DNA from: Xanthomonas hortorum pv. pelargonii
GTDB lineage: Bacteria > Pseudomonadota > Gammaproteobacteria > Xanthomonadales > Xanthomonadaceae
Assembly: GCF_024499015.1 (NCBI RefSeq)
Contig: NZ_CP098604.1
Location: forward strand, 4,092,001 to 4,156,000
Direction: 5' to 3'
Length of the DNA: 64,000 nt
A program made the position numbers and the translations under genes. The notes under the pieces were generated by a model. That model worked only from the letters and a program-made list of their open reading frames with translations. It did not search any database and was not told where the DNA came from. This document shows positions 1-64,000 of the stretch, in pieces (positions within the stretch are counted from its first letter, which is position 1; each line of letters starts with the position of its first letter).

Positions 1-477
1 ATCCTTGTAGCCGGAACTCGCCTGCGGGCCATAGGTCGACACGTGGTGCGCGAATTCCTTGGAGCCTTGCAGATACATGTTGCGCGAATACCACTCGCTG
101 CCGAACGCCGGTACCGAGAACACGCCCCAATGGATGAAGATGCCGAACTTGGCGTTGTCGTACCACGCCGGCGATTGGTAGTTCTTCAGTGCCGCCCAGT
201 CGGGACGGAACGGGCCCTTGCGTGCGCCTTGTTCTGCCTCATGCACCAGCCGCTCGCGCTCGGGTGCGTACTTGGCGGTGGCGCTGAGCCACTGCTGGTC
301 GATCTGTTCGGGGCTGAGCGTGGTGGCGGTCGGCGCAGTGGGCGCGGTTGGCGATTGCGCGTGCAACGACAGCAACGGGCAGGCCACCAGCAGAGCGAGC
401 GCAAGCGCGCGACTCCTGTGTACAGCTCCGGCGTGGCGGCGGGATGGAGCCGCGTAGTGGCGGCTATCGGTCGTCAT
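1..477 (-). CDS. alpha-L-fucosidase, GH29 (N-terminal part, runs off the window)
   Basis: The gene starts at ATG 477 on the minus strand and is still open at base 1, giving 159 residues. The N-terminus has basic residues, then a hydrophobic run ([17 protein letters not shown]) ending in an Ala-x-Ala-like site, so it is a secreted signal peptide. The mature part contains [20 protein letters not shown] and SEWYSRNMY, the hallmark N-terminal segment of GH29 fucosidases that lines the active site. The family removes fucose from glycans in the periplasm or outside the cell. An AGGAG lies 13 bases before the ATG. The neighbour upstream on the same strand is a TonB receptor, which fits a carbohydrate-utilisation locus; by memory, Xanthomonas N-glycan loci pair such genes, but this is inference. 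The catalytic nucleophile lies outside the window. Confidence 0.9.
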
Positions 478-637
478 GGGAACTGCACTCCTGTAAGCGA
501 AACGTGTTGGCAAGACGGCAACCGGCACGTGGATGGCGGAAGCGGGCCTGGCGATAGTCCTTCAAGCGCGAAGGGATATGGCCAGTGGCACTCCTGCGTG
601 CAACCGATGGCCTGGCGCTGCAGGCGCAACGACAGGC

Positions 638-675
638 AAAAAAAAGCGCGCCACCGTGGAGGGACGGTGGCGCGC
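638..675 (-). terminator. Rho-independent terminator after the TonB receptor
   Basis: Read on the minus strand, an 11-bp perfect stem (GCGCGCCACCG with CGGTGGCGCGC, 8-nt loop) is followed by eight T. It lies just after the receptor stop at 686 and before the fucosidase start at 477, so the fucosidase probably has its own promoter or depends on read-through. Confidence 0.9.
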
Positions 676-685
676 CGGGACTACA

Positions 686-3373
686 TCAGAACTTGAAGTT
701 CAACTGGGCCTGGTAGCCGCGGCCGTTCTTGTAGAACGCCGTGGGGGTATCGCGGGTGTTGCTGAAGACCCGGTAGGTGGAATCCAGCAGGTTGGTCGCG
801 CCGAAGGTGATGCCCATGTAGTCGGTGATCTGATACGAGGCATTCAGATCCAGCTGCTTGTAAGCATCCGCAAAGTCACGCGATGACAGTCGACCGATCT
901 GGGTGAAGTACTTGGAGCGGTAGCTGTAGTTCACGCGCACCGTTCAATCACCGTGCTCCCAATAAGGGATCACGTTGTAGGTGTCACGCGACAGGTAGGG
1001 CAGATTCAAGTCGGAACTGGATTCGGACTCGGCAAACGTGTAGTTGGCCTGCAATCCGAAGCCAAGACCGAACGATTGCTGGTAGTTGACCGAGACGCCC
1101 TTGACCTTGGCGTCGGAGACGTTCACAGGTGAGGTGACCTGATACGGGCCAGGCTCAGCCGGCGGGCCCGGATTTAGCTGCTGAGTCGTAGTGACATTGA
1201 CGATGTAAGAGCTGATGTCACGGTAGAACACTTCACCAGACAGCATGCTGGAAGGCGCGAAGTACCACTCTGCAGCAATGTCGTAGTTGGTGGATTCATA
1301 AGGCTTTAGGTCGGGGTTGCCGCCGCCAGCAGTGAGGTTGCCTGAACCGCCATTGCCGTTATTGATGGTGAAAGTGCCGGCCAGGTCGGAATACCGCGGC
1401 CGCGCAATAACTTTGGCTGCCGAGAAGCGCAGTACCGCATCATCAGTGACGTCGTAGGCGACATTGAAGCTCGGCAGCGCCTTGCGGTAGTCGTTGGTCT
1501 CGGCAACACGGTCAAAGCTATTGCCGGCATTGTTGCTCTGCCAGTATTCGGACTTGTCGGTGGTGTCGACCAGGCGCACGCCTACATTACCGCGCCACTT
1601 GCCGGTCTCGTAGTTCAACTGCGTGTAGAAATTCTGAGTGATTTCCTTGACCTGGAACGAAGCGCCGAAATCGGTGCGGTAAGGGCCCTGCGGCTGTCCG
1701 AGCAGATAACGGCGAACCGTCTCAAGGTTCGCAGTTGGCCACGTGGTCAAGTCGCCGCTTGCGCCCAGGCCGTCATAGAGGCTGCTCGGCGTGGTGCCCG
1801 GATTGAACTGTGTCAGCGACACCGCGTCGGTGGAGTTGATGCGATTGCCGCGCGCGTCCACACCGTTGTTGTGGTTGATGTACTTGTAGCCGAACTGCAG
1901 CTTGGTGAACGGACCCCATTCCAGGTCACGCGCCGCATCCCACTGAAAGTACTTCTCGTCGTCCTTGCTCTTCTGGTAGGCGATACCGCCGGCCTGCATG
2001 ATGCTCGTCTCAGTGCCCGGGACATTGCCCTGCTGGCCAGGTGCCAGGCCAGCCGGATTGCCCGGCAGCACCCAGTTCGAGGCACCGCCATTATCGTAGT
2101 TCACCGAGGTGTTCTGACCGTTGAAGGCGTAGTTGTAGCCTCCGTCCTGCATCAGGAACTTCATCAGATATTCGGGGTTCTTGCCGCCGGTGGCTTCGGT
2201 GTAACCGGCTTGCGTGGTGAACACCCATTTCTCGCCGGACCAGTCGTGACGCAGGTTCAGGCTCTTGGTGGTGACGGTGCTTTCGCGGTAGTTGGCATCC
2301 AGCTGCGCGTACGGCTGGCCGGCTGCGCCATCGCTGACCGTGGCCGAGGTCACGACGCCGTTTTCCACATTGGCGCTGGTGATCTTCTGGCGGTCGTCAT
2401 TACACGCCGGGCACACATAACGCGCCTGGCTGAAGTTGTTGTACTTGCCTTTGATGTACAGGCCGGTCAGGTTGAATTCGTTCTGCTCGTTGGGCTTCCA
2501 CTGCAATGCGCCCTGCAGGTCGCTGCGCTCGCGGGTCTGCTGGAAGAACGCGCTGCTGATGCCGGCCGGCACGCGGGCGGTGGCGACATCGCTGCCGTCG
2601 CCGGTGATGGTGGCGCTAGCCGGAATGCCTTCGCCGGTGGTGTAACCGAAGTACTCGATACCGGCGCGCGCCAGGTCCTGCTTGTCGTGCGTAGCGGAGA
2701 TCAACGCGCCGAAGGTTTCGTCGTCGTTCTTCCAGCTCCACAGCGCCGAGCCGCGCGGATTGCCTTCTTCCGAACGGTCGTTGTAGTTGTAGCCGATCGA
2801 GCCGCGGATGGTGTTCTTGGGCAGGTCCAGCGGCTTGCGGGTGTGCACGATCACGGTGCCGCCGATCGAGCCTTCGTCGATACGTGCCTCGGGGGTCTTG
2901 TAGACCTCCATCAGGCCGATGATTTCCGGCGACAGCAGGGTGTAGTTGAAGGTACGGCCGCTGGTGTCGGTCGGGTTGCCGCCCCAGTCGCCCGAGGCGA
3001 TGGTCTGGCCGTTGAGCAGCACGCGGTTCAAGGCCGGATCGGTGCCGTTGATGCTGACCTTTTCGCCTTCGCCGAACTGGCGGTCGACGCTGATGCCCGG
3101 CAGGTGCGACAACGATTCGGCCGCATTGATGTCCGGGAATTTGCCGATGTCTTCGGCGCTGATCGCATCGACAATCGAGTTGGCCGAGCGCTTGACCGCC
3201 TGGCTCTTCTCAAGCGAGGCGCGGTAGCCGGTGACGGTGATGGTGTCCAGCTCGGTGGTGGCCGAGGGCGCACTGGGAGTGGCCTGCTGTTCTTGTCCGG
3301 CAGCCATGGCAGAGCCGGAGCAGTACAGAGCGGCGGTGATACAGAGTGCTAACGTCGTGGTGCGGCTGTGCAT
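686..3373 (-). pseudogene. TonB-dependent outer-membrane receptor with an in-frame stop codon
   Basis: From ATG 3373 the frame encodes a signal peptide (TLALCITAALYCSGSAMAA), a TonB-box-like stretch (LDTITVTGYRASL), a plug domain (SIVDAISAEDIGKFPDINAA, then VLLNGQTIASGDWGG) and a long beta-barrel. At 944-946 a TGA interrupts the frame after residue 809. Downstream in exactly the same frame the family C-terminus continues (VRVNYSYRSKYFTQIGR, ending QAQLNFKF with the usual terminal Phe). The stop replaces what is probably a Trp (HGD-stop-TVRVNYSY, TGG to TGA). Full length would be 895 residues. Losing the last ~85 residues removes the final strands and the BAM-recognised C-terminal Phe, so the truncated product is probably not assembled. 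Context with fucosidase and glucokinase suggests glycan uptake. A sequencing error is possible. Confidence 0.9.
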
Positions 3374-3707
3374 GGCTAAACCTCATTGGTTAGTGCTTTG
3401 AGCGCGCCTGGCCCGTAGTGGGGCGCAACGCGCTCGGCGTGGCCGGCAAAACAACACGCCCTGACCGATCGCGGTGATTGCGCTGGCACGCGTCGTGAGA
3501 AGCGGGTCCAGGCGATTCGCGTGGTAGAGGAGGTGTCCCCCGTGTGGTGAAGCGGTGTGGCGAATGCGACTTCAGCGAGTCGAACGTCGGGTGACGCACC
3601 ACTCACGAATCTGGAATCGGCAGGCGAGGGAATGGCCCGATGTTCAGTCCCGAACAGTCCATGGCCCCTCCTGCCAGAACCCTGATTTGGATCGAGTCTC
3701 GCGTAGC

Positions 3708-3725
3708 GTTGACAGCGTTGTCAAC
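3708..3725. promoter_or_regulatory. LacI-type operator, site 1
   Basis: GTTGACAGCGTTGTCAAC is an 18-base near-perfect palindrome with 7-base arms (GTTGACA/TGTCAAC) and a central CG, the usual symmetry of LacI-family operators. Read on the minus strand it contains TTGACA, so it may overlap the -35 of the receptor promoter. It lies 335 bases upstream of the receptor start and matches site 2 at 3997. Confidence 0.65.
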
Positions 3726-3996
3726 ACATCGTCACAGATCTCTGAAGCGCCTGCGATTGCGCTGCAATGCAGCAAATTTGCGACGGGGTGCCGTTTGTAT
3801 CAATGCAGTTGCGCACCACGACCTGAGAACGTGCGCGTCGCGATTCGCTGTTTCTATGGTGAATTCGCAATGCAATGCGTCCCGCCGCTGATTTGTGCGG
3901 AAATCGCTGCCACAGATGCGGATTTTTGGTGGATGATGAAATCAACAGCGCCCTGCATAAATCGTGATCGCGACGGTTGCGTTACAGGGCGATTGC

Positions 3997-4010
3997 TGAC
4001 AACGTTGTCT
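3997..4010. promoter_or_regulatory. LacI-type operator, site 2
   Basis: TGACAACGTTGTCT has a perfect 12-base palindromic core (GACAACGTTGTC) with central CG. It lies 66 bases before the glucokinase GTG and shares TGACARCGTTGTC with site 1. The pair suggests joint control of glucokinase and the receptor by one sugar-responsive LacI-family repressor; that regulator is not in the window. Confidence 0.7.
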
Positions 4011-4075
4011 ACCCGTTACCGTTCGTCGGCCAACGGGACATGACACCGGCCCGCTGCCATTTATCAGGAGAACGC

Positions 4076-5092
4076 GTGAGCGCAAGCAGCCCAATGGACG
4101 CGGTGTCTTTTCCGCGCACCGAAACCTTCGTTGCCGCAGATGTGGGCGGGACGCATGTGCGCCTGGCGCTGGTGTGCGAAAGCATCGATCCACGCAAGCC
4201 GGTCACTGTGCTGGACTACCGCAAGTACCGCTGCGCCGATTACCCGGGCCTGGCCGAGATCATGTCGGCATTCTTCGCGGAGCTGGGCTGTGCGCCGGTG
4301 AAGCGCGGCGTCATCGCCAGCGCCGGTTACGCATTGGAAGACGGCAGTGTGATCACCGCCAATCTGCCGTGGGTGCTGGCACCGGAGCAGATCCGCCGCC
4401 AGCTCGGCATGCAGGCCTTGCATCTGGTCAACGATTTCGAAGCGGTCGCCTATGCGGCCAATTACATGGTCGGCAATCAGGTCCTGCAGTTGTCTGGCCC
4501 GCCGCAGGGCGCAACAGGTCCGGCGCTGATCCTGGGCCCAGGCACCGGGTTGGGCGCAGCGTTGTGGATTCCCAACGGCACCAACGCGGTGGTGTTGCCG
4601 ACCGAAGCCGGCCACGCCGCACTCGCGGCAGCCAGCGATCTGGAAGTGGCGTTACTGCAGCAACTGCGCCGCACGCGCACGCACGTGGCCACCGAACATT
4701 TGCTTTCCGGCCCGGGCTTGTTGAATCTCTATACCGCGCTGGCCGCACTGCGCGGCGAGCCGGCCGTGCACGCCAGCCCATCCGATGTCACCGCCGCAGC
4801 ATTGGCCGGTAACGACACGTTGGCACGCGACGCCTTGCAGGCGTTCTGCGGTTTCATGGGGAGCGTGGTCGGCGACATGATCCTGCTGTACGGCGTGCGC
4901 AGCGGTGTGTATCTGGCTGGCGGCTTCCTGCCGCAGATCGCCACCTTCATTGCCGAAAGCGACTTCGTCGCGCGCCTGCTCGAAAAGGGCGCCTTGCGTC
5001 CAGCGCTGGAGCAGGTGCCGGTCAGCATCGTCGAACATGGCCAGCTCGGTGTGATCGGCGCGGCCAGCTGGTTTTTGCAGCACGGGCGCTGA
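4076..5092 (+). CDS. glk: glucokinase
   Basis: 338 residues. I chose GTG 4076 because AGGAG sits at 4066-4070, five bases upstream; longer forms have no ribosome site. The ATP-binding phosphate loop DVGGTH is at residues 22-27. Further family marks are LVNDFEAVAYA, whose Asp is the catalytic-base position, and GPGTGLGAALW, typical of the bacterial Glk family (not the ROK family, since no Cys-rich zinc motif is present). It phosphorylates glucose to glucose 6-phosphate in the cytoplasm. It is divergent from the TonB receptor and shares matching operators with it, so its role may be tied to sugar released from imported glycans; that link is inference. Confidence 0.92.
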   Translation: MSASSPMDAVSFPRTETFVAADVGGTHVRLALVCESIDPRKPVTVLDYRKYRCADYPGLAEIMSAFFAELGCAPVKRGVIASAGYALEDGSVITANLPWVLAPEQIRRQLGMQALHLVNDFEAVAYAANYMVGNQVLQLSGPPQGATGPALILGPGTGLGAALWIPNGTNAVVLPTEAGHAALAAASDLEVALLQQLRRTRTHVATEHLLSGPGLLNLYTALAALRGEPAVHASPSDVTAAALAGNDTLARDALQAFCGFMGSVVGDMILLYGVRSGVYLAGGFLPQIATFIAESDFVARLLEKGALRPALEQVPVSIVEHGQLGVIGAASWFLQHGR

Positions 5093-5153
5093 GCCTCGCG
5101 CATCGCTCGGTCCAGCAATCTGTCTGCACCGAGCCGACCAATTTCGCAGTCCC

Positions 5154-5220
5154 GTAGGAGCGCCCTTGGGCGCGATGAGGCGTTATCGATAAAGCCCATC
5201 GCGCCCAAGGGCGCTCCTAC
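5154..5220. repeat. GTAG-headed REP palindrome
   Basis: A 67-base foldback begins GTAGGAGCG and ends CGCTCCTAC. The 24-bp stem (inner part CCCTTGGGCGCGATG) pairs perfectly before a short loop. It lies between convergent glk and rsmE, where it could also act as a bidirectional transcript end. Its head matches the element at 18051 but its stem sequence differs. Known relatives are the SMAG/REP elements of Stenotrophomonas and Pseudomonas. Confidence 0.85.
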
Positions 5221-5257
5221 GCTGTAGGGCCAGCGTCAGATGACCTGCAGCATCGCC

Positions 5258-5992
5258 CTATAGATCCCCAAACCGCGACTGCAGCGCCGCAATCGCCGCC
5301 AGCCCTGCGGTTTCGGTGCGCAGAATGCGTGGACCCAATTGCAACCCGCTAAAACCGGCATCGCCGAGGATTGCGCGGTCGCGCGGCGACCAACCGCCTT
5401 CCGGCCCGATCGCCACGATCACAGCCTGTTGCGCGGCGACCGGCAGCGTGGCCAGGCGATGCTCGCCATGCGGGTCCAGCGTCAGTCGTAGCACATGCGG
5501 GTCGCTGGCCTGCGCCGCGTCCTGCAGGCTCAGTGGCGCCGCGACCGTGGGCACGCGTGCACGCCCGGATTGCTCGCAGGCCGAGATCACCACGCTGCGC
5601 CAGTGCGCCACGCGTTTTTCCATCCGCGCCGGATCCAGCTTGACCTCGGTGCGCTCGGCGTTGACCGGCACGATCGCCGCAACCCCTAGCTCGGTTGCCT
5701 TCTGCAGGATCAGGTCCATCTTCTCGCCGCGCGCGATCCCCTGGATCAGCGTGATCGACAGCGGCGATTCGTTGCACAGCGGCTGCGCACGTTCCACCAG
5801 TGCGCGCGCCTCGCGCTTGCCGGCCAGCGTGATACGCGCGTGGTAGTCGCTGCCGTCGCCGTTGAACAGGATGCAGGCATCGCCCTCGCGCAGTCGCAGC
5901 ACACGCAGCAGGTGATTGGCCGACTCTTCGGGCAGCGTCACCTCTTGGTCGCAGTGCAGTGGCAGCGCGACATGCGAGCGGGTCAGGCGCAT
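5258..5992 (-). CDS. rsmE: 16S rRNA (uracil-1498-N3)-methyltransferase
   Basis: 244 residues from ATG 5992, the usual RsmE length. It begins [12 protein letters not shown] and carries the SPOUT-fold marks: IQGIARGEKMDLILQKATEL (residues ~100-120), SEQSGR-like ACEQSGRARVP, and the C-terminal trefoil knot IGPEGGWSPRD followed by LGPRILRTETAGL, which binds S-adenosylmethionine. It methylates U1498 of 16S rRNA in the assembled 30S subunit. The start codon lies inside the end of bioA (10-base overlap), so the two are translated from one transcript. Longer upstream frames belong to bioA shadows. Confidence 0.95.
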   Translation of the reverse strand: MRLTRSHVALPLHCDQEVTLPEESANHLLRVLRLREGDACILFNGDGSDYHARITLAGKREARALVERAQPLCNESPLSITLIQGIARGEKMDLILQKATELGVAAIVPVNAERTEVKLDPARMEKRVAHWRSVVISACEQSGRARVPTVAAPLSLQDAAQASDPHVLRLTLDPHGEHRLATLPVAAQQAVIVAIGPEGGWSPRDRAILGDAGFSGLQLGPRILRTETAGLAAIAALQSRFGDL

Positions 5993-7401
5993 GCAACGGC
6001 CTCCTCGATGGCATGGCGGGTGGTGGCAGCCAGCAGTGCAAGCTGTGCTTCGTCCACGCAATACGGCGGCATCCAGTACAGCACATCGCCGAGCGGGCGC
6101 AGCACCACGCCCTTGTCGAGGGCGGCGCGATAGGCCTTCAGGCCCACCCGCGCCGCTGCCGGGAACGGCGTGCGTTTGTCGCCGCCCTGGGTGAGCTCGA
6201 ATGCCACGATCATGCCGGCCTGGCGCACGTCCGCCACGGCGGGGTGTTCGCCGATCTGCGCGGCCAGTATGCGCATGCGCGCGGCCGTGTGCTGGTTGCG
6301 CGCAATCACATCGTCGTCTGCAAAAATCTGCAAGGTGGCCAGTGCCGCCGCACACGCCAGCGGATTGCCGGTGTAACTATGCGAATGCAGAAACGCACGT
6401 TCGCGCGAATCATCGAGAAACGCGTCGTACAACTGCTGCGTGGCCAGCACCGCCGAGAGCGGCAGAAAGCCACCGGTCAATCCCTTGGACAGACACAGCA
6501 GGTCCGGCATGACATTGGCCTGCTCGCAGGCGAACAAGGTGCCGGTGCGGCCGAAGCCGGTGGCGATCTCGTCGGCGATCAAGAACGCGCCATGCGCATC
6601 GCACAGTTCGCGCGCACGCCGTAAGTAAGCCGGGTGATACATGCGCATGCCGCCTGCGCATTGCACGCGCGGCTCCAGGATCAGTGCGCAGATTTCGCCT
6701 GGCGATTGTTCGAACAACGCCTGCAACGCATCGGCGGCCTGCAGCGCATAGTCTTCTGCGCTCTGTCCGGGCTCGGCCAGATACGCATCCGGCGAGGGCG
6801 CAAAGATCGATTCCAGCAGCAGCGGCGCATACACGCGGCGATACAGCGGAATGTCGCCGACCGACAGCGCGCCGATGGTCTCGCCGTGGTAGCCGTTTTC
6901 CAGGGCCACGAAGCGGGTGCGGCGATGCTCGCCCCGGTTGTGGAAATAATGGAAGGCCATCTTCAACGCCACTTCCACGCCGGCCGACCCATTGTCGGCA
7001 TAGAACACTTTAGATAGCGGCGCGCGGCCGGCCTGACGTGGCGCAATCGCCAACAGGCGCTCGGCCAGTTGCACTGCCGGCGCATGCGTGAAGCCGGCCA
7101 GCATCACCTGCTCCAGCTCGCCGGCCTGGCGCGCGATGGCCGCGCCGATGCGCGGTTCGGTGTGGCCGAACAGGTTGGTCCACCAACTGCTGACCGCATC
7201 CAGATAGTGGCGGCCGTCGTAGCCGACCAGCCACGCCCCGTCGCCACGCGCGATCGGCACCAGTGGAAGTGTGTGCGGGTGCTCGCGCATCTGCGTGCAG
7301 GGGTGCCACAGCACCTCAAGATCGCGTTGCCGCCAATGTTCGGCAGTTTGAGAGGCTGCCGGGTCTGCTAGGATTTCGGGCTCATGAACATGTCGATGCA
7401 T
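5983..7401 (-). CDS. bioA: adenosylmethionine-8-amino-7-oxononanoate aminotransferase
   Basis: 472 residues. This class-III PLP aminotransferase makes 7,8-diaminopelargonic acid from KAPA in biotin synthesis, using S-adenosylmethionine as amino donor. Visible marks are [12 protein letters not shown] near the N-terminus (BioA substrate signature), [39 protein letters not shown] (PLP-binding Asp) and [13 protein letters not shown] with the Schiff-base Lys. The start at 7401 is the first ATG; the next in-frame ATG is 37 codons on, at the conserved TQM. The gene overlaps rsmE by 10 bases and is divergent from nudE with only 41 bases between starts. Confidence 0.95.
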
Positions 7402-7442
7402 ACGCCTATTCTATCGGTCGCCCCCGCCCCTGCGTGTCACGC

Positions 7443-7991
7443 ATGAGCCCGCGTCTGCCGACCATCCACAAGATCACCGATCTCGGTGACGGGCCGTTCC
7501 GTCGCCAGCAACTGGATCTGGAATTTTCCAACGGCGAGCGCCGCTTGTACGAGCGCCAACTCAGCCAGGGCCACGGCGCGGTGGTGGTGGTGCCGATGCT
7601 GGATGCGCAGACCGTGCTGCTGGTGCGCGAGTACGCCGCCGGCGTGCATCGCTACGAGCTGGGTCTGGTCAAGGGCCGCATCGATGCCGGCGAAACGCCG
7701 GAGCAGGCGGCCGACCGCGAACTCAAGGAAGAAGCCGGTTACGGCGCGCGCCAGGTGCAGGTGCTGCGCGCGATGACGCTCGCTCCTACTTATATGAGTC
7801 ACCAATCCTGGTTGGTGCTGGCGCGCGATCTCTACCCCGAACGGCTGGTTGGCGACGAACCTGAAGAGATGGAAGTGATTCCCTGGCCGATTGCCCGTCT
7901 GGACGACTTGATGCTGCGCGACGATTTCTCCGAAGGCCGTTCGCTGGCTGCCTTGTTCATTGCGCGCGAGTGGCTGGAGCGCAATCCATGA
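7443..7991 (+). CDS. nudE: Nudix hydrolase, ADP-sugar/NADH type (NudE-like)
   Basis: 182 residues from ATG 7443. The Nudix box is complete: G(x5)E(x7)REL(x)EE(x)GY around residues 80-103 (GRIDAGETPEQAADREL then KEEAGY), binding Mg2+ and cleaving X-linked nucleoside diphosphates. Length and flanking motifs (VVVVPMLDAQTVLLVREYA, APTYMSHQSWLVLARDLYP) match NudE, the ADP-compound hydrolase of E. coli (186 residues), better than NudF. Its TGA overlaps the ATG of cysQ, beginning a chain of four coupled genes for nucleotide housekeeping. Confidence 0.85.
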   Translation: MSPRLPTIHKITDLGDGPFRRQQLDLEFSNGERRLYERQLSQGHGAVVVVPMLDAQTVLLVREYAAGVHRYELGLVKGRIDAGETPEQAADRELKEEAGYGARQVQVLRAMTLAPTYMSHQSWLVLARDLYPERLVGDEPEEMEVIPWPIARLDDLMLRDDFSEGRSLAALFIAREWLERNP

Positions 7992-8788
7992 TCCGCATTC
8001 CGATGGAACTGCGCGAAACCGTGATCGCCATCGCCCGCGAGGCGGGTGAGGCGATCATGCAGGTGTACGCGCAGGACTTCGCGGTGCAGATCAAGGACGA
8101 CGCCAGCCCGCTGACCCAGGCCGACCTGGCCGCCAATCGCGTGATCGTCGATGCGCTGCGCCGGGTCACGCCGGACGTGCCGGTGCTGTCGGAAGAATCC
8201 GCGCACATCGCCTGGGAAGAACGCCAGTTCTGGACCAGCTACTGGCTGGTCGACCCGCTCGACGGCACCCGCGAGTTCGTCAAGCGCAATGGCGAGTTCA
8301 GCGTCAATATCGCGCTGATCCACATGGGCGCGCCGGTGCTCGGCGTGGTGCAGGCGCCGGTCGATGGCCGGGTCTGGTACGCGGCGCGTGGCGAGAACGC
8401 CTACCGCCGCGATGGCCATCGCGACGAAATGCTGCAGACGCGCACGCCCGCCGCCACCCCATTGCGGGTGGCCGCCAGCCGCTCGCATCGCGACGCGCGC
8501 ACCGCGGCCGCGCTGGAGCGCATGGGCGAGATCGAGGTGGTGGCGCAGGGCTCGTCATTGAAGTTCTGCCGCATCGCCGAAGGCGATCTCGACGTCTATC
8601 CACGCTTCGGTCCCACCTCCGAATGGGACACCGCTGCCGGCCAGTGTGTGTTGCATGCCGCCGGCGGTGTGTTACTGGCTGGCGGCTCCGGCAAACCGTT
8701 CCGCTACAACCGCCGCGACACCTTGCTCAACGGCGATTTCATCGCGCTTGGCGATCCGAATCTGCCCTGGCGCAGTTGGCTGGTATGA
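7988..8788 (+). CDS. cysQ: 3'(2'),5'-bisphosphate nucleotidase
   Basis: 266 residues, starting at the ATG that overlaps the nudE stop (ATGA). It belongs to the Li+-sensitive, Mg2+-dependent inositol monophosphatase superfamily. Metal-binding motifs are visible: EES in the first third, WLVDPLDGTREFV (the DPxDGT motif) and EWDTAAGQCVLHAAGG near the C-terminus (WD...AG). CysQ removes the 3'-phosphate of PAP formed during sulfate assimilation. Linkage to nudE and mazG fits a nucleotide-clean-up operon. Inositol monophosphatase is the alternative, but the C-terminal motif favours CysQ. Confidence 0.9.
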   Translation: MIRIPMELRETVIAIAREAGEAIMQVYAQDFAVQIKDDASPLTQADLAANRVIVDALRRVTPDVPVLSEESAHIAWEERQFWTSYWLVDPLDGTREFVKRNGEFSVNIALIHMGAPVLGVVQAPVDGRVWYAARGENAYRRDGHRDEMLQTRTPAATPLRVAASRSHRDARTAAALERMGEIEVVAQGSSLKFCRIAEGDLDVYPRFGPTSEWDTAAGQCVLHAAGGVLLAGGSGKPFRYNRRDTLLNGDFIALGDPNLPWRSWLV

Positions 8789-9771
8789 GCGTCGCTATGC
8801 CTCAGACCCCGCCGACCGGCGACATCCAGCGCCTGCTGCAGTTGATGGCGCGTCTGCGCGATCGTGAGCACGGCTGTCCCTGGGATGTGGAGCAGACCTT
8901 CGCCAGCATCGCGCCCTACACGATCGAAGAAGCCTACGAAGTTGCCGATGCCATCGATCGCAACGACCTGCCGGGCCTGCGCGACGAATTGGGCGACCTG
9001 CTGCTGCAAGTGGTCTTCCATGCACAGATGGCAGCAGAGCAGGGCGCATTCGACTTTGCCGACGTGGTCGCCACACTCAGCGACAAGCTGGTGCGTCGCC
9101 ACCCACATGTCTTCGCCGATCAACAGGTCGACGGCGCGCAGGCAGTGAGCGCCAACTGGGAGCAGATCAAGCGCGAAGAACGTCGCGCAGCCGGCCATCA
9201 GGACGACTCCGCACTGGCCGGCATCGCACGCGGCCTGCCGGAGTGGCAGCGCTCCACCAAGCTGCAGTCGCGCGCGGCGCGGGTCGGCTTCGATTGGCCC
9301 TGCCCGGCACCGGTGCTGGAAAAACTGCAGGAAGAAATCGAAGAGTTGCGCGTGGAGTTCGCACGCGGCTCGGTCGCCGACAACCAGGCACGGCTGGAAG
9401 ACGAGCTTGGCGATGTGTTGTTCGTCTGCGCCAACTTGGCGCGGCACGCCAAGGTCGATGTGGGCGCCGCACTGCGCCATGCCAATCTCAAATTCGAGCG
9501 CCGCTTTCGCGCCATGGAAGCGCTCGCGCAGACCGCAGACACCAACCTGGCAGCACTGTCATTGGACCAACAGGAAGCGCTGTGGCAACAGGTCAAGCGC
9601 GGCGAGCGAGGTGAGGATCCGGCTGCTTTCGACCCGCTGGTCGTTGGCAAACCTGCCACCTATCAGTCAGTCGTCGGCGAGCAAGGTCTCGATGCCTCCG
9701 ACCCGCATCAGGCAAACCGCGACCAGCAAGATTGGAACAAGCCCGATTTCGACAAGCCAGACCGCGCATGA
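8785..9771 (+). CDS. mazG: nucleoside triphosphate pyrophosphohydrolase MazG
   Basis: 328 residues from the ATG overlapping the cysQ stop. Two MazG folds are visible. The N-terminal one starts [18 protein letters not shown] and carries [13 protein letters not shown] with [15 protein letters not shown]. The C-terminal one carries [12 protein letters not shown] and [18 protein letters not shown], with the EExxD-type Mg2+ ligands of both. The family hydrolyses NTPs to NMP and PPi. E. coli MazG has 263 residues; here ~45 extra polar residues follow the second domain (ending [18 protein letters not shown]), a low-complexity tail of unknown role. The TGA overlaps the next ATG. Confidence 0.92.
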
Positions 9772-10103
9772 ATTTCGTACCGACCACGCTGCTGCTGTTC
9801 GCAGCCACCGCGGTCGCCGAACTGGTCGGTTGCTACCTTCCTTATCTATGGCTGCGCAAAGACGGCAGCATCTGGTTGTTGCTGCCGACCGCGTTGAGCC
9901 TTGCCATCTTCGTATGGTTGTTGAGCCTGCATCCCGAGGCCAGCGGGCGCGTGTATGCGGCCTATGGCGGCGTCTACATCGCCAGCGCCTTGTTGTGGTT
10001 GTGGTGGGTGGACCGGGTGACGCCGACGCGTTGGGATCTGTTGGGCGCCGCCTGCTGCCTGCTTGGCATGGCCATCATCATGTTTTCGCCGCGCAGCGTC
10101 TGA
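9768..10103 (+). CDS. UPF0060 (YnfA-like) small inner-membrane protein
   Basis: 111 residues with four hydrophobic segments (about residues 4-24, 33-51, 62-80 and 88-106). The sequence [21 protein letters not shown] followed by [42 protein letters not shown] is the UPF0060 signature. The fold resembles small multidrug resistance proteins, but transport function is not established for most members. Its ATG overlaps the mazG stop, making it the fourth gene of the coupled chain. Confidence 0.9.
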
Positions 10104-10299
10104 TCGCGCGCATGGCGAGGTCGTGCGGCTGACGCAGCGCCACGCTTGCGACGCGCCGAGCATCGCAACGTGTGAATGCAGGGACTCGATGGCAGCTCAT
10201 AGGAGTGGCGTCGCAAATTGCTGCGGCGCGGCGAACACGCCGTTCCCGCAAGCACGGCCGGGCGGCGATAATGGTCCTCTTTCCCTTGGACCGGCGCGC

Positions 10300-11409
10300 A
10301 TGACCCAGAAGACCATCCTCAACGACACCCATCGCGCGCTCGGCGCCAAGATGGTCGACTTCGGCGGTTGGGACATGCCGATCCATTACGGCTCGCAGCT
10401 GGACGAACACCATCAGGTGCGTCGCGACGCCGGCATGTTCGACGTCAGCCACATGACCGTGGTCGATCTGCATGGCCCACGCGTGCGCGAGTTCCTGCGC
10501 TATCTGCTGGCCAATTCGGTGGACAAGCTCAAGGTCTCCGGCAAGGCGCTGTACACCTGCATGCTCAACCCGCAGGGCGGGGTGATCGACGACCTGATCG
10601 TCTATTTCATGAGCGAAGAGTTCTTCCGCCTGGTGGTCAACGCCGCCACCCGCGAAAAGGATCTGCAGTGGATCGGCGAGCAGGCCGCACGTTTCGATGT
10701 GCGCGTGGAAGAGCGCAGCGATTTCGCGATGATCGCCGTGCAAGGCCCCAACGCACGCGCCAAGGTCATCGAGCTGGTGGATCCTGCCGACAGCACTGCA
10801 GCCAGCAAGCTCGGCCGTTTCGCTGCACTGCAGACACATTCGCGCGATGGCATCGCACTGTTCCTCGCACGCACCGGCTACACCGGCGAAGACGGTTTCG
10901 AAATCGTGTTGCCGCAGGACGCGGCGATCGCGTTCTGGAACGCGCTGCTCGCGCAAGGCGTCAAGCCGGCCGGTCTGGGCGCGCGCGATACCTTGCGTCT
11001 GGAGGCAGGCATGAATCTCTACGGGCAGGACATGGACGACGCGGTCACGCCTTACGAAGCCGCATTGGCGTGGACGATCACATTGGACGAGGGCCGCGAC
11101 TTCATCGGTCGCGCCGTGCTCGAAGCGCAAAAGGCGCAGGGCGCGCCGCGTCAACTCATCGGTGTGGTGATGGATGAGAAGGGCGTGCTGCGGCACGGCC
11201 AGAGCGTGCTCACCGCCAGCGGCGAAGGCGAGATCCTGTCCGGCACCTTCTCGCCCACCCTCGGCAAGGCGATCGCGTTCGCGCGCGTGCCGGCCGGCAG
11301 CATCGATAACTTGCGTGTGGACATCCGCGGCAAGCAGGTGCCGTTGCGTGCGGTGAAGTTTCCTTTCGTGCGCGATGGCCAGGCACAGCCCGGCGTGCTC
11401 GGGCAATGA
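10300..11409 (+). CDS. gcvT: glycine cleavage system T protein (aminomethyltransferase)
   Basis: 369 residues from ATG 10300. It transfers the methylene group from the aminomethyl-lipoyl H protein to tetrahydrofolate, releasing ammonia. Visible marks: [15 protein letters not shown] at residues ~18-32, [28 protein letters not shown] (folate-binding Asp in the ALYT..LNP..G..DD segment), [13 protein letters not shown] and [20 protein letters not shown]. The C-terminal barrel contains [16 protein letters not shown]. gcvH follows 141 bases downstream; gcvP is not in the window, so the operon is split from P. No glycine riboswitch is recognisable upstream. Confidence 0.95.
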
Positions 11410-11550
11410 GTCAAACGCTGCCGGGCGTGCAGACGTTCGGCAGCGCGCAACATCGGTAGCAACCAAGCGGCCCTATAAGCGCGTGCACCTGTCTTGTCGC
11501 GCGGTCTAAACTAGCCACCTGTCCCTAACCCCAGTTTCCCCGGAGCACAC

Positions 11551-11946
11551 ATGAGCGAGATCCCTGGCGACCTCAAGTTCCTCAAATCCCACGAATGGGC
11601 CCGCGTCGAAAACAGCGGCCGCGTGACCGTCGGTATCTCCGACCACGCGCAGGGCTTGCTGGGTGACCTGGTTTACGTCGAACTGCCGGGCGTCGGCGAC
11701 ACCGTGCAGGTCGGCAACGGCGCGGCGGTGGTGGAGTCGGTCAAGGCCGCCTCCGACGTCTACAGCCCGGTCAGCGGCACCGTCGTCGAGGTCAACAGCG
11801 CCCTCAGCGACAAGCCGGAAACCATCAACGAAGACGCTTACGGCGACGGCTGGATCTTCGTGGTCGAACTCGACGACAAGGAACAGCTCAACGATCTGCT
11901 GTCGCCGGACGACTACGCCGAGCTGCTGGAAGAAGACGCGCACTGA
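11551..11946 (+). CDS. gcvH: glycine cleavage system H protein
   Basis: 131 residues. It carries the aminomethyl group between P, T and L proteins on a lipoyl arm. The lipoylated Lys is in [17 protein letters not shown] (about residue 66), with [18 protein letters not shown] at the N-terminus and [15 protein letters not shown] in the second half, all as in the family. GGAG lies eight bases before the ATG. A strong terminator follows. Confidence 0.96.
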
Positions 11947-11972
11947 TCGCGCCTGGCGCGTTGCAAGCTCGG

Positions 11973-12003
11973 ATGGCCGCTCCTGGAGCGGCCATTTTTT
12001 TTT
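11973..12003 (+). terminator. Rho-independent terminator after gcvH
   Basis: A GC-rich inverted repeat, ATGGCCGCTCC then GGAGCGGCCAT sharing a tight loop, is followed by nine T, 27 bases past the gcvH stop. Confidence 0.93.
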
Positions 12004-12984
12004 GCACGCCAGGCTGGCTGCGCCGGCGCGCCGGTATCGATTGCAGTGGCCAGCGAACTGCTGCATTGCCGAGTCGTCGAACGATGCCTGCATGCCAGGT
12101 GCCGGTCTCCATCGCCGCGCTCGGCGGCAGATCGAAAAACACCGCACGCGCCAGGCACGCATCACCACCACCGCGTCGAAGGATGTCCGCATGCAGGCGC
12201 GTCGGATTTCTGGCGTGAGCCAATCGTGAGGGCGCGGCGTGCGTGTGGTGAAAAAAACTGGCGCTCGCATGCGTCGATGGTCGATCGTTGGACGCGATGC
12301 AAGGCATGCATGCATGCGTCGAGTCGTCCATGCAGACGCATGCAAGGCGATCGAAGAGCGCAATAAGTTTGCGCATTTGTGCTGATGCGATGCCCCAAGT
12401 GCAGTCGTTGGATAAAAAATTTTCAGCTGGCGGACAGGCGACGCGAGACATCACTGCCTTGCACCTCGCGACGCGTCCGTCATGCCGATCCAGTCGCTGC
12501 ATTTTTGACCGCTTCAAAAAAACAGCACAAAAGAAGTGGTTTTCTGAAAACCCGATTGCACGAAGGCGCGCGTCGCTCGCACGCGCATGCCAGTGCAAGG
12601 CCTGTCTGGATCACCTCGACGCGCTGCATTGCGATGGCTGGCTGAAAAAAAATTGCAAAAGAGTGTTGACAGTAAAAAAAAGCGTGATTAGGTTTCGCCC
12701 AGCAGACGTTGCTGCGAAAGAGAGTGAGCAGAATCGACATCAAGCCGACACGCTTGTTCCAGATGTCCACCGAAGCGCTATCCACGGTGGAGTCGGGTCC
12801 GCTTCTCTCCAAGAAAGCAGCAGTCGTTCCGATCACGCACCCGTGTCGCCGTTCGATGCGGGTGTTTCTGTATCCGTCCCGTCGCGCATCACCTGCGGAT
12901 GGTTCCCGACGACGGCATGCCGTCGCGGGGTTTGGTTCAACTGGGCGTTTCACCTCCATAGTTCACTGACGAGGAGCCAATTAC
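12004..12984. other. ~1 kb gene-free region before the histone H1-like gene
   Basis: I see no credible gene: frames here lack ribosome sites and read as Cys/His/Arg-rich shadow peptides. Around 12293-12353 there is an unusual cluster of TGCATGC-type words (GGCATGCATGCATGCGTCG and GACGCATGCAAGGCGATCG). The stretch 12640-12695 is A-rich with a promoter-like motif (listed separately). A small RNA could be encoded, but nothing proves it. Confidence 0.5.
12666..12694 (+). promoter_or_regulatory. Probable sigma-70 promoter for the histone H1-like gene
   Basis: TTGACA at 12666-12671, a 17-base spacer containing an A-tract, and TAGGTT at 12689-12694 as a weak -10. If used, the mRNA would have an unusually long leader of about 280 bases before the ATG at 12985. 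Confidence 0.5.
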
Positions 12985-13452
12985 ATGGCCACTAAAAAAG
13001 CTGCAAAAAAGAAACCCACCGCCAAGAAGGCAGTGAAGAAGACTGCCGCCAAGAAGGCAGTCAAGAAGGTCGCCAAGAAGGCAACCGCTAAGAAGGCAGT
13101 GAAGAAGGCTGCTGCCAAGAAGGCCGTCAAGAAGACTGCCAAGAAGGCAACCGCCAAGAAAGCAGTGAAGAAGACTGCCAAGAAGGCAACCAAGAAGACT
13201 GCCGCCAAGAAGGCAGTGAAGAAGACCGCAAAGAAGGCAGTGAAGAAGACTGCCAAGAAGGCGACCAAGAAGACGGCCGCCAAGAAAGCAGTCAAGAAGA
13301 CCGCCAAGAAGGCAGCGGCTCCGAAGAAGGCGACCAAGAAGTCCGCCACCAAGAAGACTGCCGTAAAGAAGGTCGCCAAGAAGAAGCCGGCCGTTCGCAA
13401 GAAGAAGGCCGCTCCGGTCGCGCTGCCCGCAACTCCGGCGCCGCTGATCTGA
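12985..13452 (+). CDS. histone H1-like lysine/alanine-rich DNA-binding protein
   Basis: 155 residues, nearly all Lys, Ala, Thr and Val in imperfect repeats of AAKKAVKKT / AKKATAKKAVKK, like the C-terminal tail of eukaryotic histone H1 and bacterial AlgP/HctB-type proteins. It should bind DNA non-specifically by charge and compact the nucleoid. GAGGAG lies eight bases before the ATG. The repeat codons are highly uniform (AAGAAGGC, GCCAAGAAG), so the DNA is itself a direct-repeat array prone to length change. The C-terminus (VRKKKAAPVALPATPAPLI) is non-repetitive. Strong terminator downstream. Confidence 0.9.
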   Translation: MATKKAAKKKPTAKKAVKKTAAKKAVKKVAKKATAKKAVKKAAAKKAVKKTAKKATAKKAVKKTAKKATKKTAAKKAVKKTAKKAVKKTAKKATKKTAAKKAVKKTAKKAAAPKKATKKSATKKTAVKKVAKKKPAVRKKKAAPVALPATPAPLI

Positions 13453-13481
13453 TCTGCAACACCCGATCGCCGTAAACATCG

Positions 13482-13521
13482 AGCTCTCTCCCCGACGCCC
13501 AGCGGGGAGGGAGCTTTTTTA
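13482..13521 (+). terminator. Rho-independent terminator after the histone-like gene
   Basis: AGCTCTCTCCCCG pairs with CGGGGAGGGAGCT across an 8-base loop and is followed by six T. Confidence 0.92.
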
Positions 13522-13606
13522 TTGGGTCGCTCTCAACAATCGCGAACGCCAAAAACAACAAAGGCGACCGAAGCCGCCTCTGTCCTGAATCGCTGCAAAC
13601 GCTAAC

Positions 13607-14986
13607 TCAGCGCGGCGATGCCACCGACTTGCCGGACGAGGCCCCCTTACCGGCAGGGTCGGGACGCTCGGCCAGCATGTTCTCGCTGCCGAAGTCGCCA
13701 TCCACATCGATATCCAGCCAACGCTTGGCCGGCAGGCCGAGCGCACGATCCAGGATGGTCGGCAGCATGCCCGATGGCAGGCCGCTCTCGCCGTTCCACA
13801 TGATGGCGATGCCGAGGTCGCGCTCGGGCAGCAGCGCGACCAGGCCGCGATACCCCTGCACCGCGCCGGCATGGAAGACCACTTGGTGGCCGGCGTAATC
13901 GAACACGCGCCAGCCCAGCGCGTAGCTGGCAGCATCCACACGCTCGTGGCGCCAACCCGAGCGCATCTCGCCCGGTGTGGAGATCAACGGCGCGTGCAGC
14001 GTCGCCAGCAGCGGCGCAGGCAGCACGTCGGTGCGGTGACCGGTGTGCGCGAGCAACCACTGCGCCATGTCGCTGGCGCTGGCGTTGACGCCGGCAGCGG
14101 GCGCCAGGCGGTAATAGGTCGGCTTGGGCGTCAGTGCCACCCAACCGCCGCGGCTGCGCACATGCGGGCGTGCCGCATGCGGGCTGGCCTGGATGCCGGC
14201 CAATCCCATGCTCGCATCGTTCATGCCCAACGGTTTGAAGATGCGGCGCTCCACCGACTGCTCATAAAAGCTGCCGGAAGCGGCGAACACCACATCGCCG
14301 ACCAGACTGAAGGCCACGTTCTGATACGCATAGCAATCGCCCGGCGCGCAGCGCGAGGGTGCAGCGGCGAGCTTGTGGCTGAGCGAGTAGTAGTCGACGT
14401 TGGATTCGATATCGCGGTCGTAGGCGTTGCGGGTCAGGCCAACGCGGTGGCTAAGCACCTCGGCCACAGTGAGCTGGTGGGTGGCGACGTTATCGCTGAG
14501 CTGGAAGCCGGGCACGTAATCGACCACCTTGCTGTCCCAACGCAGCACGCCGTCGTTGACCAACAGGCCGGCCATGGTGCTTGCGAACGCCTTGGACAGC
14601 GAGGCGAGGCGGAACACGGTGTGGCCATCGACCGGCTGCGGATGATTGACATCGGTGACGCCATAGCCGCGCGCGCTCAGCACCTTGCCGCCCTGCACGA
14701 TCGCCATCGCGATACCGGGTACGCGGTTGCCGTAGGTCAACTGATTGGCCATCGACTCGAACGCGGCCACATCGAAGCCGGCCGCCGGTATCAGCACACT
14801 GCCGGCCGGGAGCGAAGCGCGATACTGCAGCGGAGCGGTGGGCGACTGTGCGGCGGTGGCCGGCTGCAGCGCAGAGGCAGCTGGCGCAGGTGTCTGCGCG
14901 GTGGAAGAGAGGGCCAGAGGCAATAACGCCCCGAGCAGCCCGATGGCCAACGGACGAAACCGTCGGGGCCTGCGCATTTCAGTCAT
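13607..14986 (-). CDS. exported serine hydrolase, class C beta-lactamase/DD-peptidase family
   Basis: 459 residues from ATG 14986; upstream frame continuation has no ribosome site or homology. After a basic N-terminus a signal peptide (LAIGLLGALLPLALSSTAQ) directs export. Active-site motifs of the beta-lactamase superfamily are present: SLSK (SxxK, in FRLASLSKAFASTMAGLL), YQN (YxN, in DCYAYQNVAFSLVGDV) and HAG in place of KTG (VVFHAGAVQGYRGLVALLP). The HxG variant is common in esterases and peptidases of this fold (EstB, Dac-type), so I do not call it a true beta-lactamase. Substrate unknown. It is divergent from the carrier gene at 15320. Confidence 0.88.
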   Translation of the reverse strand: MTEMRRPRRFRPLAIGLLGALLPLALSSTAQTPAPAASALQPATAAQSPTAPLQYRASLPAGSVLIPAAGFDVAAFESMANQLTYGNRVPGIAMAIVQGGKVLSARGYGVTDVNHPQPVDGHTVFRLASLSKAFASTMAGLLVNDGVLRWDSKVVDYVPGFQLSDNVATHQLTVAEVLSHRVGLTRNAYDRDIESNVDYYSLSHKLAAAPSRCAPGDCYAYQNVAFSLVGDVVFAASGSFYEQSVERRIFKPLGMNDASMGLAGIQASPHAARPHVRSRGGWVALTPKPTYYRLAPAAGVNASASDMAQWLLAHTGHRTDVLPAPLLATLHAPLISTPGEMRSGWRHERVDAASYALGWRVFDYAGHQVVFHAGAVQGYRGLVALLPERDLGIAIMWNGESGLPSGMLPTILDRALGLPAKRWLDIDVDGDFGSENMLAERPDPAGKGASSGKSVASPR

Positions 14987-15319
14987 GGTTGTCCCGCCTG
15001 TTCCACTGCCTCCGGCGATTCTAGCGCTGCGCTTCGCAATAGCACAAACTGCCAGAAGATGAATGGGCATCATATTGATCCTATTGATGATTTTAGGTTC
15101 AGAAATCGGGCGGCGCGGAGCGCTTCGAGTGCGCCTCGGCACCTTTGCAGATGTGGCTGCAAGCGGCGTGCCGTCTGGATGCAGGATCAGTCCGTTGTGT
15201 TCTGCACCGCGCCGCTGGTGGTGCTGCGCCGCATCGGCTAACTTGCGCGCTTCCTTCGCGGGTGCCGCCGCTGCCATGTCCTTGCTGTCGGGCCCGTTTG
15301 TGCAGGCGATTTGTTCACC

Positions 15320-16684
15320 ATGACGAGCCGATTTTCTTCGTCGCAGTCTGCGGCTGGCCGTTTGAGCGGTGCATTGCGCAGCTCGCCGCCGCTGGCGTGG
15401 AGTTTTCTGTATTTCTTCTGCCTGCTCAGCGGGTATTACGTGCTGCGCCCGGTGCGCGAGGCGATGAGCGCCTCGGCGGATGTGGAAGCGATCTTTCCCA
15501 CCGGCATGATCGCCTTCTTTGCCGCGCATGGCATGCCGCTCAAGGACTTCACCCTGCAAGTGCTGTTTACCTGCACCTTCCTGATCATGGTGTTGCTGCA
15601 GCCGGTCTACGGCGCATTGGTCAGCCGCTATCCGCGCCGGGTGTTCCTGCCGGTGGTGTATGGCTTCTTCATCGCGACCCTGTTGCTGTTCTACGTGTTG
15701 TTCGATAGCGGGGTGCCCGGGCGCGGCATGGCGTTCTTTTTGTGGGTGACCGTCTTCAACCTGTTTGCGGTGGCGGTGTTCTGGAGCTTCATGGCCGACG
15801 TCTTCAGCAATGCCGAAGCGCGCAGTTACTACGGTTACATCGGTGCGGCCGGCACGCTGGGCGCGTTTCTCGGGCCGATCCTCACCCGCACCCTGGTCGA
15901 GCGTATCGGTATCGCGCATCTGATGCTGGTGTCGGCCGGGTTTCTGACGGTGTGCGTGGTCTGCGTGCTGCGTCTGCGCTTGTGGGCGGTTGCGCGCGAG
16001 CAGGAGCGACAGCTGAGCTCCGGCGAAGTGCCGATGGGCGGCAATGTTCTGGGCGGGCTCAAGCTGATCGTGCGGGAGCCGTTGCTGCGCTGGTTGGCCT
16101 TCATGGTGTTGTTCGGTGTGGGCGTCGGCACCTTGCTCTACAACGAGCAGGCAGCGCTGGTACGGCGGCTATACACGGACGCAGCGGCAGCCACCGCCTA
16201 TTACGCGAGTATCGATCTGGCGATCAACGCGCTCACCCTGGTGTTGCAGCTGCTGGTGACGCGCGCGCTGTTGTCGCGTTTCGGTATCGGACCGGCGCTG
16301 TTGATTCCGGGCGTGGCGATCACGCTGGGCTATGCCGTGCTGACGGCCTCGCCGTTGCCGATGATGATCGCGATCGTGCAGGTGATCACGCGCTCCAGCG
16401 AGTTCGCACTGGCCAAGCCGGCGCGCGAGACCTTGTACACGCGCGTCGACCGGGAATGGCGTTACAAGGCCGGCGCGGCGATCGACACCGTGATCTACCG
16501 CGGTGGCGATCTCACCTTCGTGTGGGTGCACAAGCTGGTGTCGGCATTCGGCTCCAGTGCCGTGTTCGGCGTCGGTCTGCTGGTGGCCTCGGGCATGACA
16601 CTGGGCGCATTCGGTCTGCTGCGCGAGGCGCGCAAACTGCCTGCCGAGCGCGATGCGCAGACCGTCAGGCAGGTGTCCGACTAA
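15320..16684 (+). CDS. ATP:ADP antiporter-like / MFS-type carrier
   Basis: 454 residues with 11-12 membrane segments. I start at ATG 15320; TTG 15311 is an alternative. The first segment reads SFLYFFCLLSGYYVLRPVREAM, which is the characteristic opening of the bacterial relatives of plastid/Rickettsia ATP:ADP exchange carriers (TLC-like fold). A later conserved segment is RSSEFALAKPARETLYTRV, then REWRYKAGAAIDTVIYRGGD. Free-living members have unproven substrates, so nucleotide exchange should not be assumed. It stands alone, divergent from the serine hydrolase. Confidence 0.8.
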   Translation: MTSRFSSSQSAAGRLSGALRSSPPLAWSFLYFFCLLSGYYVLRPVREAMSASADVEAIFPTGMIAFFAAHGMPLKDFTLQVLFTCTFLIMVLLQPVYGALVSRYPRRVFLPVVYGFFIATLLLFYVLFDSGVPGRGMAFFLWVTVFNLFAVAVFWSFMADVFSNAEARSYYGYIGAAGTLGAFLGPILTRTLVERIGIAHLMLVSAGFLTVCVVCVLRLRLWAVAREQERQLSSGEVPMGGNVLGGLKLIVREPLLRWLAFMVLFGVGVGTLLYNEQAALVRRLYTDAAAATAYYASIDLAINALTLVLQLLVTRALLSRFGIGPALLIPGVAITLGYAVLTASPLPMMIAIVQVITRSSEFALAKPARETLYTRVDREWRYKAGAAIDTVIYRGGDLTFVWVHKLVSAFGSSAVFGVGLLVASGMTLGAFGLLREARKLPAERDAQTVRQVSD

Positions 16685-16934
16685 GAGGGGCTGGCAAAAC
16701 TACTTGCCGCCATCAGGCGGGCGCGACTGTTGCTGGGTACGACATGTACCACTGATACAGCTGGTTCTGAGCGCGCCGTGCATATCTGCTTGCTTATTAC
16801 TCGCGACGTTTTGTCAGCCAGTTCAAGGCAGCGACATCTCTGTTGCCTTGGAGTAGTTGGACAGTGTTGATAGCTCCTTTGCAGAGCGGATGATCTCAGG
16901 GCTGGAGCGGTTGATCTGCGGCCTGGCTGCAGGG

Positions 16935-17038
16935 CCCTTGCCCGCCCACCATCGCAGGACACGCCGCAAGTACGTCCGTGTAGGCTCTTACGCGGCATCC
17001 ATGCCGCGTAAGGTCCCGCGACGGTGGGCGGGCAAGGA
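16935..17038 (+). repeat. Xanthomonas palindromic element R1
   Basis: Outer arms CCTTGCCCGCCCACC (left) and GGTGGGCGGGCAAGG (right) continue inward to GGAC/GTCC with two mismatches. An inner hairpin CTTACGCGGCAT/ATGCCGCGTAAG is perfect. Between left arm and hairpin lies the unpaired conserved segment ACACGCCGCAAGTACGTCC then GTGTAGGCT. It contains an intact copy of the site used by the IS110 element (16976-16991). Confidence 0.85.
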
Positions 17039-17184
17039 CCAATCAAGAGTGTCGGTGTGTAGGGTGCAAGCAGTGCATGATGTGCTTCCAATTCGCTAAC
17101 TCTCATGTAGATGCGGCCTGCAACAGCAGGCCGATGTAACCGGAGAGATGGCCCGCTTTTCACAAAGCTAGCGATCAGCTCCCT

Positions 17185-17293
17185 GGTGCGGTGTCCTCAC
17201 CGCTTGCGGGACCGTGTAGCGGCATGGATGCTGCCACCGAGCCTACATGGATGTACTTGCGGCGTGTCCTGCTAGCGGCGAGGGCATCGCGCC
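17185..17293 (-). repeat. Palindromic element R2 (inverse orientation, other stem type)
   Basis: Read on the minus strand it has the same conserved segment (ACACGCCGCAAGTACATCC then ATGTAGGCTC). The outer arms are of a different sequence (GGTGCGGTGTCCTCACCGC against GCGGCGAGGGCATCGCGCC), paired with several mismatches, and the inner hairpin is GGTGGCAGC-type. It lies ~150 bases from R1 in opposite orientation. Confidence 0.8.
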
Positions 17294-17668
17294 CTCAACC
17301 AACGCGGCTTGGGACCATCCAGATGACGCGAAGAGCGGCAACAGAACGCCGTGCTCACTTTCAGGCTGTCGCGGATGGTGTTCGGCGAGGCATGTAGTAC
17401 GTGGCACTCCGATCCCGAGCGTGCTCTGCGTGCTACCGGTGGAGTGCTCGCGATCTTCTATCAGCCACTCCAGGAGCAGGCAGCAAGCCACTGCGCGGCT
17501 GTCAAACAAACGTAGCCGGTGCGCGCAATCACAACGTTCTACTGGTGCGTGCAGATCTTGCATCTCTTCCGCCCATCTTGCGGCAGCATGAGGTTTGATC
17601 GGTTGCTTCGGACCAGACGACTGCAATCACGACTATGCTGGCTGCCACGTTCATTACGCCAATCTGCC

Positions 17669-18022
17669 ATGTCCCTGTTCGCCATCGTCGCCGGCCTGTG
17701 CGTCGCTCTGCTGCACCTCTACATCCTGGTGTTGGAAATGGTGCTGTGGACGCACCCGCTGGGGTTGAAGACCTTCCGCAATACGCTCGAGAAAGCCCAG
17801 GCCACCCGTGTGCTGGCAGCCAACCAGGGCCTCTACAACGGCTTCCTGGCCGCCGGTCTGTTCTGGGGCGCGTTGCAGGCCCGCACCGACGTGCTGAGCT
17901 TCTTCCTTGGCTGTGTGGTCGTGGCGGGTTGCTACGGCGCCTATAGCGTCAACCGTCGCATCTTCTTTGTGCAGGCGTTGCCGGCGCTGATTGCGTTGGC
18001 ATTGGTGTGGTTGCCGCGCTGA
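17669..18022 (+). CDS. DUF1304 family membrane protein
   Basis: 117 residues from ATG 17669 with four membrane segments. The signature HLYILVLEMVLWTHPLGLKTF (residues ~15-35), ANQGLYNGFLAAGLFWG and GAYSVNRRIFFVQALPALIAL identify the DUF1304 family of small inner-membrane proteins. No function is established. It appears to be a single gene, followed by a GTAG-headed palindrome that may end its transcript. Confidence 0.88.
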   Translation: MSLFAIVAGLCVALLHLYILVLEMVLWTHPLGLKTFRNTLEKAQATRVLAANQGLYNGFLAAGLFWGALQARTDVLSFFLGCVVVAGCYGAYSVNRRIFFVQALPALIALALVWLPR

Positions 18023-18050
18023 GGTTCTTCCGTCAGCGTCTTCGCTTCTC

Positions 18051-18118
18051 GTAGGAGCGGGCTTGCCCGCGATGAAGCATTACCGGTAACGCTTCATCGC
18101 GGGCAAGCCCGCTCCTAC
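18051..18118. repeat. GTAG-headed REP palindrome
   Basis: A perfect 28-bp stem running from GTAGGAGCGGGCTTGCCCGC to the matching GCTCCTAC end, with a 12-base self-complementary centre (ATTACCGGTAAC). It lies between convergent genes. Compared with the copy at 5154, the stem CCCTTGGGC is replaced by GGCTTGCCC, still paired. Confidence 0.9.
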
Positions 18119-18249
18119 AAAGGTGTAGCCGCCGGGAACTGGTCGACAGACCAAGGCTGCTGGCAGCGTATCCGCGAGATTGCCGTTCTCCACAAACAAC
18201 GACGGCGGGCCGAAGCCCGCCGTCGTCTGCTGTCACCTTGGCCTGCGCG

Positions 18250-20724
18250 TTACGCCGCTTCGCGCGGCTGCTGTGCCTGCGGCTTGTCGTAGTAGCTGGC
18301 CGCACGCAACTCATGCGGATCGAAGTCGTCCACGGTGATGGTGTCCATCATGATCGCGCGCAACTCTTCCAGCTGCCTGCGCTCGTCGATGGTGATCACG
18401 CCCTCGGCCACGGCCTCGTCCAGCTGCGCGGGGAAATCCAGTGCCTCAATGCCCTTGGTCTTGAGCGCCTTGAGGAACTTGCGCTCCACCGGCTCTGCCA
18501 GCACGGCCTTGGCCAGATAGCTGGCGATACGGCCGCCGGGGTTGTTGGCGCATGGGGTCAGGAACACGCCCTGGCCCAAACGATCGCGTGCCTCGTTCGG
18601 CGTCATCAAAATCGATGCCACGCGATGGCCCAGACGGTCGCCCGGTGCTTCGGCACGACGGCCCAGCGGGAAGATCAGTACCCACATCAGCCAGCCCACC
18701 GGGCGGATCGGGAAGTTGCGCAGCGCGGCCGACAGCGAGGTCTCGATCTTGTGCACGCTGTCGTGGAAGGCCCACGCCAGCAGCGGCTGATCGGCTGCCG
18801 GTGCACCTTCGTCGTGATAGCGCTTGAGCATCGCGCTGGTCAGGTAGATGTGGCTCAGCACATCGCCCAGGCGACCGGACAGCGATTCCTTGAACTTGAG
18901 CTTGCCGCCCAGCATCAGCATCGACACGTCGGCCATCAGCGCCAGGTTGGCGGAATAGCGATCCAGCTTGCGGAAGAACCGACGCGTGTACGCATCACCC
19001 GGTGCAGCGCCGATACGTGCGCCGGTCAGGCCGAACCAGAACGAACGTACCGCGTTGGAAATGCCGAAGCGGATGTGACCGAACAGGCTCTGATCGAAGT
19101 CTTCCAGACCACGGCGCGTATCCGGATCCTGCGCCGCCTTCATTTCCTTCATCACCCACGGATGGCACAGGATCGCGCCCTGACCGAAGATCAGCAGACT
19201 GCGGGTCATGATGTTGGCGCCTTCCACGGTCACGCCGATTGGCGCGGACTGCCAGGCACGGCCGGCGAAGTTACGCGGCCCCAAAATAATTCCCTTGCCG
19301 CCGATCACATCCATCATGTCGCTGACCACTTCGCGGCCCATGGTGGTGCAGTGGTACTTGGCGATCGCCGACGGCACCGATGGCACATCGCCACGGTCCA
19401 CCGCCGCCGCCGTGGCTTGCGACAGCGCACTGATCGCATAGGCCTTGCCGCCGATGCGTGCGAGCGCTTCTTCCACGCCCTCGAAGCGGCCGATCGACAG
19501 ACCGAACTGCTTACGGATGCGCGCATACGCACCTGTCACCACCGCCGCGTACTTGCCGCCGCCGCTGGCCGTGGAGGGCAGGGTGATCGAACGACCCACC
19601 GCCAGACACTCGTTGAGCATGTTCCAGCCCTTGCCGACCATGTCCACGCCACCGATCAACTGGCTGAGCGGAATGAACACCTCGTTGCCGCGGATCGGTC
19701 CGTTCTGGAAGGTGGAATTCAGCGGGAAATGCCGGCGGCCGATTTCCACTCCCGGCGTTTCGCGCGGCAACAGCGCCAGGGTGATGCCGATGTCCTTGTT
19801 GTCGCCGATCAAGCCTTCCGGGTCATACATGCGGAACGCCAGGCCGATCAGTGAGGCCACCGGTGCCAGAGTGATGTAACGCTTGTCGAAGGTGAGCTTG
19901 ACGCCGAGCACGTTGGCGCCATTCCACTCGCCCTTGCAGACAATGCCGTAGTCCGGGATCGAGGTCGCATCGGAGCCGGCGAACGGGCCGGTCAGACCAA
20001 AACACGGCACCTCGGCGCCGATGGCCAGACGCGGCAGGTAATAGTCCTTCTGTTCCGGCGTGCCGTAATGCAGCAGCAACTCGCCCGGCCCGAGCGAATT
20101 GGGCACACCGACGGTGGAGCTGACCACGCTAGAGATCGAGGACAGCTTCTGGATCACCTTGTGGTGCGCCAGCGCGCTGAAGCCCAGGCCGCCGTACTGC
20201 TTCGGAATGATCATGCCGAAGAATTTCTGCTTCTTGATGTAATCCCACAGCTCCGGCGGCAGATCGGCGTGGACATGGGTGATTTCCCAGTCGTTGACCA
20301 TCTTGCACAGCTCTTCGACCGGGCCATCCAGAAACGCCTGCTCTTCTGCGGTCAGCTGCGGCTTGGGGTAGTTGAGCAGCTTCTGCCAATCCGGATCGCC
20401 GGTAAACAGCTCGCCTTCGAAGCCCACCGAGCCGGTTTCCAGCGCGATGCGCTCGGTCTGCGACAGCGGCGGCAGCACCTTGCGGAAGAAGCCCATCAGC
20501 GGCGTGGTCAGCAGCGGCTTGCGCAGGAACGGCAGCAAGACAGGCGCCGACACCAGCACCACCAGTACGGCAGCGACGATGGTTGCGGTGAGATTGGCAC
20601 CCAGCAACCAGCACGCCACCAGCACGCAGGCGCTCAGCGCGACCCAGGTGGCAAGGCGCATGCGGTGGTAGGCAGCGATGCCCGCCGCCAGGATGACGAG
20701 GAGGAACGGTGCAACGATGCTCAT
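18250..20724 (-). CDS. fadE: acyl-CoA dehydrogenase FadE
   Basis: 824 residues; E. coli FadE has 814. Two N-terminal membrane segments (about 3-25 and 28-65) precede the catalytic region. Visible family marks are GFFRKVLPPLSQTERIALETG, FFGMIIPKQYGGLGFSALAHH, GPGELLLHYGTPEQKDYYLP, CFGLTGPFAGSDATSIPD (FAD/substrate loop), GGKGIILGPRNFAGRAWQ and PIGVTVEGANIMTRSLLIFGQG. It performs the first oxidation of fatty-acid beta-oxidation at the inner membrane. Its ATG overlaps the stop of the upstream hydrolase, with GGAG eight bases before it, so the pair forms one operon likely controlled by the divergent TetR regulator. Confidence 0.95.
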   Translation of the reverse strand: MSIVAPFLLVILAAGIAAYHRMRLATWVALSACVLVACWLLGANLTATIVAAVLVVLVSAPVLLPFLRKPLLTTPLMGFFRKVLPPLSQTERIALETGSVGFEGELFTGDPDWQKLLNYPKPQLTAEEQAFLDGPVEELCKMVNDWEITHVHADLPPELWDYIKKQKFFGMIIPKQYGGLGFSALAHHKVIQKLSSISSVVSSTVGVPNSLGPGELLLHYGTPEQKDYYLPRLAIGAEVPCFGLTGPFAGSDATSIPDYGIVCKGEWNGANVLGVKLTFDKRYITLAPVASLIGLAFRMYDPEGLIGDNKDIGITLALLPRETPGVEIGRRHFPLNSTFQNGPIRGNEVFIPLSQLIGGVDMVGKGWNMLNECLAVGRSITLPSTASGGGKYAAVVTGAYARIRKQFGLSIGRFEGVEEALARIGGKAYAISALSQATAAAVDRGDVPSVPSAIAKYHCTTMGREVVSDMMDVIGGKGIILGPRNFAGRAWQSAPIGVTVEGANIMTRSLLIFGQGAILCHPWVMKEMKAAQDPDTRRGLEDFDQSLFGHIRFGISNAVRSFWFGLTGARIGAAPGDAYTRRFFRKLDRYSANLALMADVSMLMLGGKLKFKESLSGRLGDVLSHIYLTSAMLKRYHDEGAPAADQPLLAWAFHDSVHKIETSLSAALRNFPIRPVGWLMWVLIFPLGRRAEAPGDRLGHRVASILMTPNEARDRLGQGVFLTPCANNPGGRIASYLAKAVLAEPVERKFLKALKTKGIEALDFPAQLDEAVAEGVITIDERRQLEELRAIMMDTITVDDFDPHELRAASYYDKPQAQQPREAA

Positions 20725-21644
20725 GGTCTTGCTCCAGTGACATGCTCGGTAATGTTGGACGCTGCGATGGTGCCAACCGAGGGCAGTGCATCCAGATAAT
20801 GCAACACGGTGGCGGTAAATGTGGTGTTGTCGTCGCCGGCCAGCATGTGCGTGGCATCGGGCAACTGCACGTGCTGCGCATGCGGTGCGATCGACAGGAA
20901 TTCGCTGATGGTGTCCGGTGTGACCAGATCGCTACGTCCGCCGCTGATCAGCAGCATCGGGCAACGCACCTGTGACGCGGCGTCGAGCAATGCCTGCTGC
21001 TGCGTATGCGGATCCTGCCCCGCCAGTTCGTCGACCAGGCGCGGGTCCCAATGCCAGTGCCAACGCCCGTCGGCACGCTGCCGCAACAAGGCCTGCAATT
21101 GGTCTGCGGTCTTGCGCGGACGATGCGGCAAATATGCGGCAATCGCGTCTGCCGCGGCATCCAGCGATGCGAATCCGCCCGGATGTGCAGTCATGAAACG
21201 CAGGATGCGCTCCACGCCCCGCGTATCCCAGCGCGGCGTGATGTCGACCAGCACGATCGCCCGAAACAAACCCGGCCAGCGCGCCTCTGCCAGCAGACCA
21301 AACAGCCCGCCCATCGAGGCGGCGACCAGCACCGGCGGCTCGGATTGCTCACCGGCAAGCACGATCAGATCGTCGGTGAATTGCGTGGCCGAGTAGGGCA
21401 CCTCAGCATCGTTGACGCTGGAATCGCCATGCCCGCGTGCGTCGTAAGACAGCGCCCGGTAGCCGGCTTCCGCCAAGGCGGTGGCCGTGCCTTCCCATGC
21501 GTGTCGTGTCTGGCCGAATCCATGCGCAAACAGCACGGTCGGTGCGCGTTCTGCGCCCTGCGCCGACACCGCAAGCAACGTCTCACCAATACGGATGTGG
21601 GTGACAGACGTAATGCAGGCGAGGCTAGAGGAAGAGGTGACCAT
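20721..21644 (-). CDS. alpha/beta hydrolase in operon with fadE
   Basis: 307 residues. Alpha/beta-hydrolase marks: VLFAHGFGQTRHAW (oxyanion HGFG), YDARGHGDSS, VLVAASMGGLFGLLA with nucleophile Ser in the elbow (AxSxG, not the usual GHSMG), a likely acid Asp in ISGGRSDLVTP and a His in LPDATHMLAGD. Substrate is unknown; linkage to fadE suggests a fatty-acyl ester or thioester. The ATG at 21644 lies inside a palindromic operator and only ~6 bases after a plausible -10, so the mRNA may be leaderless. No other in-frame start is available nearby. Confidence 0.85.
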   Translation of the reverse strand: MVTSSSSLACITSVTHIRIGETLLAVSAQGAERAPTVLFAHGFGQTRHAWEGTATALAEAGYRALSYDARGHGDSSVNDAEVPYSATQFTDDLIVLAGEQSEPPVLVAASMGGLFGLLAEARWPGLFRAIVLVDITPRWDTRGVERILRFMTAHPGGFASLDAAADAIAAYLPHRPRKTADQLQALLRQRADGRWHWHWDPRLVDELAGQDPHTQQQALLDAASQVRCPMLLISGGRSDLVTPDTISEFLSIAPHAQHVQLPDATHMLAGDDNTTFTATVLHYLDALPSVGTIAASNITEHVTGARP

Positions 21645-21658
21645 ACCTAATGGTATGG
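21641..21658. promoter_or_regulatory. TetR-family operator, site 1
   Basis: CCATACCTAATGGTATGG is a perfect inverted repeat with 7-base arms and a 4-base centre. It covers the start codon and the -10 of the hydrolase-fadE operon, between divergent hydrolase and tetR genes. Confidence 0.85.
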
Positions 21659-21679
21659 ATCTAGTGTGCTCACTGTCAA
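21650..21679 (-). promoter_or_regulatory. Promoter of the hydrolase-fadE operon
   Basis: On the minus strand, TTGACA (21679-21674), an 18-base spacer, and TACCAT (21655-21650). The expected start point falls at about the A of the ATG at 21644. Operator sites cover both ends of the promoter. Confidence 0.6.
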
Positions 21680-21694
21680 TACTCAGTGGTATGG
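21677..21694. promoter_or_regulatory. TetR-family operator, site 2
   Basis: CAATACTCAGTGGTATGG matches site 1 at 14 of 18 positions, with one perfect half (GTGGTATGG) and one weaker half. It lies 36 bases from site 1 and overlaps the edge of the -35. Confidence 0.7.
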
Positions 21695-21781
21695 ATGGTT
21701 AAGCCATTGAATCCTGGCAGTTGTGCCTGCATTTTCTGCCGCATACTGCAATCGACCCGAGCGTATGGTTAAATCGTCACA

Positions 21782-22390
21782 ATGAACGACACCACCGATT
21801 CCAGCCCCACCACGCCCCGCGCCAGTTCCGGTCGCGGTCAGCGCCTCAGCGCAGACGACTGGGCACAGGCCGCGCTGGACCTGATCGCCGAACAAGGTGT
21901 CGGTGCAGTCGCCGTAGAACCACTGGCGCGCCGACTCGGCGTCACCAAGGGCAGCTTCTACTGGCACTTTCCCTCGCGCGACGCGCTGCTGCAGGCAGCC
22001 CTCGAACGCTGGGAGATCTTCGAGCAAAAAGAAGTGTTCGGCAGCCTAGAAGACGTTCCGGATCCCAGCGCACGCTTACGCGCACTGTTTCAACTGGTCG
22101 CGCACGAAGTCAAACCGCATGTCATCTACAGCGAACTGCTCAAGGCACTCGACCATCCGGCCGTGCGCCCGGTCATCGACCGCGTCTCGCAACGCCGCCT
22201 CGACTACCTGATCGCCTCGTTCCGCCAGGCCGGCCTCACCCGCACCGACGCCCAACACCGCGCCCGCCTGGCCTATGCCGCCTATGTCGGTTTCCTGCAG
22301 CTGTCGCTGCAACTACAGCAACCCAAGCAGGCCCGCGAAGACTTCGAAGCCTACGTCGAGCATGTGATTCAGACGTTGATTCCTGGGTGA
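21782..22390 (+). CDS. TetR/AcrR family regulator
   Basis: 202 residues. The N-terminal helix-turn-helix is clear: DDWAQAALDLIAEQGVGAVAVEPLARRLGVTKGSFYWHFPSRDALLQAAL (residues ~26-74), with the recognition helix ending in SFYWHF. The C-terminal ligand domain is less conserved (LFQLVAHEVKPHVIYSELLKAL). It is divergent from the hydrolase-fadE operon, and two matching palindromes lie between them, so it is probably an autoregulated repressor of that operon released by an acyl-CoA-like ligand; ligand identity is inference. The ATG follows TTAAATCGTCACA with no Shine-Dalgarno sequence. Confidence 0.9.
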   Translation: MNDTTDSSPTTPRASSGRGQRLSADDWAQAALDLIAEQGVGAVAVEPLARRLGVTKGSFYWHFPSRDALLQAALERWEIFEQKEVFGSLEDVPDPSARLRALFQLVAHEVKPHVIYSELLKALDHPAVRPVIDRVSQRRLDYLIASFRQAGLTRTDAQHRARLAYAAYVGFLQLSLQLQQPKQAREDFEAYVEHVIQTLIPG

Positions 22391-22437
22391 GCTAAACAGT
22401 AGATAGCGAGTTGCTCGCTTCTTGAAATCCAGACATG

Positions 22438-22463
22438 ACTACGGCCCCGATTGGGGCCGTAGT
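22438..22463. terminator. Bidirectional terminator hairpin
   Basis: A perfect 11-bp inverted repeat (ACTACGGCCCC, GATT loop, GGGGCCGTAGT) between the convergent tetR and TonB-receptor genes. The T-tract is weak on both sides. Confidence 0.7.
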
Positions 22464-22497
22464 TACTTTACGCAGCTGGTTTTATCAGCCGCTTCGA

Positions 22498-25269
22498 TCA
22501 GAAGCGCTGACGGTACTGCATGTACATATAGCGGCCCGGCACGTCGTACTGCGGGTCGAACCTGTTGGCCGACGTGCTGTACGAAACCGGCGGATCCTTG
22601 TCGAACGCGTTGTTCAAGCCAAGCGATACGGTCGCATTCCAAGGCGTGCTGTAACGGAACTGGATGTCGTGATACGTCGTCGCGCCAATGTGGTTGCGCG
22701 GTTCAGCACCATCGGCCGTGACACGATCAGGATCGGAGCAGTAAGCCTGCGCCAATGCCGCTGACAAGGGGCAGGACTCCGCCATACCGGACTTGTAACG
22801 CAGGCCCCAGTTGATACCGAAGTCACCCAACGACCAGTCGACATACAGGTTGGAACGGATGCGCCAGTAAGGATCCTGGTTCAGGTAACGACCCTGGAAC
22901 TGTTCGAGTTCGGAATCGGCAGTTGCCTTGGTTTCCCAGCTCGACAGATAAGTCGAATCCCAGCTGATGGTGAACTGGCCGAATGCCGTTTCCGGCAAGC
23001 GGTAATTGATGGCCAGATCCCAACCTTCCACCTTGTACGACGACAAATTCAACAGTGGCATGTTGATGTTGGTGACGGTGTAAGCGCCATCGGCATAGTT
23101 CGGGTCGCGCGTGATGAGCGCGCAGTACTCGGCCTGCTCACCCGCACTGCCGCCATAGCACTTGTCCAGGATGAACTGGGATTCCGGACGTGTGATCGCG
23201 TTTTCGATCTCGATCTGCCACCAATCCAGGCTCACATTCAGGCCTTGCGCGAAGCTCGGACTGAACACAAAGCCCAGCGTGCGGCTGGTCGAAGTTTCAG
23301 GCTGCAGCTGATCGTTGGAGGTCCAGGTGAACGGCTCAAGGGTCTGCTTGGCACCATTGCCTGCACCAGGCTGCACGAAGTTCGCAGGCACGCCTGCCGC
23401 TGCACAGTTCTGCGCCACCACCGGGTTGCTCAGCTGGCCGGACTGGCTCGAGCACGGATCGGCGTAGGTCTCGAACGAATCGGAATTGCCTGCGAACAGA
23501 TTGTTGATGCTCGGGGCACGGAAGCCTTCGCTGTAGTTACCGCGGATCATCAAGTCCTGGATGGGTTTCCAGCGGAAACCGAACTTGTTGTTCACGGTGT
23601 CACCGAAATTGCTGTAATCCGAGTAGCGGGTAGCAAGGCTGAAGTCCAGCAGCTGGGCACCCGGCAGGTCAGCCAGGACCGGAACCGACAGTTCCAGGTA
23701 GAACTCGTCGAGGCTGTAGGAGCCGGCCGTCGGGCGCGCGCCATTGCCCGTACTCAGGCCTGCGGCAATGAAGGCGTCCGGATCGAACTGGCCACTTTCC
23801 TTACGGTATTCGTAGCCAGCAGCGAAGGCCAGCGGGCCTGCCGGCAGGTCTACGATATCGCCGCTGATGTTTGCGGTATAACCCTTCGATTCGACCATCG
23901 ACGAATCATGCGCAGTGAAACTGGTGTAATCCAGCGCATCCTGAGTGATCGAGCCGCGCGGTCCCAGTGGATTGACCGGCACGCAGCCCGGAATCACGTC
24001 GCCGCCCGGACCGGAAACGCAGACCGGCACGCCATTGCGCAGCTCAGACGGCCCGTAGGCATTGTTTAGATTGGACAGGTTGAACAAGCCATAGGTCAGG
24101 ACATTTTCATCCGACTTGTCGTAGCGATAGCCCACGTCCCAGTCGAAGCTGCGATCGGCAAATTCAAAGAAGCCTTCAAGGCCACCATAGAAGTGCCAGT
24201 TCTTCACATTCTGATTGAAAGAGCGGCCACCGGACTCGATGAAGCGACGATTGACGCCGGTCAGATCCTGACCAAACGGGTTGTAAAGACTATCTGCACT
24301 GAGCGTCAGGCCAGTGATTGGCATTGCTGCGAGCAGCTGCTCAGACTTGCGCTCGTTGTACATCGCCTCGGTGCGGAACGTCACGTTGTCGGTGAAGTTG
24401 AAGCTACCTTGGGCAAACAGCGAGGTGCGCTCCTGCGGAGTGAGCAGATAGTTGTCCGGTGCAGTGTTGTAACCGTGAACATTGGCAACGTACGGAGTTT
24501 CGACGCCATTGATCAGAATGTTGCGTGAGCCATTCCGGATATACGAACCCGGGAAGCCGGTGCCGCTCTGGCCGCTGAAGAACGGCGGGCCGCCGGCAGA
24601 GATCTCCCGATCGCCCGCCATCACCGACTCTTCCTGGACATAGGAAGCGCCGATCAACAGGCTTGCGCGATCGGTGGTGGTGCCGATGGTGAAGTCGTAT
24701 GCCTGACGCTGGCCGTCGCCATCGCTGTACTGACCGACGTTGACGCCAGCTTCGGCGCCGTCGAAGTTCTTGCGGGTAATGATATTCACCACGCCGGCAA
24801 TGGCGTCGGAACCGTAAATCGTGGAAGCGCCATCCTTCAGGATGTCAATGCGCTCGACCATCGCAGTCGGAATGGTGTTGAGGTCGACGCTGCCGTCCAG
24901 GCCGGTGGTCCAGCGGCGGCCGTTGACCAATACCAGCGTACGCGCGCTGCCCAGGTTGCGCAGCGCAATGCCGGAACTGCCGTCGCCGCCGTTGTTGAAG
25001 GTGCGATTCAGGGCTGCGCCGTTGGCCGCGACACGCTGCAGCACATCTGCAACAGAGGTGACGCCCTGCTTATCGATGTCCTGGCGAGTCAACGTCAGAA
25101 CCGGCTGCGAGGTTTCAACGTCTGCGCTCTTGATGCGCGAACCGGTCACTTCGATCTTGTCGAGGTTGGTGGTGCCGGCTTCCTGCGCGACGGCGGTACC
25201 GATACCGGCCACGCCCACGACAAGCGCGAGGACAACTGCATCGCGCAGCTTGTTGGACTTGCAATTCAT
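22498..25269 (-). CDS. TonB-dependent outer-membrane receptor
   Basis: 923 residues. I use ATG 25269 because GGAGAGAG lies just upstream and the signal peptide follows at once (LRDAVVLALVVGVAGIGTAVAQ). The region NLDKIEVTGSRIKSADVETSQPV looks like a TonB box leading to the plug (ADVLQRVAANGAALN, GIALRNLGSARTLVLVNGRR, VERIDILKDGASTIYGSDAIAGVVNIITRK). A long barrel ends in YMYMQYRQRF with terminal Phe. The plug signature LRNLGSARTLVLVNGRR is typical of the large Xanthomonas/Caulobacter receptors whose substrates are mostly unknown. No linked hydrolase suggests a substrate. Intact frame. Confidence 0.93.
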   Translation of the reverse strand: MNCKSNKLRDAVVLALVVGVAGIGTAVAQEAGTTNLDKIEVTGSRIKSADVETSQPVLTLTRQDIDKQGVTSVADVLQRVAANGAALNRTFNNGGDGSSGIALRNLGSARTLVLVNGRRWTTGLDGSVDLNTIPTAMVERIDILKDGASTIYGSDAIAGVVNIITRKNFDGAEAGVNVGQYSDGDGQRQAYDFTIGTTTDRASLLIGASYVQEESVMAGDREISAGGPPFFSGQSGTGFPGSYIRNGSRNILINGVETPYVANVHGYNTAPDNYLLTPQERTSLFAQGSFNFTDNVTFRTEAMYNERKSEQLLAAMPITGLTLSADSLYNPFGQDLTGVNRRFIESGGRSFNQNVKNWHFYGGLEGFFEFADRSFDWDVGYRYDKSDENVLTYGLFNLSNLNNAYGPSELRNGVPVCVSGPGGDVIPGCVPVNPLGPRGSITQDALDYTSFTAHDSSMVESKGYTANISGDIVDLPAGPLAFAAGYEYRKESGQFDPDAFIAAGLSTGNGARPTAGSYSLDEFYLELSVPVLADLPGAQLLDFSLATRYSDYSNFGDTVNNKFGFRWKPIQDLMIRGNYSEGFRAPSINNLFAGNSDSFETYADPCSSQSGQLSNPVVAQNCAAAGVPANFVQPGAGNGAKQTLEPFTWTSNDQLQPETSTSRTLGFVFSPSFAQGLNVSLDWWQIEIENAITRPESQFILDKCYGGSAGEQAEYCALITRDPNYADGAYTVTNINMPLLNLSSYKVEGWDLAINYRLPETAFGQFTISWDSTYLSSWETKATADSELEQFQGRYLNQDPYWRIRSNLYVDWSLGDFGINWGLRYKSGMAESCPLSAALAQAYCSDPDRVTADGAEPRNHIGATTYHDIQFRYSTPWNATVSLGLNNAFDKDPPVSYSTSANRFDPQYDVPGRYMYMQYRQRF

Positions 25270-25455
25270 TAGCTCTCTCTCCAAGTGATCTTGGGTACTG
25301 CCAAGGGTTGTTTGCCTGTCGGGGGTTCCGAAAGAAGCGGATCCAAAACGTCAGGGTGAACCGATGGTATATGCGTTGCGCGAAGAATTAAAGTCCCGTT
25401 AACGAAAAAGAAGAAAGACGTGAAACAGAGACGCGCGACAGCATCCAGAACGAAA

Positions 25456-25484
25456 AACGCCACCGGCGACGAACCGGTGGCGTT
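25456..25484 (-). terminator. Rho-independent terminator
   Basis: AACGCCACCGG pairs with CCGGTGGCGTT (7-base loop); read on the minus strand it ends in a T5 run. It terminates the gene ending at 25512. Confidence 0.88.
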
Positions 25485-25511
25485 CTGGGAAAGTACTTTT
25501 GAATCAGTGGC

Positions 25512-26384
25512 TTACAGGTCTTGTTCGTACCGAACGTACGGAATCGTGCCGTCGTTGTTGCTTTCGTTGTTCGGGGCGAAGGGATTTTTGCCGCGGGAGA
25601 TGACATTTTCCGCGCCGACTGTCAACTGCCCGCTCCAGGGAGTGCGCCAGGTCAGACCGAGGCCCAGGCCTTCCCATTTTTCCGGCTGGCCGGGAACGTC
25701 GACCACGCGGCCGATGACATTGGCGCTGAAGGCACCATAGCCGCCGCCGACGCTGAGGGTCTTGGTGTCCCACTGGTCAGCGATGGCCGGGGAGACGTCG
25801 GCCAGCGGCACCAGCCGCGCGCGGGCATAGGTGCCGCCGATCGAGACGAAGCCTTCGCGGCCGATGTTCTTCTGGCCGAACACGGTCAGGTCGTTCTGTT
25901 CGACGCGGGTCAACGGTGCCTTGCCGGCGCCGATCAACCAGGCGGGCAAGGTGTCGCGGCCGGTGCCGGCGGTGACGCCTGCACGTGCGCCAGCGCGATT
26001 GAAACCCAGCGTCGCCGAGACCCGGCGCGATGCGGCAGCGCTGTCGTCTTCTTCGTCGCCGATGCCGGCAAGCAGGCAATGGCTGGCCAGACCGTTGATG
26101 TTGGTGCCGCGGCTGCTGTTGCAGATCAGGCCCAGCGAATCGCCCGAGGTCAGGCCGAAGGCCGCATCCAGCGAATTGCGACCGAAGTGCCAGCGTGCGC
26201 CGGCCTTCTGCTCACCGGTCGGCTCAAGGTACAGAAAGGCTTCCACCTTGCCGCTACCCTTGTTCCACACCGGCAGGATCGTGCTCTCGCGCAACTGCTG
26301 GGAGGCTGCCGACTGCGCGTGCACACCCGTGGCTGCCGCAAGGGCAACCAGCAAAGCGAGCGGAAGGCGCAGGAAGTGTCGCAT
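25512..26384 (-). CDS. exported protein of unknown function, probably beta-barrel
   Basis: 290 residues. A signal peptide is clear (RLPLALLVALAAATGVHAQ). The mature protein is rich in alternating polar and aromatic residues and Gly (WHFGRNSLDAAFGLTSGDSLGL, VSATLGFNRAGARAGVTAGTG, TLSVGGGYGAFSANVIGRVVD, GLGLGLTWRTPWSGQLTVGAEN), which reads like antiparallel strands of an outer-membrane barrel. Two Cys (in LICNSS and SHCLLAG) could form a disulfide. I do not recognise a named family. It is monocistronic, ended by its own terminator. Confidence 0.8.
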   Translation of the reverse strand: MRHFLRLPLALLVALAAATGVHAQSAASQQLRESTILPVWNKGSGKVEAFLYLEPTGEQKAGARWHFGRNSLDAAFGLTSGDSLGLICNSSRGTNINGLASHCLLAGIGDEEDDSAAASRRVSATLGFNRAGARAGVTAGTGRDTLPAWLIGAGKAPLTRVEQNDLTVFGQKNIGREGFVSIGGTYARARLVPLADVSPAIADQWDTKTLSVGGGYGAFSANVIGRVVDVPGQPEKWEGLGLGLTWRTPWSGQLTVGAENVISRGKNPFAPNNESNNDGTIPYVRYEQDL

Positions 26385-26504
26385 ACCAGAGTTCAGACCC
26401 AGGGGCAGTTGTTAAGTTCCCGAGAGCGGGCGACGAGAATGCTAGGGTGTTTATGATTATTTAACAAGTGGGCGCGTTCCCCAGAACGCGTCAGTCAAAC
26501 CTTT

Positions 26505-27395
26505 CTACTGCAACCTTTCCGGCGCTTCCTGAGAGGGTTGCGCTGCGCTGAAAAGTACGTCCAGCGCGGTCAACGGAAAGTGATACTCACGCCCGCAGAA
26601 CTCGCAGCGCACCTCGACTTCGCCGGTCGCCTCCGCCGCTGCGCGGGCTTCTTCTTCGCCCAGGGATTGCAGCATCGAGGCGACCCGCTCGCGCGAGCAG
26701 GAGCAGCCGAAGCTGAGCGGCTTATTGCCCAGCAACTGCAGGTCTTCTTCGTGGAACAGGCGGTGCAGCAGGTCTTCGGCGGCCACTGATAGCAGTTCCG
26801 GGGCGCCCAGGGTGTCGAACAGCGCGCCGATGCGGGTCCAGCCGTCGTTGTCGCCCTCGTCGCCGGGCAGTTTTTGCAGCAACAGTCCGGCGGCTTGGTC
26901 CAGGCCTGCGGCCAGCAGCAGGCGGGTCGGCAACTGTTCGGACTGGTGGAAATAGGTCTCGAAGGCTTCGGCCAGATCCGGGGCCTGCATGCCGACCAGG
27001 CTCTGGTAGCGCTGCGGTTCGCGCGGGTCCAGGCCGGGATTTTCGATGGTGATCGCCAGTAGTGCGGCCTCGCCCAGTTCGCGCAGGTCGGCGGGTGCAT
27101 CGGCGCCGTCGGCCAGTTGCACGATGCCGCGCAAGGTGCCTCCCGCGGTGCATTCGGCGAACAAGGTGCGCAGTGTTTCATTGCCGCGCAGCTGTACCGA
27201 CAGACGCCCGTCGACCTTGGTATGGCCGGTGAACAATGCCGCGGCGACCGCCGCTTCGCCGAGCAACTGGCGTGCGGAAGGCGGGTACTCGGCCGCGCCC
27301 TGGATGTCGTGCCAGGCCTGGGTCAGGCGCACGTGGACGCCGCGCACGCCGGCGGCAGGCAGCAGGAAACGGGAAAGCTGATCGTGATCGGTCAT
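26505..27395 (-). CDS. hslO: redox-regulated chaperone Hsp33
   Basis: 296 residues from ATG 27395. N-terminal substrate domain: RFLLPAAGVRGVHVRLTQAW and VDGRLSVQLRGNETLRTLFAEC. The C-terminal zinc redox switch is intact: CSCSRERV (CxC) and CEFCGREYHF (CxxC), four Cys that bind Zn2+ when reduced and form disulfides under oxidative plus unfolding stress. It holds unfolded cytoplasmic proteins. It is divergent from mtgA, 75 bases apart. Confidence 0.95.
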   Translation of the reverse strand: MTDHDQLSRFLLPAAGVRGVHVRLTQAWHDIQGAAEYPPSARQLLGEAAVAAALFTGHTKVDGRLSVQLRGNETLRTLFAECTAGGTLRGIVQLADGADAPADLRELGEAALLAITIENPGLDPREPQRYQSLVGMQAPDLAEAFETYFHQSEQLPTRLLLAAGLDQAAGLLLQKLPGDEGDNDGWTRIGALFDTLGAPELLSVAAEDLLHRLFHEEDLQLLGNKPLSFGCSCSRERVASMLQSLGEEEARAAAEATGEVEVRCEFCGREYHFPLTALDVLFSAAQPSQEAPERLQ

Positions 27396-27470
27396 GGGAA
27401 CATCGGACGTAGGGGACGCCAGTTGCCGGATAATGCGGCAGGAATCGGGATGAATAGGTCGTAGCAAACA

Positions 27471-28202
27471 ATGGGGACGGATGCATTGGATGACAAGCAG
27501 GTAGCGCCACCGCGGCGCGCTCGGCGCTGGGTGTTGGCGGCACCGTTGTTGTTCGCCGCCGCGAGCGTGGTGCAGGTGCTGGTGCTGCGGCTGGTCGATC
27601 CGCCGATCAGTAGCATGATGGTGGGGCGGTATCTGGAAGCCTGGGGCGAAGGCGACTGGAATTTTTCGCTGCATCAACAATGGCGCGACTACGACAAGAT
27701 CGCGGCCAGCCTGCCGATTTCGGTGGTGGCTGCGGAGGATCAGCAGTTTCCAATACATCACGGTTTCGATCTGCAGGCCATTGAGAAGGCGCGCGATCAC
27801 AATGCGCGCGGTGGGCGCGTGCGTGGGGCGAGCACGATCAGTCAGCAGGCCGCCAAGAACGTGTTTCTGTGGCAGGGCCGCAGTTGGGTGCGCAAGGGCC
27901 TGGAGGCCTGGTACACGGTGCTGATCGAGCTGTTGTGGCCGAAGCAGCGCATTCTGGAGATGTATCTCAACGTGGCCGAATTCGGCGATGGGGTGTATGG
28001 CGCGCAGGCCGCTGCCCGGCAGTTCTGGGGCAAGGATGCGGCAGGGTTGTCGCCGACCGAATCGGCGCGTCTGGCGGCGGTGCTGCCCTCGCCACGTCGC
28101 TATGACGCACGGCGCCCCGGGGCCTATGTGCAGCGGCGCACCGCGTGGATCCAGCGGCAGGCGCGCCAGTTGGGCGGTCCTGCGTATCTGCAGGCGCCAT
28201 GA
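27471..28202 (+). CDS. mtgA: monofunctional biosynthetic peptidoglycan transglycosylase
   Basis: 243 residues. A single N-terminal membrane anchor ([20 protein letters not shown], residues ~20-40) precedes a GT51 domain. Catalytic motifs are visible: [14 protein letters not shown] (motif 1, catalytic Glu), [17 protein letters not shown] (motif 2), [37 protein letters not shown] (motifs 3-4). It polymerises lipid II into glycan strands at the periplasmic face of the inner membrane. The stop overlaps the next ATG. Confidence 0.95.
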
Positions 28203-29251
28203 GCATGAGCGCGTTAGAAACAGCGCAACTGCCGGCTGCAGCAGATCGCCTCACGGTGGTGATTGCGGCCTACAACGAAGAAACCAGCATTCCGTTGCTG
28301 CATCCGCGTCTGTGCGCGGTGCTCGCGGGATTGAGCGGATTGCACACGCACGTGCTGTATATCGACGATGGCAGCAGCGATGGCACCTGGACTGTGTTGC
28401 AGGCACTTGCCGAGGCCGATGCGCAGGTGAGTGCGGTGCGGTTGTCGCGCAATTTCGGCAAGGAAGTGGCCATTTCTGCGGGGCTGGATCATGTATTGCC
28501 CGGTGCGGTGGTGCTGCTCGATGCCGATGGGCAGGACCCGCCGGAGTTGATCCCGGAGTTCGTTGCGCTGTGGCGTGCCGGTTACGACAACATCTTCGGC
28601 ACGCGGATTTTCCGCGAGGGCGAGAGCTGGTTGAAGCGCAGTGCGGCGCATGCGTTCTATCGGGTGATCCGGCAGTTGTCGCGCACGCCGATTCCGGCTG
28701 ATACCGGGGATTTCCGATTGTTGTCGCCGCGTGTGGTGCATGCCTTGCAGCAGCTGCGCGAGCGCCACCGTTTCATGAAAGGCCTGTTCGGCTGGGTCGG
28801 GTTTCGCCAGGTGGCGTTGCCGTACCGTCGTGCGCCGCGGCTGTCGGGGCGCAGCAAGTTCACGGTGTGGCGGTTATGGAATTTCGCGCTGGATGGCATC
28901 ACCAGTTTTTCCACGGTGCCGTTGCGCGCGGCGACCTATCTCGGTTTGCTGACCGCGTTGGTGGCGTTCCTGTTCGGTGGCTGGGTAGTGATCAAGGCGG
29001 CCTTGCTGGGCGACCCGGTGGCGGGTTGGCCGACCATGATGTCGGTGATCCTGTTTCTGGGCGGGATCCAGCTGATTGCGTTGGGCTTGATCGGTGAATA
29101 CCTGGGCCGGTTATATGACGAGGCCAAGCAGCGCCCGCTGTATCTGGTCGATACCCACTGCGGCGCGGTGGGAGTAGTCTGCGATCACCAGACCAAGCGC
29201 GGAGCGGGCCATGCAGACCGTACGACAGCTGTTGGGGACCAAGCAGGTTGA
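28199..29251 (+). CDS. family 2 glycosyltransferase, polyprenyl-phosphate sugar transferase type (GtrB/ArnC-like)
   Basis: 350 residues from the ATG overlapping mtgA. GT2 marks: [26 protein letters not shown] (first Asp motif), [15 protein letters not shown] (DxD region), [14 protein letters not shown]. Two C-terminal membrane segments (about 238-262 and 272-296) are followed by [19 protein letters not shown], the usual C-terminus of GtrB-type enzymes that load sugars on undecaprenyl phosphate. Here ~34 extra residues follow ([20 protein letters not shown]...), which overlap the CBS gene by 41 bases in another frame; the true protein may have been extended by a lost stop. Confidence 0.88.
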
Positions 29252-29639
29252 GGTATTTGCTGTTGCGGCCGATGCCGCAGTGATCGAGGCGATCCGCTTG
29301 ATGGCCGAGAAGGGCATCGGTGCGGTGTTGGTGATGGACGGGTCGCGCCTGATTGGCATCGTCTCCGAGCGCGATTACGCGCGCAAAGTGGTATTGCGCG
29401 ATCGGGCCTCATCGACCACCAGCGTTGCCGAGATCATGAGCACCGAAGTGGTGACAGTATCGCCATCGGACACGGTGGAGCGTTGCATGCAATTGATGAC
29501 CGATGGACGCTTCCGGCATCTGCCGGTGGTCGAAAACGGACGCGTGCACGGGGTGATTTCCATCGGCGATCTGGTCAAGGCGGTGATCGAGAACCAGCAG
29601 CGCGATATCGATCAGTTGCAGCGTTATATCGCCAGCTAA
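29211..29639 (+). CDS. CBS-domain pair protein
   Basis: 142 residues made almost entirely of two CBS domains: residues ~15-65 (DAAVIEAIRLMAEKGIGAVLVMDGSRLIGIVSERDYARKV) and ~77-130 (EIMSTEVVTVSPSDTVERCMQLMTDGRFRHLPVVENGRVHGVISIGDLVKA). Such stand-alone pairs bind adenosyl compounds such as AMP or NADH and act as energy sensors for partner proteins. The partner is not evident. It starts inside the end of the glycosyltransferase gene. Confidence 0.9.
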   Translation: MQTVRQLLGTKQVEVFAVAADAAVIEAIRLMAEKGIGAVLVMDGSRLIGIVSERDYARKVVLRDRASSTTSVAEIMSTEVVTVSPSDTVERCMQLMTDGRFRHLPVVENGRVHGVISIGDLVKAVIENQQRDIDQLQRYIAS

Positions 29640-29743
29640 CGCCGCGCTGGCTGAAGCCTTGCAGCCAAGAGTGGCTACAAATTTACTGCGCCCACCGTTA
29701 GGTTGGTGCGGCCGGCTTTTTGGTTGCACACGTGCACATTGCA

Positions 29744-29853
29744 AGGTGCGATGTTCTCAGCGCTTGCGGTACCTTGTGGCGGCATGAATGCCTTTACGGA
29801 GCTCCATGGATGGATGCACAGGGTGTTCCGAAGCGGTGAGAGCATCACGCCCG
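29744..29853 (-). repeat. Palindromic element R3 (degenerate)
   Basis: Aligned with R2 it keeps CGCTTGCGG, ACC, TGTGGCGGCATGAATG, GGAGC, CATGGATG and AGCGGTGAGAGCATC in order, but the conserved segment (ATGGATGGATGCACAGGG for ATGGATGTACTTGCGGC) and the arms have decayed. It lies ~120 bases before R4 in the opposite orientation. Confidence 0.65.
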
Positions 29854-29969
29854 CAATCCGCTTGGTTTGGGAACATTCAACTGCACCGAAGCTCTTGGCC
29901 GTCTTGCTAGGGGATTGAACTGTGCGGATGGGTCGGTTCTTGATCGGCTGATTTGCGGCTTGGCTGCGG

Positions 29970-30020
29970 GGCCCTTGCCCGCCCACCCTCGCGGGACACG
30001 CCGCAAGTACGTCCGTGTAG
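29970..30020 (+). repeat. Palindromic element R4, left half (split by the IS)
   Basis: GCCCTTGCCCGCCCACC, then TCGCGGGACACGCCGC, AAGTACGTCCGTGTAG, identical in type to R1 and R5 but stopping abruptly after GTGTAG at 30020, where IS110 sequence begins. The other half resumes at 31272. Confidence 0.9.
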
Positions 30021-30142
30021 CAACTGTGTTGATCAGGACCCCGATTCGCGGCCTTCGATCGGTTTCCTTCGGGTGCGTCCATCGGTAGGTGCCGGCCGCT
30101 GGCCGGCACGCTTTTGCGTTTGCGCATGGCCGTCAAATGCGC

Positions 30143-31065
30143 TCAGGCGGGCTGCATGGCGGCTCTTTCATCGCGCACGCGCGCATTGAGGATCACCAGC
30201 ATCTTGCGCATCACCGCCACAAGGGCGACCTTGCCCTCCTTGCCGCGTGCCCGCAGCGCTCTGTAAAAATCGCGCAGACGTGGCTCGTGCCGAGCTGAGG
30301 ACATGGCCGCCATATACAGCGCCTGTCGGATGTCGGCTCGGCCTCCGCCAATCCCCCGTTTACCTCGCATCGCGCCGCTGTCGCGCGAGAGCGGGGCAAC
30401 GCCAACCAATCGGGATATCTGCTTTCCGCTGAGCGTCCCAAGCTCTGGTAACCGGCACGCCAGCACGGCCAGCAGCACCGGACCGACCCCTTTGAGCGTC
30501 TTCAACGCAGCCAGGTGCGGTTGCTCGGTGAGTAGCGTCTTCAGCTGCCCGGCGATCAGTTTGTCTAACCGCGCCACACTGCGCACAAGCTGGTTCACGT
30601 TGCCCTGCAGCAGCTTGCGCAGCGCTTTTTCCGCAACCTGCTGCAGCTGCTGCCTTGCTGTTTTCAACAGATCCACCAGTTGCCGACGGGCACGCACATA
30701 CTCGCCCAGATCGCGCTGCCATGGTTCCAGTGGAACATACTGATGGAGCTCCATCTTCTCGGCCATGCAGGCCAACATGGCGGCGTCCAGCCGGTCGGTC
30801 TTGGCCAGTCCCAAACCGTTGGCCAAGTTGCGTGCCCGTTGCGCATTGACGCGCGCCACCGGCAATGCGGCGTGATGCAAGGCATCCAGCGCTGCCAGCT
30901 CGTAGCCCCCGGTCGCCTCCAGCACCACTTGCCGCACCGACAGCGTATTCAGCCAATCGACAAGCTTCCGATGACCGCCTGCGGTGTTGGTGAACTGACG
31001 GGTCTGGCCTCGAAAACCGCAACGTCAAGAGAGTGTTTGCACACATCGATCCCGATTCCGCTCAT
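30143..31065 (-). pseudogene. IS110-family transposase (DEDD recombinase) with a frameshift
   Basis: Translation from ATG 31065 gives MSGIGIDVCKHSLDVAVFE (RuvC-like first Asp in GIDVCK), then leaves frame. Adding one base to the C-run at 31008-31009 restores GQTRQFTNTAGGHRKLVDWL leading into VRQVVLEATGGYELAALDAL (second acidic residue), KTDRLDAAMLACMAE (third and fourth), and the C-terminal Tnp domain GVGPVLLAVLACRLPELG and RLVGVAPLSRDSGAMRG with the catalytic Ser. Repaired length is 307 residues, normal for the family. The break is a one-base homopolymer deletion, so an assembly error is possible; otherwise the copy is inactive. Confidence 0.9.
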
Positions 31066-31098
31066 GGGAAATCTCCGCTAGGCTAGAAATGTCGAGAG

Positions 31099-31240
31099 CT
31101 CCCTCGCTTGCCCAGTCTTATCGTTTCGAGTGTCACCTCGGGCAACTGTTCGGGCGAATCAAGGGAGAATCCGGCGTGGGTACCAAGCTACACGGCGATC
31201 GCTGAGATCCAGGCTCTCACGGTGGCCCACGCCGGCTCTC
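31099..31240 (-). ncRNA. Predicted IS110 bridge RNA with readable target and donor guides
   Basis: On the IS coding strand, upstream of the transposase, two stem-loops occur in the order target loop, donor loop. Stem 1 is CCGGCGTGGG (31235-31226) with CCCACGCCGG (31180-31171). Its 45-base loop holds GTGAGAGCCT, matching the left target plus core GTAAGAGCCT at 9 of 10, and CCGTGTAG, complementary to the right target CTACACGG at 8 of 8. Stem 2 (CTCCCT/AGGGAG and GCCC/GGGC, 31167-31099) encloses ACAGTTGC, identical to the IS left-donor end plus first core base, and GATAAG, complementary to core plus right-donor end CTTATC. This is the architecture reported for IS621. Exact RNA ends are unknown. 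Confidence 0.75.
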
Positions 31241-31271
31241 GACACCTAAACTGCCAGATTCCGAACAGATA

Positions 31272-31336
31272 AGGCTCTTACGCGGCATCCATGCCGCGTA
31301 AGGTCCCGCGACGGTGGGCGGGCAAGGGCCAGCGGA
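31272..31336 (+). repeat. Palindromic element R4, right half
   Basis: AGGCTCTTACGCGGCATCC, ATGCCGCGTAAGGTCCCGCG, ACGGTGGGCGGGCAAGGG: inner hairpin and right outer arm of the same element whose left half ends at 30020. From 31337 to 31540 I see no gene or clear signal. Confidence 0.9.
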
Positions 31337-31540
31337 GATGGTCGGTGTGCGTGGTCGAATAGTGCACGCCGCGCGTGCGACCGATGATGGTGCTGTCTGA
31401 TCAGCTCAGTTCGATTCGACCGACTTCACTGCTATTTCCGACACTTCACTCGTTGACGAAGGCGATTGCGGCCAAGATTTTGCCCAACTCGCTACAGCGC
31501 TCGAGCTGTTTTGTTAGCCACTTCAAGTCGCGCAGTTGGG

Positions 31541-33544
31541 CTACTTTGCGAACTTGCCGCCGCAGTCGCTGTCCTTGCCGGGGCCCGGTTCGAAGGTCGC
31601 GAGCAATGCTGCGGGCGGGGCGATCATGCCCAGGCCGACGGCAAGCGCGCCGCGTAGTCCCAATGCTTTGAAGTCCGGCCGGAAGCTGGGGTCTTTGAAG
31701 GTGCCTCCGATTCGCAGCGGCGAGCGCAGGCTGAGAATGCTGCGGTCCTTCGGACGCGGACGAAGCAGCAGATCCAGCGTTTCGTCTTTGAGGCTGATGC
31801 TGCCTTCGCCAATGATGATGGTGTCGGTGCTATCGAAGGCCAGGGCGCGCGATTGCATCAGGCCGTCTTGCACACCGAAGTCGCCGAAGATGCAGCGCAC
31901 CGGAATCTGACGATCCTTGGTGAACAGATATTTGAGCGACTCGGCAATGTCCAGGCCGGCCAGCTCCATGATCAGATTGCCCACATGACCCCGGCCCATG
32001 CCAACGCCGATCGTGCCATCGGCGCTGCCGAGCATCGCGGCGATCGAGTTGCCGCGACCACGCAAATCGAACTCGCCACCGATGGCGCCCGAGGCTTGTT
32101 TTGCGAGCGCGGTGTCGGGGAATAGCTGATCCAGCCGAATACCGCGAAGGCCGGCCTTGAGTTGCGTGGTGATCACTTCGTTGCGCGCATCCATGCGGAT
32201 GGTGGAGCGGATATCGCCGCCGGCAACGCCGAAGTTGAGCGGGTCTAGTTGCAACAGGCCGTCCTTCAACGTCAGCGAGGCATCCATGTCGTCCAGCGGC
32301 CACGATGGTGCGTTGATGCGCTGTGCGCGCCAACGCACCTGCGCATCCATCGCGCGTAGTTTGGACAAGTCATAGGGCGTGCTGGGCAATACACGCGCAC
32401 TGGCGGCAAGTTGTGCAGCCTGTTTTTTCTGTTCGGCATTTGCCGATTCATTCGTGCCGGTCTTTGGTGGCGCGCCGATGAAGCCAGCCAGATCGTCGAA
32501 ATCCAGGCGTTTCGAGGCCAGATCCGCGCGCAGGAACGGACGCTTGTTGCGTAGATCCACTTCGGCAGTGCCGGCAAGATCGCTGTCGCCAGCGGTGCCG
32601 GTGAACTTTTCGTAGCGCCAGATCTCGCCGTTGCGGCGCAGATGTCCGTCGAGTTTGTACGGCGGCGTCGACGGCATGGCGACGCCGGTCAAGGGATACA
32701 GGTCCTGCATGTCCTGCCCACTGAGCGCCATCTGCAGATCGAAGACCTGGAACTGGAAGGGATTCGTCAGCGTGCCGCGGACGTGCGTACGGGTGGCGCC
32801 AGCGCTGCCGCGTAGATCGATGCGGAAGGGATGCTCGCTCTGGCTCAGCTCCAGCGGCGAAGCGGTGTCGCCCTTGAGCGTGAAGGGGTAGCCCTTCCAG
32901 CGGCCTTTGCCGTCGATGCCGATCGGTGCTGCACGCTGATCGCTGCTGGGCGGTGCGAGACTGTTGATCGCCACATCCACATCCGAGCGGTTGGCGGCAT
33001 CGATATATTGCAGCCGCCCGTTGTGGACCAGCAGGCGCCCAAGCCGTGGCAGCGTGCCGTCGCCATCGTCCTGATCGAACACCCAGTTGCCCGGATGCGT
33101 GTCGTCGCCCGCTTCCAGCAGTACCTTCGGGTGATCCAGGCGAATTTCCGGCAAGCGCACATTGCCGCGCAGCAATGGCCACAACTCGACATCGATCTCG
33201 GCCGAATTCAGTTCGGCCATCGGGCCGCGCTTGGACCACTGCGCATTGGCCATGCTCAGCCGGTTACCACGCACGGTGGTGGTGCGGCCCAGTTTTACAT
33301 CCAGATAGCCCAGATGAAATTCGCGACCGGTCTTGGCACTGACCACGCGCTCGACCGGGCCACGTAGCCAGTTCCACTCGAACAGCAGCACGAAGATCAC
33401 CACAAGGACGGCGACGATGCCGAACCCGATCAACCAGCGTCGACGACGTGATGTGCGGGGAGGGGGCGTAGCAGAGGTGTTGGTCACAGTGTTCACGCGG
33501 GCCATGGTTGGCGATGCCTCGTGCACGGCGCGCGAACGCGCCAT
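31541..33544 (-). CDS. AsmA-family inner-membrane-anchored protein
   Basis: 667 residues from ATG 33544 (ATG 33505 is an alternative with GAGG upstream). A cytoplasmic basic N-terminus (TSRRRRWL) is followed by one membrane helix (IGFGIVAVLVVIFVLLFEW) and a large periplasmic part. AsmA marks: PVERVVSAKTGREFHLGYLDVKLG at the N-terminal side and, near the C-terminus, LRGRGNSIAAMLGSADGTIGVGMGRG with GEGSISLKDETLDLLLRPRPKDRSILSLRSPLRIGGTFKDPSFRPD, the conserved AsmA_2-like region. The family is linked to phospholipid transport between membranes and outer-membrane integrity. Single gene. Confidence 0.88.
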   Translation of the reverse strand: MARSRAVHEASPTMARVNTVTNTSATPPPRTSRRRRWLIGFGIVAVLVVIFVLLFEWNWLRGPVERVVSAKTGREFHLGYLDVKLGRTTTVRGNRLSMANAQWSKRGPMAELNSAEIDVELWPLLRGNVRLPEIRLDHPKVLLEAGDDTHPGNWVFDQDDGDGTLPRLGRLLVHNGRLQYIDAANRSDVDVAINSLAPPSSDQRAAPIGIDGKGRWKGYPFTLKGDTASPLELSQSEHPFRIDLRGSAGATRTHVRGTLTNPFQFQVFDLQMALSGQDMQDLYPLTGVAMPSTPPYKLDGHLRRNGEIWRYEKFTGTAGDSDLAGTAEVDLRNKRPFLRADLASKRLDFDDLAGFIGAPPKTGTNESANAEQKKQAAQLAASARVLPSTPYDLSKLRAMDAQVRWRAQRINAPSWPLDDMDASLTLKDGLLQLDPLNFGVAGGDIRSTIRMDARNEVITTQLKAGLRGIRLDQLFPDTALAKQASGAIGGEFDLRGRGNSIAAMLGSADGTIGVGMGRGHVGNLIMELAGLDIAESLKYLFTKDRQIPVRCIFGDFGVQDGLMQSRALAFDSTDTIIIGEGSISLKDETLDLLLRPRPKDRSILSLRSPLRIGGTFKDPSFRPDFKALGLRGALAVGLGMIAPPAALLATFEPGPGKDSDCGGKFAK

Positions 33545-33572
33545 CAATCGTCCATCACAGCACCTGCGCAGA

Positions 33573-34217
33573 TCACACCACTTGCGCGATCACCGCGACA
33601 AAGTGGCAAGCGCTGCCGGCAAGCACGAACAGATGCCAGATCGCATGGAAATAGCGTTGGGTGTCGCGCTGATAGAAATACGTACCCAAGGTATAGAAGA
33701 GCCCGCCGGCCAGTAGCCAGCACAGCGACCAGGTATCGACCGAGCGTAACAGGGGCTGGATCGCGACCAGGATCAGCCAGCCCATCGCCAGATACAGCAC
33801 CGTGGACAGCAAGCGAAAGCGTCCGGTGAAAAACAGTTTGAAGATCACCCCGGCGGCGGCAATCGTCCAGATGGCGGCGAACAATCCCCAACCCCACGAG
33901 TCGCGCAGATTGATCAGCGTAAACGGCGTATAGGTGCCGGCGATCAATAGATAGATCGCGCAGTGATCCAGTATCTGCAGCCGTGCTTTGGCACCCGGAT
34001 GCGGGATGGCATGGAACAAGGTAGAGGCGACGTAGAGCAGCACCAGGGTGGCGCTGAAGACAATGGAAGTGGCCAACTGCCAGCCGTCGCCATAAATGGC
34101 GGCCAGCGTGATCAGCACCGAACCGCCGGCCAATGCGGCAATTGCGCCAAGGCCGTGGGTCACGGCACTGGCTATCTCGTCGCGCAGGTCGGTCGAGGGG
34201 GAGGCGTCTGCGTTCAT
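33573..34217 (-). CDS. hemolysin III / PAQR-family membrane protein (TrhA-like)
   Basis: 214 residues with seven membrane helices. Family marks: DEIASAVTHGLGAIAALAG (conserved N-terminal H), STLFHAIPHPGAKARLQILDHCAIYLLIAGTYTPFTL (SxxxH...DH) and YFHAIWHLFVLAGSACHFVAV (HxxxH), which supply the likely metal ligands. In E. coli TrhA (YqfA) is involved in membrane energetics; haemolysis is not the usual role. It overlaps nothing and lies 28 bases after the AsmA-like start. Confidence 0.92.
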   Translation of the reverse strand: MNADASPSTDLRDEIASAVTHGLGAIAALAGGSVLITLAAIYGDGWQLATSIVFSATLVLLYVASTLFHAIPHPGAKARLQILDHCAIYLLIAGTYTPFTLINLRDSWGWGLFAAIWTIAAAGVIFKLFFTGRFRLLSTVLYLAMGWLILVAIQPLLRSVDTWSLCWLLAGGLFYTLGTYFYQRDTQRYFHAIWHLFVLAGSACHFVAVIAQVV

Positions 34218-34292
34218 GCCAAAAATGTACCGTAACTGCGAGCAATTCGCATCGCCAGCAGTTGCATTTTCATGCGTCGGTTCAAGCAGCGG

Positions 34293-35897
<1,605 letters not shown>

Positions 35898-36032
35898 GGG
35901 CTGAGCGCGCCCGGTCGGACGCCTGCGGAAACTGAGTAAGCCGGTGATTATAGCGGCTTCGCTCCGGCACGCCTTTCATGACCGGGTCGAGCCAGTCGGC
36001 TCTGGCGACGCCACCATCCTGGCGCCTGCGGG

Positions 36033-36989
36033 TCAGGGCGCCGGCGATGGAAACTGCAGCTCGCCTTGCGGGCCCATCATCCGGAACGGCAGCGAGATCA
36101 GCTGCATCCCGGCATTGCGCTGAAGCGCGAAATGCAGGTGCGGGGCGGTGCTGAAACCGGTGTTGCCCGAGCTGCCCAGCCGCTCGCCGGCAGCCACCAC
36201 CTGGCCGGCACGCACTGCCACGCCATCGGGTGCCAGGTGCGCGTACACCGCCATGCTGCCGTCGGCATGCAGCACCCGCACCAGGTTGCCGCCGCCGGCC
36301 GCCGGGCCATGCGGGCCGTCTTCGGTGCTGTCGCGCTGCACCTGCATGACCACTCCTTCGCGCGCTGCCAGCACCGGCGTGCCGTGCGGCAGCGCGAAGT
36401 CCACCGCATACCAGTTGGGCGCATCGGTGTGGCTGAAGTGCCCACCGAAGCCCTGGTCTACCTGCACCGGCACATCGCGGAACGGTAATTGGTAGCGCAC
36501 GGGCTGGGCGCGTGCCTGTGGGGCGCCGGGCACGATGTCGAGCTTGAGTCCAAGCCCGCCCAGGGTGCGCTGGTTGCTGGCCGGATACAGCCGGGCGAGC
36601 AGGCGGCGTTCGTGCGCGGCCAGTTCTACCGTCAACGGTAGTTGCGGCACGGCGCGGTAATCCTCGCTGGGCGGTGCGTTCAGTCGCACCTGCGCAGGTC
36701 CGGCCAGCGGGTTGCTGACCCAGGTCAGATAGGCCGGCGCCTGCCATTCGAGCTGCAGCAATGGGCCTGTGTCGCCGGCGTCGAGTACAGACGGGGTTGC
36801 CGAAGTTGCAGGCCCGGTTGCCGCCGCAGCGCCGGGCCAGTGCCAGCGCTGCTGGGCGCTGGCAGGTGCAGCGCAGGCCAGCAGCAGGGTCATTAAGACC
36901 GATGCAAGGACGCGCAGGGCGGCGCGAGACACCTGGTGGGGCACGCGATTGGCTCGAACGGGAAAGACCTCAAGTATGCGGCCCATCAT
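36033..36989 (-). CDS. M23-family (LytM) peptidase, exported
   Basis: 318 residues from ATG 36989 (ATG 36986 and a longer start at 37052 are alternatives; no good ribosome site separates them). The signal peptide is LRVLASVLMTLLLACAAPASA, possibly a lipoprotein-like Cys at its end. A linker and a beta-rich N-domain precede the LytM domain, with zinc motif HFSHTDAPNWYAVDFALPHG (H...D), GNLVRVLHADGSMAVYAHLAP and APHLHFALQ (HxH). These residues support an active metalloendopeptidase cutting peptidoglycan cross-bridges. Confidence 0.88.
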   Translation of the reverse strand: MMGRILEVFPVRANRVPHQVSRAALRVLASVLMTLLLACAAPASAQQRWHWPGAAAATGPATSATPSVLDAGDTGPLLQLEWQAPAYLTWVSNPLAGPAQVRLNAPPSEDYRAVPQLPLTVELAAHERRLLARLYPASNQRTLGGLGLKLDIVPGAPQARAQPVRYQLPFRDVPVQVDQGFGGHFSHTDAPNWYAVDFALPHGTPVLAAREGVVMQVQRDSTEDGPHGPAAGGGNLVRVLHADGSMAVYAHLAPDGVAVRAGQVVAAGERLGSSGNTGFSTAPHLHFALQRNAGMQLISLPFRMMGPQGELQFPSPAP

Positions 36990-37040
36990 GGGGGGCAGTG
37001 GTATCGGATGAAAATATATCTTTCCATCCGCATGAAGAGA

Positions 37041-37069
37041 TTGACATCGCAAAAAGGCGGTGGCATCGT
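37041..37069 (+). promoter_or_regulatory. Promoter of the metX-metB-hom operon
   Basis: TTGACA at 37041-37046, a 17-base spacer and CATCGT at 37064-37069 as a weak -10. The predicted start (~37075) coincides with the first base of the riboswitch, which supports it. Confidence 0.6.
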
Positions 37070-37073
37070 AGCC

Positions 37074-37194
37074 TCACCATCGAGACCGGCGGAGGGACAG
37101 GCCCTTTGATGCCGGGGCAGCCAGCGGAGCGCGCAAGCGCCCGCGTTTGGTGCCAAATCCTGCGGGGACCTGCGCGTCCGCCGAAAGATGGTTC
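37074..37194 (+). promoter_or_regulatory. SAM-I (S-box) riboswitch
   Basis: The consensus core is easy to read: P1 left ACCATC (37076), then GAGACCGGCGGAGGGACAGG, CCC, TTTGATGCC, GGGGCAGCC, the GGTGCCAAATCCTGCGGG junction and P1 right GATGGT (37187). These match the S-box core words GAGGGAxxGGCCC, TGAxxCCxxGGCAxCC and GGTGCxAAxTCC. It senses S-adenosylmethionine. The 3' strand of P1 overlaps a competing hairpin (GTTCGA 37191 with TCGAAC 37214), and another hairpin CGAGCT/AGCTCG follows at 37221-37239. There is no T-run, so control may be translational. Confidence 0.95.
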
Positions 37195-37265
37195 GATTTG
37201 TGCCTTGTGCACGTCGAACGCGAGCTCCCGCGAAGCTCGATGGCCGATCCACCCCGGATATCGCC

Positions 37266-38297
37266 ATGAGCCTCGTGAATACAGCATCGCCCTCTACTAC
37301 CGACTACGCCTATACGCCCGCCGCCACCGATGACGGCTTGATTGCCGTGCGCGGCGATCTTGTCATCGCGCTGCCGATGCGGCATGCCGGCATGCGCGAG
37401 CTGCGGTTGCGCTATGAGCTGGTTGGCGCGGCCAATGCGCCCGTGGTGTTCGTGGCCGGCGGAATTTCTGCGCACCGCCATCTGGCCGCCAGCGGCTTGT
37501 TTCCCGAGAAGGGCTGGGTGGATGGCCTGGTTGGTACGGGCCGCGCGTTGGATCCTGCATCGCGCCGGCTGTTGGCATTCGACTTTCTCGGCGCCGACGG
37601 CACGCTGGATGCGCCGATCGATACCGCCGACCAGGCCGATGCGATCGCCGCGCTCCTGGATGCATTGGGCATCGCGCGCCTGCATGGTTTTGTCGGTTAC
37701 TCGTATGGCGCCCTGGTCGGTCTGCAGTTCGCCACCCGCCATGCCGCCCGCGTCGGTACGTTGGTCGCAGTGAGCGGTGCGCATCGCGCGCATCCGTATG
37801 CTGCGGCATGGCGCGCACTGCAGCGCCGCGCGGTGGCGCTGGGCCAGCTGCAATGCGCAGAAAATCATGGGCTTGCACTGGCACGCCAGTTCGCCATGCT
37901 CAGCTACCGTACGCCGGAAGAATTCAGCGAGCGCTTCGACGCGCCGCCGGAAGTGATCAATGGCCGCGTGCGTGTGGCGGCCGAAGACTATCTGGATGCC
38001 GCTGGTGCGCAATATGTGGCGCGCACACCGGTGAACGCGTATTTGCGGTTGTCCGAATCCATCGACCTGCACCGCATCGACCCCGCGCAAGTGCGCGTGC
38101 CTACCGTCGTCGTTGCGGTGGAGGGCGACCGCCTGGTGCCGCTGGCCGACCTGGTCACGCTGGTCGAAGGCTTGGGCCAGCGCGGCAGTCTGCGCGTGCT
38201 GCGCTCGCCGTATGGCCATGACGCCTTCTTGAAAGAAATCGATCGCATCGACGCGATCCTCACCACTGCCCTTCGCATCACCGGAGAAACCGCATGA
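37266..38297 (+). CDS. metX: homoserine O-acyltransferase MetX (probably succinyltransferase)
   Basis: 343 residues from ATG 37266, 72 bases after the SAM-I riboswitch. Alpha/beta-hydrolase fold: VFVAGGISAHRHLAASG, HGFVGYSYGALVGLQFATRH with nucleophile Ser146, VAVEGDRLVPLADL (acid Asp) and SPYGHDAFLKE (catalytic His). It acylates homoserine for methionine synthesis. Annotated as acetyltransferase in many genomes; published work assigns succinyl-CoA use to Xanthomonas-type MetX, which agrees with the partner metB here (cystathionine gamma-synthase). Overlaps metB by four bases. Confidence 0.93.
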   Translation: MSLVNTASPSTTDYAYTPAATDDGLIAVRGDLVIALPMRHAGMRELRLRYELVGAANAPVVFVAGGISAHRHLAASGLFPEKGWVDGLVGTGRALDPASRRLLAFDFLGADGTLDAPIDTADQADAIAALLDALGIARLHGFVGYSYGALVGLQFATRHAARVGTLVAVSGAHRAHPYAAAWRALQRRAVALGQLQCAENHGLALARQFAMLSYRTPEEFSERFDAPPEVINGRVRVAAEDYLDAAGAQYVARTPVNAYLRLSESIDLHRIDPAQVRVPTVVVAVEGDRLVPLADLVTLVEGLGQRGSLRVLRSPYGHDAFLKEIDRIDAILTTALRITGETA

Positions 38298-39511
38298 GCT
38301 TTCGTGACCCCACCGACGCCCCCTGTACCGCTACCACTGCCGCTGTCCGCGCCGGTATCGATCGCGACACTGCCTATGGTGCGGTAACGCCGCCGATCGT
38401 GCTGTCGTCGAACTTTTCCTTCGATGGTTTTGGCAACAAGCGCCAGTACGACTACACGCGCAGCGGCAATCCCACCCGCGATCTGCTCGGCGAAGCGCTG
38501 GCCGAACTGGAAGGCGGCGCCGGCGGGGTGATCACCTCCACCGGCATGGGCGCGATCAATCTGGTGCTCAACGCGCTGCTGCAACCGGGCGATACGTTGG
38601 TGGTGCCGCACGATGCCTACGGCGGCAGCTGGCGCCTGTTCAATGCGCTGGCCAAGAAAGGCCACTTCGCGCTGATCACCGCCGACCTGACCGACCCGCG
38701 TTCGCTGGCCGATGCGCTGGCGCACTCGCCCAAGCTGGTGCTGATCGAAACCCCGTCCAATCCATTGCTGCGCATCACCGACCTGCGCTTCGTCATCGAA
38801 GCGGCAAAGAAGGTTGGTGCGTTGACGGTGGTGGACAACACCTTCCTGTCGCCAGCACTGCAAAAGCCGCTGGAATTCGGCGCGGACCTGGTGCTGCATT
38901 CCACTACCAAGTACATCAACGGCCACAGCGATGTGGTGGGTGGTGCGGTCGTTGCGCGCGACGCGGAGCTGCACCAGCAACTGGTGTGGTGGGCCAATGC
39001 GCTGGGCCTGACCGGTTCGCCGTTCGACGCCTTCCTCACCCTGCGCGGTTTGCGCACGCTGGATGCGCGTCTGCGCGTGCATCAGGAAAATGCCGACGCG
39101 ATCGCCGAGCTGTTGGACGGGCATGCGGCGGTCAATCAGGTGTATTTCCCCGGCCTGGCGTCGCACCCCGGCCATGCATTGGCGGCGCGCCAGCAGAAGG
39201 GCTTCGGCGCGATGATGAGCTTCGAGCTGGAAGGTGGCGAAGCAGCAGTGCGCGCGTTTGTCGATGGCTTGCGCTACTTCACGCTGGCCGAGTCGTTGGG
39301 CGGTGTGGAAAGCCTGATTGCGCATCCGGCATCGATGACGCATGCGGCGATGACCGCCGAAGCACGCGCTGCGGCCGGGATTTCCGACGGGCTGCTGCGG
39401 TTGTCGATCGGGATCGAATCGGCCGAAGATCTGTTGATCGATCTGCGCGCCGGCCTGGCACGTGCCGAAGCGACGCTGACCACCGCAAGCCGCAAACAGG
39501 TCGACGCGTGA
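38294..39511 (+). CDS. metB: cystathionine gamma-synthase
   Basis: 405 residues, ATG overlapping the metX stop. Cys/Met-metabolism PLP family: YDYTRSGNPTRDLLGEALAELEGG (phosphate-binding), STGMGAINLVLNALLQPGDTLV, VVDNTFLSPALQKPLEFGADLVLHSTTKYINGHSD with PLP-binding Lys206. It condenses O-acylhomoserine with cysteine to cystathionine. Cystathionine beta-lyase or O-acylhomoserine sulfhydrylase are relatives, but operon position with metX favours MetB. The stop overlaps the GTG of hom. Confidence 0.9.
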   Translation: MSFRDPTDAPCTATTAAVRAGIDRDTAYGAVTPPIVLSSNFSFDGFGNKRQYDYTRSGNPTRDLLGEALAELEGGAGGVITSTGMGAINLVLNALLQPGDTLVVPHDAYGGSWRLFNALAKKGHFALITADLTDPRSLADALAHSPKLVLIETPSNPLLRITDLRFVIEAAKKVGALTVVDNTFLSPALQKPLEFGADLVLHSTTKYINGHSDVVGGAVVARDAELHQQLVWWANALGLTGSPFDAFLTLRGLRTLDARLRVHQENADAIAELLDGHAAVNQVYFPGLASHPGHALAARQQKGFGAMMSFELEGGEAAVRAFVDGLRYFTLAESLGGVESLIAHPASMTHAAMTAEARAAAGISDGLLRLSIGIESAEDLLIDLRAGLARAEATLTTASRKQVDA

Positions 39512-40596
39512 GCACTGTGCTACCTGCTTCGCGTCGCGCGTCGGCGGCCGCGGTGACACCGACGCCACGTCTGGCCTTGCTGGGCACCGGCACCGTGGGG
39601 CGCGCGTTCGTGACGCGCTACACCGCGCTGCAGGAACGTCAATTGCGCCTGCCGCGCTTCGATTGGCTGGCCAATTCGCGCATTGCCCACGACTGCGGCA
39701 CCAGTGCGGAACAGGCATTGCGGCAGGCCAATGCAGCGCCGCGCGGCCAGGCTGTGTTGCAGCCGTGGGCCGAGACCACTGCGCTGCGTGCCGGCGATGT
39801 GCTGGTGGACGCCACTGCCAGCGACGTGGTGGCCGATTGGCATGTGGAATGGCTGTTGCGTGGTGTGCATGTGGTCACCGCCAACAAGTTGGGCCAGGGC
39901 ACCGCGTTGTCGCGTGCGCAGGCGCTGCACGCGGCGCGTCACGCCAGCGGTGCCCACTATGGCGATAGCGCGACGGTGGGCGCGGGGCTGCCCGTGCTCA
40001 GCAGCGTGCGTGCGCTGGTGGCGGGCGGCGATCATATCCATTCGATCGAAGGCGTGTTGTCCGGATCGTTGGCGTGGCTGTTTGATCGCTATGACGGCAG
40101 CGGCGCGTTTTCCGATTGCGTGCGCGAGGCGATGGCGGCCGGTTACACCGAGCCGGATCCGCGCATCGATCTGTCCGGCGAGGACGTGCGGCGCAAGTTG
40201 CTGATCCTGGCGCGCGCGGCGGGCTGGCAGCTGGAAGCCGTGCAGGTGCATGTGGAATCGCTGGTGCCCGCAAGCATTGCGCGGCTGCCGCTTGACGCCT
40301 TGGATGCGCAGCTGGGCGCGCTGGACGAGGTCGTGGGCGCGCGTTGGCAGCAGGCGCGTGCCGCAGGGCGTTGCCTACGTTTCGTGGGGCGTGTGGATGC
40401 GCATGGCGCCAGCGTCGGCCTGCGCGAGTTGGCTCTGGATCATCCGCTTGCCGGTGGTGCCGGCACCGATAACCGCGTTGCGATCAGCAGCGATCGCTAT
40501 CGCGAGCAGCCGTTGTTGATCCAGGGCCCGGGCGCGGGTGCGGAAGTGACTGCGGCGGCGTTGCTGGATGATGTGCTGCGGATTGTGGCGGGTTGA
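39508..40596 (+). CDS. hom: homoserine dehydrogenase
   Basis: 362 residues from GTG 39508, which overlaps the metB stop; the longer open frame upstream lies within metB. NAD(P)-binding GTGTVG at residues 26-31, VVTANKLGQGTALS (conserved TANK), GDSATVGAGLPVLSSVRALVAGGD and SIEGVLSGSLAWLFDRYDGSG, then EPDPRIDLSGEDVRRKLLILAR with the catalytic-site residues. It lacks a C-terminal ACT domain and an aspartokinase fusion, so it is a short form without obvious feedback domain. It supplies homoserine to metX. Confidence 0.93.
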   Translation: MSTVLPASRRASAAAVTPTPRLALLGTGTVGRAFVTRYTALQERQLRLPRFDWLANSRIAHDCGTSAEQALRQANAAPRGQAVLQPWAETTALRAGDVLVDATASDVVADWHVEWLLRGVHVVTANKLGQGTALSRAQALHAARHASGAHYGDSATVGAGLPVLSSVRALVAGGDHIHSIEGVLSGSLAWLFDRYDGSGAFSDCVREAMAAGYTEPDPRIDLSGEDVRRKLLILARAAGWQLEAVQVHVESLVPASIARLPLDALDAQLGALDEVVGARWQQARAAGRCLRFVGRVDAHGASVGLRELALDHPLAGGAGTDNRVAISSDRYREQPLLIQGPGAGAEVTAAALLDDVLRIVAG

Positions 40597-40792
40597 TCGA
40601 GTAATCTTCGTTGTTTGAAGCATTGCACAGGCCAAGCCTTTGGCTTGATCAGGTTGCAGCAGGCCAACTGCCTGGCAATCGTGTGTTGAGAGATGCTGCA
40701 TCAGATACGCATCCAGCCGCAGCTCGCATGTCAGCGAGCCGCGGCGTTCAGATCAGCGTAGGTCAGGCGACACCGTGCCGCCGGCCCGCCGC

Positions 40793-41788
40793 TTACTGCG
40801 CAATCGCCTTCAATAACGCAGCATTGAAGCGCTTCGGGTCCTGCACCTGAGGGGAATGTCCGAGGTCGGCGAACTCGATCAGCTTCGCATTTGGAATCGC
40901 CTCGGCCGCACGTTTCCCCAGCTTGGTGTAATCGCCGACGCGTGCCTTGACCTCGGGCGGCGCGGTGTCCTTGCCGATCGCGGTGCGGTCCTTGAGGCCG
41001 ATGAACAGCGTGGTCGGCACCGCGAGCTTGGGCAGTTCGTAGACCACCGGTTGGTTGAAGACCATGTCGTAGGTCAGTGCCTGGTTCCAGGCGACGGCCT
41101 GCTTGCCGTTGCCCAGCGACATGCCGGCCTGCATGCGCGCCCAGCGCTCGAACTCGGGCTTCCATTGGCCGGCGTAATAGACCTCCATCTGATACTTCTT
41201 GATCCGCTCGAAACTGATCTTCAGTTCGTTGTCGTACCAGGCATCGACGCTGCGCCACGGAATGCCTTCGGCCTTCCAGTCTTCCAGGCCGATCGGGTCG
41301 ATCAGGGCCAGATGCTCGGTGGCCTGCGGATACATCAGCGCATAGCGGATGGCGAGCATGCCGCCCATCGAATGACCGACCACCACGGCACGTTCGATAC
41401 CCAATTTTTTCAGTAGCGCCTGCGTGTTGTCTGCCAGTTGCGCGAAGGAAAATTGATAGGCCGCCGGCTTGCTGGATTTGCAAAACCCCACCTGGTCCGG
41501 CGCGATGACGCGGTAGCCGGACTTGCTCAACGCGGCGATGGTCTGCTCCCAGGTGGCGGCGCAGAAGTTCTTGCCATGCAGCAGCACGGCGGTGCGTCCG
41601 TTGGGCTTGCCGGTGGGTGCGACATCCAGGTACGCCATTTCCAGCGGCTGCTGTTGCGAAGTGAACGCGAAGGTCTTGACCGGATACGGGTAGTCGAAGC
41701 CTTCCAGGCGCGGGCCATAGCTGGTTTCCTGCGCCATCAATGGGCCGCAGGCCAGGGCCAGGGCGAGAGTGCGGACAAGCTGTCGCAT
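40793..41788 (-). CDS. exported alpha/beta hydrolase
   Basis: 331 residues with a short signal peptide (LVRTLALALACGPLMAQ). Hydrolase marks: TAVLLHGKNFCAATW (oxyanion HG), VIAPDQVGFCKSSKP, VVVGHSMGGMLAIRYALMYP (nucleophile Ser in GHSMG) and FADLGHSPQVQDPKRFN (His). Acid residue probably in IGLKDRTAIGKDTAP. The substrate is unknown; similar proteins are annotated as haloalkane-dehalogenase-like or epoxide-hydrolase-like. It is convergent with hom; the 196-base gap between them holds nothing recognisable. Confidence 0.87.
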   Translation of the reverse strand: MRQLVRTLALALACGPLMAQETSYGPRLEGFDYPYPVKTFAFTSQQQPLEMAYLDVAPTGKPNGRTAVLLHGKNFCAATWEQTIAALSKSGYRVIAPDQVGFCKSSKPAAYQFSFAQLADNTQALLKKLGIERAVVVGHSMGGMLAIRYALMYPQATEHLALIDPIGLEDWKAEGIPWRSVDAWYDNELKISFERIKKYQMEVYYAGQWKPEFERWARMQAGMSLGNGKQAVAWNQALTYDMVFNQPVVYELPKLAVPTTLFIGLKDRTAIGKDTAPPEVKARVGDYTKLGKRAAEAIPNAKLIEFADLGHSPQVQDPKRFNAALLKAIAQ

Positions 41789-42058
41789 CGCGATCTCCGT
41801 CGGAATTCAGCCTTAGACGGTACACGCGTGCATGTTGTGATCGCGTTCAACACGGCAACCCGCGTGCGGGAACGCCTGCTGTGTCGGATCAGTTCGCTGC
41901 GTCTGATGTCTGGTGCGATGCGCCAGGCGCGCGGGGTGGCCGCAAATCTCTTATTGCAGACGATGAGGCATGGCAGCTAATGCCTCATCGTACTCAGGCG
42001 CGCCTTCCCGATCGCGCGCAGTTGCCTGCCAATGCAGCCGAGCAGGACCCGCCACCGC

Positions 42059-43441
42059 TCAGCATTCGATGACGTTCACTGCCAGGCCGCCGCGGCTGGT
42101 TTCCTTGTACTTGTCCTGCATGTCGCGGCCGGTGTCGCGCATGGTCTTGATGACCTTGTCCAGCGAGACCTTGTGCTTGCCGTCGCCGCGCATGGCCATG
42201 CGGCTGGCATTGATCGCCTTCACCGCGCCCATCGCATTACGTTCGATGCACGGGATCTGCACCAGGCCGCCGATCGGGTCGCAGGTCAGGCCGAGGTTGT
42301 GTTCCATGCCGATTTCCGCAGCGTTTTCGATCTGTCCCGGGTTGCCGCCGAGCGCGGCAACCAGGCCGCCAGCGGCCATAGAACACGCCACGCCCACTTC
42401 GCCCTGGCAACCGACTTCGGCGCCGGAAATGGAGGCGTTTTCCTTGTAAAGAATGCCGATGGCCGCAGCGGTGAGCAGGAAGTCGAAGATGCGCTGCTCG
42501 GATGCGCCGGGGCAGAAGCGATCGAAGTAATGCAGCACCGAGGGAATGATGCCGGCCGCACCGTTGGTGGGTGCGGTAACGACGCGGCCGCCAGCAGCGT
42601 TTTCTTCGTTGACCGCGAGCGCGTACAGATTGACCCAGTCCAGCGTGGTCAACGGATCGCGCATCGCCGCTTCCGGTTTGGACGACAGTTCGCGATACAG
42701 CGCCGGTGCGCGACGCGAGACGTTCAGGCCACCCGGTAGCGTGCCTTCCTGGCGAATGCCGCGTTCCACGCACGACTGCATCGCCGCCCACAGTTCGCGC
42801 AGGCCGGCGTGAATTTCGTCTTCGCTGCGCCAGCTCTTTTCGTTTTCGAACATCAGTGCTGCGATGCTCAGACCGCTGCGTGCGCATTGCGCGAGCAGTT
42901 CGTCGCCACTGAGGAACGGGTAGGGCAGCGGCGTCTCGTCGGCCACGATGCGGTCGTCGGCGGCATCGTCCTGGTTGACCACAAAGCCGCCACCGACCGA
43001 GTAGTAATCGCGGGTGGCGATCACGGCGTCATTGGCGTCGTAGGCGGTGAAACGCATGCCATTGGTGTGGTATGGGAGCTTCTGCCGTTTGTTCATCGGC
43101 AGGTCGCGTTTTTCATCGAAGGCAATGGTGTGCTGGCCCATCAAATTGATGCGCTTGCTGGCGCGGATGCGCTCCAGCGTGGCGGGGATGATGTCAGGGT
43201 CGATCAGGTTGGGGCGGTTGCCTTCCAGGCCGAGCAGCACGGCCTTGTCGGTGCCATGGCCGCGACCGGTCAACGCCAGCGAGCCGAAGACCTCGGCGCG
43301 GATGCGCACCACCTCCTGCAGGCGTCCGGCGTCGAGCAGCCAGCGATGCACGAAGCGTTCGGCGGCGCGCATCGGCCCCACGGTGTGGGAGGAACTCGGA
43401 CCGATGCCAATCTCGAACAGGTCGAACGTGCTGACAGCCAT
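42059..43441 (-). CDS. sdaA: L-serine dehydratase (single-chain, Fe-S)
   Basis: 460 residues from ATG 43441. N-terminal beta domain: [28 protein letters not shown]-terminal alpha domain with the [4Fe-4S] cysteines, seen in [32 protein letters not shown] and [19 protein letters not shown]. It deaminates serine to pyruvate. Typical size (E. coli SdaA 454). The 87 bases to the next divergent gene hold no clear promoter. The 270-base gap 41789-42058 on its other side shows no feature. Confidence 0.95.
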
Positions 43442-43528
43442 GCTTGCCGGAGAGGTGAGCGTAAAGGCGGCTATTCTAGTCTTTCGGCGATTGCGGCACG
43501 GCTGCAGCGCAGCATTGAGAGCTTTGCG

Positions 43529-43762
43529 ATGGCTTTGATCCTGTACCAACGCGACGATTGCCACCTGTGCGACCAGGCCGTGGCGGTGCTGGCGCAGACG
43601 CGCGCGGGCGAATTCAGCAGCGTGTTTATCGATGGCGATGCGGCGCTTGAGTCTGCTTACGGCGAGCGCGTACCGGTACTGCGCGATGCGGTTGGGCGCG
43701 AGTTGGGGTGGCCGTTCGATAGCAGGCGTTTGCGGGAGTGGTTGAATGCCGGCACGCGCTGA
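43529..43762 (+). CDS. glutaredoxin-like protein (DUF836 type)
   Basis: 77 residues from ATG 43529. It reads [21 protein letters not shown], with a CxxC redox pair at residues 11-14 in thioredoxin-fold context, and [26 protein letters not shown], whose cis-Pro segment (VPV) is typical. Small proteins of this kind are DUF836/glutaredoxin-like thiol-disulfide proteins. Partner unknown. Longer open frame upstream runs through the opposite-strand sdaA and is ignored. Confidence 0.85.
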
Positions 43763-43897
43763 TGCGGCGCCGTGCCCGCCCGATACGCGCCAGATTGTGG
43801 ATTTGGAACGGCTGAAAACGACTTCACGTTGGTCTGGTGCGAAGCGGATGATCTGGGCATTCGCTGCAGTGCGGCCGATCTGCGGGTTTGCTGCAGG

Positions 43898-44003
43898 GCC
43901 CTTGCCCGCCCACCGTCGCGGGACACGCCGCGAGTACGTCCGTGTAGGCTCTTACGCGGCATCCATGCCGCGTAAGGTCCCGCGACGGTGGGCGGGCAAG
44001 GAC
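43898..44003 (+). repeat. Palindromic element R5 (perfect 25-bp outer stem)
   Basis: The best preserved copy. Left arm 43900-43924 and right arm 43977-44001 pair at all 25 positions. The inner hairpin CTTACGCGGCAT (43951) with ATGCCGCGTAAG (43965) is perfect. The 26-base unpaired segment 43925-43950 (ACGCCGCGAGTACGTCC then GTGTAGGCT) contains half of the IS110 target; the full empty site is 43940-43955. Upstream GATCTGCGG and downstream TCGGTGTG are shared with R1 and R4. Confidence 0.9.
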
Positions 44004-44057
44004 CAGTCGACTTGATCGGTGTGCATGCTTTTGAACAAAGCAACCTATGAACTGTCT

Positions 44058-44168
44058 GGTGCGGTGTCCTCGCCGATTGCGGGACCGTGTGGCGGCATGG
44101 ACGCCGCCACCGAGCCTACATGGACGTACTTGCGGCGTGTCCCGCGAGCGGTGAGGGCACCGCGCCCT
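44058..44168 (-). repeat. Palindromic element R6 (inverse orientation, other stem type)
   Basis: Outer arms 44058-44085 (GGTGCGGTGTCCTCGCCG...) and 44139-44166 (...GCGGTGAGGGCACCGCGCC) pair with a few mismatches. The inner hairpin is GTGGCGGC/GCCGCCAC. On the minus strand the conserved segment reads GGGACACGCCGCAAGTACG, TCCATGTAGGCTC. It faces R5 across 57 bases. Confidence 0.85.
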
Positions 44169-44271
44169 CGACCGACTCAGCGTTTGACCTGGGCATTTGA
44201 CTGCATCCAACAAGATCCGGCTAACGAACTCATTTTGTCGGATACCCCTTCAAAATGTCAGCTGCATTGAT

Positions 44272-44856
44272 TCAACGGCACCATTGCTGCTCGCAGGGCA
44301 CGCCATCGTGGTCGCCGTCCATTTCGGTATTTGGGCAATGCTGCAACACGTAAGTGGCATCGTCGCAGGAGGTCATCTGCGAGCAGTGCATGCGTCCGCC
44401 ACAGCTGTATTGCGCGGTGGGCGCAGACGCAGGAGTGGTTGCTACGGGCCGCGTTGGCGACGACATTTGTTCTAGTGCCGATGCCGGGGTGAATACATCG
44501 ATCAAGTAATCGCGCTGCTGATAGGCGAACGCCCCGCCACCGAGCACCAGCATCATGAGCAAGACCTTTCCAAGCCCGATCTGTCTTTTTGCCGGCGCCA
44601 TGCGTGCCGTGTTGCGTCGCACAGGCGCGTCATGCTTGGGCGCACGCGCTCCGGCGCGCATCACGCGCACCGCTTGCTGTCGCCCATCCTTGCTTGGTTC
44701 GATCTCGAAGGAAATCAGCTCGCCGATACGCGGCGCATCTGCGCTTCTGGGAAACGCGGAAATATGCACGAACACCTCATCGCCCGGCTGAGCAGGGGTA
44801 ATGAAGCCGAAGCCGCGATCGGGATTCCAGCGTGTCAACGTTCCGTGTGTGCGCAT
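44272..44856 (-). CDS. cold-shock-domain protein with membrane helix and excalibur domain
   Basis: 194 residues; ATG 44856 is chosen because AAAGGA lies eight bases upstream. Residues ~1-65 form a cold-shock nucleic-acid-binding fold (HGTLTRWNPDRGFGFITPAQ with RNP1-like GFGFI, then DEVFVHISAFP as RNP2). A linker and one membrane helix (GLGKVLLMMLVLGGGAFAY, ~95-113) follow. The C-terminus has an excalibur Ca2+-binding motif (YVLQHCPNTEMDGDHDGVPCEQQWC, DxDxDGxxCE) with paired Cys. So a cytoplasmic RNA/DNA-binding domain is tethered to a periplasmic Ca2+-binding domain. Function is not known. Confidence 0.85.
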   Translation of the reverse strand: MRTHGTLTRWNPDRGFGFITPAQPGDEVFVHISAFPRSADAPRIGELISFEIEPSKDGRQQAVRVMRAGARAPKHDAPVRRNTARMAPAKRQIGLGKVLLMMLVLGGGAFAYQQRDYLIDVFTPASALEQMSSPTRPVATTPASAPTAQYSCGGRMHCSQMTSCDDATYVLQHCPNTEMDGDHDGVPCEQQWCR

Positions 44857-44925
44857 CGTCGGCGTCCTTTGGATGAGTGCCGAGTCTAACTGTCGCGCGG
44901 TGTCATCCAATCGCCAGACACAAAA

Positions 44926-44958
44926 AAACGGCGGACCCGACGAGGTAGTCCGCCGTTT
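44926..44958 (-). terminator. Rho-independent terminator after yceI
   Basis: On the minus strand, AAACGGCGGAC pairs with GTCCGCCGTTT across 11 bases and ends in a run of seven T. It closes the yceI-cybB-yceI operon. Confidence 0.9.
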
Positions 44959-44988
44959 AGTGGCCGCGTCCGGTTGCGGCCGGTGGCG

Positions 44989-45558
44989 TTACTTCGCCTT
45001 GAACACGACCTTGGTGCTGATCGCGGTTTCGTTGGGGATGGTCTTGGTGTCGGCCCAGTCGCCGCCGCCCACGCCGAAGTCCAGGCGCTTCACCACCGCC
45101 TTGCCGGCCAGCACCGGCTGTGCGCCGGGTGTCCAGGTGAAGGTCAGCGTGACCGGCTTGCTGATGCCGCGCAATTCCAGCGTGCCTTCGGCGGCGTACT
45201 GGTTGCCGCCGAGTGCGCGGAACTTGTCGGCACGGTAGCGCGCGGTGGCGAACTTGGCCACGTTGAAGAAGTCCGGCCCCTGCAGGGTCGAATCACGATC
45301 GCCATTGCCGCTGACGGCACCTGCCAGCGGGATGCGCACGTCGAGCTTGGCACCGGCGAGATTGGCCGGATCGAAACTCAGCGTGGTGTCGAAACCGGGG
45401 AACTTGCCGGTGAAGACTTCGTCGTCGTACTTGCTGGCAAACACCAGCGACGAACCGGGCGCCTGGACGTAGTCGGCAGCGAGGACCGGGGCGGCAGCGA
45501 ACGTGGCCACCAGTGAGGCGGCGACCAGCAGGGGAGAGGCGAACAACCTGGACGACAT
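44989..45558 (-). CDS. YceI-family periplasmic lipid-binding protein
   Basis: 189 residues from ATG 45558 with AAAGGA nine bases upstream. Signal peptide LLVAASLVATFAAAPVLA. YceI lipocalin-like beta-barrel marks: LVFASKYDDEVFTGKFPGFDTTLSFDPANLAGAKLDVRIPLA, LQGPDFFNVAKFATARYRADKF and GTLELRGISKPVTLTFTW. Members bind isoprenoids such as ubiquinone-8 or polyprenyl chains. Third gene of the yceI-cybB-yceI cluster. Confidence 0.92.
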   Translation of the reverse strand: MSSRLFASPLLVAASLVATFAAAPVLAADYVQAPGSSLVFASKYDDEVFTGKFPGFDTTLSFDPANLAGAKLDVRIPLAGAVSGNGDRDSTLQGPDFFNVAKFATARYRADKFRALGGNQYAAEGTLELRGISKPVTLTFTWTPGAQPVLAGKAVVKRLDFGVGGGDWADTKTIPNETAISTKVVFKAK

Positions 45559-45568
45559 GGGGAATCCT

Positions 45569-46132
45569 TTAGGTTTTGGAAGAGAGCCAACCGCGCGGCA
45601 ACATCCGCACCAAGGTGGCGTCACGCTGGAACAGGTGGTGGTAGAGCGCGGCGCCGGCATGCGCCAGCACCACCGCAATCAACAACCAGAAGCCCCACTC
45701 GTGGATGAAATGCGCAATGGCACGCAGTTGTTCGTCCGGCGGGCTGAGCTTGGGGACGGCAAACAAGCCGAACCAACGGAACGGGCGCAGGCCGCTGGTG
45801 GAGTCGTACAGCCAGCCCGACAGCGGCATGGCGAAGATCATGGCGTACAGCAGCCAATGGGTAAGCCCGGCGATGCGTTCCTGCCAGCGCGGCGTGCCGC
45901 TTACCGGCGGCGGTGCGCCTGCATAGATGCGCCAGCCCAGCCGCACGATCACCAGTGCCAGCACGGTCAGACCCACCGACTTGTGCGCGGTGTAGACCCA
46001 GAAATATTTCGGGGTCTTGGGCAGGTCGCCCATGATCAGGCCAACCACGCCCAACGCCAGAATCAGCAGTGCGATCAGCCAATGCAGGGTCTGGCTGACA
46101 CCGCCCCAACGTTCGATGTTCTTCAGGCTCAT
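45569..46132 (-). CDS. cytochrome b561
   Basis: 187 residues with four membrane helices. Haem-ligand His positions are recognisable: QTLHWLIALLI (helix 1), YTAHKSVGLTVL (helix 2), GLTHWLLYAMIFAMPLSGWLYD (helix 3) and VVLAHAGAALYHHLFQRDATLVRMLPR (helix 4), the standard CybB layout. It passes electrons between quinol and periplasmic acceptors such as superoxide. It lies 10 bases before the downstream yceI and two bases after the upstream one. Confidence 0.94.
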   Translation of the reverse strand: MSLKNIERWGGVSQTLHWLIALLILALGVVGLIMGDLPKTPKYFWVYTAHKSVGLTVLALVIVRLGWRIYAGAPPPVSGTPRWQERIAGLTHWLLYAMIFAMPLSGWLYDSTSGLRPFRWFGLFAVPKLSPPDEQLRAIAHFIHEWGFWLLIAVVLAHAGAALYHHLFQRDATLVRMLPRGWLSSKT

Positions 46133-46134
46133 GC

Positions 46135-46791
46135 TCAGGATTCCGGGCTGGTGGCAGCGTCAGGGGCGGCGGGTGTGTTCTGCGGTTGCGGTGCGTCGTC
46201 TTCGGCACGGCCTTCGCGCACGGCTTCGGCTTCGATGCGCAGTTCCACCGAGTCGCCGATCATCGACTTCCACGCGTCGATTCCGAACTCGGCACGGCTC
46301 AGCGTGGCGGTGGCCGAGAAACCGGCAGTGCGCCGGAACGGCGGCAGCGGATGACGTTTGAGCGCGTTGAGGGTGACATCGAGGGTGACCGGGCGGGTGA
46401 CTCCATGCAGGGTCAGATTTCCAGTGACCTTGGCGTGGTTTTCGCCGCTTGCGACCACCTGCGTGGAGACGAAATGCGCGTCGGGAAACCGCTCGGCGTC
46501 GAGCAGGTTGCGCGCCAGCGTGGCCTCGTTCCACTTGGCATCGCCCAGGTCGGCACGGTGCAGCGGCACGCTGACATCCAGCCGTGCGGAGGCCCAGTCG
46601 TCCGGGTCGAAGACCAGCGTGCCGCTACTTCCGGAAACGGTGCCCAACGCCTTGGAAAACCCGGCATGTTCGACTGCGAACAGCACCCGCGTGTGCACCG
46701 GATCCAGCGCGTAACGCACCGGCGCGGCGGTTGCGGCAAGGCTGGTCGTGACCAGGGCGGGAAGCAGCAACAGGCGGGCGAGGATTGTCAT
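46135..46791 (-). CDS. YceI-family periplasmic lipid-binding protein
   Basis: 218 residues. Signal peptide LARLLLLPALVTTSLAATAA. YceI marks: YALDPVHTRVLFAVEHAGFSKALGTVSGSSGTLVFDPDDWASARLDVSVPL, LLDAERFPDAHFVST and GNLTLHGVTRPVTLDVTLN. The C-terminal ~30 residues are an acidic/Pro tail (RAEDDAPQPQNTPAAPDAATSPES). First gene of the operon; paired with another YceI on the far side of cytochrome b561, suggesting a quinone-linked role. Confidence 0.92.
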   Translation of the reverse strand: MTILARLLLLPALVTTSLAATAAPVRYALDPVHTRVLFAVEHAGFSKALGTVSGSSGTLVFDPDDWASARLDVSVPLHRADLGDAKWNEATLARNLLDAERFPDAHFVSTQVVASGENHAKVTGNLTLHGVTRPVTLDVTLNALKRHPLPPFRRTAGFSATATLSRAEFGIDAWKSMIGDSVELRIEAEAVREGRAEDDAPQPQNTPAAPDAATSPES

Positions 46792-46886
46792 GGGCGGATT
46801 CTAGGCATTCCCGCTGCGCTCCGCTTGGCTTGCGCTCGCAACGATCCGTTGCGAGCATGCGGGCTGGACGTGGAAAGGATGCCCAC

Positions 46887-49800
46887 ATGCGTGCGCTCAT
46901 CGTTGTGCTTGTCTTGCTGCTTGGCGCTTTGCCATGTGCGGCGAAGATTCCCGAGATCCCCCGTTTCCGCATTGTAGGGCCCAGCGATGGACTTCCATCG
47001 ACCATGGTGGTTGCGATCCACCAGGATCGTGCCGGTTATCTGTGGCTTGGCACCCTGGATGGCCTGGTGCGTTACGACGGCGCGGGATTCAGGACCTGGA
47101 GACACGATCCGAACGACCCTGCGTCGTTGCCCTGCAATGCGGTCCAGGCGCTGCATATCGATGCGCTGGACAGGATATGGATCGGCTGCGGCAAGACGCT
47201 GAGCGTCATGGATGCCGGACGACGCCACTTTCGCCACTATCGCACTGCGGACTATCCTTTGCTGAAGGACGGCGAGATCTACAGCATCGCTGCGTTCGAC
47301 GGCGATATCTGGGCCGGGACCACGTCCGGCGCGCTGGTCCGCATCGATGCTGGTGGGACGATGTCGTCGGTGGATCTGGGTGCGGTCGATGGCGATCTTG
47401 ACCAGGCCATGGTCATGAATCTTGCGGCGGACAACCGGCAGCGGCTGTGGATCGCAACCAGTAATGGACTGGCTTATTACGACGGGAAACATCTACGTCG
47501 CGAATATGTCCCGGACGAGCCGAACCGGCAGTCGGCCATTTTCGGTCTGCAATGGACCGGCGACCGTCTGTGGCTGGGCAGCGAGTCTGGATTGCATGTC
47601 ATGGGGTCCAACGATCAATGGCAGCCGCTTCCCTGGGGAACGATGTTCGGTAGCGGCAACGAGTTCTGGGGCGCAGTGGCTGCTCAGGACGGCGAGTTCT
47701 GGCTAGGGAGCGGACGCGGTCTATGGCGGACGCGTGGCGAGCGTCCACCGGTCCCTGCCTTCAGCGGCGAGGGTCCGTTGTCGCGCCGTAATGTGGTCGG
47801 TCTGCTGGGAGCGGCCGATGGGGGGCTTTGGGTTCCGATGCATGGCACTGGCCTGGGGTATTTGCCTGCGGATTGGAAGCGCAGTGCCGTGCTCAAGCCC
47901 GCCGCGCCGACCGGCGATGCCATTTATTGCAATCTGGCACCCGCCACACGGTCTGGTGGTTTGTGGCAGGTGGATACAGACGGTCGCTTGTTGCGCGTTG
48001 ATCCGAGCACGGGCGACACGTTTCAGACAGGATTGCAGTCGCCGCATCTCAAGGGCATGGAGCTGGTGTCGGCGCTGGAGGATCGTCTGCAGCGTGTCTG
48101 GCTGGGCAATTTGAGCTTTGGTCTCTCGCGGATGGATCTGCGCACTGGTGAGTTCATCCACTGGCCGTCCGATGGTCCCGAACCGGCATCCGCGCTGTCG
48201 GCGCCGGACTGGATCATCGAGCAGGGCGACACGGTGTGGATGGCATTCCTCGACATGGTGCAGCAGCGCGATTTACGTAGCGGCCGCGTCTTGCAGCGCA
48301 TCACTCAGCAAGACCTGCATGGCCTCAGCGACATCGCCGTACAGCAGCTTGAACAAGGCCCCGACGGGCGTGTCTGGGCTGCGGGCGAGGGCGGCATGTT
48401 TGCCTGGGACGACATCTCTCGCCGCTTTGTGCCGGTTGCAGGTCTCGAAGGAACCCCGATCCAGGCGTTTGCCAGCCAATCGCCGGAGACGGTGTGGGTA
48501 TACCGGGCCACCGGTGCGGAACAATGGAAAAAAACCGCAACAGGCTGGACGCGTGTGCGCCACGTGGGCGAAGCCGACGGGCTGGCCGGATTCGACGCCT
48601 CTGCAATGCAGATCGACCCGCATGGCAGGGTCTGGATTTCCAGCTTGCGTGGGCTCTGGCGGATCGATCCCTCGGTGACGCCGGCACGGTTGCGCAATAT
48701 CGGCACGCGCGATGGGTTGACCAGTCAGGAATTCGTCCAGCATTGCCTGCTGATGGCGGGCGACACGTTGATCGGGGCGACCAGCGATGGCTCCACCGTG
48801 TTGCTGGATACCGCAATGCCCGATATCGCACCGTTCGTGCCCGCATTGCAGTTGGAACATCTCAGCGTGTTGCGTAATGGTGCACGCATCGCGTTGACGA
48901 TGGATCGCCCGTTTCAGCTGGGTCCCGGGGACCGGCAGTTGCAGATCGTCAGTCGTCTGCTGTCGTATAGCGATCCGCTTTCCAATCGTTATCGCAGTTT
49001 CTTGAAAGGCTTCGATACGGAGTGGCAGACCTCGGGCAACGCGGGGATCCGCGAATTTGCCAGTTTGCCTGCCGGCAACTACGAGCTCGCGCTGCAGGGT
49101 GTAGACCCCTTGGGTAATCGCTCGCCAGTGCGCACCCTGCGATTTACGGTCAATCCACCCTGGTGGCGCAGCGACGTCGGTATCGCGCTGATCTGCCTGC
49201 TTGGATTGCTGCTGAGCGCATTGCTTGCCGCCGCCTACCGCCGGCGTGTGCGCATGCGTGCGCAATGGCAACTTGCGCAGCACAAACGCGAGCTTGCCGA
49301 GCAGGCGTCGCAGGCCAAGACGCGGTTTCTTGCGACATTGGGGCACGAGGTGCGTACGCCGATGACCGGTGTGCTGGGGATGAGCGAGTTGCTGCTGCAG
49401 ACACCGTTGGATGGACGTCAGCAGGGCTACGCCAGCGCAATCCAGTCGGCGGGCAAGCATCTGCTGCGGCTGGTCAACGATGCGTTGGATCTGGCGCGGA
49501 TCGAGGCCGGCAAGCTGCCATTGGATTACCGCGATTTCGATTTGCGCCAGCTGATCAGGCAAGTGGCCGAGCTGGTGCGCCCGACTGCCGAGCAGAAGCA
49601 GTTGGTCTTCGAGTGCGAGCTGGAGGATGCGTTGCCGCCGGCACTGCACGGCGATGCCAGCCGGGTGCAGCAGATCCTGCTCAATCTGTTGTTCAACGCG
49701 GTCAAGTTCACTGAGCGCGGCAGTGTGAGTTTGCGTGTCTCAGCGCTGCCGCAAGGCCACAAGCAAGGTATCCGGATGGAAGTGCGCGATACCGGCCCCG

Positions 49801-50456
49801 GCATGAGTGCAGAACAGCGCGGGCGCTTGTTCCAGCGCTTCGAGCAGGCCGAAGGCGCGCTCACGCTTGCGCGGCATGGCGGCAGCGGCCTGGGGCTGGC
49901 GATCTGCCGCGAATTGGCAGCGGCCATGGGCGGTGAAGTGACGGTCAGTAGCGAACTGGGGCAGGGCGCGTGTTTCGTGGTCGAGCTGCCGTTGCGCTGG
50001 GTGGCTGCGTTACCCGCAGTGATGACGAATGTGGCACGCACAACGCCGCTTCACGATCAGGCGCCGCTGCAGCTGCTGCTGGTCGAAGACGACCCCACCG
50101 TGGCGCAAGTGATTGTCGGCCTGCTGCAGACGCGCGGGCATCAGGTCACGCATGTGTTGCATGGTCTTGCGGCACTGGCCGAGGTGAGTACGCGCAGCTT
50201 CGATGCCGGCCTGTGCGACCTGGATTTGCCCGGCATCGACGGCGCGGCACTGGTGGCGCAGTTGCGCGCGCGCGGCGTGCGTTTTCCGATCGTTGCGGTG
50301 ACCGCACGCGCCGACGCCGATGCAGAACCGCAGGCAATGGCGGCAGGGTGCAATGGATTCTTGCGCAAGCCGGTCACCGGCGACTTGCTCGCGCAGGTAC
50401 TGGCGCGCGCGCTTGCTGACGCCAGCGACGCACAGGAAGACCCGGTTGCCGACTAG
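46887..50456 (+). CDS. hybrid sensor histidine kinase with beta-propeller sensor (paralog 1, intact)
   Basis: 1189 residues from ATG 46887 with AAAGGA upstream. Signal peptide (IVVLVLLLGALPCAA), then ~14 propeller repeats of the two-component regulator type (QDRAGYLWLGTLDGLVRYDG, ALDRIWIGCG, DGDIWAGTTSGALVRID), a Y_Y_Y domain (~690-755, NRYRSFLKGFDTEWQ), one membrane helix (~764-785), HisKA with His820 (ATLGHEVRTPMTGVLGMSEL), HATPase (NLLFNAVKFTERG, DTGPGM, GGSGLGLAI) and a C-terminal receiver (LLVEDDPTVAQ, CDLDLPGIDG, FLRKPVTG). No DNA-binding domain, unlike Bacteroides HTCS proteins, so the signal must leave by phosphorelay. First of three tandem paralogs. Confidence 0.95.
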   Translation: MRALIVVLVLLLGALPCAAKIPEIPRFRIVGPSDGLPSTMVVAIHQDRAGYLWLGTLDGLVRYDGAGFRTWRHDPNDPASLPCNAVQALHIDALDRIWIGCGKTLSVMDAGRRHFRHYRTADYPLLKDGEIYSIAAFDGDIWAGTTSGALVRIDAGGTMSSVDLGAVDGDLDQAMVMNLAADNRQRLWIATSNGLAYYDGKHLRREYVPDEPNRQSAIFGLQWTGDRLWLGSESGLHVMGSNDQWQPLPWGTMFGSGNEFWGAVAAQDGEFWLGSGRGLWRTRGERPPVPAFSGEGPLSRRNVVGLLGAADGGLWVPMHGTGLGYLPADWKRSAVLKPAAPTGDAIYCNLAPATRSGGLWQVDTDGRLLRVDPSTGDTFQTGLQSPHLKGMELVSALEDRLQRVWLGNLSFGLSRMDLRTGEFIHWPSDGPEPASALSAPDWIIEQGDTVWMAFLDMVQQRDLRSGRVLQRITQQDLHGLSDIAVQQLEQGPDGRVWAAGEGGMFAWDDISRRFVPVAGLEGTPIQAFASQSPETVWVYRATGAEQWKKTATGWTRVRHVGEADGLAGFDASAMQIDPHGRVWISSLRGLWRIDPSVTPARLRNIGTRDGLTSQEFVQHCLLMAGDTLIGATSDGSTVLLDTAMPDIAPFVPALQLEHLSVLRNGARIALTMDRPFQLGPGDRQLQIVSRLLSYSDPLSNRYRSFLKGFDTEWQTSGNAGIREFASLPAGNYELALQGVDPLGNRSPVRTLRFTVNPPWWRSDVGIALICLLGLLLSALLAAAYRRRVRMRAQWQLAQHKRELAEQASQAKTRFLATLGHEVRTPMTGVLGMSELLLQTPLDGRQQGYASAIQSAGKHLLRLVNDALDLARIEAGKLPLDYRDFDLRQLIRQVAELVRPTAEQKQLVFECELEDALPPALHGDASRVQQILLNLLFNAVKFTERGSVSLRVSALPQGHKQGIRMEVRDTGPGMSAEQRGRLFQRFEQAEGALTLARHGGSGLGLAICRELAAAMGGEVTVSSELGQGACFVVELPLRWVAALPAVMTNVARTTPLHDQAPLQLLLVEDDPTVAQVIVGLLQTRGHQVTHVLHGLAALAEVSTRSFDAGLCDLDLPGIDGAALVAQLRARGVRFPIVAVTARADADAEPQAMAAGCNGFLRKPVTGDLLAQVLARALADASDAQEDPVAD

Positions 50457-50535
50457 GGGCGGCCGCAGCGAAGCAGGTACAGTGCAGTCCCGCCAGGGAG
50501 CGCGCGCAAGCGTGCAGGTGGCGATGGGGACAAGG

Positions 50536-53500
50536 ATGAAGATGAAGAAGGTGCTGCTGTCGTTGCTTGCGCTCTTGTTGCTGCTGATCGGTGTGGATGC
50601 GTTGGCGGTGAACCAGATCGAGACCCCGCGCATGCGCCGGTTCGGGCCGGTCGAAGGCCTGCCTTCGCGCATGGTGCTGGCCTTGGCGCAGGACCGGCAG
50701 GGTTATATCTGGGCGGCCACCAGCGACGGTCTGGCGCGCTATGACGGCATCGGCTTGCAGGTGTGGCGGCATGATCCGGCCGATCCGCGACCGATTCCCG
50801 GCAACCAGGTGGAGACGCTGCTTGTCGATGATCGCGACCGGGTCTGGATCGGCGCCAATGGCTCGCCGGTGGGTATGCTGGACGCAGGGCGCAAGGATTT
50901 CGCGCAGTTTCCGGAGATCACCGAAACCTGCGTAGGGCAGGTGTGGTCGTTGGCGCAGGCGCAAGGGGCGATCTGGATCGGCACCAGCGATGGCGGCTTA
51001 TGCCGCCGCGAAGAAAACGGCCGGGTCACCGCGTTCCGCGCAACGCCCGACGCGCCGGACGGTCTGCCCAGCGATACCATTCTGAGCATGGTGACCGACG
51101 CGCGCGGCCGGCTCTGGATTGCCACGGCCAGTGGTCTGGTGATGCGCGACGGCGAGCGCTTCGTGCGCATTGCGCCGACGCAATTGAGCACGGCCGTACT
51201 CAAGCTGAGCAAGGATCCCGACGGTACGCTGTGGGTGGGCAGCAGCAAGGGTTTGTACCGCGTGACAACGGCAGGTGTGCTGGAGCCGGCGCCCTGGGCC
51301 GGGTCGGCCGCCGTGCGTGCCGGCACTGTGGTGCACGATGTCCATGGCGGTTACTGGGTCGGCGCAGCCGATGGTTTTTTCGAGTAGCACCCGGCGAAAC
51401 TGCGCTGCGAGTGATGGAAGGCGATCGTGGTAGTGGGTTTCTTACCGCGCACAGCGGTGTGCTCGATGTCATGCAGGACCGCCAGGGCGGCCTGTGGCTA
51501 GGGATGATCTCGCAAGGCATGGCGTACCTGCCGCCGGATTGGCAGCGCTTCTCGACATTCTTCGAAACACTGGGAAAACCTCTGGAAAGCCTGTATCTGG
51601 TGAACGTTGCCGCAGATGGTGAGCGTTTTCTGGTGACCACGGGCGAGGGGGTGTATCGGGTCAGCGAAGACGGTGCAGTAGTGCTGGTGGTGCATAGCGA
51701 TGCGCTGGGTGGCGGTTCGGTGCAATCGGTGCTGCCGGCAGGCGATGGCAGTCTGTGGATCGCAATGCGCGAGGGCATCACGCGCTATACCCCTGCCACG
51801 GGTGCGCGCCGCGACTTTCCTGTGGATGTCGGCACGCCCGATATCCACCGCGTGGAGCTGATGGCAGCCGGTATCGATGGCGAGTTCTGGCTATCGATCG
51901 TGCAGGGCGGCGTGCAGCGACGTGCGGCGGATGGACATGTACTGGCGACATTCCGTTTCGGCACCGATCTGGGCATGGACGACGACATGGTGCAGCAGCT
52001 GTTGGTGCGGCCGGATGGGAGTGCATGGGCGGCGACCGGCTATGGACTGTGGGTCTGGCAGGGCGAAGGCTTTCGCAAGGTGATCGGCGATGGACATGAG
52101 GTCTACGCACTGGCCTTTGTATCGCCACACGAGTTCTGGGCGGGGCGCTCTGGTGCGTTGGAGCGCTATAGCTGGGATGGATCGCAGGCGCGGCTGCTGG
52201 AGCGCATCGGGCGCGCGCAGGGGATTCCGGCAACCGATATCCGTGGCTTGGCATTGGGCGGTACCGACACGGTGTGGGCCACTACCTCACGTGGCCTGCT
52301 CGCCTATCGGCGCGGGCAGCCGCGGATCCACATGTTCGGCCAACGCGATGGCCTGCCGGATAGCGAATTCTCGATGCGTCCACCGGTCACCGGCCCCACT
52401 GGACAAGTGTTGGCGCTGACCACCAGCGGCATCGTGCTGTTCGACCCATCGCGGCCGTTTTCCGCTGCGCCATCGGCACGGCTGGTGATCGAATCGGTGC
52501 AGGTGCGCCGTAACGATGCCGAGCGCTCGCAACCGGTCTCTCACAAGGTGCCGATGGTGCTGCAGGCGCGCGATCGCGATCTGCGTATCAGTGCGCGATT
52601 GCTGTCGTTCGTCGATCCGGCCTCTGCGCATTATCGTTACCGCATCGACGGCTACGACGAACGTTGGGTGGAGCAGGGCGCCGGCGGCGAACGTGTGATT
52701 TCGCGCTTGCCGCCCGGCGACTACCGCATCGAAGTGCAGGCGCGTGCCGGCGAGGGCGACTGGGTTGCTGCACCGACGTTGCAGCTGGAAGTGCGCCCGC
52801 CGTGGTGGCTGAGCACACCGGCGCAGCTGGTGGCCGCGTTGCTGTGCGTGTTGCTGTCATGCCTGGGTGTGTGGGCCTGGCGGCGCCGGGTGCGACGCCA
52901 GCAGGAATGGGTGCTGGCACAACAACGCCAACAGCTTGCCGAGCAGGCCTCGGTCGCCAAATCGAACTTTCTTGCCAACCTGGGACATGAAGTACGCACG
53001 CCGATGACCGGTGTGCTCGGCATGAGCGAATTGCTGCTGGCCACGCCACTGGATGCCAAGCAGCGCAGTCACGTCGACGCGATCCGCAAGGCCGGCGCGC
53101 ATCTGCTGCGGTTGGTCAACGATGCGCTGGATCTGGCACGTATCGAAGCCGGCAAACTGGAGCTGGTGCAGCAGCCGTTCGACCCGGCGCAACTGACCCA
53201 GGAACTGGCCGATTTCATGCATCCGATCAGCGAAGCGCGCGGATTGCGCTTTCACTACCGCAATCAACTGCCTGCGCAGTTGGTGGTGCTGGGCGACGCG
53301 ACGCGGGTACGCCAGATCCTGATCAATCTGCTCGGCAACGCGATCAAGTTTTCCGAACGCGGCGAGGTCTCTCTCACGATCAGTCAGCATGGCGAGGTGC
53401 TGCGTTTCAAGGTGCGCGATTCCGGGCCGGGCATCGGCCCGGAGCAGCAGAAGCGCTTGTTTCAGCGATTCGAACAAGCCGATGGCGCGCGCACCAGCGC

Positions 53501-54095
53501 TCGCTACGGCGGCAGCGGGCTGGGGCTGGCGATCTGCCAGGAACTCACCGTGGCGATGAAGGGCACGATTCGCGTGCGCAGCAGGCTTGGCGTCGGCACC
53601 CAGTTCAGCGTGGACCTGCCGTTGCCGATCGATCGCTCCGGCGTGCGCATCGCTTCTGGCGAGCTGCGCGCGGTTGCCGGTGAGTCGTTGCGCATTTTGC
53701 TGGTGGAAGACGACCCGACCGTGGCCGAGGTGATCTCCGGCCTGCTGATGGGCCGTGGCCATCGGGTGGTGCATGCCGCGCACGGGTTGGCGGCGCTGTC
53801 GGAGGCGGTCGATGGCGGTTTCGACATCGCGCTGCTGGATCTGGATCTCCCCGGCCTGGATGGATTTGCGCTGGCATCGCAACTGCGTCGGCTTGGGCAT
53901 GGGTTCCCACTGCTCGCGGTCACCGCGCGTGCCGACGGCGATGCGGAGCGCCAGGCGCAGGCCGCAGATTTCGATGGATTCCTGCGCAAACCGGTCACCG
54001 CCGATATGTTGGTCGGAGCGATTGCGGCTGCGCGCAAGGGGCGCGCAGTTCGGGCAATGCCGGCGGCCGAATCCCAGTGGAGTGAGAATGGATGA
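50536..54095 (+). pseudogene. hybrid sensor histidine kinase, propeller type (paralog 2, frameshifted)
   Basis: Same architecture as paralog 1: signal peptide (VLLSLLALLLLLIGVDALA), propeller repeats (QDRQGYIWAATSDGLARYDG), Y_Y_Y (HYRYRIDGYDERWVEQG), membrane helix, HisKA (ANLGHEVRTPMTGVLGMSEL), HATPase (NLLGNAIKFSERG, DSGPGI) and receiver (LVEDDPTVAEV, LLDLDLPGLDG). The frame ends at TAG 51385 after VGAADGFFE; shifting one base at the T6 run 51375-51380 gives GFFRVAPGETALRVMEG and the rest. One missing T explains it. The run has the form T TTT TTC, a classic -1 slippery heptamer, and a -1 shift would restore the frame, so programmed slippage is an alternative to decay or a read error. Start codon among 50524, 50536 and 50542 is uncertain. 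Confidence 0.88.
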
Positions 54096-54166
54096 GCGGC
54101 ACGATGAGTGCCCGGGCTTGCCCGCACCGCGCTTGGCCCGCACTATGCGGCGACTTGTCGTGAAAC

Positions 54167-57100
54167 GTGTCCAGTGCGCCTTTTTCTGTGTTTTTCTATT
54201 GGTTGATCGCGGCAGTGTCGCTGTGTCTGTGCGTGGCAGTGCGACCTGCACTGGCAAATACACGTGCGCTGCTTACGCCGGTACCCAGCCAGGTCACGGT
54301 CGCCGACGGGCTGCCGTCGGACACCATCAGTGAACTTGCCGAAGACAAGCAGGGCTATCTCTGGCTCGCCAGCGATGACGGACTAGCTAGATTTGGTGGG
54401 CGCAACTATCGCATCTGGCGGATGGAAGACGGGCTGACCAGCAACGCGATCTGGACCATTTGCGTCGATGGCGACAATCGGGTGTGGATGGGTTTCGAGA
54501 ATGGCGGTGCCGGCTTTCTGGACGCCAAAACACGCGCGTTCACACGCCTGCAGAATGCGCAGTTCCCGGAGTTGGCCGAAATTACGGTGTGGGCGCTGGC
54601 ACAGACTCCGAACGGCGACATCTGGTTTGGCACCGCTGCCCACGGACTGTACCGGCGACGTCCCGACGGCAGCATGCAGCGATTTTCCAACGTGCCCGGC
54701 GACTCCGCCAGTCTGCCGTCCGACAGCGTGAACGGGTTCGAGGTCGCGCCCGACGGGACCTTGTGGATTGGCACCCCTGGAGGGCTGGCTCGCTGGGATG
54801 GTGCGCATTTCGAGCGAGTGCCGCTTCCCGGAACCACGCAAGCCGTCAATCGGTTGTACATGGAGCGCAGTGGCGACACGCTTTGGATCTCGGATATCGC
54901 AGGTGACGCGTTTAGCATAAACGCCACCGGCCAGGTCAGCCTTCAGCCATGGAAAAGCGCGGCCAGCAAGCAGCGTGTCCTGGGTATCCTGCTGCATGAT
55001 CGTGGCGGGCGTTACTGGCTGGACACTAACGGCGGCATCGCACTGTCTTCTGCAGGAACCGACTTCAGCAGCGTGCCGATCTACAGCTTGTCGGCGCATG
55101 GTCTGGTCAGGCGAAACTGGATCACAGCTTACGAAGATCGGGAGGGCGGGCTGTGGTTTGCGGCGCTTGAAGGCGGTCTGTGGCACCTGCCTCCGCATTG
55201 GGACACCTTTGCGGTGCTGGCGCACTACAGCGATGATCCAAAGTCGCTGGCCAATCCCTCCGTGCTGTCGACAGCGCCTTCGTCTTCGGGCGGTGCCTGG
55301 TTAGCTGGTAGCCGGGGCGTGCTGGAATATCTCGATCCGACCACCGGCCAACTGCAGAAGCATCTGGCGAAAATCGACGGAGTTCGTCCGCCAGACTCCA
55401 TGCTCGAAAGCAGGCGCGGGTTCGTCTGGATCGGTGTACAAGGATCGTTGGTCCGCTACGACCCGCGGACGCGACAAGTCAAACGCTGGCAACTGCGGGA
55501 AGATGTGGAACCCGATCCCGACGGTGCTGCGGACCGACCGAGTTGGATGGCAGAGGACGCGCAGGGCCGACTGTGGGTGACTGTGCTGGAGCATGGTCTG
55601 CAAATCCGCAACGAAGATGGACAGTTGCTTCGGACCATCGTCAATGGCAGTCATGGACTGGGAGCATTGACCATTCTGGACATACGCCTTGGTCCCGACG
55701 GTCAGATATGGCTGAGCAATAACGCCGGTCTAAGGCGCTGGGACCCCACTGCCGACCGATTTATCCCCGTCGACGGTGCGCCGTCCGTGCCGACCTATCT
55801 TTTCCGGCTTGGCGAGGGCGGCGTGGTCTGGACCGGGTTGGCGGGCGAGATACGCCGATATCTGTGGGATGGAAAGCAGCTCAAGCACCTGGATACCGTC
55901 GGAAAAGATCAGGAGTTTCCGATGGTGGCGCCCAATGGAATGGTGGTCGATGCCAGGGGAGTGGCCTGGGTGTCCAGTCAGCGCGGCCTGATCCGGATCG
56001 ATCCTGGCAGCAGATTGGTGCGTGTGTATGGGGTGCACGATGGGCTCCCCAATCAGCAATTGTTAATCAACACACTGGTGCAGGCGGGCAGCGGGCAGAT
56101 CGTTGGCGCGGCGCCTGATGGCGTCGTGGTGTTCGATCCGGCCACGATGCGACCCAGCACACGCAGACCGCCATTGATTATCGAGCGAGTGGGCTTGCGG
56201 CGCGGGGAGCGTGGGCTGGATATCACCGGACAGGAGCCGCTCACAATGCAGGACGCCGATCGCGATCTTCACATCGTTGCGCGCCTGCTCAGCCTGGCTG
56301 ATTCCGAGTCCAATAGTTACCGCTTCCGCCTCAGCGGCTACGACCCGGACTGGATCGACGTCGGGCCCAGTGGCGAGCGGCAGTTTTCGCGTTTGTCGCC
56401 GGGTCACTACACGCTGGAAATTCAAGGGCGCACCGCCGAGGGCATCTGGTCGGCGAGCCAGACACTACGCTTTCAGGTGCTACCGCCATGGTGGTTGGCG
56501 CCATGGGGACTGGTCTTTTGGGTCTGCTCGCGCTATGCGTCATCGCCGCGGCAGTGTTGTTGTATCGCCGTCGCCTGCGTCGTTTGAATGCCTGGCAATT
56601 GGCGGTGCACAAGCAGGAAATTGCCGAGCAGGCCTCGCTCGCCAAGACACGTTTCCTGGCCACGCTCGGCCACGAAGTACGCACACCGATGACTGGTGTG
56701 CTGGGCATGAGCGAGTTGCTGCTCAAGACCTCGTTGGACAACAAACAGCGCAGCTATACCGAATCGATCCGGCGTGCCGGTGCGCATCTGCTGCGGTTGG
56801 TCAACGATGCGCTGGATCTGGCGCGGATCGAATCCGGGCGTCTTGAGCTGGATCTGGAGCCCTTTTCGGTGCGCCAATTGGTGGCCGAAGTGGAAGGCCT
56901 GATGGCGCCACTGGCGCAGGAGCGCGGACTGCGTTTCAGCATGGAAGTGGGCCTGCTCGGCGACATCACCGCCAGCGGCGATGTCACCCGTATCCGGCAG
57001 ATTCTGCTCAATCTGCTCAGCAACGCGATCAAGTTTACCGAGCGCGGCGTTGTCGGGCTCAAGCTGACCACGCTTGGCTCGTATCAAGGTCTGCGTTTCG

Positions 57101-57759
57101 AGGTGGCCGATACCGGGCCGGGCATCAATGCCGAGCAAAAAGCGCGTCTGTTCCAGCGTTTCGAACAAGGCGACGGTGCCAGGACCACCTCGCGCTACGG
57201 TGGCAGCGGCCTGGGGCTGGCGATCTGCCAGGAACTGGCAATGGCGATGGGGGGACATATCGAAGTGATCAGTCGCCTCGGCGCCGGCACGCGCTTTGTC
57301 GTCGATCTACCGCTGCGTTGGGTCGCCTCCAACGCCACGCTCGGCGGCGAGGTAGCGCGTGCCGGTGGAGCGGTCGCCCCGCAGCGCATCCTGCTGGTGG
57401 AAGACGACCCGACCATCGCCGAGGTCATCGTTGGCCTGCTGCGTTCGCAAGGCCACTCGGTGGTGCACGCACCGCACGGGCTGGCCGCGCTGACCGAGGC
57501 GGCCGACAACACCTTCGACCTGGCGTTGCTCGATCTGGATCTGCCGGGCCTGGATGGCTTTGCGCTGGCGCGGCAGCTGCGCGTGTTCGGCTACGACATG
57601 CCGCTGATTGCAGTAACCGCGCGTTCTGATGAAGCAGCCGAGCCTACTGCGGAGCAAGCCGGATTCGACAGCTTCCTGCGCAAGCCACTCACCGGCGACA
57701 TGCTCGCCGACACCATCGCCGAGGCGTTGCGAAGCAAGCGCCCGCGCGAGGAGATTTAA
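54167..57759 (+). pseudogene. hybrid sensor histidine kinase, propeller type (paralog 3, frameshifted)
   Basis: Starts at GTG 54167 (an in-frame TGA lies just upstream), with a membrane-type N-terminus (FYWLIAAVSLCLCVAVRPALA). Propeller (EDKQGYLWLASDDGLARFGG), Y_Y_Y (SNSYRFRLSGYDPDWIDVG), then the frame runs out at 56587. One extra T in the T4 run 56516-56519 would link PPWWLAPWGLVF to LGLLALCVIAAAVLLYRRRL, the membrane helix, and on to HisKA (ATLGHEVRTPMTGVLGMSEL), HATPase (NLLSNAIKFTERG, GGSGLGLAI) and receiver (LVEDDPTIAEV, LLDLDLPGLDG). The N-terminus may also be damaged: ATG 54145 opens another frame. If unrepaired, sensor and kinase halves are separate. Confidence 0.87.
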
Positions 57760-57834
57760 GAACTATTGCCGCGCTTGAAATCCCGGGTGGTGATTCGCTC
57801 ACGTACTGCACCAGGTACTGCCGCACACGCATGG

Positions 57835-59256
57835 CTACTCGGCAACTTCTTCCACATGTTTGGGGTGCGGCCGCGTCTCGGCCAGCTGCCAGAAGATCAA
57901 TGTCGACGACAAGGTGATGCCGCCGACGCACAGGAAGGTGGCATGCAGCGCTGCGGTAGCGCCGTGGCTGTCGCCCAGATGCGTGTTGAAGGCTGCCAGC
58001 AGACTGCCCGCCGCCGCCGCGCCGAAGCCGGTGGCCAACATCATCACCATCGACAGCAAACTGTTGCCAGGGCTTGCCTGTTCGCGGTCCAGGTCGCGCA
58101 GGGTGACGGTATTCATGACGGTAAATTGCAGCGAGTTGACCGCGCCAAAGCATGCCAGCTGCAGCAAGCGCAGCCAGAGCGGTTGACCAACATCGATCAA
58201 GGCGAAGCTGGCCATCGCCAGGCCCACCAATACGGTGTTGAGCATCAGGATGCGGCGGTAACCGAAGCGGCCGACCAACTTGACGGCGGCGCGTTTGGCG
58301 GCCATGCCGGCCAGCGCCACCGGCACCATCATCAGCCCGGCATGCATCGGGCTCATGCCCAGGCCCACCTGCAATAACAGCGGAATCAGGAACGGCATCG
58401 AGCCGCTGCCCACGCGCGCAAACAGATTGCCCAAAATACCGATGCGAAAGCTGGCCACCTTGAACAAGGCCAGCGGAAACAACGCCGCTGGCGCGCTGGC
58501 CGCATGCAGCCAGTAACCGGCCAACGCGGCCAGCCCGCCGATCGCCAGCAGCATCACGAAGGCGTGGCGCAGGCCGAGTTCGGAGATGCCGTCCAAGGCC
58601 AACGACAGCGCCACCATGCCGAATGCCAGCATCAGATAGCCGATGAGATCGAAGCGTTTGCGCGCATCGCCATAGTGATCCGGCATGATCTTGAGTGCGG
58701 AGATAAATCCGATCACGCCGATCGGCAGATTGATCAAGAACACCCAGTGCCAGGAGGCGACTTCGACCAGGTAGCCACCCAAAGTCGGGCCGATCAGCGG
58801 ACCGATCAGTGCCGGAATTGCGATGAAACTCATCGCACGCAGGAAGTCGGCGCGCGCCACCGTCTTGAGCACCGCCAAGCGACCCACGGGCAACAACATC
58901 GCGCCGCCGATGCCTTGCACCACGCGCGCTGCCACCAGCTGCGGCAACTGCTGCGCGGCGGCGCACAACAACGAGCCCAGCGTGAACACGATGATCGCGG
59001 CAAGGAAGGTGCGCCGCGTGCCGAAGCGATCCGCAATCCAGCCCGATGCGGGGATGAACATCGCCACCGCCAACGCATAGCTGAAAACCACCGACTGCAT
59101 CTGCAGCGGGCTTTCATGCAGGCTCGCCGCCATCGACGGCAACGCGGTGTTGACGATGGTCGCATCCAGCATCTGCATGAAGATCGCCAGCGACACCAGC
59201 CACAGCAACGGCTTGATGCTGTCGTAGTCACGTAAGACGGGAACGGGCTGAGACAT
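57835..59256 (-). CDS. MFS exporter, DHA2 family (MdtD-like)
   Basis: 473 residues with about 13-14 membrane helices. Motifs: WLVSLAIFMQMLDATIVNTALPSMA (helix 1, DHA2 motif D1), ASGWIADRFGTRRTFLAAI (motif A) and ARVVQGIGGAMLLPVGRLAV (motif B), GPLIGPTLGGYLVEVASWHWVFLINLPIG (motif C). Length and the start DYDSIKPLLWLVSLAIF resemble E. coli MdtD (471), whose substrates are poorly defined. No adaptor or outer-membrane partner is adjacent. Confidence 0.88.
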   Translation of the reverse strand: MSQPVPVLRDYDSIKPLLWLVSLAIFMQMLDATIVNTALPSMAASLHESPLQMQSVVFSYALAVAMFIPASGWIADRFGTRRTFLAAIIVFTLGSLLCAAAQQLPQLVAARVVQGIGGAMLLPVGRLAVLKTVARADFLRAMSFIAIPALIGPLIGPTLGGYLVEVASWHWVFLINLPIGVIGFISALKIMPDHYGDARKRFDLIGYLMLAFGMVALSLALDGISELGLRHAFVMLLAIGGLAALAGYWLHAASAPAALFPLALFKVASFRIGILGNLFARVGSGSMPFLIPLLLQVGLGMSPMHAGLMMVPVALAGMAAKRAAVKLVGRFGYRRILMLNTVLVGLAMASFALIDVGQPLWLRLLQLACFGAVNSLQFTVMNTVTLRDLDREQASPGNSLLSMVMMLATGFGAAAAGSLLAAFNTHLGDSHGATAALHATFLCVGGITLSSTLIFWQLAETRPHPKHVEEVAE

Positions 59257-59440
59257 GGTGATCGCTGTCGAAGGGACAACGCATTATCCCCGCGCTGATG
59301 TGCACGAACTCAGAAAAACGTACGCGTTTGATTAGCCACCGAGCGCGCGTGCACGCGTGCCAGGTTTTACTTTGGAATCCGCAGGCGTGATGCCGGTTGA
59401 ATGCATCGCTTTTCGATCAGCGGCCGCGAATATTGAAGAC

Positions 59441-59543
59441 GCGGTGCCGTATCCGGGGGCGGGACCATGTGGCGGCATGGATGCCGCCACTGAGCCTCCA
59501 CGGACGGATTCACGGCGTGTCCCGACACCGGATACGGCACCGC
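59441..59543 (-). repeat. Palindromic element R7 (third stem type)
   Basis: Arms GCGGTGCCGTATCCGG (59441) and CCGGATACGGCACCGC (59528) are perfectly complementary for 16 bp and unlike those of R1-R6. Inner hairpin GTGGCGGCAT/ATGCCGCCAC is perfect. On the minus strand the conserved segment is diverged: GGGACACGCCGTGAATCCG, TCCGTGGAGGCTC. Confidence 0.85.
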
Positions 59544-59604
59544 GCTCCGATCGACCGCGCACATGAAATCTGCCGGTTGTGTGCGAAATGCTCGGTCACT
59601 GAGG

Positions 59605-59712
59605 GCGCTTGCACGCGTACCGGCGTGGGACACGCCGCAAGTACATCCCTGTAGGCTCTTATGCGGCATCCCATGCCGCATAAGGTCCCACGCCGGTACG
59701 CATGCAAGCACC
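59605..59712 (+). repeat. Palindromic element R8 (fourth stem type)
   Basis: Left arm 59607-59631 (GCTTGCACGCGTACCGGCG...) pairs with right arm 59685-59709 at 24 of 25 positions. Inner hairpin CTTATGCGGCAT/ATGCCGCATAAG shows a compensated C:G to T:A change relative to R5. The conserved segment GGGACACGCCGCAAGTAC, ATCCCTGTAGGCTC is kept. It lies 61 bases from R7 in opposite orientation. The rest of 59257-59820 shows no gene. Confidence 0.88.
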
Positions 59713-59820
59713 ACCGGTTGTTGCCGGTGGCTGTAGGAAAGAAAGCGGCGTCTGGTTGACTGATCGGTTTCTGAGCGAGCCCTCGACAGCGCTACTCGCG
59801 CGCTGTCGATCGCACCTGGA

Positions 59821-60885
59821 TCAGCGCTTGCTCAGCGTCTGCACCGCTTCCACCAGCACGCCGACATGATCCGGATTCATGTCCGGCGACATGCCGTGGC
59901 CGAGGTTGAAGACGTGGCCTTCGCGCGAGCCGCCGTTGCCTTGGGCGTAGCCGTCCAGGGTCTTGCCGACCTCGGCGCGGATCGCCTCGGGCGAGCCGTA
60001 CAGGGTGGCCGGGTCCAGGTTGCCTTGCAAAGCGACGCGGCCGCCGGCGCGCTGGGCGGCGTCGGCCAGCGAGATGGTCCAGTCCACGCCCACGGCTTCG
60101 GCGCCGCTGGCGGCCAGTTCGCTCACGTAGGCGCCGTTGCCCTTGCCGAACAACACCAGCGGGGTGCGCTCGGCGCCGTCGCCACGCTCCAGCTCACGTG
60201 CGATACGGGTGAGATAGGGCAGCGAGAACTCGCGGTACATCGCCGGCGACAACACGCCGCCCCAGGTGTCGAACACCTGCAGCGCCTGCGCACCGGCTGC
60301 GCGTTGTGCCGACAGGTAGGCGATCACTGCATCGGTGACGGTGCTGAGCAGGTGATGCAGCACCTCTGGCGCGTTGAAGGCCATTGCCTTGATGCGCGCG
60401 TATTCCCTGCTGCCGCCGCCTTCGATCATGTAGCAGGCCAGCGTCCACGGGCTGCCGGAGAAACCGATCAGCGGCACCGCACCATCCAGCTCGCGGCGGA
60501 TCAGGCGCACCGCATCCATCACGTAACGCAGCTCGGTTTCCATGTCTGGCACGCCCAGCCGATGGATCGCGGCCGCATCGCGCACCGGATGGCGGAACTT
60601 GGGGCCCTCGCCTTCGACGAAGTACAGCTCCAGGCCCATCGCGTCGGGGATGGTCAGGATGTCGGAGAACAGGATCGCCGCGTCCAGCGGAAAGCGCTGC
60701 AGCGGTTGCAGCGTCACTTCGCAAGCGATGTCGGGGTTTTTGGCCATGCCTAAAAAGCTGCCGGCGCGCGCGCGCGTGGCGCGGTATTCCGGCAGATACC
60801 GGCCGGCCTGGCGCATCAGCCACACGGGCGTGCGGTCGACGGGCTGGCGGTTCAGTGCACGCAACAGGCGATCGTTCTTGAGCAT
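59821..60885 (-). CDS. hemE: uroporphyrinogen decarboxylase
   Basis: 354 residues. It converts uroporphyrinogen III to coproporphyrinogen III in haem synthesis. Marks: [20 protein letters not shown] (conserved RQAGRYxPEYR), [19 protein letters not shown] (catalytic Asp), [68 protein letters not shown] and [16 protein letters not shown]. Typical length. The WGR gene ends nine bases upstream, so the two are probably co-transcribed. Confidence 0.97.
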
Positions 60886-60894
60886 GGGTGTTCC

Positions 60895-61146
60895 TCAGCG
60901 CGGCGCGTCGGCGCCGCCGGTGATGAGTTGGAAGCCGCGTTTGAGTTGGGTGTCGCGTGCCTTGTCGAAGGCCCGGTCCGCTTCGTCCTGCAGCAGGTAT
61001 TGGTCGCGTCGCAGCTGCGAGCGTCCACCGATCTCGCCGCTCTCGCGCAGCAGCTCCCAGCCACCGAACAGATCCGGTTGCAGGGTCAGCTGGACATAAC
61101 GCAGCGGCGCATTGCCGCCGGGATCGTGTTGCAAGTGGATACGCAT
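60895..61146 (-). CDS. stand-alone WGR-domain mini-protein
   Basis: 83 residues from ATG 61146. The sequence RYVQLTLQPDLFGGWELLRESGEIGGRSQLRRDQYLLQDEADRAFDKARDTQLKRGFQLI is a complete WGR domain (here GGWELLRESGEIG at the WGR core), a nucleic-acid-binding module otherwise found in PARPs and polyA-polymerase-like proteins. Nothing else is attached. It lies directly upstream of hemE and downstream of aroB. Role unknown. Confidence 0.8.
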   Translation of the reverse strand: MRIHLQHDPGGNAPLRYVQLTLQPDLFGGWELLRESGEIGGRSQLRRDQYLLQDEADRAFDKARDTQLKRGFQLITGGADAPR

Positions 61147-61325
61147 GGCGCCGATTGTAGCCGGGCGGTGCTGAAGGCTGGGAGGCAGGGATTGGGGCGT
61201 GGGGATTCGGGATTGGATAAGGCCGTCCGTAGCGTGCCTGGCGTGGCAGCATGGGTGCGAACTGCGCTGCGTTTTCCGGGATGTTGGATCGCGCTTGCTG
61301 CCGCAGCCGGCCAACCGCGTACGCC

Positions 61326-62434
<1,109 letters not shown>

Positions 62435-62438
<4 letters not shown>

Positions 62439-62977
62439 GCGGGGGTACTCGACATGCGCCATTGCGCGGCCAGGCGCAGCACCAGCTGCGCGGTGGCCTC
62501 GGCGGGGGAAAAATGGTCGGTTTCCAGGCTGAGGTCGGCGACCTCCTGGTACAGCGGGGTGCGCTGCGCGGCCATCGCGTGCAGCACCTGCTCGCGGTCG
62601 GCGCGCTGCAACAGCGGGCGATTGCGGTCGCGCGCCAGCCGCGTCAACTGCGCCGGCACGCTCACGTGCAGATAGACCACAAAGCCGCGCTCGCGGATGC
62701 GTTGGCGGTTGAGCGGATCCAGCACTGCGCCGCCACCGGTGGAAATCAACTTGTTGTCCTGCTCCAGCAGTGCCTGCAGGGTTTCGAGTTCGTGCTGGCG
62801 AAACCGCGCTTCGCCGTGCTGTTCGAAAATGGCCGGGATGCTCTTGCCCGCCTGCTCGACGATGGCCTGATCCACATCGACGAACTCCAGCCCGAAGCGC
62901 TCGGCCAGACGACGGCCGATGCAGCTTTTTCCGGCGCCCATCGGGCCGACCATCACGAGATTGGGAGCGGGGTTCAT
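62435..62977 (-). CDS. aroK: shikimate kinase
   Basis: 180 residues from ATG 62977; a longer start at 62995 is possible. Walker [17 protein letters not shown] (residues ~10-25), shikimate-binding [45 protein letters not shown] and the lid [17 protein letters not shown]. It phosphorylates shikimate with ATP. aroK-aroB is the usual order and the pair is translationally coupled. Confidence 0.96.
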
Positions 62978-63183
62978 GCGCAGGGATCGTAGCATTCACG
63001 CCCGCGCGCCGGGCCGATTGACGCGGCCTGAAACCATTCGTGCGGTGTGACTTGCGACTGCGTGCCTCGGCATCGACACCTGCCGCCGCCGCAGGCAGAC
63101 CGATGGCTGCGACAGTGCGGACATAGGCGAAGCACATGCGATGCGCCCACAATAGGCGCCAATCTTGCTGCCCACGCACCGTC

Positions 63184-63783
63184 ATGACCGATCTGTACGC
63201 AGAAGCCCTTGCCACCTTCACCGCGTTGTATGCCGAGGCACAGAACAGCGCCGAACTGGAAGCCAGCGCGATGACCGTGGCCACCGCCAGCGTGGACGGC
63301 CGGCCGAGCGCGCGCACCGTGTTGCTCAAGGCCTTCGATACGCGCGGCTTCGTGTTCTATACCCATCTGGACAGCGCCAAGGGCCGCGATCTGCAGACCC
63401 ATCCGCAGGCGGCATTGCTGTTTCTGTGGCGCAGCCTGCGCGAGGCTGGCATCCAGGTGCGCATCGAAGGTGGCGTGCAGTTGGTGAGTGCGGACGAATC
63501 CGATGCCTACTTCGCCTCGCGCCCGCGCATGAGCCAGATCGGCGCCTGGGCGTCGCTGCAGTCGCAGACGCTGGGCTCGCGCGAGGAGTTCGATGCGGCC
63601 ATCGCCAAGGTCGAGGCCACGTTCGAGGGCCGCGAGGTGCCGCGCCCGGATGGCTGGGGCGGGTTCCGGGTGGTGCCGCAGGCGTTCGAGTTCTGGTACG
63701 GCGCCAAGTTTCGCCTGCACGAGCGCTGGCGCTACGAGGCCGATGCGGCCAGCCGCTGGAGCAAGCGGATGCTGTATCCGTGA
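63184..63783 (+). CDS. pdxH: pyridoxamine 5'-phosphate oxidase
   Basis: 199 residues from ATG 63184. FMN-dependent oxidation of PNP/PMP to pyridoxal 5'-phosphate. Marks: [41 protein letters not shown] (FMN-binding RxVLLK), [24 protein letters not shown] (RIEG), [28 protein letters not shown] (PDOX C-terminal RxH substrate site). Single-domain family size. The stop overlaps a GTG start of the next gene. Confidence 0.95.
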
Positions 63784-64000
63784 GCGCGCCAGCCGGGTGG
63801 CAGGTGCGCGCGGCGGTCAGCGCCGATGCGCAGGCCTTGCTGGCCTTGCGCCTGGCCTTGTGGCCGGATGCCGACGATGGCGTCGCCGACGACAGCGTCG
63901 CCGAACTGCAGGCCGCGCTGGCGCAATCAGATGCCAGCCACCTGCTGGTGGTGGACGACGCGGATACGGCGCTGGGGTTTGCCGAGGTGTCGGTGCGCCA
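63780..64000 (+). CDS. GNAT-family acetyltransferase (aminoglycoside 6'-N-acetyltransferase-like), N-terminal part
   Basis: The frame starts at GTG 63780, overlapping the pdxH stop, and is open to the window end (73 codons seen). It reads [22 protein letters not shown] followed by an acidic stretch, then [20 protein letters not shown]. The pattern of N-terminal substrate segment LRLALWPD and the strand GFAEVSVR is typical of AAC(6')-type GNAT proteins. The acetyl-CoA loop lies outside. Resistance activity cannot be inferred; chromosomal homologs are often cryptic. Confidence 0.75.

Follow-up and report, generated by a model that had tools for sequence, protein, structure and literature searches.

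An IS110-family element of Xanthomonas with target-matched bridge RNA guides, and sX15 as its probable conserved antisense RNA

Does the non-coding end of an IS110-type insertion sequence in Xanthomonas hortorum pv. pelargonii encode a bridge RNA whose guides can be read against the element's own junctions, and how is sX15, a catalogued small RNA on the opposite strand of the same sequence, to be understood? The element lies in a stretch of 64,000 nucleotides of contig NZ_CP098604.1 (positions 4,092,001 to 4,156,000, here called the window; Table 1). An earlier note, made from the sequence of the window, had described the bridge RNA and overlooked sX15, an sRNA of the Xanthomonadaceae that Rfam catalogues on the strand opposite to it. 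We consider it very probable that this is an IS110-family element with a bridge RNA in its left non-coding end, on the strand of the recombinase gene, and that sX15 is antisense to it. Two other Rfam matches in the window are an Xoo2 sRNA (44922-44999, minus strand) and a SAM riboswitch (37074-37194, plus strand).

Table 1. Features of the IS110-type element and its insertion site, in window coordinates.
Feature	Position	Strand	Basis or remark
IS110-type insertion sequence	30021..31271	-	1251 bp between two CT cores
CT cores flanking the element	30019-30020 and 31272-31273		
Left target GTAAGAGC + core CT	31272..31281	-	guide match, empty sites in relatives
Core CT + right target ACACGG	30013..30020	-	guide match, empty sites in relatives
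Recombinase (transposase) gene	30143..31065	-	one-base frameshift near the gene start in the window copy
Bridge RNA core: target-binding loop, then donor-binding loop, shared base stem closing both	31091..31242	-	predicted ends
Left target guide (LTG) GTGAGAGCCT	31211..31220	-	junction match, covariation
Right target guide (RTG) CCGTGTAG	31188..31195	-	junction match, covariation
Left donor guide (LDG) ACAGTTGC	31142..31149	-	junction match
Right donor guide (RDG) GATAAG	31117..31122	-	junction match; covaries with right donor between clades
-10-like CAGTTT, putative bridge RNA promoter	31248..31253	-	junction motif in 44/45
Rfam sX15 (RF02234), antisense to the bridge RNA core over its full length	31091..31248	+	169.8 bits, cut-off 55
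-10-like TAGGCT, putative sX15 promoter, ending six bases ahead of the catalogued 5' end	31079..31084	+	

The family of the recombinase was read from an intact relative (L007), whose protein contains both PF01548 (DEDD RuvC-like) and PF02371, matches the NCBIfam model 'IS110 family RNA-guided transposase' with 189.8 bits (cut-off 140) and has the IS621 transposase as its best PDB match (E 2.6e-25); the recombinase has 307 residues here as against 328 in the IS621 PDB chain. The genome carries five copies of the element (98-100% identity). Their recombinase genes are all frameshifted, so that activity in cis is at present doubtful; intact copies exist in other Xanthomonas genomes. The window copy has a frameshift of its own (alignment column 50), and the other four have a common one at column 437, one of them with a third. 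These four (L006, L027, L036 and L040) occupy four different sites, which suggests that the element spread after the damage with help in trans, that gene conversion took place or that the sequence is in error.

The 206-base left end that precedes the recombinase gene folds into two stem-loops, as had been claimed for the transposase-proximal non-coding end: the minus strand (31099-31271) reaches -81.9 kcal/mol (z -2.82), and none of 200 shuffles was as stable. The four guides were also read correctly in the earlier note. In the first loop the LTG matches GTAAGAGC/CT (slashes mark the core) at nine of ten positions, the mismatch being an rG.dT wobble, and in this copy it pairs with the core dinucleotide, while the RTG is perfectly complementary to CT/ACACGG (8/8). 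In the second loop the LDG matches ACAGTTG/C, the right end of the element, and the RDG matches CT/TATC, its left end. This is the layout of IS621 of E. coli as described in PMC11208160, with a bridge RNA encoded in the left end ahead of the recombinase gene, target- and donor-binding loops carrying LTG, RTG, LDG and RDG, a CT core, a REP-type target and a promoter rebuilt across the junction of right and left ends (RE-LE); the guides and targets are different ones. The seekRNA elements of the IS1111 family (PMC11187229) share the DEDD transposase and a guide RNA that matches both target strands. However, their longer non-coding region is described as lying downstream of the gene, with the order of matches reversed, whereas the guide loops here lie upstream of it.

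All five copies in the genome are inserted at GAGC/CT/[AC]CA[CT]GG. The corresponding target pattern, GAGCCTMCAYGGAYGKAYT, occurs at 195 sites in the same genome (87 forward, 108 reverse) and its reversed control at none in the same search, which bears out the proposal that the element is programmed for a Xanthomonas repeat. Among the matches listed from these 195, the target repeats are often paired in inverted orientation at a distance of about 180 or 260 bases, in the manner of REPINs. Relatives were searched for the empty site with both element flanks joined as the query (482 positions). Four relative loci were inspected: L272, L273 and L274 have the exact contiguous site GCGTAAGAGC/CT/ACACGGACG, and L276 has a variant that differs in one base. 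Since the site lies inside a repeat, the orthology of these empty sites rests on the aligned flanks: the query matches across both flanks in two genomes (G022 with L272 and G023 with L273; 88% identity) and up to position 362 of 482 in a third (G021 with L274; 92% identity).

RF02234 has matches in 21 of the 35 genomes of the genus and in 62 of the 297 genomes of the family (42 above the cut-off), spread over 21 of 54 genera; 14 control genomes had none. The family genomes and further contigs yielded 228 loci with a bridge match. Where a recombinase was found, it lay on the bridge strand (185/185, eight at an unusual distance); none was found in the covered stretch of the other 43 loci. Leaving out 26 duplicate places and 19 loci with no recognisable left junction gave 183 loci, which still include some duplicate copies, and the tests were run on unique guide-target pairs (80 left, 68 right). 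Guides were excised by motifs tuned by eye, with three LTGs entered by hand and the LTG of the TAGGAG class counted as longer by one base. The motif for the left junction presumes a core of CT, that for the right end the sequence CAGTTG; a right target was located in 108 of the 183 loci. The sequences in this test, the promoter tests and the others are related, and their counts are not independent events.

Aligning the guide loops of other copies with their insertion sites, as the earlier note had proposed, reveals covariation. With one target per unique guide there were 173 matches for 39 LTGs (permutation mean 93.6, maximum 131) and 94 for 21 RTGs (mean 47.1, maximum 72), totals reached by none of 20,000 permutations on each side. 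At core-adjacent positions 1 to 5, the unique left pairs match in 77, 71, 62, 66 and 50 of 80 cases and the right pairs in 63, 64, 60, 48 and 58 of 68; four or five of the five positions match in 63/80 left and 56/68 right pairs. Identical loops at unrelated sites, which would speak against guidance, were sought among the same pairs and are approached by a minority, two or fewer positions matching in 3/80 left and 5/68 right pairs. Two of the three poor left pairs look like alignment-register cases and the third, L010, is an insertion beside another copy's end, its left flank being the left end of that copy (a tandem insertion). Some of the five poor right pairs stem from damaged right ends. 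Insertions outside the usual repeat sequence are L013 together with plasmid remnants, L019, L056, L059 and L078. Opposite the core the LTG carries CT at 103 of the 183 loci and other letters at 80, a difference from IS621, whose guides are described as including the core (PMC11208160). On the donor side, where 27 of the 183 loci were left out, the RDG complements CT plus three donor bases in 48 of 73 TATC loci and 30 of 35 TATG loci, and the fourth donor base in 0 of 35 TATG loci. In the TAGGAG class it is the complement of CT+TGT in all 40 loci examined and of CT+TAT in none. From class to class the right donor guide changes along with the end of the element, with exceptions at some loci.

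Eight guide-target classes are found among 59 distinct intact recombinases (18, 18, 11, 7 and 2 members and three single rows), counted after classes that differ in site but not in guide had been merged (ten to eight). Placed on the tree, eight classes imply at least seven changes, which is the minimum for that number and becomes eight if the two GGGAGAG lineages are counted apart. The targets of relatives include the Xanthomonas repeat, Stenotrophomonas palindromes and a TGTAGGAG repeat; CCAACCC/CT/CTCCCG repeats are the target of the GGGAGAG guide, which occurs in two separate lineages. A clade of 18 of the 59 recombinases, with its bridge RNA in the left end, has the target CTAACGC/CT/GAATTAAGCC..., which agrees with the consensus of integron attC sites (loci L118, L120-L126, L131, L170, L172-L174, L177, L185, L198, L199 and L201); a strict motif finds the GTTAG[AG] partner in 15 of 25 right flanks. 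To our knowledge, the known attC-targeting elements are of the IS1111 type.

The bridge RNA has a candidate promoter whose -35 element, TTGCTT, is assembled only by the joining of right end, core and left end, as in a circle. The 45 unique junctions examined (those of 55 that passed stricter right-end and no-N filters) give a -35 of TTGCTT (44) or TTGACT (1), and in 44 of them a hexamer of the form NANNNT follows at a spacing of exactly 17, compared with 0-2 at other spacings. In the inserted state the first three -35 bases are supplied by the target (AGCCTT, CGCCTT and so on), and a simple consensus scan of 30900-31400 found no sigma-70 promoter and no terminator. A promoter conserved across the RE-LE circle junction is thus seen as a sequence motif, and the start of the bridge RNA was predicted from the position of its -10. 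Circle-junction promoters of IS110 elements were already known (PMC11208160).

The opposite strand carries a second conserved signal. Of 126 loci retrieved, 122 were compared, and in 121 of these RF02234 is on the strand opposite to the bridge RNA; the exception, L074, has two elements in opposite orientations, the nearer of which agrees. Of 49 distinct regions taken from intact elements, 47 have a TAnnnT hexamer at one and the same place just upstream of the catalogued 5' end. In shuffled sequences the count is 4.3 on average and 10 at most, in other stretches of equal length 0-1, and in one that overlaps this place 7. Its variants are TAGGCT (14), TAGACT (12), TAGAGT (8), TACAGT (6) and others (7), with the three inner bases variable and the first of them mostly G, as in a -10 element. 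For this antisense promoter motif the -35 is weak, with a mean best match of 2.8 of 6 positions compared with 2.3 in shuffled sequences. We rejected the idea that this -10 is general across IS110: among distant elements, where 40 of 44 loci tried gave a usable, distinct region, it occurs in 3 of 29 outside the Xanthomonadaceae-like clade (shuffled mean 5.5).

Schmidtke and colleagues reportedly obtained sX15 in 2012 by RNA sequencing of Xanthomonas campestris pv. vesicatoria. In strain 85-10, plasmid pXCV183 carries the left end followed by only the first recombinase codons, with an RF02234 match of 150.9 bits antisense to the bridge strand. A search for its right end gave a single match, to query positions 1-235 only, and no CAGTTG in the next 740 bases; the junction promoter therefore probably cannot form there, and probably only the antisense promoter could work. 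The same LE-only remnant is present on plasmids of X. euvesicatoria and X. hortorum (L269-L271), with the right neighbourhood in common. sX15 is probably made from the plus strand as a conserved antisense RNA, a reading supported by its conserved -10, and this is the novel part of the finding. The Rfam entry, the same sequence on the opposite strand, names no mobile element, and we found no paper linking sX15 with IS110 or a bridge RNA within the open-licence literature searched.

Two known systems bear on this antisense RNA. The conserved internal antisense promoter motif sets the element apart from IS621, and the words 'antisense' and 'Rfam' are absent from the main text of PMC11208160. ISPpu9 of Pseudomonas putida (IS110/IS492 family) likewise resides in REP sequences and produces Asr9, an antisense sRNA of ∼ 180 nt directed against the 5' untranslated region of the transposase mRNA, which raised transposase translation when described in 2021, before bridge RNAs were known (PMC8450116). 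The position of sX15 agrees with that of Asr9; ISPpu9 differs in having a second sRNA, Ssr9, downstream (PMC8450116).

An explanation that leaves the bridge RNA intact and denies only the antisense RNA is that the database gives sX15 the wrong strand and that the bridge RNA alone is produced. Both strands fold nearly alike, the plus strand reaching -75.6 kcal/mol (z -2.22; 7/200 shuffles as stable), and the stems have no clear strand polarity. Compensatory changes that preserve pairing in several stem columns of 38 distinct intact classic elements (for example GC/CG/TA at columns 50-102, AT/CG/GC at 54-99, CG/GC at 71-80) speak for the bridge RNA as a structured RNA but hold for either strand. 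We tried counts of G-U versus A-C stem pairs as a strand test and rejected it, since the counts across classic and TAGGAG-class sets gave no decision: the 38 intact classic elements have 31 to 22, a set of 70 classic ones 65 to 63, the 19 TAGGAG-class elements 6 to 12 and all 89 together 119 to 86. The wobble polarity of guide mismatches was also set aside as a test of the working strand; it favours the bridge strand weakly (43 sense versus 24 antisense unique changes at six positions, where cross pairs have ∼ 54% sense, and 24 versus 18 at five). However, the TAnnnT motif ends at a fixed six bases from the catalogued 5' end in nearly all regions, a reverse reading would begin at the junction -10 itself, the pXCV183 remnant makes a junction promoter there improbable, and ISPpu9 makes an antisense RNA from the corresponding place. 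We regard a strand error as unlikely.

Much less likely still is that sX15 is the working RNA, a trans-acting sRNA on genes, with the guide-like matches as by-products of the insertion site. Rfam does catalogue the sX15 strand as an sRNA gene, its -10 is conserved, and LE-only remnants such as that of pXCV183 persist on plasmids. Yet a trans regulator of host genes would have no need of loops that covary with insertion targets, as these do; the recombinase is on the bridge strand at every locus where one was found; and the donor guide of each class changes together with the end of the element. Chance, in which short complementarities of a GC-rich and structured region would have been over-read at a single junction, is negligibly probable: single guide matches of 6-8 bases are weak alone, but permutation tests, empty sites and several guide-target classes stand against it.

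The bridge RNA with sX15 as its antisense is therefore the reading we prefer. Protein family, guide order, CT core, empty site, junction promoter and covariation agree with, and support, an IS110/IS621-type bridge RNA, so the assignment to RNA-guided elements made in the earlier note stands, for a window copy that is itself frameshifted. In the mechanism we propose, the target-binding loop would pair with both strands of the high-copy Xanthomonas repeat around the CT core, and the donor-binding loop would do so with the ends of the element itself once these are joined; with both loops paired, the recombinase would exchange circle and target at the core. By analogy with IS621, excision would join the ends and build the bridge RNA promoter, and insertion would split it again. 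In this clade a second putative promoter, inside the element and facing outward, would give sX15, complementary to the bridge RNA. Transcription, RNP formation and recombination are what we infer from these features.

sX15 would act on the bridge RNA, modulating it and/or the leader of the recombinase mRNA, and may control the element. We speculate, tentatively and without favouring it over its negation, that sX15 is a conserved, element-encoded anti-bridge RNA that anneals to both guide loops: in the inserted state the bridge promoter would be split and sX15 would dominate, on excision the junction promoter would take over, and more copies would mean more sX15 and hence copy-number control of an RNA-guided recombinase, or else an Asr9-like tuning of recombinase translation.

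The relatives form a natural series of reprogrammed bridge RNAs, in eight classes including the attC clade, from which pairing rules can be read without screens. A catalogued sRNA of the Xanthomonadaceae is linked to a mobile element, and sX15 should thus be read with the insertion sequence in mind. Some RNA-guided recombinases may encode an antisense RNA that regulates their own guide, a possibility that can be put to the test.
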